DNA from: Tetrahymena elliotti 4EA | Taxonomy: Eukaryota; Ciliophora; Oligohymenophorea; Hymenostomatida; Tetrahymenidae | Length of the DNA: 64,000 bases | Direction: 5' to 3' | NCBI GenBank assembly: GCA_000231825.2 | Contig: JH720327.1 | Span: 208,937-272,936 of the forward strand | Shown: positions 1 through 64,000 of the stretch, piece by piece | Numbering within the stretch: the first letter of the stretch is position 1 | Layout: every line of letters begins with the position of its first letter | The notes under the pieces: generated by a model | Database searches by the model: none | The model's input: the letters and a program-made list of their open reading frames with translations, nothing else | What the model was told of the DNA's origin: nothing | Translations under genes and position numbers: made by a program

Positions 1-880
1 TTTATCTAAAATCTAATTATTAATAAACTACTTATGGTTTAATGATGGAATAATAAAGTTTTTTATTTCCTATTTCAATAAAAGAAAGGAAAGAGTAGAT
101 TTTAAAATATTCAGCTTTCTTTCTTTGATTTCGTAAATATTTAATTTTAGCTAAGTTGATAATAAAAGCTAAAAATGTTTAAGGATTTGGTTGATTAAAT
201 TAAATGAAATAGTAATTAATAATAAATAAAACCGTACTATTTACTGTCAAATAATTAACTATTTTTTGTATTTTTTGAAATAATAAAATGCTAATTAATC
301 AGTAAAAAAGTTTAAAATATTTTACTAATTTTAAATGAGCACTTTATTAATTATAGAACATTCTTTTTATAATTATAATTAAAACCTTAAGTAAATGAAC
401 AAAATAAGAGTTATATTTTTTCAAAACGCTCGAAAGATAAAAAATCATCATAGAATTTTACAAAATAAGATAAAAAAAATCTATAGCGAATTAGATTCAC
501 AAACAATTTTATCAAATAAGTTTTCTTTTTGAAATAAATGCAAATTTAGTTCTAATTTTTTATGTTTTTAGATTATTTGCAAGAATAATTTACTTTTTTA
601 ATGAAAATTGTTCCCATTTTCACTAAATTCAGTAAAATTTTGCATAAAAATTCAATGATAAAAGCTTGTAAAATGTTTGATGAGTGGGGGAAGTTTATTA
701 AATTTTATTTAGTAGTCGTTTGAAAATAGATATCTTTATTCCAATAAATAAATCAATCAAAGATTGAATCAATATTATTAATATCTTTTCTGATTATATC
801 TCAGATTTGTCAATAGAAAACAATTTGATATTAATTTATTAATTAATTTTTCTTCTAGTAAATAAGTTTTAATTGCAGAA
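1..880. other. AT-rich intergenic region
   Basis: No reading frame with protein-like composition is visible on either strand under the ciliate code. The stretch is almost pure A+T with scattered TGA in all frames. It ends directly before the choline-transporter-like start codon and presumably holds that gene's promoter, but no motif could be recognised. Confidence 0.6.
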
Positions 881-3478
881 ATGACTGACCAAATACCAAA
901 TAAATACAAAGAATTTGATTAGCAAATTCCCAAGGACTTGCTAGGAGGTCCTCGTAAAGATAGAGGTTGCACTGATTTATCTTGCTGCTTCCTTTTCACT
1001 CTTTTCATAATTCTTACTGGTCTTATAGCCTATTTGGGTTTGTCTGCTGGTAATCCCGCCATTTTAGCATAGCCTTTTGATATGGATAGCTAGCCATGTG
1101 GTGTAGGAGAAAATGCAGATTATCCTTTGATTTATTTCCCTTCACCCAAGAGTTTAAAGAAGAATGTATGTGTCAAATCTTGTCCTACTAATAAATCAGA
1201 TTCTGTTGAATGTTTGAAAAACACCATTTGCCCAGAAGGAAAATTGACCTAAAATGTTGAGAAAAGCTAACTCATCTATGAATCCATTCCAGGTTAGAAT
1301 TCATTGAAATTCAATTAAAATAAAAATAGCCAAATTCTTCATTCTAAATTCAATAAAATGTTTTGCTCTAAAAAGAATTAAAATAAATATTATTTATTTT
1401 TAATAAACAGTTGCTAATAGAGTCTGCATTCCTGTTAATCAAGAATATTATAAGCAAATTAAGACCGTTCTTAATGTTGAAGGAGCTTAATAAGTTGCTT
1501 CTGATTTGAGAAACACTTGGATGATTTGCAGTTCTTCCATTTTGAGTTCTATCATTATTGCGTATATATTACAATTCTTAATTTCATATTTATATCATTC
1601 ATTTATTCATAAACTCATAGTTATATCTTCATGTACTTGGTCAATATCTTAGCTGGTAGTCTTGTATGGAGTTTCGTTGTTATGATTTTCAGTACTCTTA
1701 CTTCTCTCGGTTTACTCTTCCTTTTCTAATACATCAAGCTCACTAATCCTCCCGAATTGTAATAGAATTCTTAAATAAATATTAATCATACTTAAGAATA
1801 AGGAAAAAATATATATATATAAATAAATAGATAGATATATAGATATGCTCATAAATAAAGAGATATTAATTATAATAAATAAATAATATAAAATTTATTT
1901 AGTAGAAATAGAATATGCCACCAATTTAATAAATTTATTTACACAAATTTAACGGATATAAGTAACTTATGATAATTAATTAAATAATTTTATAAATAAA
2001 TCAATTTAGGGATAAGAAGATTACTGACAGTAGTGCTTACAAACTTGCTGAAGATGCTATGAGCAGTTTCAAGGATAAAGATTAAGTTTTAGCTGCTGCT
2101 ATTGTTTTGCTTTCTCTTGCTTTAGTCTTCATTGTTGCTATTTGCTGTCTTTGTGAAAGAATCAGATTAGCTATCAGTGTATTAAAAGTAATAGATTATT
2201 GATATAATCAATCTTTATATTTATTTAATTGTTGTAAAATAAATTAGGCCTCTGCTAGATTCATGACTGAAAATCCTAGAGTTACTGTTGTTCCTATTTT
2301 GAGTTTTATTATTAGTACCGCCTTTTTCGTTCTTTGGTTCATTATTGCTATTTACCTTTACTCTTCTGGTGGTGTCTCTAAACAAGTAGAATAATTAAAA
2401 TTTGTTAAATTAAGTATATTAAGTCATTTATATCAAAAATTTAGACTGGACTTTATCCTTTTGGACATGTTCAAATTACTTGGGATATTAAGACTTTTGG
2501 ATGGATTCATTTATTCGGTTTGTTCTGGTATGAATCTTTCTTCGCTGCTTGCTAATAAATGATTATTATTGGTGCTGTTGCTTTCTGGTATTTCAAGGTT
2601 CCAGAAATCGATGATTCAAACACCACCATGGGCGCTAAGCTTTTCTTCAAGAACCATATGGGTACTGCTGCTTTTGGTTCATTCATTCTTGGTGTTCTTG
2701 CTTTCATCAAATTCTTGTTGAAATTAGTTACTGTAAATTTAATTAAACTAAAATTATTCAATAAATTTAACAAAAAATAATCTAGGACTCAGCTGAAAAC
2801 ATGAAGAAGAATCATGAAGGAAGTTAACTTGTTGAATTTGTTTATAAAGCTTTATACTGTTTTATTTATCTCTTTGAAAAGTTCTTCAAGCACTTAAATC
2901 AAGCTGCCTACGTCTGGGTAATTTACTCATTTAAAAAGTTTTAAAGTTTTCTTTATTTTGATTAATTTATAGACTATGATGGATGGTAAGAGTTTCTGTG
3001 AATCTGCCTCTAAGGCTTTCTCTATCATAGCAGCCAACCCTATCAGAATGGCTTTAGTTTCTGGTATTGGTGAATTGTTCGAATTCTTGGGTTGTGCAGC
3101 CATCAGTGGTGTTATTACTTTAGGATCTTACTTCGCTCTTACAAGAACTGATTACTATGTCACTAGAGTAGAAAACCCCTTAATTCCTTGCCTTGTAAAT
3201 TTATTAAATTATTTGAACACGAAAATAATAAAAATGTATTAAATAAAGGTTATTGCCATTACAAGTTATTATGTTGGTAGTTTCATTATGAGTTTGTTCG
3301 GTACAGTCAGTGAAGCCCTTATTACCATGTTCTGCATTGAAGAAGGTATGATGATTGCTATTCCTGACAGAAAATGCCCTGAAGTAAAATTATTTAAAAA
3401 GAAAAAAAACAAATATTAATTTAAATCTTAATTAACTAGGAATTAAAAGAATTCATGGACAGTGTCGAAAATCGTTGA
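881..3478 (+). CDS. Choline transporter-like protein (SLC44/CTL family), multi-exon
   Basis: This is a polytopic membrane protein of the CTL/SLC44 family, whose members carry choline and related amines. The first exon gives the family's N-terminus: the motif RKDRGCTDLSC, then a first membrane helix, then a Cys-rich extracellular loop starting CGVGENADYPLIYF and containing CVKSCP. Later exons give alternating hydrophobic helices and conserved segments such as GHVQITWDIKTFGW, FFKNHMGTAAFGSFI, NAAYVW-like and NPIRMALVSGIGELFEFLG. The end is VENR followed by TGA. Introns seen include 1293-1410, about 1562-1620 and 1759-2009. The last one joins NPPEL to DKKITDSSAYKL and removes an AT-rich stretch that would otherwise be read through. 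Glutamines are encoded by TAA/TAG. Substrate is inferred from the family only; exact exon edges in the 2190-2950 part were read by eye. Confidence 0.9.
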
Positions 3479-3918
3479 TTAAAATTTTGATATATTTTAA
3501 AATATTTTCTTTTTCTAAAGTTTTTAAATGTTTTAATCATCAGATTAATCCATCCATCCATTCATGTTTTATTTTTGTTTAAATAATCTTTTAAAAAAAT
3601 AACTATTTTTTTATTTAAGTTCAAGTAAAAATTTAATCTTTTGGAATTTATTAAAATATATCATAAAAAGTTAATTACTGTTGTTTCTCATTAATTAAGG
3701 ACTAATCCATAACAAAATTTTTTCTCAACTTTTAGTCATTAAAATGATAAGATTTTAAACCTTCTTTTATTTTTGAAAAATATTGTAATTGAAAATGTAG
3801 AGTATCTTAAGAATAATAATGAGGAGATTCTTTATTTATAAAAATGTTACAAGAAAGATATAAAGTAAAAATATAAACAATTTAAGTTAAATAAGTGATT
3901 AATTATTTTAATGTAAAA
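3479..3918. other. Intergenic spacer between convergent genes
   Basis: These 440 bases lie between the stop of the choline-transporter-like gene and the stop of the ATPase gene on the other strand. They are AT-rich with no coding potential, and must contain both 3' ends. No distinct signal was recognised. Confidence 0.6.
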
Positions 3919-6900
3919 TCATTCAAAATCAAAAGTATATTTGACATACCTTATACTAGAAAATGGCCTAGGATGAATAAATCTAATTAGGTAATTATAA
4001 AATAATTTTGTTATTGAAATCATTAAACATAAGAAATGCTCTGGTAATCCATGCTTTGTGCACTCGAAGTAATCGTGAAAGTAGTGCATCAATAAAATGA
4101 AAAATCCTAGAATGAACATGACAGATACAAAAAGGAAAAATTTTCTTTTAATATCTCTAAAGACACTAATCTTAGAATAATGAAGACTACTACTACTTAA
4201 TATGTTGAAAAGTTATAAGAAAACAAGGCAATTAAAGCAAAGTGAATATCTAAATCTAATGTTTTATTTGTTAATATTGTTGATTTCTTCTTTACTCAAG
4301 TTACTTTGATTATCTGGATTATTTCTAATGTATTTATCTATTGAAGAAGAATCAATTCTAAATATTTAATTTTACATGTTAAATATTAATTCTAAATCTC
4401 CAAAAAGCAACAAAGATAAAGCACATATTTAATAAAGTGTTTCAAAAATAATATTTCTCCACATAACAGGTTTAATAATGTACTCCTTTCTTCTTATTGG
4501 AGGAATTGAAAGCAAATGCTAAGAAGGATATTCTCTTGCTAGAGCATGTGCAGCAAATTCATCAACAAGAACATTCACAAGTAAAAACTAAGCTGCATTA
4601 AACAAATGTCTTTCCCAAACTATAACATTAAGAATTAGTAGCAAAATGATAATCTAACTCTAAGATATAATCAATTAAAAGTATTTTCTTACAAACTCGT
4701 AAATATTTCTACCCCAAAGAATTGCAGGAATGATAGAAGTAAAACTATCATTTTTCAAAATAATCTAAGCAGCCTTTTAATTTAATTAAAAACATTATTT
4801 AAGTAATACATCATTGAATTATAATATTATATTACTTATTTAACAACTTCATTACCACTTTATCCAAGTCCAATTCCTACTTAAGCCTAATTAAAAAATA
4901 ATAAAATTAATGATAAAACTTAACCAATTTAATTTACCTTATTTATAATTTTGATATCATCAGTGTCATCTCCTGTGACAGCAACAACAAACTTTAATTG
5001 TCTGATTGATAATAAGGAATAAATAATATTATTTATTGAAAAAATATTTAATATTTTTATTTACATTAAACCTGTAACTAACTAATCCTTTTCAGCTGAT
5101 CTTCCTTTTGATATCATTCTCAATTCTTTTATGTGCTTTTAGAATTAGTCTATTCCTCTTAATCTCTATATAGTTTATGATCTACCTGATTGAGACTAGA
5201 ATGTTTCTATTCCTTCCACAATTTTCTTAAATTAATCGCCATCCAAAACAGCCATATTAGAAGTTTATATATCAAAATTATTAGGCAACAAACCTATTGT
5301 TAAATTAAATGCTGAGTTAAATTTGAATTTAAATTTAAAATACCTATAAATTTAGCGGTGCAAACAGCTGATTCTTTGTTATCTCCTGTGAGAGCTCTTA
5401 CTGTTATACTGGCATTATTACATGTATTTAAGCATTCTGGCATATCTAATCTAAATGGATCTCTAATACAGACTATTCCTATAAAAACTAAATCTTAATT
5501 TATTTGCTCTTCACTATTATTATTTTAAAAATTATCCAAATTAAACACAAATTAAATAAATTTTATATTTTACGCATAGATTTGAGTTGGGTCATATTCA
5601 ATATCCTTGTATGCAAAGAATATCAACTTTAATGTTTCTTTTATTATAATATGTATATTTTTGAATAAAAAGAATAAATAGTTATGTTTTTTTACCTTTT
5701 GCTCCATATTGGGTAATTCTGTCTTAGATTAACTGCTTGATAGATGAATGCATATCAGATGGCCTTCCTTCTATGTTAGTAAATCTGCTGCATTTATCAA
5801 GAAGCACATCTGGAGAACCTTTTAAATAGCATCTGAGTGTGCTTTGATTTTTTTAGAAAACAGTAATCATTCTCTTTTTGCTAGTGTTAAAGTTGTGAAC
5901 TTTTTTAATTTTGCTTTGGATTCTATACTTTTCATAATCATAGCCACATTTTAATGCAAATTCTAATAAAGCTGTTTCAACAGTTGTGTTATGAGCTTCT
6001 TAGCCAAGTTATTCTTTTTACAAAACACCTACAGAGTTGATGCAAATATTTTCAAAGAGAAGTTATTCTATTTTTCTATTTTATCCAATAAAATCCCTTT
6101 CTTTTTTCTTTTCACTCACATTTATATTGTCTTTCTTTTTTTCTGTCTCTTTATAAGTTTACAATAAGTCATCAACAGTTTATTCTTAATTTGTATAAAC
6201 TTTCTCAACCCTATTTTTGTTTTCAGTTACACAGCCAGTCTTATCTGTGACTATACTATCAACATATCCCATCCACTATTTAAAAAGAATTATATTAACT
6301 AATAATAATATTTAATTTTACTTCTAAGGCAGAGAGATCTTTAATGATAACTTCTTATGTCTCTAATTATTTGACTGAATAAGAAAGATAAGTATCTAAT
6401 GCTTAAGTTAATCCTTCAGGCATGAGCAAAAAAGAAAGAGCAAGAATCATTTGTATTAATTGTAATAAATCACAAATCGTTTGTAAAGTGAATATTTGTT
6501 TATTATAATGAGCATCCCAAAAGTATTCAAACATAATAAATAAAATAATTAATGTTGAAGAATTTGTACTGCTGCTACCTATTTTAGATTAAATTTAATT
6601 CAATTTGTCAGAAAGAGGATTCTTAAAAATAGAATCTTAGTTCTTTTTTTATACTCTATCTAATATCGTGTTATTTCCAACACAACAAACAATCATTTTT
6701 CCCTGTATTATTTTAAAAATATTATTAAATATTTGTTGATTAAAATAAATGAGCTTACTTGCCCAACCATAATTTAAGTTCCTGAGTAAATGAAACAATC
6801 TACATAATATGAATCTCTATCAGGTGCTTATTTGGAAGCATTTTCTCTGCCACTAATAAGTGGAGATTCATTAACTTTCAAATCATACGATTCTATCAAA

Positions 6901-7914
6901 ATACCATCAACATTAATTATATCTCCTGCTTCTACCATCATGATATCACCTATTATTTCAAAAAAATCATCATCTATTCAATACATTTAACAACAAATAT
7001 ATTTATTTACCCACAACTAGCTAAGTAGATTTAATATATTGAACTTGAGTATTTCTTAATATTTTGACTTTGTATTCTGTGTTTACACATACCAAATTGT
7101 TAAATTCTTTATCAATAAACCACTATTTTAAACACTTAGTGACGAATGTAGCAACCATCATGAACATCGTACCTATTTCTATGTTTATTTCGTTGATATG
7201 AAATATTCCTATCAGATTTCCAACTTGTGTGTAAAGAATATAGGAACGTATTATAAAAAGAGCAACAACAAAGATTAAAATCAATAAATTTTTAGTCTAG
7301 TAAAAGTTCTCTCTAATGATATTCTTAAAGCTGACATTTTTACCAATGACAACCCTGTTTGCTCCATATATTTTGACTCTATTTGCAAGATCACTTTGAT
7401 TATAATTGCTTAATCCATTTCTAATGTCTACTCTCAATAAATTAGCCAGTCCATTAATATCTGCTAATTTTTAAAGATTTTTCATTTAAATATTCTATAA
7501 ACGTATTCTATCTTGGCACAATCTTATTTTTTGATAGATTTAATCATTTTAAAAATCATTTTATTAGCTATTATGTTTTCTTTTATTACTTAGCAGACTT
7601 TAGTCTAAATTAGTTCTTGTGCTAACTCCTTCCAAATCATTTCTATTATCTTAATTATCAATACAATTTTAGCAATGTCCACAAACGCATTCCATGCTAA
7701 CAATTTCAGTTAATTCCCTTGATTAATTATCTTTATCTTCATAAAAAGGAGGTAAAAACAACTCCAATATCTACTCATTTTTTAACGATAATTGGCATTT
7801 AGGGTTCACTATTTTTTTTTACTAAAAAAGAGGCTTTCTATCCTTTTTAGGAATAACAGTGGGTTTTTGATCAAATTATGTTTCTAAAAGAGTGAATCTA
7901 AGAGAGCTAGTCAT
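3919..7914 (-). CDS. P2B-type (PMCA-like) P-type ATPase with altered catalytic motifs
   Basis: The order of segments is that of plasma-membrane Ca2+ ATPases. An N-terminal block (DINGLANLLRVDIRNGLS, then NQSDLANRVKIYGANR) is followed by helices and the A-domain stretch DGILIESYDLKVNESPL. Next come TDKTGCVTEN (phosphorylation Asp kept), GIVCIRDPFRLDMPE, VRALTGDNKESA, the hinge and KNDSFTSIIPAILWGRN. M6 follows with LLVNVLVDEFAAHALA, then the last helices. Several catalytic motifs depart from consensus. The A-domain TGES site reads SGRE, the hinge TGDGTNDAP reads TGDDTDDIK, and DKTGTLT reads DKTGCVT. The start at 7914 is the first ATG after an in-frame TGA, and the stop TGA is at 3919-3921. Several short introns interrupt the gene. 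It is P2B by architecture. Whether it still pumps Ca2+ is doubtful, so it may be a pseudo-transporter or a diverged paralogue. Confidence 0.85.
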
Positions 7915-8414
7915 GCAAACTTATACTTTCTATATTTATATTCAATAAATGTCTTATAATATCTTCTAGACTCTTAACTTTGTTTCTTAGAATTCCCTTA
8001 TCAAATGTAAGTAAGTATGAATGATTTTTGATAGTGTTGCTTGCTTTAAATAATTATAAAAGCAGTCGTTTTATGTTCAAAATAAATAAATAGAATCTCT
8101 ATGTATGTCTTATTAATCTAGAATTGATAAATACTAAGAACAAAATAAAATTATAAAGGATTATAAAAATTTGAATATTTTAATATCAAATATGATGAAA
8201 ATAAAAAATAGAAAATGAAATTCAATGAAAAAAATAAAAAATCTATCATAACAAAATTAAAATAGAATTTTTGTTTTTAATTTCAAAGATTTATTTTATG
8301 ATTCCAGTTGATAAAAAATTTTAATTAAATGATTAATTATTTGTGCAAATTAATTTGTTCATGAATATCCTACTTTACTGGTATCTGAGTATTTTCTCTT
8401 AAAAGAACTCAGAA

Positions 8415-8449
<35 letters not shown>

Positions 8450-9825
8450 CTAAGTTAGATGATACAAATTAATTCCTTTTCATAAAAATTTATTTGTCAA
8501 AAATATTTATTAATAAAACAAATCATAAAATTTTGCAAATTATTCAAATTTTACAAGTAAAATCTTCACAAAACAAATTGTTAAATTACAAGTTTAAATT
8601 TTAATTAAAGATTTATTTATGATTTAATTATTTTTATTTTTTTTAAGATTAATGGAAAAAATGAGTAGGTATTGTTCAGATAGTATAGAAAATAATTATG
8701 GAATAAGTGTAACCATATTTAATTTTTTTTGATTATGTTTTTTTCTCTGTTATGCGTTTGTTTATCTTAATTAGATTTGAGGTCAAAGATCTTAATTTCA
8801 CCTAATCAAAAATTAATGATAATAAATTTTATGATTGATTAAATCGAAGATTTTATATTTAATCATAAGTTTTTTGAGGATATATTCTACAAAAATACTT
8901 TAAAATCTACAAATTTTAATTCTTAATTTGCAGGAAATTTAACTAACAAACGCTGCTCCGAACTAACTAAAATATATCATTTTCGAGTCATTTACATTTT
9001 TTGTTTTCCCTTCTTACAAATTTTAAAAGAACAATTTGATGTTTATAAAATAAGCAAAAATGAAGCAAATTGAGTAAAATTATAAACGAATGGCTAAAAA
9101 AATACACTTTCATTTATTTAAATAAAAAATTGATTATTATTTTTTAAAGTGCTTGAATGAAACAATAAACAAATGTTACAGGTTTTTAAAAAGATTTGTA
9201 ACTAAAGTAAATGTTTGAATGAAGAAATCAAATAATTATTGATTGATTGACTGATTTATAAAGAGTCTCATAGATTATTTATTTATTTTTTCAATTGGAG
9301 AATGAGTTTTAAAATAAGAAAAGATTAATAGAAACAGTGAAGCCAATTTAAACTTTAATTAATTATAAATCTTAAAATGATTCAGCTAATAAATAGTAAA
9401 AAAGCACTGACATTAAATATGAGTTGATTGGCTTCGATTACAGATTCAATAGAAATTTTAGTTAGTTTCTAAAAGGAAAAATAAGAAATCAAGTGAAATA
9501 AAATATAAATAAAAACAAACAGACAACAAACAGGCGTACATACATATATACATACATAGAATCAAGCAATCTATCTATCTATTTATCTAATTATCTATTA
9601 ATTTACCAAGATGATATTGAAGAATGCAAGCAAAGGCATAGATGCAAAGAAATAAATAAATACAAAACAGAAATCTAATAATTGATTGAATTGATCATAA
9701 AAAGCTTGCAAGTAAATAACTAAATTAATTAATAAGAATAAATAAAAATAAATAATATTAAGAATTAACAAACAAAAGTTAACAAATCTGTAGCTCATTA
9801 AATTATTGACTCAAAAAGAATATTT
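7915..9825. other. Long AT-rich intergenic region (divergent promoters)
   Basis: About 1.9 kb lies between the start of the ATPase gene (minus strand) and the next plus-strand gene. No protein-like frame is visible. It contains a tetranucleotide microsatellite at 8415-8449 and a looser mix of tacata and ctat repeats around 9537-9595. It must hold promoters for both neighbours, but none could be identified by motif. Confidence 0.55.
8415..8449. repeat. (ATAG)n microsatellite
   Basis: The tetranucleotide ATAG repeats almost nine times without interruption. It lies in the intergenic region between the ATPase gene and the MORN gene. It is probably a simple slippage repeat. Confidence 0.95.
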
Positions 9826-10280
9826 ATGAGTAACGCCACTGAAGAGCAAGATCAAATATGTAAGCCATTTTTTAAATAAAAAGATATTCTTTACTCAATT
9901 AGCATGGTTATTCTATGGACTGAAAAGATTATTTCAACAAATTCAAACAACATTCAGCTGAATTTAAAATTCATCTAAGGTTGATAAACAAAAAGAGAAT
10001 TCAAATTTGAGTGCGTTATTAACATAGATCATAAGGAGAAGTATTTTATTATCAATAAATAGATAAAAATGATGGTCAAAAGCTTAATAAAATGGTTAAA
10101 GAGTTTTAATGCAAAAAAGCCAATTAGACATTAAGCAAATGAGAAGTTGTATTATTTAAACTGCACTTGATTTGTTTATCATCAACCAATGAAATAATAA
10201 TTTAGAAGGAAGAAGATATGAAAACGATTTAACAAATATTAAAAAAGAATATATTATGAAACAAAATAATTTTTAAAAAG
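9826..10280 (+). other. Possible 5' exon(s) of the MORN coiled-coil gene, unresolved
   Basis: An ATG at 9826 opens a short frame (MSNATEEQDQI) that runs into a good donor, gtaagc. A later open stretch reads FKFECVINIDHKEKYF and continues for about 50 residues to a TGA near 10170. Joining the first piece to the second at an acceptor just before aattc keeps a frame, but no clean join into the exon starting at 10281 was found. These may be upstream exons of the MORN gene, a short separate gene, or chance. The two pieces look somewhat more protein-like than the surrounding spacer. Confidence 0.3.
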
Positions 10281-13200
10281 ATGAGAGAGAGAGTAAACAA
10301 TTTTATTTATAATATAACAGAAGAGTAGGATGATGTCAGCAAGCCAAAGACAATCATCATTCCTTAAAGAGGAATGAAATCTCCACTTGATGTAGTGAAT
10401 ACCCAACCAAGCAAATTTTAAAATGGCATTTTCAGAGCTCACAATCCGCTCACAAGTGACAATGAAGAAAGCGATAACGAAGAGATAGATAGCAAAAAGA
10501 ATGGGAAGCAAGATAAGCACAAGAGTTAAAGTGCTTCAAAATATAATTCCAAAAAAATGGAAGAATTAAAAAAATAACTACAAAATGCTAAAAATGATTG
10601 TTAATTATAAAGATTAAAATACGAACTGATGATTCTTAAATTCAATGAGTTCATCACTCACCAAGTTTATTGCCATGCTTAATGTGAATAGAGTATTAAA
10701 GAAGATGATTTATTAAATGAGTAGTTTAATATAGTTTTGAATACCTATCTTTGTTAAAAGGACGATTATTTCAAGTATTTCTAGATTTAAAGCTAGCCTC
10801 TACAAGGCAGTGGATAAAATCTACCAATAATTCAACCTAAAAATCAAGTTAATAAACTAACATTCATTCTTATTATTACATTATAATATTCTATTTCTCC
10901 CAATAACAAAAATAAATCCACCATCAATTTTATATATGAAGCCTGTTTGATTAAACTTACAAACAAACAGATTCACTGATTTTGTCAAAAGAAATAAGAA
11001 AATTGTAACAGAAATATATCAGGAAAAGGCATAATCAACAAATGGTTTGGAATCCAGGATAAAAAAGAGAGTTTTTAAAAGGAATTATTATTGATTGCTA
11101 AGGAAGGATTAAATAAATTTTAATTAATTAATTGTGAAAGAATTAAATTTCCTAATTTAACTTTTTGAAATTAATCTAGATATGATTTTTATTTGTATTT
11201 AATAAAAGCTATGATTCTAATATTTCTTTTTTTTAAATATCAAAAAAGACTCCATAAGAGATTTTGGCTAAAGCAGAAGATTTAGTTGAGAGCACAATAA
11301 ATAGATATTATTAGGAATTAATTAAATAAACCGAAGATCCAGTAGCTTTTCGCAGTCATATTAATGAAATTACATTGAAAGAAAAGCAATTAGAAAGTTT
11401 AGAGTAAAGAATATTAGAAGAAAATAAAGCAGAAGAAAAAAGCAGTGAAAATCTATCTTCAAAATCCTTGGATGAAGATGAAAAGAAATTAAATTTAGAA
11501 GAAGAAATTGAGAAATTAAAAGAAGATAATTAGTTTAAGTAGATTAAAATTGATTATTTAGAGATGCAATTAATCGTTTTCCAAGAAAAATAAACTTCTT
11601 TCAGTCAGCAAGATGCCAAAATAGATGAGTTGTTAGCAATAATTAAGTCTAATCAAGAACTCTCTGATTAACTTGATAACAATAGTGATTTTGTTAATGA
11701 ACTTAATGAGAGAATTTTAGATAGACAAGTTCTTTAACAAAAATTAACTAAACTTGAAAAGAAAAATAAAACTTTGAGAGTAGAAAACATTGAACTCAAA
11801 AATTCGTAAAAATTTATTTGAAATATTTTATTTTTATTAACATTTTTTATTTTTAGTCTTAAGGTCTTTAACATTGAAACAAGCAAGTTAGAAAAGAAGT
11901 TAGAAGTGGAGAAAAAAAATAACAAGCTTATAAATGATATATTAAACTAGGAATTTAGTGAATAATAGTTGATTTCCGAGTTAAATGAAATCATTGAAAA
12001 TTAAAAATAAGAAATCAGTGAATTAAAAATTGACATTGAGCAGCTACAAATTAAAGTTGATAATAGCAAATAGGAATTTGAATATATTAAGAGCAATCCA
12101 AATTCATAGGATTTTGATGAAATGGAAAATGAATATGATAAGGCAGAAGCTCTTAAGCAAGATTAATGGAAAATTAAAGTTATTCAAGCCAAATCAAGTG
12201 TCTTAGAAGAAAAATAAATTATGGAATCATAAAAGAAAGACATTGAAGAAAAGCTAAGGTTGATTGAAGAAGAAAAAGAAGTTATTTATCGTCAAAACTA
12301 AAATTATTAAAATGAAAATACTCAGTTAAAGAACTGTTACAAGACTGTTGAAAAGCAATTCAAGGAGTATATAAAATATTTATTCTTTTTTGGATTTACT
12401 TTTAATGATTTTATTAAATTACTAGTGCAGTGAAAGAAAATGATAAACTTAAGAAAAAACAACAAGATTTTGAAGAAAAATAAAAGAGATTAGAAGAATT
12501 AGAATAGCAAAGTCTCTAATTGTAAGAATAGCTCGCAGAATTAGAAGAATTAAAAAAATAAAATGAAGACATATAATAATAACTTATATCAGAGAAAAAA
12601 TCAAAATTAGAGATTGAAACTCAATTGACTTCTCTTCGTTAGCTGGAAAGCAACAACCCAAGTCGCAACACTAGTTTTATTGAGGAAGATAAAGAATAGC
12701 TTATTGCAGAAAAAGAGAAATTAGAAGAAGATTTAAAAGAAGCTCTTAGAACTAAATCTGAAGTAGAATTATAAAAAGCATCATTCCAAACTGAAAACGC
12801 TTCATTTAGATAGCAATACAAGAAAATTGAAAAGCAACTTAAAGTAATTTTTTTATCTTTTAAGTGAACAAATGTTAATTAAAATATAATTGTAGAAATC
12901 AATCAAGGAGAAAGAATCTCTTAAAAAGGAATTAGAAAATGAGAAGAAATTATTTGCAGAGTAACTTTAAAGCGGTGAAGCTAAGGTCATAGAATAACTT
13001 AAATCAGAACTTAAAACAACAAAAGAAGAAAAGGAAGAATTCTAAAAGAGAAGTTAAAAGCTTGAAAATAAGCTGAAATCTTTATAATAAGAATAAAATA
13101 TGGAAAAGATGGAAACTGATTTTGATAAATAAATTGAAGAAAAAATCAATGCAGCTAAGTCTTAGGTCATTGAAGAAAAGCTTATTATTGAAGCTGAAAA

Positions 13201-16200
13201 AGAAGATATCCAGAAAAAGCTTGAAGAAACAAGCAGAGAAAAATTGCTTATCGAAAGAAAGAGCCAAGCTGTTTTGAATGAAAACCAAGGATTCTAGCAA
13301 ACTCTCAATTCTCTTTAAAAAGAGTTGAAGGTAATTTTCATTTATTTAGTTTTTGATAAGAGACAGCAATGTTGAATAATAATAGTTAAAGGAGAATTTT
13401 ATATTGATTTTTTTATTAATTTAAATGAAAGTTTGCAATTAAGGAAAGAGATGCCATTAAGAATGAAACAGCTTCTCTGAGAAATAAACTTGCAAAGAAA
13501 GTTGAATTGTTAGAGAAGATAAAAACCAAATTTGGTTATTAAGAAGAAGAAGATTAAGAAGAGGAGGAATAGGAAGATCCTAAGTTGATGCATCAACACA
13601 ACAGAGAAATTAGGGATCTTTTGACTCAAATTGATTAATTAAAGGAAGAAAAAGAAGAATTGTTATAATAAGTTAAAGATAAGCAATCAAAATTAGATGA
13701 ATTACAAACAGATTCAAATATGTAGAAAATGGAAGAGGAATTTGATAATGAAAATTCTAATAAAACTGAATTATAAGAATAAATTGATAATTTAGTCAAG
13801 TAAAAATCCAGAGTTGAAATTGAAAATAATTATTTCAAGGATTCATACAAGAATGTTGAAAAGGAATTTAAGAAATCAGTTAAGCAAAACGATGAATTGA
13901 AGTAAAAATTATTTTTGTTTTTGTTAGTTCTTTTGTAATTTTAATATTTATTTTAAAGGAGAAAGTTAGCTGAAGCTGAATAGAAAATTACTGAGTTAGA
14001 AAAGAAAGTACCTAAAGAAGATTTAGAAGAAGGAGAAGAAGGTTAATAGTAAAATGATAGTGATGATAAATAAGCTCAAATAGATAATTTGAAATAACAA
14101 CTTGAAAAAGCTTAAAATGAAAATAAAAATTTGAAGCAAGAACTTGGCAACATCACAGAAAGCAATAAAGATCTTTAAAAAGCTATGGAAGATGCAAGAG
14201 AAGAACAGCAAATCAAGAGACTTGAAATTGAATATGATAATCAACCAGATGTAGATAAATTAGAAAAAGCCAAGTCTATGTTCATTTAAGAAAAACTCGT
14301 TTTAGAAACTGAGAAAGAAGAAATTGCTAATCAGTTGAATCAAAAACTATCTGAATTAGATAGTCTATAAAAATCCTCACAATAAATTGTTCTTGAAAAC
14401 AATGGATTAAAATCTAGCTTCAAATCTTTTGAAAAAGAATTTAAGGTATTTCATTATTTTTGAATAATGAAATTAAAAAGACATTTTTTTTCATTATTTT
14501 TTTAAATAAAACCTTAATTTAAAAATAATCATTCATTCACTCTTTTCATTATTTATTTAACTATTAAAAAGCGCACTGTTAAGGAAAATGATGAGCTCAA
14601 GAAGACATTCAAAAAAATAGAAAGTGAAAATCAAAAAATGAAGGATAAAATAGTGATGTACAAGGAATAATTAGGTATTGTTGATAGTCCTTCTGAAGAT
14701 TAAGAAGAAGACTTGAGTCCATAATAAAACTAGTAGTCTCCTTTGAAATAGAGCAAACACTCAGATCAAGAATATAGTGAGTTACAAGATAAATATAATT
14801 AAATGATTAAGGAATTTGAAGAATTTAAAAAAGAACATGAAATGCAAATTATGGAATTCTAAGAAAAAGAAGTTTATTTGTAGAAAACTAAAACTGAAAT
14901 TGAATAAATTGAATAGGAGAAATCTGATTTAGAGAGAAAAGCAAATAGCTTATCTTAGGAACAATCCACTTAGAAATAATTCTATAATACTCTTGAAAAG
15001 CAATTTAAAAAATCAGTTAAAGAAATTGATACACTTAGAAAAGACAATGAAAAATTGGGTAAATTTCTTTAAAAATGATTTCATCTTTTTTTAATTTTTC
15101 TTTTAGTTAAATACAAGGAGAGATTAACTGAGCTTGTTTCATAGGTTGTTAAAAAGCAAGATTCTCTTGATGAATCAAATGAAGAGGAAGAAGATAAGTT
15201 ACTTACAGTTAATCCTTTAGTTGAATTAAATAGATAAAAGGCTATGTTAGAACAAAAGAATCAATATTTATCAGAATAACTTGAAGAATTATCTAAATAA
15301 GATAATCCAAATCCCCCCGTTTAGAATTAATAAGATAGAGGTGATGATCAAGATGTTTCAGAGTTAAGAGAATAGCTATCCAATGAGTAAAATGAAAATA
15401 AATAGCTCAAAATATAAATTTAGACTATCGAAAACTAATATCAACAATCAGATAGTGAATAGAAGGAAAAGATCGCTGAATTAGAAACTCAAATTTAAGA
15501 AATTAAAATTAAATTACAAGAAAAAGACTAGAAAGTTAATGAGAAAGAAAAGAAACTCAATGAACTTTTGTCTCAACTTGATCAATAAAATCAAGAAATA
15601 AAGAAACAATATGCCTTTGTTCAATAAAGTCAACAAAATAACAAAGAATTAACTAAAAAGAATCAAGAAATTGAAGAATTATAATTGCAAGTTAAAGATC
15701 TTATTCTTGATAACAAGATAGTTGAACAATACAAATAACAAAATGAGATGTTGAAAAATAAATGTGAAATTCTAGAAAGCAGTTTATCTGAAATTCAAGA
15801 AAAGAAAAATTAACTAATAAACAAGATTAAAGACAAGGAAAGCAAAATAGAAGTTGAGTTGAATTAGATTAAATAAGTTAATTAATCACTTGCCTAATAA
15901 AACGAGATGCTTAAAAAAGACAGAATTAACATGCTTGTTGAGTTAGAATAAGCTATTCAATTATAAAATGTTGACAATAGATAACAATTTATCTCCGCTT
16001 CTGCATCTAAATTGGCATCTCCTAATAGTCTCAAGAATCCTAAATCCCTTACTGAAATTTAAAATGAAAATCAAGCCCGAATTCAAGATAAAATAAATGA
16101 ATATCAACAAAAGGTTTATGAAGAAGTTTACAACTAGCAAGATGATGACTTGAATGAAAGTACTAAAATTTCTTTTTTTTTGCTTACTTTATTTTTATTT

Positions 16201-17997
16201 TTTATTTTATATCAAGATTATCCACTCCCTTCTGAAGGCAGTGATGGTTATGGCAAGAAACTCTCTAAGTTAGAAGATGAATTCCATGATTAAATATAAG
16301 CATTAAAGCAAATAATTAAGAGCAAAGAACAAGAAATTCTACAATTAAAATTAAACAAAGAAGAAAAAAATTTAGAAGTAACTCCTAGAGATAAAAAAAT
16401 GTTAAGTGACATTTCACCTTAACGTAAAACTGGATTCAAGTTAACTTCTGGATCAAATCAATAGGTAAAACTATCTTCAAAAAATTCATAATTTAATTCA
16501 AATAAAAATTATAAAAAGATTACTGAATACCCTACTGATAGAAGAACAAAAAATCATAGTGCAAATATGCTTTATTATTAAAGTATTTAGTCTATTCAAA
16601 ATAATTAAGGAGATAGTTAATCGAAATTACTCGGAAGCACTCAATAATCATTCTAAATCTAATCTCCTACAGGTGGTGCTAGTAATTTTAACTCTTAAGA
16701 TATGATACTTGAAAGAAATAGAAAATCTATGCCTTAGGCAATAGGAGTAGGAAATCTACAAAGCGCAGGTGGTAACATCTCATAAATTTCTAATATAAAT
16801 AGCAGTATTTCTAGTGCAAATAACATCCAAAATAGTTAAAACAATAATAACAATTTCTTAGATTAAATGTACCTAAAGTGTATAGAAAGATCAAAGAATC
16901 TTCTTCATAAGAATGAAAACTTACTTAAATCTTTAAAGAGTGCTAATGCTAAACAACAACACTAACTTAATTTGAATGCTGCGGTTTCAATCATGAGCAA
17001 TCAAGCATAAATTCAATCTAACCAAAATCAAATACAACTTTAAGCTGCTACTTCAGCTCCTCAATCATTTGGATAAAATTACCTTCAAAATCAATAATAA
17101 ATGGTGATATCTCCTTCATAATCAACTCATAACTTTAATGCAGTTCTAGCTCAATCATCGCTATTAGACCCATCTATGTAATATTACCAAAAAAGCCCAC
17201 ATTCAAGCAGTCCTCAAGAACACTACTTTAACACTAAAACTTATGGACAAATAGGATCTGCTCAATAGTAAAATTACCTTCCAGTCTAACCATAATAATT
17301 GATGTCTTCTAAGCGCTCACAGACAGCAACAACTAGCCCAAATATAGGATCTACTTCAAGTATTTCTCCAATAGCTCCTCTCAAGTTAGATTATTCAACA
17401 AAATAAAATCAAACTTAATCAGGATAATTTAACGCTATTAAAAATAGTTCCAACAATAACAGCAACTCCAAGAAAGTAACTGGTAGTGATAAAAGCAATT
17501 CAAATATTAATAGCAATCCTAACGCTAACTAGCTTCCTAGATATGAAGGTGAGAGATTAAGCAATCTCAGACATGGAACTGGTTGCTATTACTACTAAAA
17601 TGGGGAGACTTACGAAGGTGAGTGGAAGTCAGATAAGAGGCATGGATATGGAATCTTAAAAGATGAGCATGGTATTGATATATATAATGGTGAATGGGAG
17701 TATGATATGTATCACGGTTCTGGTCGTCTCAGAAACCGCTTTGTTTCTTTCACTAATACAGCATTTGATTACCGTAATTTTGAAACTCTCTCCAAGTCAT
17801 GGTAGTTCTATAGCGGTGAATTTAAAAATAATTTAATGCATGGCCAAGGAACTCTCATACTCTGCAACAATGATAAATTTGTTGGTCACTTCCAAGATGG
17901 CAAAGTCCATGGAGAAGGTATCTATCACACAAGCAACGGTGAAATCATATCAGGAGTTTGGTAAAACAATCGCTACTACATATCCAAACATTTTTGA
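10281..17997 (+). CDS. Very long coiled-coil protein with C-terminal MORN repeats
   Basis: After a polar N-terminal part (MRERVNNFIYNITEEQDD), the protein is mostly Glu/Lys/Gln-rich heptad coiled coil from about 11.25 kb to 16.4 kb. An Asn/Ser/Gln-rich low-complexity linker follows to about 17.5 kb. The C-terminus has several MORN repeats (RHGTGCYYYQNGETYEGEW, KRHGYGILKDEHG, MYHGSGRL, YSGEFKNNLMHGQGTL, GHFQDGKVHGEGIY). MORN repeats commonly contact membranes or scaffold proteins, so a cortical or cytoskeletal role is inferred. Introns read in phase are 11806-11856, 12367-12425, 12844-12895, 13331-13443, 13902-13958, 14446-14583, 15059-15106 and 16160-16216. Joins between 10.85 and 11.25 kb are not settled. 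The start at 10281 is the first ATG after an in-frame TGA, but upstream exons are possible. The stop TGA is at 17995-17997. Confidence 0.8.
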
Positions 17998-18968
17998 AAA
18001 TATCCCTTTAAAAGCTAACTAACTTCTTGTTACCTAAATGAATTATATGAATGAATATTGAATACTATTATGAAACATAAACAAGCTTATTAGTCAATAA
18101 ATTTCAAAGAATTAAAACCAAACCAACTAAACTATAAAAAATAATTGAAAGAATGAATAAATTAGATAGATTGATTGATTGATCTATTTACTAATTGACT
18201 TAATAAAATGTTATAGCCAAAAACCCATATATTTTTACTGTATGCCTAATCCTTATAAAATATAAAATAATAAAAGATAATAATTTTAAACCAATTATAC
18301 ATATATTTATATAAATATACTCTTTACATTTTCATAAATCCTGTTCAAAAAATTATTTTTCTAAAACCAATTTAAGAAGCTGTTTTTATTATTATCAAAT
18401 TTGTTTCATTTCTTCTTTTTATCTTTAAAATAATAAATTATTTTTTTTTAGTTAAAGTAATCAACCAAGTCATTTTTGCTTCAATTAAAGAATTTATTTT
18501 TAAATTTAAATTTTGAAAAGAGCTAATAACCTATGTATTATCTCAGCATTATTTAAATAGCCTTTTCCCCTTTTGGTTTTTATTTTGAGGTAATTTAATT
18601 TTTGTTCTCTTAATTACAATACACCCACCCTTACATTTAATTTTTGTAAATTTTTTTCTTTTAAAACCAAAAATTTTGTTTCTCAATTATTTTTACACAC
18701 ATAAATTTCATGAATTCTGAGTTTTATATTTTTAAATTAAATGTTTGTAATAATGTTTATAATATAAATATAAGATTGAACAGGTATTTTAATACTAATT
18801 TATAAAATATCTAATTGACTATTTTTGAAATCACTCTTGATTGTACTTTTTTGTTAACCAAACAAACCTTACTAATCTTTAAATATCTACAATTGTTGAA
18901 TTTTCATTAAGTGTCACTTTAACAATAGATGAATGAATAATCTAATAATAGGATTAATTAAAATATTA
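17998..18968. other. Intergenic spacer between convergent genes
   Basis: About 970 AT-rich bases separate the MORN gene and the LRR gene, both of which end here. There is a short run of gattgattgattgat near 18170-18185 and little else. No coding frame is seen. Confidence 0.55.
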
Positions 18969-21900
18969 TCAAATAATGAATTAATTTATTATTTTAAAAT
19001 GCTAAAATTAAAATTTCTTTATAAATTGAAAAAATTACCAAATATCAATTTAAATATCAATTTGAGGTTGAGCCATTTTTAGATTATTTTCTAATTCTCC
19101 TTTTATTTTGTTAGCATTTTCAAATATATTATTTAATCTAATAAAGTAATGTTAATTAATTAAAAATATAATAAAGTAAATAAAATGAATAAAAATTTGA
19201 TCTTTAAGCAGATTTCAAATTTTATTAGATTTTTTAACACATTTAAAAAATTTACGTTAAATCAAGGTTTAATTTAGTTATTTTTAGGCACTTTCCCAAA
19301 ACTTTGGTTAAATTCTCAGCTCCTTCGTCATGAATTTCATTCCATCTATAAAATAATATGATTGAAACAACATTCAAATATAGATTAAATTGTATTTTTA
19401 TTAAATCAATTTTAAATTTTACTTTTAGATTTCTAAACTAATTCAAAATTAATAAAATTACCTTAAACAAAGAATTAATTGAGTTATATTTTAGCATTTT
19501 TCCAAAGATTATGATATTTGTTTTGTTCCTGAATCACCAATTTTGTTACCACTAACAAAATAATAAGCAGGAAAAATAAATTGAATTTATCTTTATGTAA
19601 ATTTAACTTTATTTTTAGTTTTCTAAACATTTTAGATTTAAATTAAACTATTTACCTTAAATCAAGGCATAATTGAGTTAACTTTTGGCAATTTTCCAAA
19701 AATTCTGCTATTTTAATTGCTCCTTCAATCCCAATATTACTTCATCATAAAAAGGATATGATTGATGAAAAATAAATTTAATTACAATTTTAATAAAATC
19801 ATAAATAAAATTACCTTAAGAAAAGGTTTAAATGAGTTATATTTTAATATTCTTTCAAAGATTCTACTATTTTAATTGCTCCTTCTTAGCTAATGTTATT
19901 CTAACTAGTATTACAAAAAATTAAGCCATTTTATGAATTTTAAGTTAATCTTAACTTCGTTTTTAAATATCAAGATTCAAAAATAACCTAAATAAAATTA
20001 ATTACGTTATGTTAGATTTTTTTTCTTAAGATTTTGCTTTCTTTTAAATTTTCTTTTTAGATTTCTCAACTTACTCAAAAAAATAATTAAATAGAATTAC
20101 CTCAGGCTATGTTTTCAAATTTTTTTAAAAATTCAGCAATTTCGAAAGCCTCTTTTTCACCAATGCTATTAGGACTAATAATAAATATGATTAAAATATT
20201 ATGTAAAAGTAAAAAAACTGAATTGGATTAAACTTCATTTTTCAGTAAATTTTATTTTTGTAGATGTTTAAATAATATTACTTTAAAGTAACACTTAATT
20301 CTGTAATTTTTTGACATTTCTTCTTAGATTTGTTTATCGTTTTACCAGTAGTATTATAAAGACTAATAAAATATAAATTATGAATTAAATTTTAATCTTT
20401 AAGTAAGTTTTCGGGGGGGGGAGGGGGGTAGATAGAGGTTAAAAATATTCCCTCCTACCTACCAAAATGGAAGTTAGAAAGGATTATATAAATCCACTCT
20501 ATCTACCTACCTCCAAGTTTTCATTTTATTCTTTAATTTTTCAACCCAATGAAAATATTTTAAAAGTACCAAACTTTGCTTTGTAAAATCTGCTTAAAAA
20601 ATAAGATTTATGTTTAAAATATAATATAAATAAACTAAAACTCACTTAACTTACTTAAAAATTGACAATAAATTTATAATTTTACCTTTTTATCTACCTC
20701 ACACATCTTTAGTCAATTATCTTTCATTTTATTATTAAAAATTGTTAATAACAAATATATTAATTGCTTTCTAATTAAATTAGAAATAACAAAGAGTACT
20801 AATTTTGCTTTTTAATAGTTTGGTGAAGATTCTATCCAATTTATAAAATCATAGTTTGAAAATTCTTTAAACTTTTAGTTTTTGTGAAAAAGAATTAATT
20901 TATTTTAGATTATTTTCAATTTAAAATTTACTTTCTATGTTAAAATATATTCATAAATATGATAATAAAAATCATTAATCTAAGAAATCAAATTTTTCAG
21001 ATTTTCCAAATTTAATAACTAGATATTTTACATTAAAAATAAATAAATAAATATTTATTTTTAAAATATCTTTTTTATGTTAAAGAAGAAATTTACCTCT
21101 TCTTTTTAATTTTTGTTATTATTGGGTAAAGGCTTCAGAGTATTTAGTCTTTTAAAAGTTGAATTCTTAAGAATAAATTATTTATTTATAAATTATATTT
21201 AAAATCTGATTGTATTATTAAAAGAATTTACTAATTCTTCCTTTATTTTCACTAACGAGAGACTTAAAAATGAAACAAATTCCTCTTTTTACAATTATTC
21301 ATTTATTTAATTTAATTCTTCTATTGATATAACCTGATAAAAATATTTTTTTAATGTATTATTGTTATTAAAATTAAAAAAAATGTAGTTACTTTAAAAG
21401 AATGTTTTAAATTAAGTTCTTCAAGAGTTAAAAGCTCTTGAATCTTTTGATTTGCATATTAATTTAATTAATATTTTGATACTAATTAGAGTAATTTTTT
21501 TTAATATTCATCTATTTTATCTAAAAAATAGTTTATTTTTTAAATAGATGACTATTTCAATTTATTAGACACTAATTAGAGTAAAGCTTTTCCATCACTA
21601 CATTAATTCTATTTTTAAACATTAATATTAACCAGAAAATATTTAAAAAAAGATGCTTACTTGATCAAAGATACAATTATATTCTGGAATATAATTTAAA
21701 AGATTTATTAGATCTTCTAAAGCTAAACCTTGTAACATATTTTTCTTTTTGTGATATAAGATATGTGTTTTTATTATAAAAAGAAAATTTAGTTTACAAT
21801 GTAATTAATAAGGTTCTATTTAATATCATCAAACTAATAATTTAGCTATTCTGTTTATAGAGAACATAGATAGTTAAATATCTAATCTCTCCATATTTAC

Positions 21901-23692
21901 TAACTGATCTATTTATTGCTTACTTCCTTAATTATCTTTTAATAATATGTTTTTAAATTTTATTAAATAATAATAAAATTAGTAAATCTATTACTTTTTT
22001 ATTATTAAATGTATCAAATAAAACTCTTTATGAGGGTTCTTTAAAGCTTAATAACATATCCTTTATATTTTCTTTAACTCCATTTGATAATATTTGCTAT
22101 TAAAATAAAAAATTGAAAAAAATTAGCAATTTAAATTTTAAATATGCCATAGAATACCAGTTAGTTAATTCACACAAAAAAATATCCAAAAATTTGTAAA
22201 TTTTTTCACTGTTTGACAAAAAAAGTCTTGAAAAAATGAAATTATCCAAAATTAAAAGTAACATGATTAGAAAAATTTCTTCAGAAAATAAAGATTTTTT
22301 ATTCAAAATTGAATGGAAAATTATTTCATTCTAAAATGAATAGAAGATGAATGTGTCTCAATTATTTCTCAAAAAACTAACTCATAGGAAAGTTGCAAAA
22401 TTTGTGACTTAACTGATTGTGAATTAATGAGCATTCTACAGTATAATTTTAAAGAATCTTTACACTCATTTTATTGTTATGCTCTTCATAAATTTTGAAG
22501 GAACAAACACCAAAATAATTATGTTTTTTAGTTAAAGCCAAATATTATTCAAATTGTTATTTAAACTTTATTCTAAATAATCTTAATTCTTCAGACATTT
22601 GATAATTAAATGATTAGATAAAATAATATTCAATCTCATCATTTAGTTCAGGAATAATTTCTTACAAATTGTTTATTTCTTTTAGTTCCTATACAAATAA
22701 TTGATGAATTTAAAAGCAATCAGCTCTTAGGTTAATATTTTCTTAAGGCATATATTTATCTATAATCTCTAAAATTTTTTTATTGAAATCTCTAATTTAG
22801 CTTTTATAATTACATAATTAGAATATTTCTATAGCTTCCTTTAAAGTTTGCCTAAGGCATAAACATCTGATCCATAATTAAGAAGATTAATTTATTTATC
22901 GATTTATTCTTTTGGAGAATATTGTTTTGTCAAACCTCCATTTTTTTCAAATATCTTTTCATTTTATATTTGAGAAATTCCATAATCAATATAAATGGAA
23001 TTCTCATGTTCTGTCTCTAAAATATTCTCAGGTTTAATATCTAAATGAAGAATACCTGCATTTCTAAGGTCAATTAGACCATGAATTAAATCAAAAACCA
23101 TCCTTAAAAGTTTTTTATCATCCATGAGCAGCCTTTTATTTATTATTTTTTTTAAGCTGATCTTTTATTTTTTATAAATGAAAGCATGCCAATTATCTGA
23201 TATTTTATTATGATAAATAAGTTCTAAAAACTTTTTTTTATATCTATTTTGCTCATTTTTTATTTTGAGAATTTCTTGAATCTTTATTTAATAGTTTATT
23301 ATATCTTCAGAATAATTCTCATACCAAATGAGCTTTACAGCTACTTCTCCATATTTTTCTTGTTTACCATATAATATTAAGCTATTTTAACCTCCATTCT
23401 AAACTATATATTCTCTTATACCTTTTTTATTAAAAGCACTATTTATAATATTTTAATCTAATCTGTAACGACCAATTATTTCTTCAAGTTATCACTTAAG
23501 TTAGCTCATATCTGAATTAAGTTCATATATTTAATCTCCTGTTCCGATTATACCATTTTCTACGATATTGATTGAATAAAGCTCTTCATTTACATCTTAA
23601 TAAATTTATGAATCTGATTAATATATTTAAATTTAATTGTCATCTAAATGTTATGCTTTTTAATTTTTTGAATTTTCAAAACTAAAACTCAT
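18969..23692 (-). pseudogene. Protein kinase plus leucine-rich-repeat gene, probably disrupted
   Basis: The N-terminal part is a serine/threonine-kinase-like domain. It has VAVK (the ATP-anchoring Lys), HLDIKPENIL as catalytic loop, YIDYG in place of DFG, then GGLTKQYSPKEQ and GSDVYALGK. The C-terminal part is a series of ribonuclease-inhibitor-type leucine-rich repeats, such as NNISQEGAIKIVESL and SNIGIEGAIKIAEFL, one per small exon. In the kinase part the frame has an in-frame TGA at 23492-23494. A one-base slip near 22845-22850 falls where GK-LKEAIEIF would be expected to run straight on, and there is a further stop at 22326-22328. A 72-nt intron could hide the first TGA, but the second break has no such rescue. 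It is probably a degenerating member of a large ciliate kinase-LRR family, though sequencing error is possible. The start ATG is at 23692 and the last TGA at 18969-18971. Confidence 0.65.
20413..20514. mobile_element. MITE-like insertion with terminal inverted repeats and 8-bp direct repeats
   Basis: A 102-bp island, unusually G/C-rich for this window, sits among the LRR exons. It starts with a run of G followed by GGGGGGTAGATAGAGG and ends with CTCTATCTACCTACCTCC, which is a close reverse complement. The sequence AAGTTTTC flanks it on both sides, at 20405-20412 and 20515-20522, as a target-site duplication would. It is far too short to encode a transposase, so it would be non-autonomous. No second copy was noticed in the window. 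Confidence 0.6.
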
Positions 23693-24671
23693 AGAATTAT
23701 AATAAAAGAAAAATATTCAGAACTTCAAATTTTGTGGATTTAATTTTATTAAGTTTGAAATTAAAAATTTAATTCCCTTTTTCTTTATTTTACTTTTTTG
23801 GTTATTGATTTTTTTTTTGATTGTTAATTAATACTTTTGTACAATTAAGAAGTAATATTTATCTTAAAATTGGATATGTATTTCTATAAAAGATATCAAT
23901 AAATCTTATTTTATTTAACCATCTTTTTTAAAACAGTTAAGTTGATTCAATTTTTTAAACTTTTTTGAAAATAAATTTTTTCTTCTATTCTATCTTTTAA
24001 TGGTTGTAGCTTTATAGAAATATATAATAATAGCAAGTTCAATTTTTACACTAGATTACTAAAATTAGTTATAATAAAATATAATTTTGAGTTATCCTCT
24101 CTAACTTTTTAATGTTTATTTTTAAAAGTTCCACTTGGTTCTCTTTTTATACTAAATTTATTTTTATTCTCAAAGGTTTTTTTATCTTAATGGTTATTTT
24201 TGTTAATAAAACAATGTATTTTTACTCATTCTAAATGTTGTAATATTACTAAATAAGATAATCAAATTTAAAAAATATCTTCTTTAAAATTGAGTAGATT
24301 ACAATCATATTTTGCAACGATTAATTTAGATTAATGATATCTCTAAAAATCAATAATAATTTTATTCAAACAAATATTAAAAGTATGTTTAATATTAATA
24401 AATTTTAATCAGAGATAGTATTATCTTTCTTGTCTAAATGATCATTTTTAAATCTTTTACTGATTAAAAATTAACTTGAAATAACTTTATCTTTAAATAC
24501 GCTTAAGTTCAGATAGACCTCTATTCTGTAGGCGTGGGTGAAAAAAATTAATTTTTTTTTGGTGATATTTAAAAATATTTAATAGTTTCTAAATTATGGG
24601 TTTGCTTTTTCTTGTTTAAAAAAATTTTTAAGAATACTAAAATAAGTAAATATTTATTAATTTAGTTGGAA
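23693..24671. other. Intergenic region between divergent genes
   Basis: Nearly 1 kb of AT-rich sequence separates the kinase-LRR start codon (minus) and the hypothetical gene at 24672 (plus). No open frame with protein-like composition was found, and no motif was recognised. Confidence 0.55.
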
Positions 24672-25757
24672 ATGAACAAAAAGTAGTTTGACTAGATTCA
24701 AGAGTTGGATGAAGAGGATGTCCCAAATTCTTATTCTCATAAAGAGGGGAAATAGTTTACATATTCATCACAAGACAAAAAGAGTGATGAAGACAAAGAT
24801 ACAGACTCACTTTCAGGAAGTTCAAATAATGAAAAAGCTAATTTTTTATCAAAAGAAAAATAGAACTAAGCATTTAATGAAAACAACAAAAAGCCTAAAC
24901 TAAATAAATTAGCTAGCAAATTTAATGTAGAAAATGAAATAAAAGAAGATATGATAGAATATTAAGAAAATGATCTTCCATAATCAGGAAAGGAAATTTA
25001 TTTAGATAGCACAAGCAAAATTAGCAATAATTGGGATTCTAGTATTAAAAATAAGAAAAAAGAAAAGATTAAAGTAGAATTTCCTACTGATCGTATGATG
25101 TTGTACGAACAATTCAGAAATTAGGTTCCAGATTATGCATTAACACAAAATAAAAAGACAAGCACTGATAATTATAAATAGCTTATTAGTGATTATGTAA
25201 GTTTAATGTGATCAAAATGTAGTTTAATGTTTGTATTTTTAAATGAAGATGAAAAAGCAAGAAAAGGAAGAAGAATTAAGATTTAGAGACCTAAATAGAG
25301 ATAGCCAAACAAAAATGATAAGCACAGACATAGAAACTAAAATAAGAGATCATATAATTAATCATAAAATTAGGGCTAATTAAAAATATCAAGTTGTAAA
25401 GAATTTCTTTAGAATATGGTTTATTAATGCAAAAGAAATCCGCAGATTAGAAAAAAAGCAGAGTTAAAAATAAAGTAATAATTAAATGATATCTGATAAA
25501 ATTTTGATGCAAGAATAAGAGTACATTTTTTCAATTACTTCTTTTCACATTCATTCATTCATATTTAACAATAAAAAAGAAACATGCGTCTGAGAAAAAA
25601 TTTGGATGGAGAATTCAATCAAAGTTAAGTTGTTGAATCCAAAAAGTAAATCAAAAAAGTTAAAAATACATCAACAGGTTAACTATACATTAAGCCTGGT
25701 TTTGATATAAAATTATTTATACCTTTTTGTACTGACATTTATCTAGGCAAAGACTGA
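24672..25757 (+). CDS. Charged hypothetical protein, 324 residues
   Basis: I do not recognise this protein. It begins MNKKQFDQIQELDEEDVP and is rich in Lys, Glu, Ser and Asn, with a probably disordered first half. The middle (RMMLYEQFRNQVPDYAL and KKQEKEEELRFRDL) looks helical. No membrane segment or signal peptide is seen. Two introns, 25197-25248 and 25521-25579, both have gta donors and aag acceptors. Removing them leaves 975 nt, a whole number of codons ending in TGA. The C-terminal exon is basic and ends YLGKD. Confidence 0.7.
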
Positions 25758-26352
25758 TATTATAAATCTCAGTTTAACATTTTTCCAAAACAAATTCAAC
25801 AAATCACACTTTCAATTTCATTTAAATATAGTAAATCAAAAGAACTAGAAAACTAACTAATTCAGATTTATTTTACAGACAATAATCTTTTTAAGAATAA
25901 ACAAATATATCAAGCTTGCAAATACACTTATTAAATTTGATATTTTTTTGTTTTTTAAAACTGATAAAAAGTGAATTAAAATTTTAAATATTTAAAAACA
26001 TAATAAAATAAATAAAAATAAAATGAACAAAATCATTAAGCATAAATATTTTGAGATCAATTTTATAATGAAAAAATAGTGAATTAAAATATTAAATACC
26101 ATAAATACTCATAAATTAAGGTCACTCACTTTATATTAAACCAGAAATTTCAAAATTTAATAACAAAAAAAATACTACAACTAGCTTTTTTTTGGCCTGA
26201 ATTAATGAGGATTTAATGTATTTAAAAAAATAAAATAATTAAAAATGATGAAATAAAATGAACAAAATTATTGTATTTCGTGAACATTAATATTTTTGAG
26301 ATCATTTTTTATAAAACTCAAATAAATATTTATTTTTTGAATGAAGTTATGT
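25758..26352. other. Intergenic spacer with a diverged duplicated segment
   Basis: This spacer separates two convergent genes. It holds two related stretches, about 26010-26070 and 26245-26320. Both contain aaataaaatgaacaaaat, then att, then an atatttt(t)gagatca stretch ending in ttttata. No coding potential was found. Confidence 0.5.
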
Positions 26353-27309
26353 TCAATAGTTATTGTTTTTTGGTTGTGTGTATTGTTGTTAATATATTTA
26401 GTTTGAAATCTACTCATCTAATTTTCTAACCCTACTTTAATCTGAAGTTTGGTTATCTAAGGGATTTATTATATTACTGTTACTACTTACTAAAATATTG
26501 TTGTTGTAATTCTACTAGTTATAGATTTAGTTATCTAAATAAAGAGCTGTATCGTTTTGGTCTTTTTAGTTTATACTGCTTTTTTAATAATATTCTATTA
26601 AAGGAATATTTTGACTTTCAGGTTCTTATTCAGCACTTTTGTAGAAGGCTTTCAAGAGAATTTCTGCAATGAGGAATAATATTAAAATCAAGGATATGAA
26701 GTATATTAAGCAGACCAACAAAAATTCATAATTTATAAAGATATTGTTGTCTGTGATTTCCCATTCACAAGACCTTCTAACAGACATAGATTCATAAAAT
26801 TAGCATAAGATAACCCATAGAAAATTAATGCTTCCTGTATACATTTCTTCGAATTCAGCTTCTTTGCTTTACTATTATTTTTGGCTCAATTAATCGCAAA
26901 CCTTTTTATCTTTTTTAAGCATTTTGATAATAACATTTATATTTTCTTAATAGAGTTCCTCTTCATGACAAACTGAAATATTGCAAACAGTCCTATCTTT
27001 AATATCTAATATCATATTTAACATTAAGATAACTGCTATGATTGTTACAAACAAAACTATTTTGAGTCTTTGCTATGAATTTTTTTCTTTCTTGAGCAAT
27101 AAAAAGAACAAACCTCCTACGAATACCAAAAATATGATGGAAGATACATTTTAACATCTATGGTATGAATAGATTATACTTACATAAAGCAAAAATATCA
27201 GCTCAAATATTGTATAAATAAATATCGAATTTATAATCTATGGGTATTTGTTTAAGAAACCAATAAAGTATTCTTTTTATAATTCACCGCCTTGAACTTC
27301 TAATTCCAT
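26353..27309 (-). CDS. Four-helix membrane protein of unknown function, 318 residues
   Basis: A single uninterrupted ciliate-code frame begins MELEVQGGELQKEYFIGFL. Four hydrophobic segments are visible: IFIYTIFELIFLLYVSIIY, SIIFLVFVGGLFFLLL, IVLFVTIIAVILMLNMIL and FLLVCLIYFISLILILFLI. Between helices 3 and 4 is a polar loop with several cysteines (CNISVCHEEE, KVCDQL, RRSCEW). A Q/N-rich cytoplasmic-type tail follows (NQQNYNNNILVSSNSN) and ends NNNY before TGA. No family was recognised. The layout resembles a small tetraspanning membrane protein, with the Cys-containing loop probably on the non-cytoplasmic side (inference). Confidence 0.8.
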
Positions 27310-28233
27310 TTTATTTGCTATGCTATTGAAATATCTATTGATCTTTCTTTCTATTTATCTATGCTTTTAAATCTTTTTTCAATTAATGCTCTAAATTATA
27401 TTAATTGTTCAGAATAGACAACTTAATAATTTAAATAGCACTTTTACAGATAGAAATAGTCTGCCAAAGTTAATATGTAATACCAACTTAAATCTTAACA
27501 CATTTTATTACATATTGATTTATTTTACATTTTATAATGTTTCTTTAGAACATTCAAATCTGATACATTTATTTTAAACCCATAAAAAACATCACAAAAT
27601 CACCAAACACACATGTTTACTTTAAATCTGATATAAATTATTGTAGACTAATGATGTATCTTTCTTAATTTTGTGCTAGTAATAGACATTTTAAATTTTG
27701 TAATCAACAAAGCAAAATTACAAGAAAAATCTTTTACTCTAATTAACATCGGCATGTGAATTTTATTTAATTTCGGCAAAGAAATCAATTTAAAAAAATA
27801 TCTTTTATGCATTTCATTAAACTCTAATTGAGATAGCTGTGAATTTTATTTAATCAAACATAGAAATCGATTTTAATAATATCTTTTCTCTAATCAACAT
27901 GAATTTAAATTAATCTAAACAAAGTTATCAATTTCAAAATATCTTTTATGCATTTCATTAAACTATGATTAACATTAGCATATGAATTTTATTAAATATA
28001 AACAAAGAAATTGGCATGGCCAAATAAATTTAACTCAATCAAAACAAAGAAAACAATTTCAAAAATAGATTTAAGGATTTCATTTAATAAAAATTTGGCC
28101 CTGAATGATGTTTAATTTTTAAGTTAAAATAAATTTCTATTTATTTTTGTTGAAATAAAATATGGTTTTACAGTAATATATTGTTAAAATAAATAGAATT
28201 GTGTTTTTATACAAATAAATTATTATTTATTTT
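27310..28233. other. Intergenic region containing a diverged tandem repeat
   Basis: This spacer lies upstream of the four-helix protein and downstream of the Vps18 stop. Most of 27740-28095 is a diverged tandem repeat (listed separately). The remainder is AT-rich with no coding frame. Confidence 0.55.
27740..28095. repeat. Diverged tandem repeat, about four units
   Basis: Units of roughly 60-110 bases recur. Each contains a gtgaattttatttaat-like start, an aaacaaagaaatcaattt block, an aaaatatcttttatgcat block and a cattaaact-type end. The copies differ by substitutions and length changes. The repeat has no coding frame, and its position just downstream of the Vps18 gene is probably incidental. 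Confidence 0.6.
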
Positions 28234-31200
28234 TCATTCAAGAGACCAAGTATAATCTTTTTCATAATCTTCGAAAGCAAGATTAGCATGAACAGGACCA
28301 CAAAGAGGACATTCTTTACATATTAAATCATCAAGTTATTTATTGAATTACTTTAATTTTGTAATGTCGCTTTCATAATTGATTACATACTTGTATATTT
28401 AATCTTCCTTAGAATTTGTTTTATTGAAAGAGCGATACACTTATGTATAGAATTCTAAACACTTTTTAACTTAATTTGGATCATATGATCTTACATTTCT
28501 ACGTAGCATTGTTATTCTCTCTGTAAGAGAAATCATCTCCTCTATTTCTTCAGCACTGTAAAGCTATTTAGATTATATATACTCAATCGAGCATTTCTTG
28601 TGGACATGATGGTCACAAGGGAAGGTAATGAAGTCATAATTTAACAAAAATTCAGAGCAAATGTAGCAAGTAGACTTTTCACTAACCCTCATATATTTTC
28701 CATTTTACTTACTAAGCTCTCCCTTCAACTCCTCTAATTTCTCATTTTTAATAATTATTTCATTTTTTAATTCTACAATATCTTCCTAATAACTCCTCAC
28801 ACTTTCCTCAATCTTACCCTTAAATAAAGAAAGAGGCATATTATTATCAAAATAAGGAATAAGATCTTCTATTTTGATGTAAGCACACTGTTCCATTACA
28901 TTCTTTATTTAATACAAAAATAATTGCAAAATATTAAATAAATTATAAATATATTTTAAGTAAATTAACTCTCCTCTTAAAATGTATATAATTTTTAATT
29001 AATTTTCAAGATTTCTTAAAAAATTGATGAGATAAATTTTATGGTTGGTTTGTCAAATTTATTTGATTACTCCAATTCTACAATTCTAATTAAATAAAAA
29101 ATTACAAATATTTTTTCTATTTTTTTAGCACTATCTTTTTCTGTTTTCATCATGTGTTCAATAATCTTTTTTTAAATTATAAATTTAGAAAAAGTGTTAA
29201 TAATATTAAATATACTTTCATCCAAGTTTTTTGAGATTCATAGATAACGATTTGTTCTGACAACTAAGCATATTCAATAGCAACATCAATCATATTATTT
29301 TCAATTGCAATCTAAACAGCTTCTTCAAAGAGTTTTTTCATCCTAAAAGATAAAATATATTTTAGACAAAGAAAGAAAAATTTATTTATAAAATTTTGTT
29401 ACGCCAAAAGAGAAATAATAGCTCTGGTAAAGTTATGTGCTTTGGCAAGATTAAAAGCAAAATTCATATCAAAGAATTCTGCTTATTGTTAACCATTTAG
29501 AACATTCTTTTCAGTCTCCATCATATATTAAGTAAACAAATTTTTATCCTTATGCTCAGATAAATAAAAAATGTAAATATTGTGAACAATTTAGTCTTAC
29601 AGCTTTCTTCCATAGATGCAATATTTAATAAATTAAAATCCTTCTTCAAATTATGGAGTCTCTTTCTCGATTTCCATTAAGCTCCTCATTATACGTGAAG
29701 GTTTAAACTTTTAAATTCTGCTTTTCAATAAATCAATGAATTATTTTGTTTCCTTTTTCATTAATATATCACTATATTTATATGCAAACTCAGTGCAGTT
29801 TGTCATGTTTTTCATTACCCAAATAGCCTAATAAAAATAAATTCAATTAAATAATTTTCAATAAACTTTAAATTAAATTTTTCCTTAAAAAATACTTAAT
29901 ATTTTGTCAAACAAAGAAAAATATTTTTAATAGCTGGCTATAAATTAGCTTAAAGATTTTTTAGCTTTTTAAATAAAAATTAATTCGAATAATGAATGAA
30001 ATGAATATCATTTTCAAATAGAAATTTTTTATTCATTTTTTAAATGTGAGCTAATTACCTCTGAGTATCTCTCTGAATGAATGTAATTACCTATGACCAT
30101 TTAATAATTTTCTTTAGACAAAGCATAGTTTAAGCAGAGCTCTAATTAACCATATGAGCTCATTAATTCATAAATGAGATCTTCAATTAAATATTTTTGA
30201 TATTTATCCATGAATTTCTTTAAATTTTCATAACTTTCTTTCATATCCAAGATCAAAAAGTCTTTAGAGATCTCATTAAGTGCTGGAACTTTATTTTTAG
30301 ATCCATAGACTCTTTAATTTAGAAGAGTTATTTTATGAATGTAGAAATCAGCTAACCAATTTGCTATGATACTTGTCTAAAAATCTTTTAGAACTGCTTC
30401 ATGTTTTAACAAGAATAATTGAACATACTCTGCTAATCCTTCTTACACTCTGATATCTATTCCCTTTTAATTTTATTAAATCACTGAAAATTAAAAAATT
30501 AATTGCGAAAAAAAACTACTTAAAATTTAACAAAGATTTCCTCAAATCCTAAACTACTTTCCAAATAAATTCTTGCTGCTTCTTTATACTTCTATTGATC
30601 AAATAATTAGTTAGCATATTACAAACTGATTGTTGGAATAAATTCACTATCTGTTTTTCTACAAAGTTAATAAGCTTTTTCATAATTTTTAAGTTCTAAA
30701 TAGATTCTCCAAGACTGCTCAAATTCATTCTTAATAAACAATCTAACAATCTTACTCTCTCCATATATCCAATAGCATTTGTTTTCCCTAAACAGATTAA
30801 ATCAAAATTAAAATTAAAAAAATAAATTTAATAAATTTACATATCATTAACCATTCCATAGATTTTACCAAGTTTTGTCAAATTTTCATGGAAAACAACT
30901 TGTTATGTAATCTATGAAAGCACTGAAATAGAATCACTATGAAGTATAATATAATGATAAAGTGTTATTCCTACTCCAAGAGGCATTTCTTTCACTTTCA
31001 ATTCTGCCTTAAAACCAGCTGTTTATAATTCTTTTCCATAATTAAAGTGATTGACTGATCTAAAGAAATTCTCATCTATTTCTTCAACACCCTCTTTTTC
31101 AGGGAATTTGTAATATTGCAAATAATTTCCATTTGTATAAATATAAGAACGACATCTTCTTCTCAATTTAGAATCATACTCATAGCATAAATCTGTAAAT

Positions 31201-32573
31201 GAAAGATGACTTGCATGTGTTGGCATAGTATAAAGCACACTTTCTCCTTAAACACTCTCATATTCTTTAAAAAGCTAATCAAAACTTAACAATCTATTTT
31301 AAATAAAGAAACAATTTATCAATAAAACCTAAAATATATTTTTTTTACTCTTTTGCAGATTTACAGAAAAAATAAATCTGAGAATTGGTTGATGCTAAAA
31401 CAATTGTTTAGACTTCCCCTTTTTTTGTACCAAATTTGTTGTGAAGTATCTTAATATCAGTGATGAATTTTGGTTTTTCATCTAGAATTGTTATAAGTAA
31501 AAGAGGTACTGTTTCATAAAAACTACCATCTTTCTCATTATATTCAAGCTTGCACTAATAAATTGTGTTGTTTTCACTACCAAATAAGAATGTTTTTTCA
31601 TCCAACCTGTTTATTTTATTTAGAAAAAATCCTTTAAAATATCTTGCTTGTATTACTTTTTTTTAATCAAAATAAATAAGAATTTCTGATCGGTTTGCTC
31701 CTTTTGAAACAAAGACTATCTTTCTGAATAAAGAAATAAAGAATAAAACAATTTTTAAATACAATGTCTTGTATGGCTGTCTATCATCAAACATCACACT
31801 CTTTACAATTATTCTTTTTAGCTTTCGTAAAGGCTTAATCTATTATGAGTTATGATTCAAATAGTAGGTATAACCTGTGTTATTAGTAATTATACAATGC
31901 TATCCTACTCTATCCATATAAACTCTATCTATAATCCTCCTCTTTTATCTCTCTACCTCTTTGTCATTTTGATATTTTTTAAATCTTTTAAAAGGAATAA
32001 TTTTTCCTCCTATCTTTCCACCAACATTTGCTAACTTTCCTCCCAAAGATAAACCAGAAACTTTCTCTGGCAAAGGAATTGATTCATATGTATCATATCC
32101 ACTATTAATAGTTAAAATAAACTTAACTAAATGCCTTAAATATTTAAATTTATTTTCAAATTGGTATTCTCTTTATCTCCTACAGATCAACAATGGATTT
32201 AATTTATTTAATATAATATTTACATTTCGAATTTCCATCTTATGACCATGTTATTCTCAGTAATTGCTACAGCAGACTTTTATGATATTGCTAAATGCTT
32301 AATCTTTTGTTGAGGTAATGAAATATATAAATTCTTAATCTCAATAGGAGAGCTATAGTCAACTTCTTTTTCTTAAAATCCAACAACTTCTTCCTCTCTT
32401 TATTTAGGATCTCCCCATTGAAGTTACTCTTATATCTCATTTTCTTCTTATATTGATGTACTTGTTGAACTATATTAGTACCCTAATTTATTTTGTCTAT
32501 TATTTTCAGAGCTAGTCACACCAACATTTCTATTACGCTGATAACCTTGTCCTGCTACTTCTTTAAATGACAT
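28234..32573 (-). CDS. VPS18: Vps18/Pep3-like HOPS and CORVET tethering subunit
   Basis: The N-terminal part has the Vps18 beta-propeller signature: RVYMDRVGQHCIITNNTGY, then YYLN, then KPLRKLKRIIVKSVMFDD. The central part is the usual helical solenoid. The C-terminus is a RING-H2-like zinc site: CYICSEFLL, then FPCDHHVHKKC, ending CKECPLCGP and FEDYEKDYTWSLE. Vps18 is shared by the HOPS and CORVET complexes, which tether membranes for fusion at vacuoles, lysosomes and endosomes; ciliates also use such machinery in phagosome traffic. Several short introns interrupt the gene. The start (MSFKEVAGQGYQRN) is the ATG at 32573, and the stop TGA is at 28234-28236. The propeller contains a Gly/Lys-rich insertion (LANVGGKIGGKIIPFKRFKK) near 31.98-32.03 kb that is not part of the family core as I know it. 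Exact exon edges were not all fixed. Confidence 0.9.
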
Positions 32574-33077
32574 CTCTAATCAGTATGTATTAATCTAAAA
32601 TCCTATTCTATTTGACTATCTATTCAAACACTATTGACAATTAACTTATTTACTCCTTTAACTTAATAAAAGAATCAATAGATATTTAATTATTAAAAAT
32701 ATTTGCAAAATCTAATTACACGCAAATAAACAACTGGTTGGATGGATATCTTTTTATTTATTAGGGTTATTATCACTTTTCTTTCATTATTAAAAAAACA
32801 CATAAGATATTAAGATTTATTTTGTTATTCTAGTCAATAATCAAATTTAAAATAAATAACATTTTAATTATCTCAAAATAAAATATTCATTTTATTTTTT
32901 TAGAAAATTTTAAGAAAATATTTTAGATATTGAGAACAGATTAAACACAATTAGATTCTAATTTTAAACAGCTTTTTTACTTAACAAAAATTAAAGCTGA
33001 TTTTTATATTTTGATAATTTATTAAATTTGAAAAATTTAAACAAAAACTGCAATTTATAAATTAGTTAACAAACAAT
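32574..33077. other. Intergenic region between divergent genes
   Basis: About 500 AT-rich bases lie between the Vps18 start and the next plus-strand start. This is presumably a bidirectional promoter region. No recognisable motif or frame was found. Confidence 0.55.
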
Positions 33078-36000
33078 ATGTCTTCAAATTAAATTTAGCA
33101 AGATAGATAAGTAGAACATTCTCACATGCAAAGTTAGTATTAAAGAACCAACTAAGTTCCCTCCCATTCTTAAGTAGTTTAAAATATGGTTGGTAGCTCC
33201 TAGGATGAATATTCATTTGAATTAGAAATCAACTAACCTGACAATATTCCATAAAGATAGATCCCACAATCTAAGATGAAACAAACAAGTAAATTAGCTA
33301 GATTAAGATAATTTTAAATGTTATTAATGAATCTTTTTATAAATATTAGAAACCCCATAAGTGTATGCAACAAATTAAAAATAAAATATTCAAACTATGA
33401 TGAAGGATATGAAAAAATTTTTGCAATTTATTAATAATACTGACTGGATGTTCTAAAATGATTAAAATCCCGTTGAGAATTATTTTAAAAATTGAGTATT
33501 CAATCATAAAATATTAGAAATAAATGAGTGAACCATTCAAATAAGAAATATATATGAATAGCAAATAAAAATAATTATTAGTTGATTAATTCTAATATAA
33601 TACTATAATTTAAATTACTAATATAAATAAAATATCTGTAAATAAATAAATATTGTGTATTGTAGACTCTCTATCCTACCATATATATCAAGCAATTATC
33701 TGTTTTAAGTTATATTGAATTACAAGCAAATTTAAGAGTTAAAATAATATTTCATAGTGTTTCGAGAAAAATTTAAAAGCAGTATATAAGAAAAAATTAT
33801 AATTACTAAAAATATAAAAAATACAAAATAAAAGCAAAAAAGGAAATGAATATTTAGAATTTGTTTGAAATAAAATATTTTTCAAAATTAGGAATATATT
33901 AGAATAAAAATAAATTATATATTTTATTCAAAAAAATTTATTTTGTTTTTTTAACTTTTATCAATTAATTAAAATACTCTAAAGTTAAAAATCGTAAATT
34001 AGTTAGGTAAACAAGAAAATCAAAACATAATTGACAGTTAAAATGAAATGATGTAAAGAAAAATATTTGAAGCCAGAAATAAAAATATATTTTACAAATC
34101 TAAAATTTATCATGAGTGAACAATTAAAATTTGTTTTTTGTTTTGTTTATAAAATATACTGCTTAATTAAAAAATATAAAGACCGGGAATTTACTTTTAT
34201 TATGATAAATCGTTAGTTCATTTAAAAGTAAATATATCTATAGATGGTTAAAAAAAATAAATTAGGATGTGCTACACCTTATAAAAAAGGATTAATTATA
34301 ATTGAAATAGAAAACTGTTTTCTAAAAAAAAATTATAATGGAGTAAAAAATATGATTAATTCTTTAATGAATAAAAAATAACTTGATTTGTTTAAGTTAA
34401 AAAGGAGCTAAAAACATATTCCATATTAAGTTAAGTTGCAATAATAGATAGATTTATATTAAGTAATGAATGAACGAATGGATTGGTAGATTGATGGAAG
34501 GGTTAATTTATTGATAAAGGAATATATGTATGTGTGTTTGTATATATGTTTTTATGATTATAAAGCTTTATATTAGAGATAGATAAAGGAAATTTGACTT
34601 AGTTAAATATTTTAATTGAAAAATGAAATAAGATAAGTTCTTTCACAACTGCACATAATTATAATAACATATTTGATTTTAATTAATTTTATAGCTAGTC
34701 TTGAAAAAAAGCCAAGAAATATAAGAAAAATTGATAGGTGTTGCATAGTTTGAAAATAATAAAAAGAAAACAAAATCTGGTAAATAAAGCTAATAGTTAA
34801 TTAACATACAAAATTAGTAGGGATTGTTTTAACTTTAAGCTTTCCAGTTTGTATGATTAACAAAGGTGTCGAGAGTACTAAAAGCTCTATATAAGGTATA
34901 AGTTTATTTACTTATTTCTTACCATCTTATTTTTATTCTAAGGAAGGCTAAGTTAAGCTTTCATTTCTTCTCTTTTTAACAATCATGATAAATAAATCGA
35001 GCTTAAATTTTTAAGTTACTTTATAAGTTTTAAACTTAGTTTGGTTAACTTAGATGAAAAAAAATAGTCATGACATAAATAATAAATATGAATCAAATGT
35101 TATCAAAATGAATATTTTTATTGAAAATGCTTATGCATGACATAATGATAGATAATAATATAGAGAGTTTTTATATTTTTTTTTATATAGAATCAGGTAT
35201 TTACTCGACAACTCCAGCTAATCAATAGGCAAAATATCAAAAGCAATAACACCCATTTTATCAAGGAAGTTAGCAGTTTCAAATGAATAATAGCAATTAT
35301 AAGCTAGGTAATAGCAGTAATAATTTTAATAGTATAATTAGCACGGCATCAAAGGGGAGTACATAATAGATTATGCCTGGAGTAAATTTACAAGCAAAGG
35401 GATATCTTAACTCTATTGCATAATAGGATGTTAACAGTAGAAATTTTATTCACAATAACAGGAAATTGGTAGTGAATAGTGCAAGTCAACAGTATTCTAC
35501 CAGCACATAGGCAACGATAAATACTATGAATGGAGGTGGTTATTTCCCAACTCAAATCAATACAGAAGCAAATGGATTTCTTTCTTCTCCTCTCATAAGC
35601 AATGATATAATTAACAATAATATACCTTTACAATATTAATCAAATAAGAACTCATAGATTTTAAGAATGGGTGAAAATATGGAGTACTTATTAGGTAAAG
35701 GATATTTGAGGGATGCTTGTGACTCATTTTTAGATTATGTTTATTAAGTGCAAGACCTACATTTCGATTAGCTTCTTAGCGATGAATTTTGTGAAGGCAG
35801 TGAAGAATTATAACTTAAAGAATCTGTTCTTCTTTACAAATTATCTACAAAATTTAGTAGCTACTTGCTATAAACTTCCCCTTAAAACATACACTCTAAC
35901 ACAATAATCAATTAAGAAAATGTTAATTAAGCTCAATTGGATTTAGATAACTCATTTATGATACTTTAGTTTATCTCAAAAGTAATCCAAAGCGCTTCGA

Positions 36001-39000
36001 ATAAGCATGAGGAGACCCTTATTTTGAAATGGAAAGCAAACTACTACTCAAATTTAGCTGTATACTATATCAGGAGGCACGAATATATGCTTTCAATAAA
36101 CTACTTCAATTTAAGTTTATAAATGCTTCAATGTTTGCAAACATTGCTCCAACAAAAAATATAACAGATCAATCCTAATTTTAACACAGTAGTTTCATAA
36201 ACAGGAGAAGCAGGTGAATACCATGGCAATAATAAATAAAATTCTAATAACAATTAGTTTACTTCGAGTGATAACCTAGAAATAGAGGAAGATTTATAAA
36301 TGGAAAATTAGTAGAAATAACCATAATAACAAACTTCAAGAGCTACTTAATAGTCTAATGTTTATACTGATTTTCATTAAGAGGTACCACATAATTTAAT
36401 CAATGAAATAAATAGTCAAGTTACATAAAAAAGTATTGTTTTAAACAATTTGGCTGTTCTATACGGAATAATGGAAGATTTAGACAAAGCTGAAGAACTA
36501 CTTATCCAAAGTGTGTATTCAATGGAAAGTGAAGTATTTTAATAAATAAGAAATATATCTACTTAATATCTTCGCAAAGATAAACAATTCCTTGAAAAGC
36601 TTCCAGTATTGATTTACGGGTATATTTTTTATGAAGGAGTCAGAAAGAAAAAGCTAATTAGAAATGAATAGCCTATTCTGTAGACAAATGATCCTTTCTA
36701 ATATGCTCCCAACACATTTTTAAAGAATGCTTATTCTCTCAGCAAGAAGTATTTTGGTGAAGATAATGCATTCACTCACAAAATAGATTTCTTTAGAAAG
36801 CGCTATTCCCTTCATAATCAGTACTCAGATGTACTAGCAGAAACTTTTCCATATGAAGTTGATTTCTAGAAATTAAAAGGAGCTTAACTTTATTTTCAGT
36901 AATAACAATCAGAATAAATATATACGAATTATATTCTTGGCCAACAAGATGGTATCAAATTGAATTCAGCATTTAACACTAATTCTGTCCTTGGTAATAA
37001 CACTGCTGCTTTTTCCAAAAAACAAAGAGCTGAAAATGGATAGAAAAGATACAGTGAGATATTCGAAGACTTGCCTGATGAGAAAAACATCCAGTAATTT
37101 TAAGTAATAAGCATTTTATTTTTATTAAGGATTCAATTTATATTAGCAGAATGAATTTAATTAAATTAAATGAATGAATGATTTATTGTTAATGTTTTTT
37201 TAATATTAGTAAATTGAAGAGAAAAATATAGATTTCAGAAAAGGAAGGAATAAATCATTGCATAGCCTTGCTTAGACAACTAAATCTAATTAATTCTAAT
37301 AGAATAAAAATATGATAGGAGTATCACCTAATTTGAATTCTTTTTTGGTTTAGCAATAAATGTGGACAAATAGGTCCAAGCCAGTAAGATCTTAGCATTA
37401 GTTTAGGATATAAACTCAAGGAATTGATTAAAATTAAAGAACAAGAAATTCAAATCCTCGAAATTTTATGGTATCTACAAATAAAGAAGGCTAAACTAAC
37501 TTACAGCAAGATATAAGAACTATTTAAAAGTCGCTAGCATTAATAGAAAATTAACTTATTAGTATTAAGAATTCAAATTAGAATCTTTCAAATATTGGAG
37601 ATAATTAAGATGTAAATAATAATAAAAAGCAAACAAAAACTTAGCCTAATCAAATAAATACTGATTAGTCAATCATACAAAAGGAGACTTAAGTTAAAAC
37701 AAATAAAGAATAAAAACCTGAAAATAATTAAAATCAAGATAGTGAAATTAATAGCAATGATTACATCGTTAATGGTGGAGTCAGTAAAATACATTAAAGA
37801 GGTTTTTCATAACAAAATAATACAAGTGTTAGAGAAGATAGAAGCAATTCTAATGGTTCAATCAAGCCATCACAATTTAAGAAAGAATCAAGCAAATAAT
37901 AAGTAAAGCTCTAAAAATAAATAACTCCTCCTGAATATAAAGAAACTTAAAAAATAACTGATAAGCAATAAAATTTAAAAAACCAAAATTAAGATTAGAC
38001 TAAAAAGCTTAATTAACAAACAAAGAATGTAGAAAAGGAAGCAGGTCCTTAAGATTCTAAATATAACAAAGTTTAAAGTGAAAACTCATCCCTTACTTTT
38101 GGTTATGGAAGCTTTTCTTAAAGTTAGGCAATGATATAAAGTTAAAGATAATAATTACCAGATAAATAGGCTGGAATTTTTAATGACAAAGAGCAAAAAT
38201 CTTAACCAATTTTATCAAATCATTCTTAAAAAGGTTTAGTTGCCATAATGAATAATAATCAAAGTGAATTTAATATGTAGAAAAAATCAAGCAATGATGA
38301 TAAATTATCATAAGAAGCACCAAAAATAGCATCAATCCTTCAGCAATAATAAAATTATTAGATTTCTAAAATTACTGAAACAATTGTTAAAAATTTACAG
38401 GTTGATTAAGTATTTGTTTTGAAAAAGCGTATTTATATTAAAGATTCTAATGATAGTTATATAGTGAAGTGTGGTGTGCTTTACAACAAGCTAGAGAAGG
38501 TATATAAAATATCTATTTCAAGTTAAATAGGTTAGAGTAGTAATCCACCTAAAGTGGAGGAGATAGAATTATCTATATTGACTAACTTGCTTTGCTTTGT
38601 GTCTTTCTAAGATGTTCTACCTTCTACTATGAATCTAGACTCTATTAATAGTTTATATGATGTTTGCAAGTACTTTATTCTACCTTTTGTTGGACTTTAG
38701 AGCAAATAACCAGAAAGAGTACTAGGATAAGTAGGTGCTTAAGCATAGTAAAATAGCTCAATTAGTGATTTAGAAAATAAAGTAATTATGGTCAATCCTA
38801 GAGCCCATGGAATTCTATCTGAATATCACAAAACTGTATTCCTTGGTTAAAATGTCCTAATATAATTTAATTACATAGAGGGATTTCAATTCAGAGTTGT
38901 CATTTGTGATAAAGAAACAAATAAAAAGAATATTCGTATTGATGTTGAATATGACGAAGGATCCTTTAACAATCTCTATACAACTACTGATAAAGATGAA

Positions 39001-40197
39001 TATCATGCTGCAAAGCTAAAAGATTTTTTTGATTGCACTGTGGAAAGTGAAATTTCATAACAAGGTATAGAATTAGTTCATCGCGATATACAACTAGAAG
39101 GCTTGTAAAGCATTTTGAAAAGAAAATAAACTACTCTCACAGAAGAATACTTCATATAAAGTGTAAAAATATAAAACTATAATAGTTTCTTCAACCATTT
39201 TAACAACATCATTGTAGAATTTGAAAGAATAATCAAAACATTCTCCACTCACACACAATTAGAAAGTCTTTGTAAAGACTTATCAAGCTTCAGAGTAAGA
39301 GTTTATTAAGGTCTTAAGAAATCTATGACAATAATCACAACTGACTCATAGAATAAATTTTATCCCTCTGCAAACTCAGTAAATTAAGCTCATAATGACA
39401 AAAGCAATGGCGTTCGTTCTCTGTTATTTAATAATTTTGAGAGTTATGGTGCAAAGGGAGTTAAACTTAAAGAAAAAGGAGAATACACTTTATCATAGAA
39501 AGAAATAAAAAAAATATATGGACTTAATTACAATAATCTGCTAAATGAATAAAAATTGATCCTCTTTACTCTTTGCTCTTACAACTATAATCTAAGAGTA
39601 ATAGAGAAACTAGCTGATTCAATGCAAAAAGCATAATCGAATGTATAAGAAAACAGCATCATAAGAGTTCAAACAGTTTGTGGTGGAGAAACAACGACAC
39701 TTGTTTAAGGTCTGGATAATTACCAATATCCTATGACTTTTGAAGTATTTGGCTCAAAAGATATCTTTCTAGGAATAAAGATAACTCTTTACTGTCCTAT
39801 CACTTGCGAAGAGTAAGGAGTATTCCTTACAACAAACTAAAATTCTTGGTTATTCTAAAATGAAGTGCTTAAAAAGAAACTTCATCACTTTGCTGTTGAT
39901 AGTCTACCATTATCTAACTACTTTATTACCCACATATTTAAAAAAATCGCTGTACCAGTCTTATTCTCTAATCTTTACATTGAAAATGTCAATCCTGCAC
40001 TTCAAAAATAGAGCTCATATTCAACAATCTACTCCCCATATTCGAAAAACAACTCAGAATAAAAATATTGCAAAAATCCCCCTAAACTTTTAGGAACAAA
40101 AGGACTCATCACAGATAATTGCACAATCATTCGTCTAGAAACCATCATAGACCCAAACCACTTAATAAATTATTTTTTACCTCCAAAATCAAAGTGA
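33078..40197 (+). CDS. Large Q/N-rich protein with TPR-like region, 1730 residues
   Basis: Four exons join in frame: 33078-33288, 34699-34779, 35191-37103 and 37210-40197, totalling 5193 nt. The N-terminus is low-complexity (MSSNQIQQDRQVEHSHMQSQ). A helical section in exon 3 resembles tetratricopeptide repeats: LKWKANYYSNLAVYYIRRHE, then MLSINYFNLSLQMLQ, later IVLNNLAVLYGIMEDLDKAE. A long Asn/Gln/Ser/Lys-rich linker follows. From about residue 1130 to the end there is a more ordered part (VFVLKKRIYIKDSNDSYIVK, GILSEYHKTVFLGQNV, FRVVICDKETNKKNIRI, VQTVCGGETTTLVQGLDNY), which may be beta-rich. No catalytic motif was recognised. TPRs suggest a scaffolding or partner-binding role. The first intron (33289-34698) is long for this window, so additional small exons inside it cannot be excluded. 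Confidence 0.75.
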
Positions 40198-40969
40198 TTT
40201 AGATTTTATATTAACAATTAACTACCCAAAAACACAAAAAACAAAAAAAAAAATAATCTAATTAATCGCCAAATCGATTTTACTAATAAAATAAATATCA
40301 ATTTCATCTATTTATTAAATCTTCATTAAATAATATATTATCACCCATCTATCTATCTCTCTTTATAAAAAAAATAACCAATCTTATATTTTGCTATACT
40401 TACTATATAAAGAAACGTAGTTATTAAATACCAATGCATTTATTTATCTAGCTAGATATCTAGCAAACTAAATAACTAATAATCAAACTAACTAACTAAT
40501 CATCAGATTCAATTCATTCAGAAACACCCTTCAATTTTTCCTACTTAAAAGCATTATATCAGCATAAGTCTTTTAATAAATTAGAATTGTATATACATAT
40601 TTATTATTACTTTTCTTAGTTGTTTCTAGTAAATGCATTTATAATTTAATTTATTTATTTTAATTACATACTATAAATCCTCATAATTAAGATAAAATTG
40701 TATTAAATTAAAAAAATATTACTATTCCATCATGTATGCTTGGCAAACTCAATATTTGGGGCATGTTTTACAGTTATTCTCTACCTATTATGCAGTATTT
40801 ACATATTTAGGGGGTAAGTAAAATAACTTTTTTTTTGTGTATTTTGAAAATTTTGTGCCTTTTTGGGTAAAAAGGATAGAAACCAATAAAATCAGCTATT
40901 AAAAACCCATTAAATTATAAATAAGAATTTATTTAATTATTTTCCTAATTAAAATCATTAATAGAAAGT
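40198..40969. other. Intergenic spacer
   Basis: About 770 AT-rich bases follow the TPR-like gene, with loose ctaa/ctat runs around 40340-40500. No coding frame is seen. Confidence 0.55.
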
Positions 40970-41636
40970 ATGTCAGTCATGCCAAAAAATTCTTAATTAA
41001 AAAAGAAATATGAAACACTTACTGAAGAATAGGTAAATCTAAAAAGCTAATATAAAGAAAAATTATAAAATTCAAATCAACAATCATAGGTAGACTAAAA
41101 AAAATAATAGGAAAAGTTATTAGAAAATTCCAGTTAATATATTAAAATAGAGTCAATAAAAATTAGAAAAAGATTTAAATCTCAAAAGCTAATATGAAGA
41201 AAAAATAGAAAAGGGCAATCAAGAAATCAATAAACTAAAATTCGAAAATTCTAATTAAAAAAAATAATAGGAAAAATAATTAGAAGATTACAACTAAGCT
41301 AGCAATTAATTGAGATAAGAAATCACTATATTAAAATAGAGTCAATATAAATTAGAAAAAGATTTACAAGAATAGGTAAGTTAAAAAAAATAATAGGAAA
41401 AATTATCAGAAGAGTCGAATGAAGCAAACAATTAATTGAGATAAAAAATCTCTAAATTAAAGTAAAGTTAAAATAAATAGGTATTTGATTAATTAATATA
41501 AGAATTTTGAATAAATTTAAATAATTTTTAGGGTGTTGAGTAAAAGCAAGTAAACCAAAATATTTAACCAACTAAATATTTTAAGATTAAAAAAACTGTT
41601 AATCTAATTAGTAAAGTTAGTAGAAATAAAATTTGA
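40970..41636 (+). CDS. Short repetitive coiled-coil frame with a frame slip
   Basis: An ATG at 40970 starts MSVMPKNSQLKKKYETLTEE and continues as Lys/Glu/Gln-rich coiled coil. Three related segments, near 41096, 41256 and 41380, each contain an A run followed by taataggaaaa (Q/K-rich, then EKLLE-like). Near 41140-41150 the first frame gives way by one base to a second frame that carries the same repeat (KQSQYKLEKDLQ type) onward. No intron large enough explains the change. A likely intron at about 41480-41531 (gtatttg...tttttag) then leads to GVEQKQVNQNIQPTKYFK and a TGA at 41634-41636. It could be a degenerate gene, a repeat-unit misassembly, or the 5' part of the micro-exon transcript downstream. 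No family was recognised. Confidence 0.4.
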
Positions 41637-41749
41637 ATCTCTAAACTTCAAAGAAGTAATAAGTTTAATTAAATAATATGAAAGTTTATATAGATTTAAC
41701 TACTTTTACTTTAATTTTATATTAAAATAATATTCATATTCCAAAATAG

Positions 41750-43553
41750 ATAGTAGTTTTTTCATATTCTTGAAGGATTTTAGATTGAAAGATGAATGCT
41801 TAATTTTTTCATATTAAAAATAGGTGTAATTAATTAATGTTCTTGAAGAAATTTAGATTGAAATTGCATAATGAATTTATTTTCATGCAAAAATAGGATG
41901 TAATCTTAAAAGAAAAAATTTTGAAATAAAATTTAAATGGAATGAAAATAGATAGTAACTTATGACTTAAATAGATTTATTTTAGGTAAATTAAAAATAT
42001 TATAGAAAAAAGTGAAAAGTGAGTAAGGATTTTACAAAGAATAAGGAAATAACTAATTTAGAAAATCAAACTTAAAAAAAATTAAGTGAGTAATAAATTT
42101 TAATAATATTTTATTGGATTTCCAAAATTACAAATAATTAGAGTGTATTTTTGTTGTATTAAAATTCTAAAATTAATTAAAATTTTTTTTCATAAAATAG
42201 CTCTTAATATTTTTGTACAATAAGAAATAGATGAATTCATAGATTATTAAAAATAGATTGTAACCAATTAATTAAAAATAGAGGGTAATCTATTAGACTA
42301 TGATTAAATTAATATTGAAAGAATTAGAAGAATAAAAAAATAATATTTTAATTAAAATAGCATGTAAATTTTATTTAGATCAAAGTATTTTTTGATTTTT
42401 ATCTATTCTTAAAATAAAAATAGGAAGTAATTTAAATTTATAAATGATTTTTTATGCTTGAATATGATTGAGTTATTTTTCCAATTATAATAGAATGTAA
42501 ATTAAATACTAAAAACAAACTAAAATTTAAAGACATTTATTTTATTTTTTAAATAGCATGTAATATTTTATCTTTTAAAACTCAAAAATGATTAGTTTCA
42601 TTTTCAAATTAAAATAGTCCATTTTATTATTTTTGAAAATGAATGTTTTCTTAAATAATTATCATCCTCTAAATAGTTGGATGTAATATTATCTAATAAT
42701 TGAAAATGGAAAAATATCTTATTATTGAAAAATAGAACAAAGTAATATTTTTCAGTAATTTTATTAAATTAATTTATATTTAATTTAAACATAGAGGAGT
42801 AATATTTTAAAATTCTGCAAAAAAAGATATTGAAATATAAATCAAAAAAAGAAAGTCAAAATATAAATATATATATATATATATTGAGATAATGCATTTA
42901 TACTAATAAAAGTTGGACATAATATTTTAAGTAATAAGATAATTCAGAACAAAAATTAATTTGAAAATAGCTTGTAATTAAATTTTGTAATAATTTATTT
43001 AGCTTTAAAGAATGTTTAATTTATTTTAAGTCAAAATAGAAATCAAAATTTTTCAATCAAAATGTATATTTCTTGTTACAATCAACAAACAGACATATGA
43101 AAAATCATATTTTTAGTTGAAAGGATTTCAGTAAAAATATATCAAATGTTTTACCTATATTTCCCTAAAACTTAAACAGCGAGTAAAAATTTATTTATTT
43201 GAGTTTTGACATTTTACTTCATAACTTAATATTAACGTAAAATATGAATTTTGAAGAGATTAATTACAGATTTAATCTTAAATCTCCTTTAATAATCTTA
43301 AAAGCGAGTGTTAAATAGATTGATATTTTCAAAATAATACAATCATTTTATTAATAATAAAATAGCTGTAAAAATTATTTGTTTGACAAAAAATTCTCCA
43401 AATTAAAAAAATTAGCTTGTAAATATATTAAATTGAAAAAACTTTTCCTAAAGATAATTAATATTACATATTTTTAATTAAATGGCTGGTAAATTGTTTT
43501 GAAATAATAAAGAATATTATCAACTCATTTATCATCAAATAGAGAAACAGAGA
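41750..43553 (+). other. Ladder of putative single-codon micro-exons
   Basis: Acceptor-like (n)aaatag and donor-like gtaat/gtaaa sequences alternate, mostly 55-80 nt apart, with only a few bases between acceptor and donor. Three-base units: ATA 41750, GAT 41897, ATA 41952, AGT 42142, ATT 42257, AGG 42282, CAT 42361, GAA 42424, AAT 42494, CAT 42557, CTT 42971, CGA 43180, CGA 43305, CTT 43416, AGA 43551 (or 11 nt from 43543). Six-base units: TTGGAT 42677, AACAAA 42736. Other lengths: GT 41824, AGGA 42795, CT 43366, and longer pieces at 42006-42022, 42062-42089, 42201-42214 and 43040-43063. The sequences between units do not align with each other except at their ends, as expected for independent introns and unlike a satellite. 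Ends of the transcript, its frame and its product cannot be determined from sequence alone. Confidence 0.45.
42867..42884. repeat. (AT)n microsatellite
   Basis: This is a run of nine AT dinucleotides. It lies in the longest gap between candidate micro-exons (42799-42970), where the acceptor/donor periodicity is interrupted. Confidence 0.9.
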
Positions 43554-45734
43554 GTAAAATTTTACAATTAATAATCTTAATTTTATTTTTTAAATCTTTA
43601 TAAAAACATTTTTTTCTATTCTATATTCAATTTTTCAAAAAAAAAAAAATTACAGAGATACATATTTAAAATTAAAAAAATTTATTAATTATAGCCAGTT
43701 CATCCTTGATGTGTGTACTGAAATCAATTTATTATATTGATTTAAACCACTTTCCAGAAAGACATTAACATACATGAATAGAACCAAAAGAAGAAACTTA
43801 AAAAAAATAAGTTATAATATATAAATATATATTATTCCTTCATGCTATTCTTAATTTATATTTGTAAACTTAATTTTATTCGTAATTTTTTTTTAAATCT
43901 AAAAAACAAATGGCATTCATATATACTATTGAGTTTAATTTCAAATTTACTTAAAAAATTTATGAACTGTTAAAATGTTAAGTTTTTAAATTAATTTTCA
44001 CTTTTTTTATTTAAACTGAGTTAATTTTATTTTAAAGAATCTGTTTAAAAACTAGTTAAATAATAAACAAGATGTAATATTAGAAAATCTTTTATTTCTT
44101 CATAATTTGGATTGCTACTATAAAAATTTACTTTTTCTTGTTTGTAAAAGCATGATACTAACTTTAAAGATTTCGAAGATGATTTAGAATAAATTTTTTT
44201 TACAAATAATTAAGTGAATTCATGAATAATAGCAAATTATTAAGCATAAAAAAAGTGATACTTAAATAAAATATTAGTTTTAAAAAAAATTACAAATAAT
44301 GTTTAGAAAATAAAGAAAAAAAAACAATCCTAATAAAATTTTATTTTAACAAAAAGAGGTTATTATTACAAAGTTTCAGAAACTAAAAATGTTTTTAAAT
44401 TATTTATTTTGTAAAACTTCTTTAAAATTTTATGGAATTTTATTAATTTGTTTAATGTTAATACATATAAATCAGTATAACATNNNNNNNNNNNNNNNNN
44501 NNNNNNNNNNNNNNNNNNNNNNNNNNNNNNNNNNNNNNNNNNNNNNNNNNNNNNNNNNNNNNNNNNNNNNNNNNNNNNNNNNNATTATTAATTTTTTAAT
44601 AAAATTATTTTTTTAACTGTGTTACCTTTTATTAAAAATAATATTGTCAAATTTCTTACATATTCATATAGACTGTAAAAAGTTATGTATGTACGTCGAA
44701 CTTGACACAGAATATAAACCACTTACGAAAACAAATAAAATTTTTATAATAGTTTTTCAATAATTTGAATGTTCTTTTGAATTTCTTAAGATGGGAGTCA
44801 TAAACTGATTTCTAAACTTTGAGTGTACTTTTATATAGAGTAATTAACATATACTCATAGCAAATATAATGGACACATGATTTAAATAACATTAAATCGA
44901 CATAAGTAATTTAAAATATAAAAAACCAGCTAATTCAAAATAAAATTTTAAAAATCAGATTTTACATTCAAAGTATTTCTTAAATAAATAAAAGTAATAC
45001 ATAAATAATATTTGTTTATTTTTTAGTAATAAAATATATTAAGATAATCAAAACTAAATTAAAAATGATCAACTTTTAAAAATATTTCTCGATTAGCAAT
45101 AAAAATTGGACACGATAATTTTTCTTTTATCATTAAAATTCTTCAATGTATTTGTTAAAAATTTAATAATACAAGTATAAATATCATTGATTTATTTCAT
45201 ATTAATATTTCATTTTTGTATTGACTTATATTTTATTTAATTAAGGAAATTATTATTCCAATAAAATTTGAGAAAGACTTTTTATTACTATTTATCTTGG
45301 AAATTTGGACAATAAATTAAATCTAGATTATTATATTATTTGAAGTTAAGTTTATTTCAAGTAAAATTTTTTCTAAGAATATAAATTACTTAAAAGAATG
45401 TTTTTGTTGGTTGTAATATTTTAGATAAATTAAATTCTGGCATTTTTATTTTAAGACTTGTAAGCAAAGAAATATTAACCAATTTCTCATATTTAATTAA
45501 TTCTGGTAAATTTTGTCCAAAATTTGTAATAATTAATATCGTAGAAAAAAAAAGGAAAGAAAATCAAACTCATTACAACCAAAATTAATTAAATTATAAT
45601 CAATTTTATACAAATTTTTATTATGATTTTAGTCTATATTCTGATAGGTGAATCATATAAATTAGGTATTTTCATCTATGTTTTCATAATAACATTTTAT
45701 GTAAAAATCAATTAATAAAACAACAAATCAAATA
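43554..45734. other. Gene-poor AT-rich region with assembly gap
   Basis: No convincing protein frame was found. A few isolated acceptor/donor-like pairs persist, such as attatag before 43695-43710 with donor gtgtgt, tttccag at 43757, and a 4-base unit near 45437. Their regularity is lost. Several ttgga(c/t)-like motifs resembling the TTGGAT micro-exon context recur at about 45106, 45305 and 45407. The nucleoside transporter starts at the right end. Confidence 0.5.
44484..44583. other. Assembly gap (100 N)
   Basis: Exactly 100 ambiguous bases are present, the conventional filler for a gap of unknown size. Any frame drawn across it is artificial. True sequence, including further micro-exons or repeats, may be missing here. 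Confidence 0.98.
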
Positions 45735-47128
45735 ATGAAATAAAAGCTTTCTGAAATTGCCAAACACACTACACTCACTAAAGCAACATTTGCCTTATTG
45801 GGAACAAATACTTTATTAGGGTGGAGTGCAGTCTTAACTTCTTTTGACTATTTCGCCGATAAATTTCCTAAAGACGAATTTCCAGATGTTGCGTTTTATT
45901 TTCCAATTCCTTTAAAAGTTGGCACTTTTATTTGGACCTTCGCAATAGGTTTTTTAATGAAATATTTATCTTTGAAATTTAGAATATGTGGTTTCATTGC
46001 GATTTAAGGAGTCTTAATGATGCTTTTACCAATAATTAGTAATTTTATGTAAAATAGTTTAGGCTACTCTTTAATGATAATCCTTTGTTTTCTTATTGGT
46101 TCAACTGCCTGTATTGTCCAAAATTCAAATCTTGCTCTTGTTTCTAATTTTGATAAGCTAAGTTTGAGTAAACAAACATCAATTAATTATTTTTCTTTTC
46201 CTAAATTTTTTTATCTAATTAAAAGAAATATATTGGGTATTCACTTCCATAACACAACTAATTATGAATTTGTGTAGAGCTGTAATTCTTGTAATTTTTG
46301 GTGATAGCTAAGAAGGTATTAATACAGGGATATTTGTATATTACGCTGTTGCTGATTTAGTTATGGTTATTACTATCATTTCTGTTTTGAAATTCTTAAA
46401 AACTTCATTTTATTTGGACATGCTAGAAATAAATAAATTGTAATAAAAAAATGAAAGTGAAAACACTGAAGACGATGATGAAAACATTGCTCAGTCTTCT
46501 TCTAATGCATCTTCAAGCTATATTAAACCATAAGATGAATCTTTATTACAAAAGAACAGTAAATTTTAAAAGGCTAAAAATAGTTTTTTGAAAGTGAAAT
46601 ACATTTGCTTATCTATTTTATTGTGTTATATTCTTCAATACATGCTATTTCCAGGGGTTGCTGTCTTCTAAAAATAGTACCATTTAATTCATTCTAAAGC
46701 CTGGGCTGTGTAATAATATTTAATTAAATTTAATTTTATTTATTTACATAATATATAATATTATTAGATTGAGTATGCAAATTGTCTACAGCTTAGGTGA
46801 TCTAGTTGGAAAATATTTAAGTACATTTAATTTTTATAACTTAGCTGCTCTCTATACTGTATCTATTAGTAGACTTTTTCTTATCTTTACATTTTTGATG
46901 ATTGCTCATGATTCTGATTCTTCATTTTTCTAAAATGATATATTCGCTTTTTTCAATATATTTTGTTTAAGTTTTACTAATGGTTTTGCTACAGGAGGTT
47001 TCATGACTATTGGCCCTTAAAGAGGCTCTTCAAACTAAGAAAGAAGTTTAATTTCTATATTATAAACTTTCTTCTTAACATTTGGAATTTCAGTAGGAAC
47101 ATTTTTAGCTCTTGCATTAAACTTTTGA
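45735..47128 (+). CDS. Equilibrative nucleoside transporter (ENT/SLC29 family), 425 residues
   Basis: This is a polytopic membrane protein of the ENT family, which moves nucleosides across the plasma or endomembranes. Recognisable segments are LLGTNTLLGWSAVLTSFDYF (first helix, with the family's WNA-like GWSA), FPDVAFYFPIPLKVGTFIW and IMNLCRAVILVIFGDSQEG. Then come VFQK at the end of the large loop, MQIVYSLGDLVGKYLSTF (ENT D-x-x-G-R/K motif) and GGFMTIGP near the end. A long acidic/serine-rich loop (NESENTEDDDENIAQSSSN) separates the N- and C-terminal helix groups, as in other ENTs. Two 58-nt introns, 46168-46225 and 46710-46767, when removed leave exactly 426 codons including TGA. The length is normal for the family. 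Substrate preference cannot be read from the sequence. Confidence 0.9.
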
Positions 47129-48013
47129 AATCACACAACAAATTTATTAATAAAAAATATAATGAACAAAAAACTTAATTAAACTAAATCACTAAACCTA
47201 TCCTTCAAAAACAAAAACAAAAAGAACTTAAATTCTATTTTAGTAAAAATTTTAATTAATTTTAAAAATCGCAAAAGTATTTCATTTATATTTTATGTAA
47301 ATAATAATATATTTCTTTTATAATTATTTTATCGATTTTAATACTTTTTTATTTTTAAACCTTTTTTTTATTTTATAACTTAAATTAAAAATTTCTTTAA
47401 ATACAGCACTGATAGTATATTGAATTATATATAATAAAAGATTTTAAAAATAATAAAGAGTTTTAGATAAAAATAAGAGTAAATTACATTCATTCCAACA
47501 TTCATGAATAAAGAATGTTAATAAATTGAAAAAATAAGAATTATTAAAATATAAAAGATACATAAAGCCTGTTTTTATGCTATTTCTGTTGTTGTAATCT
47601 AGGAGATAAAGGTAGGAAAAAAACCTTTCTTTGGATTAAAGATCTCATTAATATGGCAATAAAAAAATTAAGGCACACTAATCAAAGATTGAGTACTAAT
47701 TGATAGAGCTCTTTTGTAAGTAAGGGATATTTATTTATTCAGGATTTTATTTAAAAAATAGATTTCTTATTTCAAATTTTAGAAATAATTAAAATTTGAT
47801 GCTTGAATTCAAGTAATTAAAAAACAACCAAATATTTAATATTTTAAATAAAATAATTTTTGTTATTCTTTAAATAAATTAAAGTGGTTTTTATGTTTTA
47901 TTTAAACTCTAATTTAAAATAATTCAAAAGTAAAAGTATGATATGGAAAGAAGTAGCCGTAGAAAATGATATAAAAAGAAATATTTAATTTAAACAATTT
48001 TTTAATAATTATT
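47129..48013. other. Intergenic spacer between convergent genes
   Basis: About 885 AT-rich bases lie between the nucleoside transporter stop and the kinase-like gene stop on the other strand. No coding frame under the ciliate code was found. The frame visible just inside the neighbouring gene with the standard code is an off-frame shadow. Confidence 0.55.
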
Positions 48014-50517
48014 TCAATTTTGAATTGGTCTACTGTTAAAATATTGCTATTTTTGAGGAGCAATATTTTGGGAGTTACCAAATAAGGGTTTTCTTTAAAC
48101 ATGAGAACTACTTGAATATTTTTATTAAATATTTTGTAGTTATTGGTTTGGCAGAGAGGAGCATCCATTAAATTAATTTGATTCATCATTAAATGATGAT
48201 ATTTTAGTGATAGAATCGTTTTTTACTTAATCTTGCCTGCCATAAGATCTATTAAGGAGCTGGCTATTTTGAATAGTCTTTAAAGGGTTTTTTGTTGATG
48301 ATTTGGTAAATGAATCATTTTAAGATGTCTAATGAGCACTACTAGTATAGTTATTTATGGATTAGTTCCAATTACTATTTATGCTTGTCTAATGAAAACT
48401 TTGTTAGCTTCTTTAAGGATTTAGTTAAACTCTGCTTAATTGTGCTTAACTTTAATTGTGCAATGGTGGACGAAAATTATTTTATGTTGCATTCACTTAA
48501 TTAGGTGGTATTTTATTTTTACAAAATCTGTCAAGTTAAAAATCAAAGTTATTCAAATTAATAGGTTCACATGATTCTAATTCTTTTTTGCACTTGGATA
48601 TTCTAAGAAGAGGAGTCTACTTTATTAAGCTTTTTCTAATTGATTCTTCATCTTAAATTGCTTCCAATCTTGGAGAAAATGCATTTCTAAGGAGTGGAGA
48701 TACCATTTTTCTAACACATTAAGGACAAATATTTTCATATTATTCATTTTAAGATAAATCTGAATATTTCTTTTAATTCATTGAGATAGATTAATCTTTT
48801 TTCTTGCTCAATAACGTTGTTTCATTGTCTTTAAATTGATTTGCTTCATCTTCCTCACAAGCTTTCGAAAATGATTTTTAGCTATTCTTAGTGAATACCT
48901 TTATGTCTTAACATTCCGTTTTGCATCTCTAATGCTTTAAAAGATAAATTTAATATTAAATCAAAATAAAGAAATAAAAAAACCTATTAAGAGATAGATT
49001 GACAATTGTAGTTCTATTTTTGATAAGAACCATTTTCTTAATTACCAAAAAAGTAGGGATTATTATCTTTGTTTTATGAATATTCTTCTTGTCTGTTTTT
49101 TAATGTATTTTGAGAAACCTAAGGTGTTGTCATGTTTAAACTGGTGTCTTAACTGTCTAATATTTTTGTAAACCTAAAAAACAAATAAGCATTAAATAAT
49201 GAAAATTATCTCTGTATTTTACTTCTACTTAGAATCATTAAATTAAAAATTGGATTGATTTTAACTCATTTGTTGAAACTCTTTATGCTATTAATTTTAT
49301 TATTAGTTGTCTATTCTTTTAGAGATATCAGAATTTTAAATGCTTTGATCAACAAGAACTTTTTTTAAGATTATACTATGAGAGACACTCTCTCCTTCAA
49401 TTATTGGAATAGAACTTATTTCTTGAAGCTAAAATAGCTTGCTAGTATCTGTGTTTCCCCATCCAATTTGCTGAATGTATTAAATGGAGGGTCTTAAATC
49501 TCCATCAATTAAGAGCATGTTAGAAAGGATATTAAATATTCTTTATGAATATCCAAGCTTTTTAATCATTTCAAGTCTTGTTTTAAGCAAATCCTCATTG
49601 ATTTACAAATTCCTTTAGATGTCTAAGCTAGAAGTAAGTGTAGTGGCTTCTAAAAAAACTAATCCTAAACTGAAAACATCATTTCTGCTTTCTAAAACAT
49701 ATTCTTAAGTGTCCATTTAATAGCATTTACATAGTTCTGGTGTTAAATAACCACCACTTTAAACAACTTATTAAAGGTTCTTTTCAATTAATTTTAAAAG
49801 AAAAAACATACATTCATTTATCTCAAATAAAAGTCAAATTTTAAATTATTTAGAAAAGAACAAACAAACAATTTAATCAGAAATAAAATTGAGTTTGTTT
49901 ATTTATTTATTTGTTTGTTTTTGATTAATTCATTTGTTGGTAGAACTTTTTTAAAATTTTGTTAACAAAATTTATTATTATCAAAAATTAAAAGTAGAGC
50001 TAAAATTTAATTTAAGTTAAAATACTTTAAAGAAATGATTTGATGTGGCAAATTAATCTAATAATTTAACTTCTCCAGTCAGATCGCATGCAATAGAGCT
50101 TGGTCTGATATCGCCATGAACTAAATGATGTTCATGCAAAACACACAAGGCTTGTACTGCACTTTCAAGAGTATTTAGTATTTCTTCCTCTGTCCAATAC
50201 ATCTTTTATTTTATTCTATTGTTTATCTCATTATCAAACCTAAGGGCAATATCTTCATATATTATGCTGATGTTGCTGAGAAACTAATTATTGTTTTCAA
50301 ATTTATGCTAAGAGATTTAGCAGTTGATAATTTTCTGCAGCTAGGAACAGTTTCTTATGGAAGTTCTTCTGTCAATTAACTATTTCTAGTCCTCATAGTG
50401 TATATGGCTTATAATATTTTTATAAATAGCTTATTCTTTTGTTTTCTTATGCTCAAGCTAGTAGCCACCATTTATTGAGCGTGTGATTAAGTATTATTAG
50501 AGGATGCTTTAAGACAT
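48014..50517 (-). CDS. Kinase-like protein with degenerate catalytic motifs and long Q/S/N-rich tail, 717 residues
   Basis: Four exons (50026-50517, 49229-49779, 48984-49173, 48014-48934) join in frame to 718 codons including TGA. The first two encode a protein-kinase fold. AIYK may carry the ATP-anchoring Lys, but the Gly-rich loop is not evident in the short N-lobe. The catalytic loop reads LVHGDIRPSSIACD and the DFG position reads LLDQF. SGGYLTPELC matches the activation-segment APE region, followed by NDVFSLGLVFLEA. HGD instead of HRD, Ser instead of the catalytic Asn, and DQF instead of DFG suggest weak or no activity. DQF retains the Asp. The tail is disordered-looking with one CPQCVRKM pair. 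The start ATG is at 50517. Its role is unknown; it may be a signalling scaffold (inference). Confidence 0.8.
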
Positions 50518-51097
50518 GAATTAAATTAACTTTAAATGAAATTATGTTGTGATCTTATTTTTTTTATTATCAAATAATTATTCTACTAGTACTTTCTTTG
50601 TAAAATTAACTGTTGAAAATTCTTTATTAATATTTATTAATTTTAATTATTATTTTATATCACATAAAACAAAACAACTCTATTTTTCATTATGATATCT
50701 TTTTTACTAAATAAAAATTACCCTAAAACTTCATCTATAGAAAAGAAATCATCAACATAAATACTAGGTATTTTTAAGAGAGAATTAAAAAATAAACAGG
50801 TAAAGTCATTGATTTTGTTGATTATTTGAGAAATGAAGGTAATTAGTATGATCTCTTAATACATAATTTTAATGAAATTTTATTCCTTTGATTTATTTGG
50901 AATATTTTGAGTATTTTTTTACAGAATGAAAAAATAAAAGGAATTAGGTTAAGCAAAAGAAGAAGCATAATTAATTATTAATTAAACATACTATTTTATA
51001 TATCGATCAATCAAATTACAATTTAAGAAAACTGAAAAAATTTTATAGTAAACTTTATACAATATTATAGTTGTTTATTTATATAAGAAAAGTTATT
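50518..51097. other. Intergenic spacer
   Basis: About 580 AT-rich bases lie between the kinase-like start codon and the stop of the PAS membrane protein, both on the minus strand. The promoter of the kinase-like gene must lie here. No frame or motif was recognised. Confidence 0.55.
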
Positions 51098-54000
51098 TCA
51101 TTTGACAGCTTGTAGTATGTCTCCTGATTAGAATGCTTGCTTAAGGTTCTGATCTTTGGTTATTATGTCCATGGGAATCATATTAAGCATACCCTTTGTT
51201 CTCCAGATTTTATGGCTGAGTTATTACAAATAAGGTAGCCACACTCCTAAGAACACTATGATGACAAAAGCAACAAAAACACCAAACTTAATTTCTTCAA
51301 TGCTGTTTTGGTTATCAATATATGTTTATATTGCAGATAGGAGCTCTTCATTTAAAAATTCAATCATTGGTGCCATATAGAATTGCATTTACTCAAGCAC
51401 AACATAATCATTTAAACCAAATTGCTTTTGTTTAAACTCTAGAGAAGTGTTTGCTTAGTTTGAATAGCTGGTAATAAATGTTCTAATTCCTTTTAATAAT
51501 ATTGAAGAAAATTAAATAAATTTAATATTTTTTTTATTTACCTTCTATGTAAGATGTAATAGAGACTTTGAGACCTCTTTGGAGCATCTTAGAGTTAACA
51601 TTAGAGCATTCAGTTGTTGTTAAAGTAGGAGTTTATGGGAAAATATTACAGAAATTATTATAATTAGCAGTTTAGAAGGTACTAAAATATGAAGAGAATT
51701 CAGATGGATAAGATTACAAACTACTTGTGTTAATTTCATTTTCAATTACATAAGATCTATTAATAAAAACAGTTAAATTATCTTCACCATCTTACAATTA
51801 GTTTTTATCTGTTGTTATTTGCTCAACCATGTAAACTAGAGCATACCTAAATGAATAAATTAATGAATATTAACTTGTATTTTACCAAAAAAAAGAATAA
51901 ATAAGAATTACTTTATGATTGAATTTCTTTGAGAAACTTAACTCAAATGATTAAGAACTTATCTCATATTTTATAAGAAAGTCAATTCTAATACAAAGCT
52001 AACAACAAAATATGTTATAAATAATAATGAGAAAATTAAAAACTAAAAGATGACTTTCTTTCTATTATTATCCTTTGAATTCATTAACTTCTAGCTTCTA
52101 AGGTTATCAGTATCTTCCTCATCTTGAGTTTTACCTTTTTTATTTGGATCAACTTTACTTGCTGCTTGTTGGGTTTTTCCCTAGAAATTATTTTAAATTT
52201 ATTTAGATAATTTAAAATTTTATGTATTTTTACATTTTAATTTTGGGGATTTTGTGCATTTGTCCTTATATTACTAGCTAATTTAGAGCTTTTCATTTCA
52301 CTTTATCCGGCAAGAGGAACTGAAAGTTAATTTTGAGGATTAGACCTAATATCGCTGCCATTTTTCTTGTTATTGTTGTCTCCCATATCTATATCTTTTA
52401 TTTCATCGTTTTCGTTGGCTTCACCATCTATTTCTATATCGCTTTGGTTTTGCTTTGGACTATCCACTTATTTGCTCTAAAAATTAGTTTAAAAATGATG
52501 ATTAATTTTAAAAGAAATTGAATAAATATTACTTAATCAGCTTCTTCTTAATAGTTTTATTCTCCTTGTAACATTTTCTTTTCATCAATAAATTAAGCAG
52601 AGTAAGCTTCGCATCTGCTGACTAATTCTTTAATTTCTGTAATAGGAATCATACCAAACAAAGACAGCACACGAGTATTAGTTTTATGAACTTTAAATAC
52701 ATAAGGAATCAAAATAACCAAAGATAAGAGTAGAAAAACAATTCCTAGAATCATAATAATTCTAAATGAATTTTCAAAATTATCAGTTTCATTGTAATAA
52801 TAATTAAATATTTCTGATGATTCAAATTCAGTTCCTTTTCTCAAAACAAACAAACCATTTTATGTGACATAGAAGAAATTTTTTATAGTAGAGTCTACAT
52901 ATCTTTTTTAATTTAAATTAAGTTAAATATATTCATTTTTATTAATTAAAAATTACCCTTAATTAGAAGCACTAGGCAAGAAAGAACTTAAAGTTGAATT
53001 AGCCAATGAAGACGATGAAGTGATGTATTAAATCATAGCATCAGTCAACAAATTTTAATATGTTTTTATGTCATTTTATTGCTGTTATTAGAACTTTACA
53101 TCATATTAAGCAGTTGTTAGTTTATTATATGTTGATGAATCTAAATTGATGATATTCTTCATATTTTAGAATTAATTTGTCTAGAGCAAATTGACATTCG
53201 TTGACAACTATTTAAATTTTTAAATATTTAATAAAAATTAAAATTTTCAAATAAAAAATTACTGTGCCCTAATCATTAACAAAAGCCTATTATTGTGATG
53301 TAGGTGAAACAGGTAGTCTTATTTTGCTAATTAAATAAAAATAAATATTAATCTCAAAACCAGAAAAAAAGATTTGAATTACTTGGCAAGATTATATACT
53401 CTTCTTGAATAGAAATTAACATCAGCCATAATATCTGTTCTTTTATAAGAAGTGAAAATGGAGTTGTAGCCAGTTGATATTTCATTTCCTTAGCTCAGTT
53501 TAAAAGAGAGTTCAACACCACTAAGTACAAGAATGACAATAATTAAACTGATGACAGTTTTCTTAAGAATACTAATACTTTTGGGAACCTTTTTTAATAT
53601 AAACAAAATTATCAGATTCTATCAGAGTAATTGAAAATATATTTTTTTACTGTTTTTTCAGAAATAAGTGACTTAAAATCTTTGAGTTATCTGACTTCAT
53701 CGTTAACAGAGGAACTAGAAAGATTAGAATCTCTATCTGAAGCATTAAATTCTTCTTCTCTATCATTATGTTATTGCGTTTATTACTATTGATTCCACTA
53801 TTATTTCATCATTTAGGTTCTTTCTATTTCCTTGATTTATTATTGTTCTATAGCTGAACCTTAATATCCATCTTGATTAATTTTGCTTCTTCCTTCATCA
53901 GTTTCATCGACTTCCACAAATTTGACAACATTCACCTGATTTAGATTAATAAAATTGTTTTAAAAAGCTATTTTATTTTTTTATTACTTTTCTATCTTCA

Positions 54001-57000
54001 AATGTTTGTTCTTCAATCAGATTCATTCTTACTCTTGTTCTTTTAAATTTGGTTTTTTTAGCTTTTGTATCTTATCCATCTTCTAAAAGACCAGCAGTTT
54101 AGCCCATGCCTGACCCTCCATCTTAATAGTCCTCATCTTCTGAATCTTCTTCATCCAACAAAAAGTTTTACTAGACAGTTGTTGTATCAATAGTTACAAT
54201 TAAACCTGCAGGACTTTTAAGATCTTCATAGAATTCAGGGTTTAGTAAATCAGGGCAAATAGTATCTATGAAATGAAAATAAAATATAAATCTAATAAAT
54301 AATATTATTTGTTTACCAACTGTAAATTCAATATTATTTGTACTGTTTCCATACATAAGAGAAGAGGGTATACCCAAAGCATTATAACAAGATTAGGTAA
54401 CACCTTACATAACATAAGAATCATTATCAGTTCTGTATATCATATAATGAACCTTTTCATCCACATCATTTGATGATGTTTTTAATATTGAGTTAGCTGC
54501 TTCTATATCCTTTAAAAAACCTACTATCTATATTCCTTCTTACAAATTAGGAAGAACCTTAATCATCAAAGTACAAGGTACCAAAAATGAATCCTATTTT
54601 TAATTAAATTTTCTTTATAATGTCATTAAATGCATTAATATATTTACTTTATTCAAACACATGACAATTCTTTCAATACCTATGACCTTTCCTTCAGAAG
54701 TTTCCAGATAGTGCTCCATAAATTTATCATGGAGATCAGCATATACTTTTGGCATAATTCTTGAAATATTTTATTCTATAACATCAGCTTTACTCCATCC
54801 TAAGATTCTAAGTTTAAAATAACGTTTATCATTCTTTTTATAAGAGATTAAACTATGAATTACCTTGTTAACTCGTTGTTGAGGTTAGTTACTATACCTA
54901 TTTATCCATAGTTACCTGAAACTGTAAGAATGGCAGTGTTAGAATTTTCACCATACTTAAGTCTATCTTAATCAACAAACTATTTATTTACGCTTTAAGA
55001 GTTTTTGGCATATTTCACATTATCAAGTATCTTTTCACCTTCAATATCATCATTAACAATATCTTTTAAAAAGTAGCCATAAATTTCTAAACACTTAATG
55101 TGATTGCTGTAAATATCTCTCAGCTTTTAAAATTGATCTTTGACCTATTTTTACAATTAAATGATTCAGTCATCAATAAGAAAAAAAAGTGTTACTGATT
55201 CAACTGTAGAAGTAATTTTTGATCCCATATTTTCTATTTTTTGAATTTCAGGATTCTCTTCAAGCAGTTCTCTCCAAAAATCTAAATGAAGCTGAACACT
55301 TCTATCTATAATTTCTTAGAATTCGATAAACTGTTTCATTAAAAATAAATTTTTTATTTCTTTGAATTTTAAAAGAAAAATCTTTTACTCTTTTCTGGAA
55401 TAGCACAATTTTGTTGACATCAACATTTCTTGTGTCTCCAGTTTTTTCATCACTGTCTTTAATTTCATCTTCAATTTAATTTGCGAATCTATTTTATTTA
55501 TAAAGAATTTTAGTATTTTTTAAATTCAATTTTAAACAAAACCTGAAAATAGAGAATTCTTCTTGAATATTTGGTTTGTGCTCTCTTGCAATCATTAACT
55601 CGAATAAGGCTTTGAATTTATTTTTTAGTCGTTCATGCTAGATGTATGCATGGAGTAAGTGAAGTCTTGAGGACTTAACAAACTTTTCAAGAGAATCTTC
55701 AAGGATAGACCTTACAAACATATACCATTTTTTAGACAATATTTATGATTCTTCATCTTTTGTTTCATCGTGAAGAAGTTATCTGCAATAGCAAGTATCT
55801 TTAGGACATGATTTACTATGATATTTAAGAATACCTTCTAGTTTAATACGACTTTCAGCTGAATCTCTGCTTTCTATTAAATCAATCAAAACATTTACAT
55901 AAACTTCTACATCTTCATCCTTTTTAAAATCTTTAATAGATAACTAAATAAAATTAGACTTTCGGTGGCTCACAATATTTCTGTAAACGTTCCAGAACAT
56001 AGGAAAACCTAAGATAATGATTAAAATAAAAATTAATAAACACAAGAAGTTAGATTAAAAATACATATCAAAACATAGAGAAGTCCTATGTTATCAATAG
56101 TTCCTGAGTCTAAGAAGGTAGTGACTAAAGAGCAAAAAGCGACCCAGAAGATAAGAGATTCACAAAATATAATAAAAGATTGTATTTTCTAATAAAGAAA
56201 AAAGATAAATTTTTATTTTTTTATATTATTTTATTTACTTTGTTGTAATAAGGAGCAGTTCTGTATCTCTAAAAGAGCATAACTAAAAACAATACGTTCA
56301 GTACCACAATAAATTATTAAATAAACTTTCCACCATAATCAATTGTAACATAGAAAGGAAGAATAAACTTAAAACCTTTAGATATTTTTAACAACATTAA
56401 TTCAATGATTCAAATAAATTATTTAAAAATACCTAGCTTAAGGATTGGCATGAGGGTTTAAGGAGAAGCAAATGGGATGGATGAGGAAGGATTCATATCT
56501 ATGAACATGAATGTGAAGATTAAGCAAAGAAATATGAAGATAATCATTCCAATTATTGCTATAGTGAGATGAAGGAAATATAATCCTTAGTAGCAATTTA
56601 AATTTTAAGTGTAGGGAGAATCAACACTACAAATTAGAGTTGCTAGAAAGGAGTTAAAAAAAGGCAAAGGAATAACAGTAGTTATAAGCAGCCCATAGGT
56701 AGCTAAGAACTTAACTCCATAACTCAAAAATGTAGAATTCTTCTTTTAGTTTGTAACAATTTTATTAGTGGCGATGGCCATCAAAATTATAACCAAAACA
56801 TTTATTGAGAAGCAGATATACAAAATTGCGAGAAACGTAGTTGCTTATGATCCTTTCAAGATATAATTAAATTGAAAATATTAGATTAGCTATTGATAGT
56901 AGCTGAGGAAATTAGTTTGCCATATGTAATCATTTAACAAAGGATGAATTGCATAATAATTCAATTGTACAGTTTCTATTAATATCAGGAGATTATAAAT

Positions 57001-57399
57001 TAGAGGACTTCCAACCTATTTATTTTTTATATTTAAATTATTGCTATTTATTTTGAAATGTTAGTTTATTAACAACTCATGACAAATTTATTCTTTTTTT
57101 GGGTGTAGTTTTCATTCAAACCAATCCATTAATATTTCTAAACATATTTACGCTTTCAAAATTGCTTAAAGAATTTGTTGTTTCTTCATTGAATTAAATT
57201 AAACTAACTTCTGCTATCAAAATTGTAATTTGCCATATTGTTTTAAATTATAACTAACTAATAATCAAACCAAAAAAAAACCTACTTGACTCTATAAAAG
57301 CTCATGAACCAAAGAGTGAAGCCACAACTTCAGCTTCTACTCTACTTTCTCCCACAGAGATTCCTCTTGTTGTTGATTTTATTTCTTGTTGCTGAACAT
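51098..57399 (-). CDS. Multi-membrane PAS-domain protein of the ciliate TmcB-like type
   Basis: The N-terminus (MFSNKKQNQQQEESLWEKVE, start 57399) is followed by several membrane helices and the family segment VKFLATYGLLITTVIPLPFF. Next is a helical-repeat part with a Cys/His signature (LKYHSKSCPKDTCYCRQLL), as seen in TmcB/TmcC-like TPR regions. A PAS domain follows: NSNTAILTVSGN, GQIGIVTNLNNELTR, LGWSKADVIEQNISRIMPKV. Then come an acidic Gln-rich linker, a hydrophobic helix (IIVILVLSGVELSFKL) and more helices. The typical C-terminus is KIWRTKGMLNMIPMDII, then SGDILQAVK and TGA at 51098-51100. Many short introns interrupt it. In ciliates these are expanded families of unknown role; PAS domains sense small ligands, light or redox state, so membrane-linked sensing is inferred. 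Joins at the first exons (VGSPLIYNLL after NFES) were read in phase; later joins were not all fixed. Confidence 0.85.
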
Positions 57400-59362
57400 C
57401 CTATTTATAAAATAAAAGCCTTTTTGTAATTCTCTACTAATAATACAGATGCAGATTGGTGTTATTTAGTTATTAACTTATCTGAAATGGTCTTAAATCA
57501 AAACCAAAAATGAATATTTTTGATCTGCAACAAAATTCTTTTCTATTTATTTATCTTTAAAAGCTTTACTTTAAATTTGTTCAAGCTAATTTGTGAGCAA
57601 GTATTTAAATAAATCTATTTTATTTATCTTATATTTCTGTGTTGTTATCTTTTACTATTTATTTGCTTTGACTTTGATTCTCTACTTACTTGTATAAACC
57701 AACGAAAACTTTATTGAAAATTGAGTTGCTTGTTATTTAAATTATTTCTCGTTGTTATAATAGTAATTAAATTGTTAATAATTAATACCTCTTCTAAAAT
57801 AAAAATTTCAATCCATGAAAAATCTACCATTTAATTTTTATATAAACTCATTATACACTAAATTTAACTATTAAAGTCATATTTAGTTTTCTTAATCCAA
57901 TAATGCTAGTTATTTAATAAATAAACATTTTCAACAAACACTTAAAACTATCAAGTGATTAACGTCTTCATCTAAAGTTATTAAAAGGGCTAGTGTTAAT
58001 TAGAATTAGAAATCTCTTTTTTAAATAAAATTTAACAAAAAAAAACTTTTTTTAAAATAATTAAAAAAATCTTTATTTTAATCACAACTAACGATTCCTA
58101 ATACATTTTTTATCTCTCAATCTAATTTTTTCTAGATTTATCTTTGAATTCAGTTTACAAAAATTTAAAAAGGCTTTGTTTACATATTTTAGAAAAAAAG
58201 TAATTAAAAATTTTGATTAAATTCCAATTTTTTTATCTGAAATCAAAAACATTTCTTCTAGCTTTCTTATTAGACAACAAAAAAAATTGTTGACTTGAAA
58301 ATTATTAGATTTACTTTAACTTTAAATTTAATTAAAATAGTTATGAAAATTTTATTTTAATTAGAAAAACTTCTAATGCTATCTATTCTCTTCATTTTTA
58401 AGAAGAAAAGAAAATTACTTATTTGAAGATTTATAAAATAATATTTTATTGTTATTTTTTGCTAATATTCAATCAATAATGTAATTTAAAATATTTGGAT
58501 TCATTTACAAAATTAAAACAAAATATTGATAAGAAGCTTATTGAAAAACTATATTTTTCTTAAATTTATTTAGCTAAACTGAAATCTAAAAGTAATATTT
58601 GATCAAAAGTGACTACTAAAATGTTTCGATGTGAGAGTTATCAGGGTATTTGATTTAATCAGTTAAGACAGATTACAGATAATTGATGAAATTAAAGCTA
58701 AAAAGATACTCTTTTTATAATTTTGAACAATTTGATTCTTAATTAGAAAATACTTTTTCTCTCTTTTGCATGATATTAAAAGAGTTGATTCCAATTTAAA
58801 ATTTATCTTCATATTTCACTATTGTACTCTTGTTTGTGATGATTGATTGTTTTAGTAATAATCCCAAAATTCTTGTGATCTTTATATTAAACTCAATCCC
58901 ATTTTGTGGCTTTCAAAAAAGATGTTTTACTTTGTCATAAAACATTTACAATATTTCATCATAATTTCTTGAATGAAAAACAAATTTTTAGATTTCTTAA
59001 ATCAGATATAAATTTAAGATGATACATTTTATAAAATTTTAGTAAATTCTTTGAGATTCTTGACATAAAAGAAGAACAATTCAATTAATTTACATGAAAT
59101 AAAAATGCTTGAAGAATGCATAATTTCTTTTAAATTTTAAATAAAACTTCTATTAGAATTTATAAAAATAACAAACTTTAAAGGATGATAGAAAATATCA
59201 ATCTATTTGATAACTTAGGATTTCATTAAATTTTTGATAGAGACACTTTATCAATTGAATAAATCATATCAGATTTAATTTGGTATCTGATTAAAGCCTA
59301 ATAAATAACTAAAAAATTTAATAATTACAAAAATCTAATAGAAAAGTAAAAAGTTAAAGAAA
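57400..59362. other. Long AT-rich intergenic region
   Basis: About 2 kb lies between divergent genes. Every frame on both strands is interrupted by TGA or has homopolymer-like composition. It should contain both promoters. Nothing specific was recognised. Confidence 0.5.
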
Positions 59363-59893
59363 ATGATGCAAGAACATTCAAATAGACCCTAATTTTTTCA
59401 CCTAAAAGGAGAGACTGTCATAATTTGTGAATCTAAAAAAAGCAAGAAGTTTTTAACTCAATTAGAAAATGGGCAGTACGCAGCACCTTCAAAGTACTTA
59501 TAAGATAAAGACGATTTCATGACTGCAATTCAATCATATTTATCATAAAGATATAATAATCACCTAAAAGATTTTGAATTGATTGGATTCATTAAAATGG
59601 AATCATAAATTATAGAAAAAACATACGAATAATTTATTAGAAATATATTTTATGTAAGATATTATGGTGATGATAGCTAAATTCCAGATTTTAAGTCAGT
59701 AGAAGAAATATCAGCTAATTATAATGACTAATCTTTTATTAATTACATCAATTACATCAAAAATGGTGGAATTGCTTACCCATTACATGTATTTGCATAT
59801 GAAGGAAGCTCAGTTGAAATGCCCACTTTCAAAACTCCTTATTAAAAATAAAAAATGCAAGAATATATGCAGAAATACAAAAATATGAGCTGA
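59363..59893 (+). CDS. Small hypothetical protein, 176 residues
   Basis: A single-exon frame starts with two adjacent ATGs (MMQEHSNRPQFFHLKGET) and ends YKNMS before TGA. It is soluble-looking, with no membrane helix or signal peptide. Alternating beta/alpha character is visible: ETVIICESKKSKKFL, then GQYAAPSKYLQDKDDFMTAI, then FELIGFIKMES, then NIFYVRYYGDD. The strand/loop/helix order around GQYAAPSKYL is loosely reminiscent of a Nudix fold, but the Nudix box glutamates are absent, so this is only a suggestion. It is flanked by unusually long spacers. Confidence 0.7.
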
Positions 59894-60650
59894 TTTTTAA
59901 CAAATTTCTCATTATTTCTGTCTAAAATAACGCTTATGTGTAAAATATCTTTGTCAGTAGTAATTTTAACAATAACATTAATAAATTATAATTATCTTTA
60001 CACTTAAAAATAATTTATTGAAAATAACTAAATATATTATTATATTAGACTCCCAATATATTATGCGATATTTTAAAAAAACAATGATTTATTAGTAAAT
60101 ATATGTTCTAATAATCTTTGTGCAGTGTATGATTTTAGAATATCTTTACAATTAAAATTACTTTAAAAAAAACATATGTATTCTATTTGTATGTAGCCTT
60201 TATTAAGGCAGTACCCTAGGGTGCTATACATATATATATATATATTCAATTACAAAAGGGTATTCACTAAACCTCCTTGAATATTTTCTAAAATAACTTT
60301 AAATGTTATTTTATTCTGTAAAATTTATTTTTCCAAAAAAGATAGATAAATGGATACAAATAATTTAATAAACTTTACTAAATTATTTTAAAAATGATTA
60401 CTCTTTTCTGATTTACTCTACTGATAAGAAAGTAAAATGTTAATTTCAGCTTAATTCGATAGGAGATTTTAAGAAAATATAAATTGTTTGAGTTGAATAT
60501 GAACAGGGAGGAATTAGATTATAAAATTCAAAAATATTTAAAAAGTATTTAGAATATAAAGTGTATGAAGATACTAGTAGAATAATATAAGAACTCAAAG
60601 AAATTATTTAAAAATTAAAAATAAATATAAAGTTAAAAAGACTGACTATT
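59894..60650. other. Intergenic spacer between convergent genes, with palindrome and AT repeat
   Basis: This spacer separates two convergent genes. It contains the perfect 10-base palindrome ACCCTAGGGT at 60213-60222, G/C-rich for this region, followed shortly by a TA-dinucleotide run at 60231-60245. No coding frame was found. Confidence 0.55.
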
Positions 60651-63600
60651 TCATATGTTAAGAGGGATAAAGCTATCAGATGCAGATGAAACATAGTTAT
60701 TAGTTAGGTTCTACTTTTAATTAAGAGAGGGTTGTTGTATTCTATAAGAACCAAGTATTTTTTTCGACTTAGGAACTTATAAATTTTAATTTATCAATGA
60801 TGGTGATTGGGTTTAGTTAAAGATTGAATTTACAACATTAGTAGAATTATTATTGAAATTAGAGATATGAATACTTTTATTTCCAATCTAAGGATTATTA
60901 AGTAGTTATTAAGAAGAATTTGTTATGTTGTTTGTTTGACTAAAATATTGTGTACTGTTGTTAGTTTGTAAATTAGTATTTTAAAATATAGTGGATACTT
61001 GAGTAACTTTGCTTTTGTTTTGATTATAAGGAGTTTAAATATCATTATTATTAATAGCGTTAATATTGTTGCTTTGTATTTTATTAACTTGTATTTCTTA
61101 AAGTCTTTTGGATGGATCAGGTGTAGTTGCTTTATTTGTAATATTAATTAAACTTTATTTAGTATTACTAACAGATGATGGAGTCTTAGCCTTATACATA
61201 GACAAATCTGTTGTATTCATTAAAGAAAGTTTCTAAATATTTTCTTTATTTTATTCCTAATTGTTGCTTAAATTTCTATTTCTACTTTAGGCTTATGAAA
61301 GCTAAACTAATTTTGGACTAATAGCAGAATTAAATTAATTTGAGTTTCTAGACATAGCACTTTATAAATAACGATTCTCTTCAGTCATGCTCATGCGACT
61401 TTTATTCATGCTAGAGTCTCCTCTTTTATAGGGATCTAAAATCAAATCATTAATATTAGGATTCTAAGTGAAATATCCTTAAGCCTTCGTACTTCCTTAT
61501 TGGTTTTATTACTAGATGTTTTATAAATTTTACAAATAGGTCTCACTTTCTTCTCTTAAGCTCATAACTTCATTTGTCAATAATTTTATCTTTTTATAGA
61601 AGTTAAATATTAGTTAATTTAGTTTATTAATTAATAAAGAAATTCATTAATTCATTTTTTCTTCAAGTGTTAGAAAGTTAGTCAATAAGAGTAAATTAAA
61701 AGTTATATTCATATCTAATTTATTGATTTTCAAAGAAAGAAATATTTTGTTTCTCAACTTAGTAACACATACTGTGAAAAATAATTCTAAAGAATGGTAA
61801 ATAGATGTAAATAAGCTCAATAGTTACAACTTTTAATACAAAAAAGGTAATAGAGAAACTGTTAGGCTAATTGATCAGTTTTTTATTGAGAAATAATTAA
61901 TGAGTTATTTTGAAAGGTCAATCAATGAGAATGGATTGAAGAGAAAAATATTTTTTAGAATTAGTTCAATAATTTTTGATAGATAAAAACTGTTATATTT
62001 GAACCATTAAAGAAAGTAATTTAATGAATCAGAAAGAGGAACAATTTTAGAATTAACTTGTCTTATCAATTAAAATTTTTCCCCTCATTTTTTATCTCTA
62101 AGTAATATTTTGATCGTGTAGTTGAATGAGAGTAGATTAAACAGAAACTCATAGATTTATTTATAAAATAATATTGATATTATATTTTTTTTTAAGAAAA
62201 GTGTTGAGAAGATAAATGAATGGGAGTAAGTTAAAATAAAATAATTTGACAATATGTTTGTTTACCTGGTCTTCTTTTAGTTTTATTTTTTGTTAAAGTT
62301 AATCAATAAATTGCTTGTTTTTAATGCTTTCTTCTCTTTTTGCTTATTTGAATTTTCTGAATCTATTTTAGGATGTATATGATAAATTATTTTTATATTT
62401 AAAGTAAATTTTTTACACATCTCCAAAAGTTTGAATTGGAACTGCCTGCATTTGTTGGGGCTGTTTAATGTTTCTTAACTTATTATTACTTGATTAGGCT
62501 CCAGTCCTGGAGTCATTTCTTGATAGGGCTTATCTACAAGCATTATAGTTTTAATCTGGAGTAGTTCTTCTCAAATTAACTTCATCATCCTCTGACTTGA
62601 TTGTTGTTCTTGATTGAACTTTTAATGATTCTTGTTGTTCAAGTGATTTAATTTTTGAATCTTAATCTTGCATTTTTGATGTTTGCTGTTGCAGTTATTT
62701 TTAAAGTTTTTATATTTACTAATCCTTCTAGGATATTATGTTATCTTTATCTTTAACTAGCAGAACATAGTCAGCCTTTTATTATTGTAAAGCTTCAAGA
62801 GCTTTCTCTGTTTTTTATAATTTTTCTATTTGAGCATCCTTTTCTTTCAACATTTTTTATAACTTTTCTTGATCTTAATTTTTGTATGAATTTTCATTGT
62901 TCATTTTAATAACTTTATCATACATTTCTTATAGTTTTTTCTCTTTATCATTTATCTTCTCTTAAAGATGTTCACATCTTTCTTCAAGTCTAATTAATTC
63001 CAAAATAAAAATTATTTAATTTAAAGAAAAAAAACTTTAAAATAAATTGTATGAAAAATGATTAAAATTACTGTCTGATTTATGATTTCATTTAAAAGTG
63101 ATTATCACGCATTTCTTTATGCTCTAGTTCATATTTTAGTTTTTATTCTTCCAACTTTTTTTCAATTGTTTCCTTTTTTGTTTAATTAATCAATTTAGCA
63201 TGAAAATAAAATGAATTTAAAATACTCTCAAAACTCCTTTGAACTTAGATACTAAATTTTAAACTTCCTAAACATGACTACTCCTAACTACCTTGGTCAC
63301 TCTTTCGTATCTTTAATAATAAAATTTATTCAATGATAAATATAAAAAGAAAGAAAGAAATATAAATATAGAAACTATTTGTGATAATGGTAGAAGAAGA
63401 AGAAGAAGAAGAAGAAGAATGAATTTAAATGAAATAAAAAATAAATTAATCTATTTGAAAAACTATACAGAATGGAAATATTTTGAATGACAAAAGTCAG
63501 TATTTTCACCAATTTAAAAATAAATCTTAATATTATATTAATTAGGGTAATAAAAATAGTGTTTTACCTTTCTTACAAATCGTCTTTATCTCTTTTTCTT

Positions 63601-63905
63601 AGAGTGTAAAATTTGTTTTAAAACTAAGCATACATCTAATTTGGATTCAATTAATTTATTTGCATTGATTGAGCATCAGAAAGCTCTTCAAAAGTTGGTG
63701 CTGTTTTCTTAAAATCTTCCATTTCTGATTCAAATTCTTTCATCAACTCATTATATCTATAATCTCTAAAATCAATATTTTCTTTAACTAGTCTATCAAA
63801 TATTTCATCTGTTGTCATATTTTTCATTTTTTCAGTAATGACGGGCTGATATCCCTAACCAGCTTCTGAACTCTCTCTAAAGCTACCCTCCTTTTCGTGT
63901 TCCAT
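60651..63905 (-). CDS. Coiled-coil protein with Q/N/S-rich C-terminal half
   Basis: The start at 63905 (MEHEKEGSFRESSEAGQGYQ) is the first ATG after an in-frame TGA. The first exon ends DDLQER before gtaaaac. Following exons encode strong coiled coil (ETIEKKLEEQKLKYELEHKE, RLEERCEHLQEKINDKEKKL, QKTEKALEALQQQKADY). Next comes a polar stretch with KVQSRTTIKSEDDEVNLRRT and QPQQMQAVPIQTFGDV, and one further coiled segment (KLLTNEVMSLREESETYL). The last third is low-complexity Asn/Ser/Gln (NNINAINNND, SQTNNITNSSQQ) and ends FIPLNI before TGA at 60651-60653. Several introns are clear, but joins between 61.6 and 62.4 kb were not resolved. No family was recognised; a structural or scaffolding role is the default inference. 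Confidence 0.7.
63392..63419. repeat. (GAA)n microsatellite
   Basis: About nine GAA/AGA triplets run without interruption on the plus strand. They lie in what appears to be the first intron of the coiled-coil gene at 60651-63905. It is probably a slippage repeat. Confidence 0.9.
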
Positions 63906-64000
63906 TCTACTTCTATTTACATATCATTTTGGTTAAGTATAATAAAACAACTTCAGATTAGTAATTATTAATATAAATATTAATTGGTGAAGTTTTACAG
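63906..64000. other. Upstream flank of the coiled-coil gene
   Basis: This AT-rich flank before the start codon carries an in-frame TGA shortly upstream of the ATG at 63905, which supports that start. No promoter motif was recognised before the window ends. Confidence 0.5.

Follow-up and report, generated by a model that had tools for sequence, protein, structure and literature searches.

Predicted ladders of three-nucleotide exons in a Tetrahymena elliotti gene family, with one copy that is probably decaying

The window analysed here, a stretch of 64,000 nucleotides from the genome of Tetrahymena elliotti 4EA, carries on its plus strand a degenerate ladder of micro-exons (41750-43553). This ladder very probably belongs to a decaying member of a Tetrahymena gene family whose C-terminal domain of ~80 residues would be encoded by ~60-80 consecutive micro-exons separated by introns of ~60 nt. 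The micro-exons are predicted to be mostly 3 nt long (some 6, 9 or 12 nt), with the ladder introns in phase 2, and the proposed gene order is a protein kinase domain (in the C17, C24 and C40 members), a coiled coil in ordinary exons, and then the ladder. In C40, ~70 predicted splicing events in ~4.9 kb of DNA would serve ~80 residues. To our knowledge such ladders, if transcripts confirm them, would be the densest intron-exon structures known.

Results

A ladder of micro units in the window

Between positions 41750 and 43553 the plus strand holds the pattern TAG-N3-GTA 11 times, where the remainder of the window would predict 0.41, and sequences generated from Markov models held on average 0.26 occurrences (order 1, maximum 2) or 0.63 (order 2, maximum 3; 300 sequences each). 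The related patterns AG-N3-GTAA (13 observed, 0.46 predicted by the remainder of the window) and ATAG-N3-GTAA (9 observed, 0.06 expected) behave similarly, and the minus strand of the same interval has none of the three. The ladder claimed by a sequence-only reading of this DNA is therefore borne out, with the units CAT at 42361, GAA at 42424, AAT at 42494, CAT at 42557 and TTGGAT at 42677 located exactly where that reading had placed them.

Units were called with a parser whose score takes in donor, acceptor and the length of the intron and which does not favor multiples of three; six ladders, among them that of the window, had served to train its model of the splice sites. In the window ladder it returned 30-31 units over 2.5 kb, of which 15 are exactly 3 nt (30 units when counted from 41654), as compared to two three-nt exons at most in any control window (168 windows, each of 2-2.5 kb, taken at 18 other loci in this genome). 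The parser finds 19 of 30 window units to be multiples of three, a lower share than the about 17 of roughly 20 given by the sequence-only reading. A scan of the window against Rfam gave no match at gathering thresholds.

Ladders across the genome

A scan of the genome (90 Mb in 134 contigs; loci are labelled by contig, such as C17 or C40, with the window on C35) retrieved 161 matches to a two-unit pattern against 16 in a reversed control, 67 matches to three successive 3-nt units against 0, and 68 matches to a variant with a TTAG acceptor against 4. The pooled places, which drew on 53 of the 100 two-unit places listed among the 161 counted and on all 67 three-unit and all 68 TTAG-variant places, form 46 clusters; 30 of these hold at least two matches, and the 16 that are based on a single match may be due to chance. 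Fifteen ladder loci were read, two of them (C122 and C17b) in part.

Five sister ladders (C17, C23, C40, C33a and C82) showed 25-34 three-nt exons among the 34-36 called in 2.5 kb, and introns in the sister ladders are ~60 nt long. When six ladders were parsed without regard to exon length, 263 of the 322 internal exons of up to 30 nt were exactly 3 nt, and the remaining 59 favored multiples of three (37, against 11 and 11 in the two other classes). In the exon lists of 10 sister ladders, curated so as to favor multiples of three, 460 of 553 exons are 3 nt long and the others 6-15 nt. Exon lengths are largely in register between paralogs, runs of 6-nt exons included.

Kinase and ladder genes are closely grouped at C3:1.77-1.79 Mb, C24:34-70 kb and C23:703-733 kb. 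The introns of C24b and C24c differ by 1.4%, indicating a recent duplication. Another locus (L033, C23:703.4-704.4 kb) consists of a kinase exon, only a few ladder units and then the 3' end typical of the family, and looks internally deleted.

Reading frame and encoded domain

Translation with code table 6, in which TGA is the sole stop, revealed a single open frame. Ten of the 15 ladders contributed curated stretches, in which the phase-2 frame has no TGA in 664 codons, as compared to 31 and 28 in the other frames; this count ended before the terminal codon and left out the window, C1m, C24c, C122 and C17b, as well as badly parsed parts of C23, C23b, C24, C33b and C3. Shuffling the exon order within the same 10-ladder set gave a mean of 7.1 TGA codons, and zero TGA in 1 of 5000 shuffles. 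Phase 0, in which each exon would hold a whole codon, is ruled out for the kinase/coiled-coil family by its 31 TGA codons. The single whole codon per exon that had been proposed therefore does not apply to the family: the introns cut codons between positions 2 and 3, so that a 3-nt exon completes one codon with its first base and opens the next codon with its other two.

The proteins encoded by the ladders are homologous across sisters (IGKVSLINGKKIY…YELF-stop), as seen in C40 (IGWIKREDIEKGDGQNMILWENYSSEKQIGRVSLINGERIYHWDY…IEYELF-stop), in C33b (IGRIKLEDHNNKKQNMTLLDKRSDKKEIGKFFLINGKKLYLYN…CEYELF-stop) and in the ending of C17 (…CEYELN-stop). The translated exon lists were followed only partly in C24 (30 exons) and C33a (52 exons); the four ladders translated to their end (C40, C24b, C33b and C17) all finish with YEL(F/N) and then a TGA that is interrupted by an intron. 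A three-exon signature for E-Y-E was found in 14 places against 0 in the control, six of them in loci outside the set that was read, and 13 of the 14 lie inside a ladder cluster or up to ~2 kb from one. A V-S-L-I signature gave 7 places against 0, three of them outside the set read; the one at C40:601 kb is beyond the known ladder clusters. In five paralog pairs the exons have a G+C content of 34-37%, and the introns of 15-16%.

Exon lengths, frame, homology, the conserved stop and the signatures thus strongly support coding micro-exons between ordinary introns in the family, as judged from the genome sequence. This upholds, at the level of the family, the coding gene suggested by the sequence-only reading, whose details probably do not hold for the copy in the window.

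A search of the ladder domain against 5.8 billion proteins found no relative (1699 candidates, all with E > 1), and a Pfam scan of three ladder proteins gave no family above cut-off and no LRR match. The protein therefore gains no outside support from these searches. A RepA match to a ladder protein (E 0.14) fell under the Pfam cut-off and was disregarded, and the best PDB match to the domain (E 0.084) was judged to be chance.

Upstream kinase and coiled coil

In C17, C24 and C40 a protein kinase domain and then a coiled coil (recognized by eye), all in ordinary exons, lie 5' of the ladder. In C17, the sole sister scanned, PF00069 was detected in two pieces (E 1.6e-10 and 4e-11), and a catalytic-loop query of 37 aa matches C24 and C40 among its 45 matches in the genome. 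The exon preceding the C17 ladder is 224 nt long, encodes coiled coil, ends in phase 2 and is in frame with the ladder.

At E < 1e-10, 31 of the 45 query matches represent kinase loci. A ladder cluster on the same strand lies within 15 kb downstream of 18 of the 31 and upstream of 3; on the opposite strand there were none. Thirteen kinase loci had no downstream ladder cluster starting within 15 kb, or 12 after one merged cluster was split (the locus at C23:713.6 kb had been scored as ladder-less as two ladders were merged), and the kinase locus at C23:703.5 kb is credited with a ladder that may be the next gene's. Several ladder loci, including the window and both C33 ladders, have no match to the kinase query on their contigs. 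Given these ladder contigs and the 13 of 31 kinase loci without a ladder, we claim the kinase domain for some members of the ladder family.

The joined C17 kinase stretch (334 aa) shares 71-79% identity with 17 annotated proteins of T. thermophila; for near-full-length matches in T. utriculariae and T. malaccensis the value is 52-54%. In the T. thermophila models P0002-P0005, P0013 and P0015 the coiled coil is shared, by eye, up to about EKNQLQIQK, after which the models stop or diverge. Since this point is close to the start of the C17 ladder, there is a hint that the T. thermophila kinase genes may have unannotated ladders.

Growth and turnover of the ladders

Within the C17 ladder 299 of 3321 intron pairs, and within the C23 ladder 142 of 2850, exceeded the 99.5% point of a shuffle null (16.6 and 14.2 expected), the related introns forming contiguous blocks. 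These mutually repeated blocks suggest that parts of the ladders grew by duplication of codon-plus-intron units. Related pairs were few in C40 (30 of 2211, 11.1 expected), C33a (13 of 1711, 8.6 expected) and C1m (5 of 300, 1.5 expected); the null was a single-base shuffle, against which the modest excess in C40 and C33a carries little meaning. The scarcity of related pairs in these two ladders rules out a simple satellite. It had been stated earlier that the intervening sequences do not align and that the array is not a satellite; the latter stands, but some intervening sequences are related, between the window and C40 and in the C17 and C23 blocks.

Micro-exons diverge more than their flanking introns in all seven paralog pairs compared, pairs that share loci and are not independent; the site-level comparison covered five of the seven. 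Between C40 and C24, 46 of 222 micro-exon sites differ (20.7%) as compared to 4.0% of intron sites (ratio 5.2, Fisher p = 2.6e-18). The probability that a G or C site differs in this pair is 0.41 in exons and 0.16 in introns, and A-T exchanges amount to 0.078 and 0.016, respectively. Across all five pairs A-T exchanges are commoner in exons, by 1.7 to 4.9 fold. In the four pairs other than C40/C24, G/C sites are about as likely to differ in exons as in introns (0.46/0.47, 0.52/0.50, 0.08/0.07 and 0.53/0.53), so that much of the exon excess there can be attributed to base composition. For C40/C24, pN is 0.20 and pS 0.25, so that both classes of site, synonymous and nonsynonymous, are elevated alike. 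An explanation by plain positive selection on the exons is tempered by both of these results. Since the micro-exon codons change at least as much as the introns, ordinary purifying selection on the amino acids seems to be weak overall, and we limit our claim to this: most residues of the predicted domain appear to turn over fast, while the frame is retained along with the splice sites and a small number of motifs.

The window copy and its apparent lesions

Directly 5' of the window ladder, a region of ordinary exons (40970-41636, plus strand) encodes, by table 6 translation, a Q/K/E-rich, internally repeated sequence that was recognized by eye as coiled coil, and whose open frame switches once at ~41.1 kb. 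The sister genes that were read upstream (C17, C24, C40 and C23) have a comparable coiled-coil stretch at the equivalent position. Internal LKQSQxKLEKDL repeats lie at 41100-41470 of the window, in the coiled-coil exon.

Within the ladder, all on the plus strand, two consecutive stretches at 41726-41863, each made of a unit and intron sequence, match one common stretch of the C40 ladder (41726-41795 with 87% and 41801-41863 with 91% identity). The best-preserved run, CAT, GAA, AAT and CAT, spans 42361-42559, with each unit in the form AG/NNN/GTAA. The 6-nt units TTGGAT and AACAAA lie 3' of it (42677-42741); 6-nt runs are also seen in the 3' half of several sister ladders. The 3' end of the ladder (CGA, CGA, a 2-nt CT, CTT, CTG and AGA; 43180-43553) was aligned to the conserved E-Y-E-L-F-stop end of the sisters, relative to which at least one unit is absent. 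Further downstream, a flanking block at 43805-43910 (plus strand) is homologous to the 3' ends of C40 (72%), C24b (76%), C23b (76%) and C33a (75%). The order of the window units, in a list partly chosen by hand, was matched equally well by 0 of 200 shuffles against C23b, 1 against C23, 2 against C33a and 5 against C40, and gave no signal against five of the 10 sister ladders, for which at least 39 of 200 shuffled orders equaled the real one. By its sequence homology, its 3' region and its unit order, uneven as the latter is, the window ladder is a member of the family.

Several positions in the window copy depart from what the sisters conserve. The unit at 41824-41825 is only 2 nt long although it aligns with a 3-nt sister unit, which breaks the frame, and a second 2-nt unit stands at 43366-43367 where sister units have 3 nt. 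At 43484-43485 GG replaces the acceptor AG in front of CTG (43486-43488), a conserved unit. The two 2-nt units interrupt the phase-2 frame that runs unbroken through the curated stretches of the 10 sister ladders. The window ladder is missing among the 14 E-Y-E places, and none of the 45 genome matches of the 37-aa catalytic-loop query lies on its contig, C35. The 2-nt units, the GG for AG, the missing unit and the missing kinase match lead us to read the window copy as decaying, probably a kinase-less paralog. A gene at 706-711 kb of C23, with a coiled coil directly 5' of its ladder, may be a better-preserved relative built in the same way. A run of 100 N at 44484-44583, probably an assembly gap, lies ~0.9 kb 3' of the window ladder.

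Discussion

Comparison with known systems

Among the matches listed in our literature search, no ciliate gene with such a micro-exon ladder was found. Tetrahymena LRR genes are arrays of 90-bp exons with >98% of introns in phase 2 (Xiong et al. 2019, PMC6564038). The ladders resemble them in their arrays of equal in-frame exons, in the phase of their introns, in the repetition of exon and intron together and in fast family turnover, but differ in that their exons are mostly 3 bp rather than 90 bp and their protein has no LRR match; the main text of that paper contains no occurrence of the terms mini-exon, 3-bp or single codon.

In aphids, bicycle genes have ~17 exons, with micro-exons that are nearly all in phase 2, and are described as rapidly evolving, and the megacycle gene uses >100 micro-exons for ~2000 aa, roughly 20 residues per exon (PMC9168663). 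Consecutive micro-exons, phase 2 and fast evolution are shared with the ladders, in which, unlike in these insect genes, there is about one residue per exon. The MEGs of Schistosoma also have short exons in runs, of 3-81 bp, but with introns of up to 5 kb and secreted products (PMC10526429), as compared to introns of ~60 nt and a kinase/coiled-coil protein in an unrelated lineage. Consecutive internal micro-exons divisible by three, which characterize MEG and bicycle genes, are found in the sister ladders; in the window this holds for 19 of 30 units. Phase-2 introns throughout the array are found in the kinase/coiled-coil family and not in C1m. According to reports of a 3-bp exon in Drosophila homothorax (PMC7392893) and a 1-nt exon in Arabidopsis (PMC4674806), the spliceosome can include exons this tiny; yet those are isolated cases, whereas a ladder would have dozens consecutively.

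Alternative explanations

Although AG and GTA are common in A+T-rich DNA, the probability that chance or a simple satellite produced the ladders is negligible: the reversed-pattern controls (67 vs 0, 161 vs 16 and 68 vs 4 genome-wide) and the 168 control windows reject chance, and the C40 and C33a introns are too seldom related for a satellite. The AG-N3-GT series might also be noncoding, a chain of decoys or recursive splice points that serves the stepwise removal of a long intron or a 3' UTR. The regular spacing at intron length and the fast change of the exons agree with this, as does the position of the stop codon inside the ladder, by which the last units would be 3' UTR. We nevertheless regard it as quite improbable, since the units that are not 3 nt long favor multiples of three (37 vs 11 and 11), a single frame is free of TGA and encodes a homologous protein with a conserved end, and exons and introns differ in G+C content in five pairs. 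That the window copy is an intact, expressed gene of single-codon exons, with lesions that are in fact unusual splice choices, would explain why its coiled-coil sequence and many good units persist and why even its odd units of 18 and 24 nt are multiples of three. Still, this is unlikely in view of its 15 three-nt units among 31 called (five sister ladders have 25-34 among 34-36), its two 2-nt units, the GG for AG, the missing unit and its absence from the E-Y-E places. A decaying copy of a coding family is the reading we prefer.

A separate question is why the codons of the family change so fast. As happens in recognition genes, they may be targeted by a local diversifying process, be it local hypermutation or strong positive selection, a possibility that we consider real though doubtful. 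It would account for the 5.2-fold exon excess in C40/C24, which is also present within each base class, for the faster exons in 7/7 pairs and for the A-T exchanges enriched in exons in 5/5; against it, composition explains much in the four other pairs, where G/C sites differ about equally, the similar pN and pS of C40/C24 do not fit plain positive selection, and paralog pairs that share loci are not independent. A bolder proposal takes the ladder as a combinatorial device. As all exons are multiples of three and all introns have the same phase, the duplication, loss or skipping of a unit is neutral to the frame; any of ~70 single-codon exons could then be skipped, and alternative splicing would allow a single gene to produce a very large number of versions of one domain, varied at the level of single residues, in a self-diversifying kinase family of recognition type. 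We think this improbable on present evidence; if it is true, each duplication or deletion of a codon together with its intron would also let evolution revise the domain one codon at a time.

Proposed mechanism and implications

Under the reading of the ladders as coding arrays, some blocks have expanded by tandem duplication of a 3-nt exon and its intron, each step adding one codon; with exons that are multiples of three and introns of one phase, neither the gain nor the loss or skipping of a unit disturbs the frame. The pre-mRNA would be spliced by intron definition, probably sequentially from the 5' side. Simultaneous binding at both ends of so short an exon is hardly feasible, and we therefore presume that joining proceeds one exon after another: each 3-nt exon would first be attached to the exon 5' of it, and only then would the following donor come into use.

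If this is correct, the ladders offer a test of the lower size limit of consecutive exons and of whether the order of splicing is fixed, and a probe of intron definition where a single exon cannot hold two spliceosomes. Duplication of a codon with its intron would be a concrete route to mass intron gain in genes. Whole protein domains could also escape standard annotation, as suggested by the T. thermophila kinase models.

A second ladder type and other features

A ladder of a different kind, C1m, was found on the minus strand at G000:C1:454.3-455.9 kb (L009), with 27 of 30 exons of 3 nt and introns of ~55 nt. Its TGA counts are 0 in phase 0 and 1 and 2 in the other phases, a weak test; it does not fit phase 2, and in phase 0 it reads KIFRDSGIRIEQGLEVLKHVEEGEK. 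Upstream of this ladder lies a cysteine-containing N-terminus, MSSYSRCDRCSEHKEKSLL, noted by eye. If C1m is an unrelated gene, ladders originated more than once.

Elsewhere in the window, the plus-strand ORF at 15079-17997 has repeats that we take, from their motif, to be MORN-like. The minus-strand ORF at 3919-7941 has a DKTG motif, presumably the one found in P-type ATPases.
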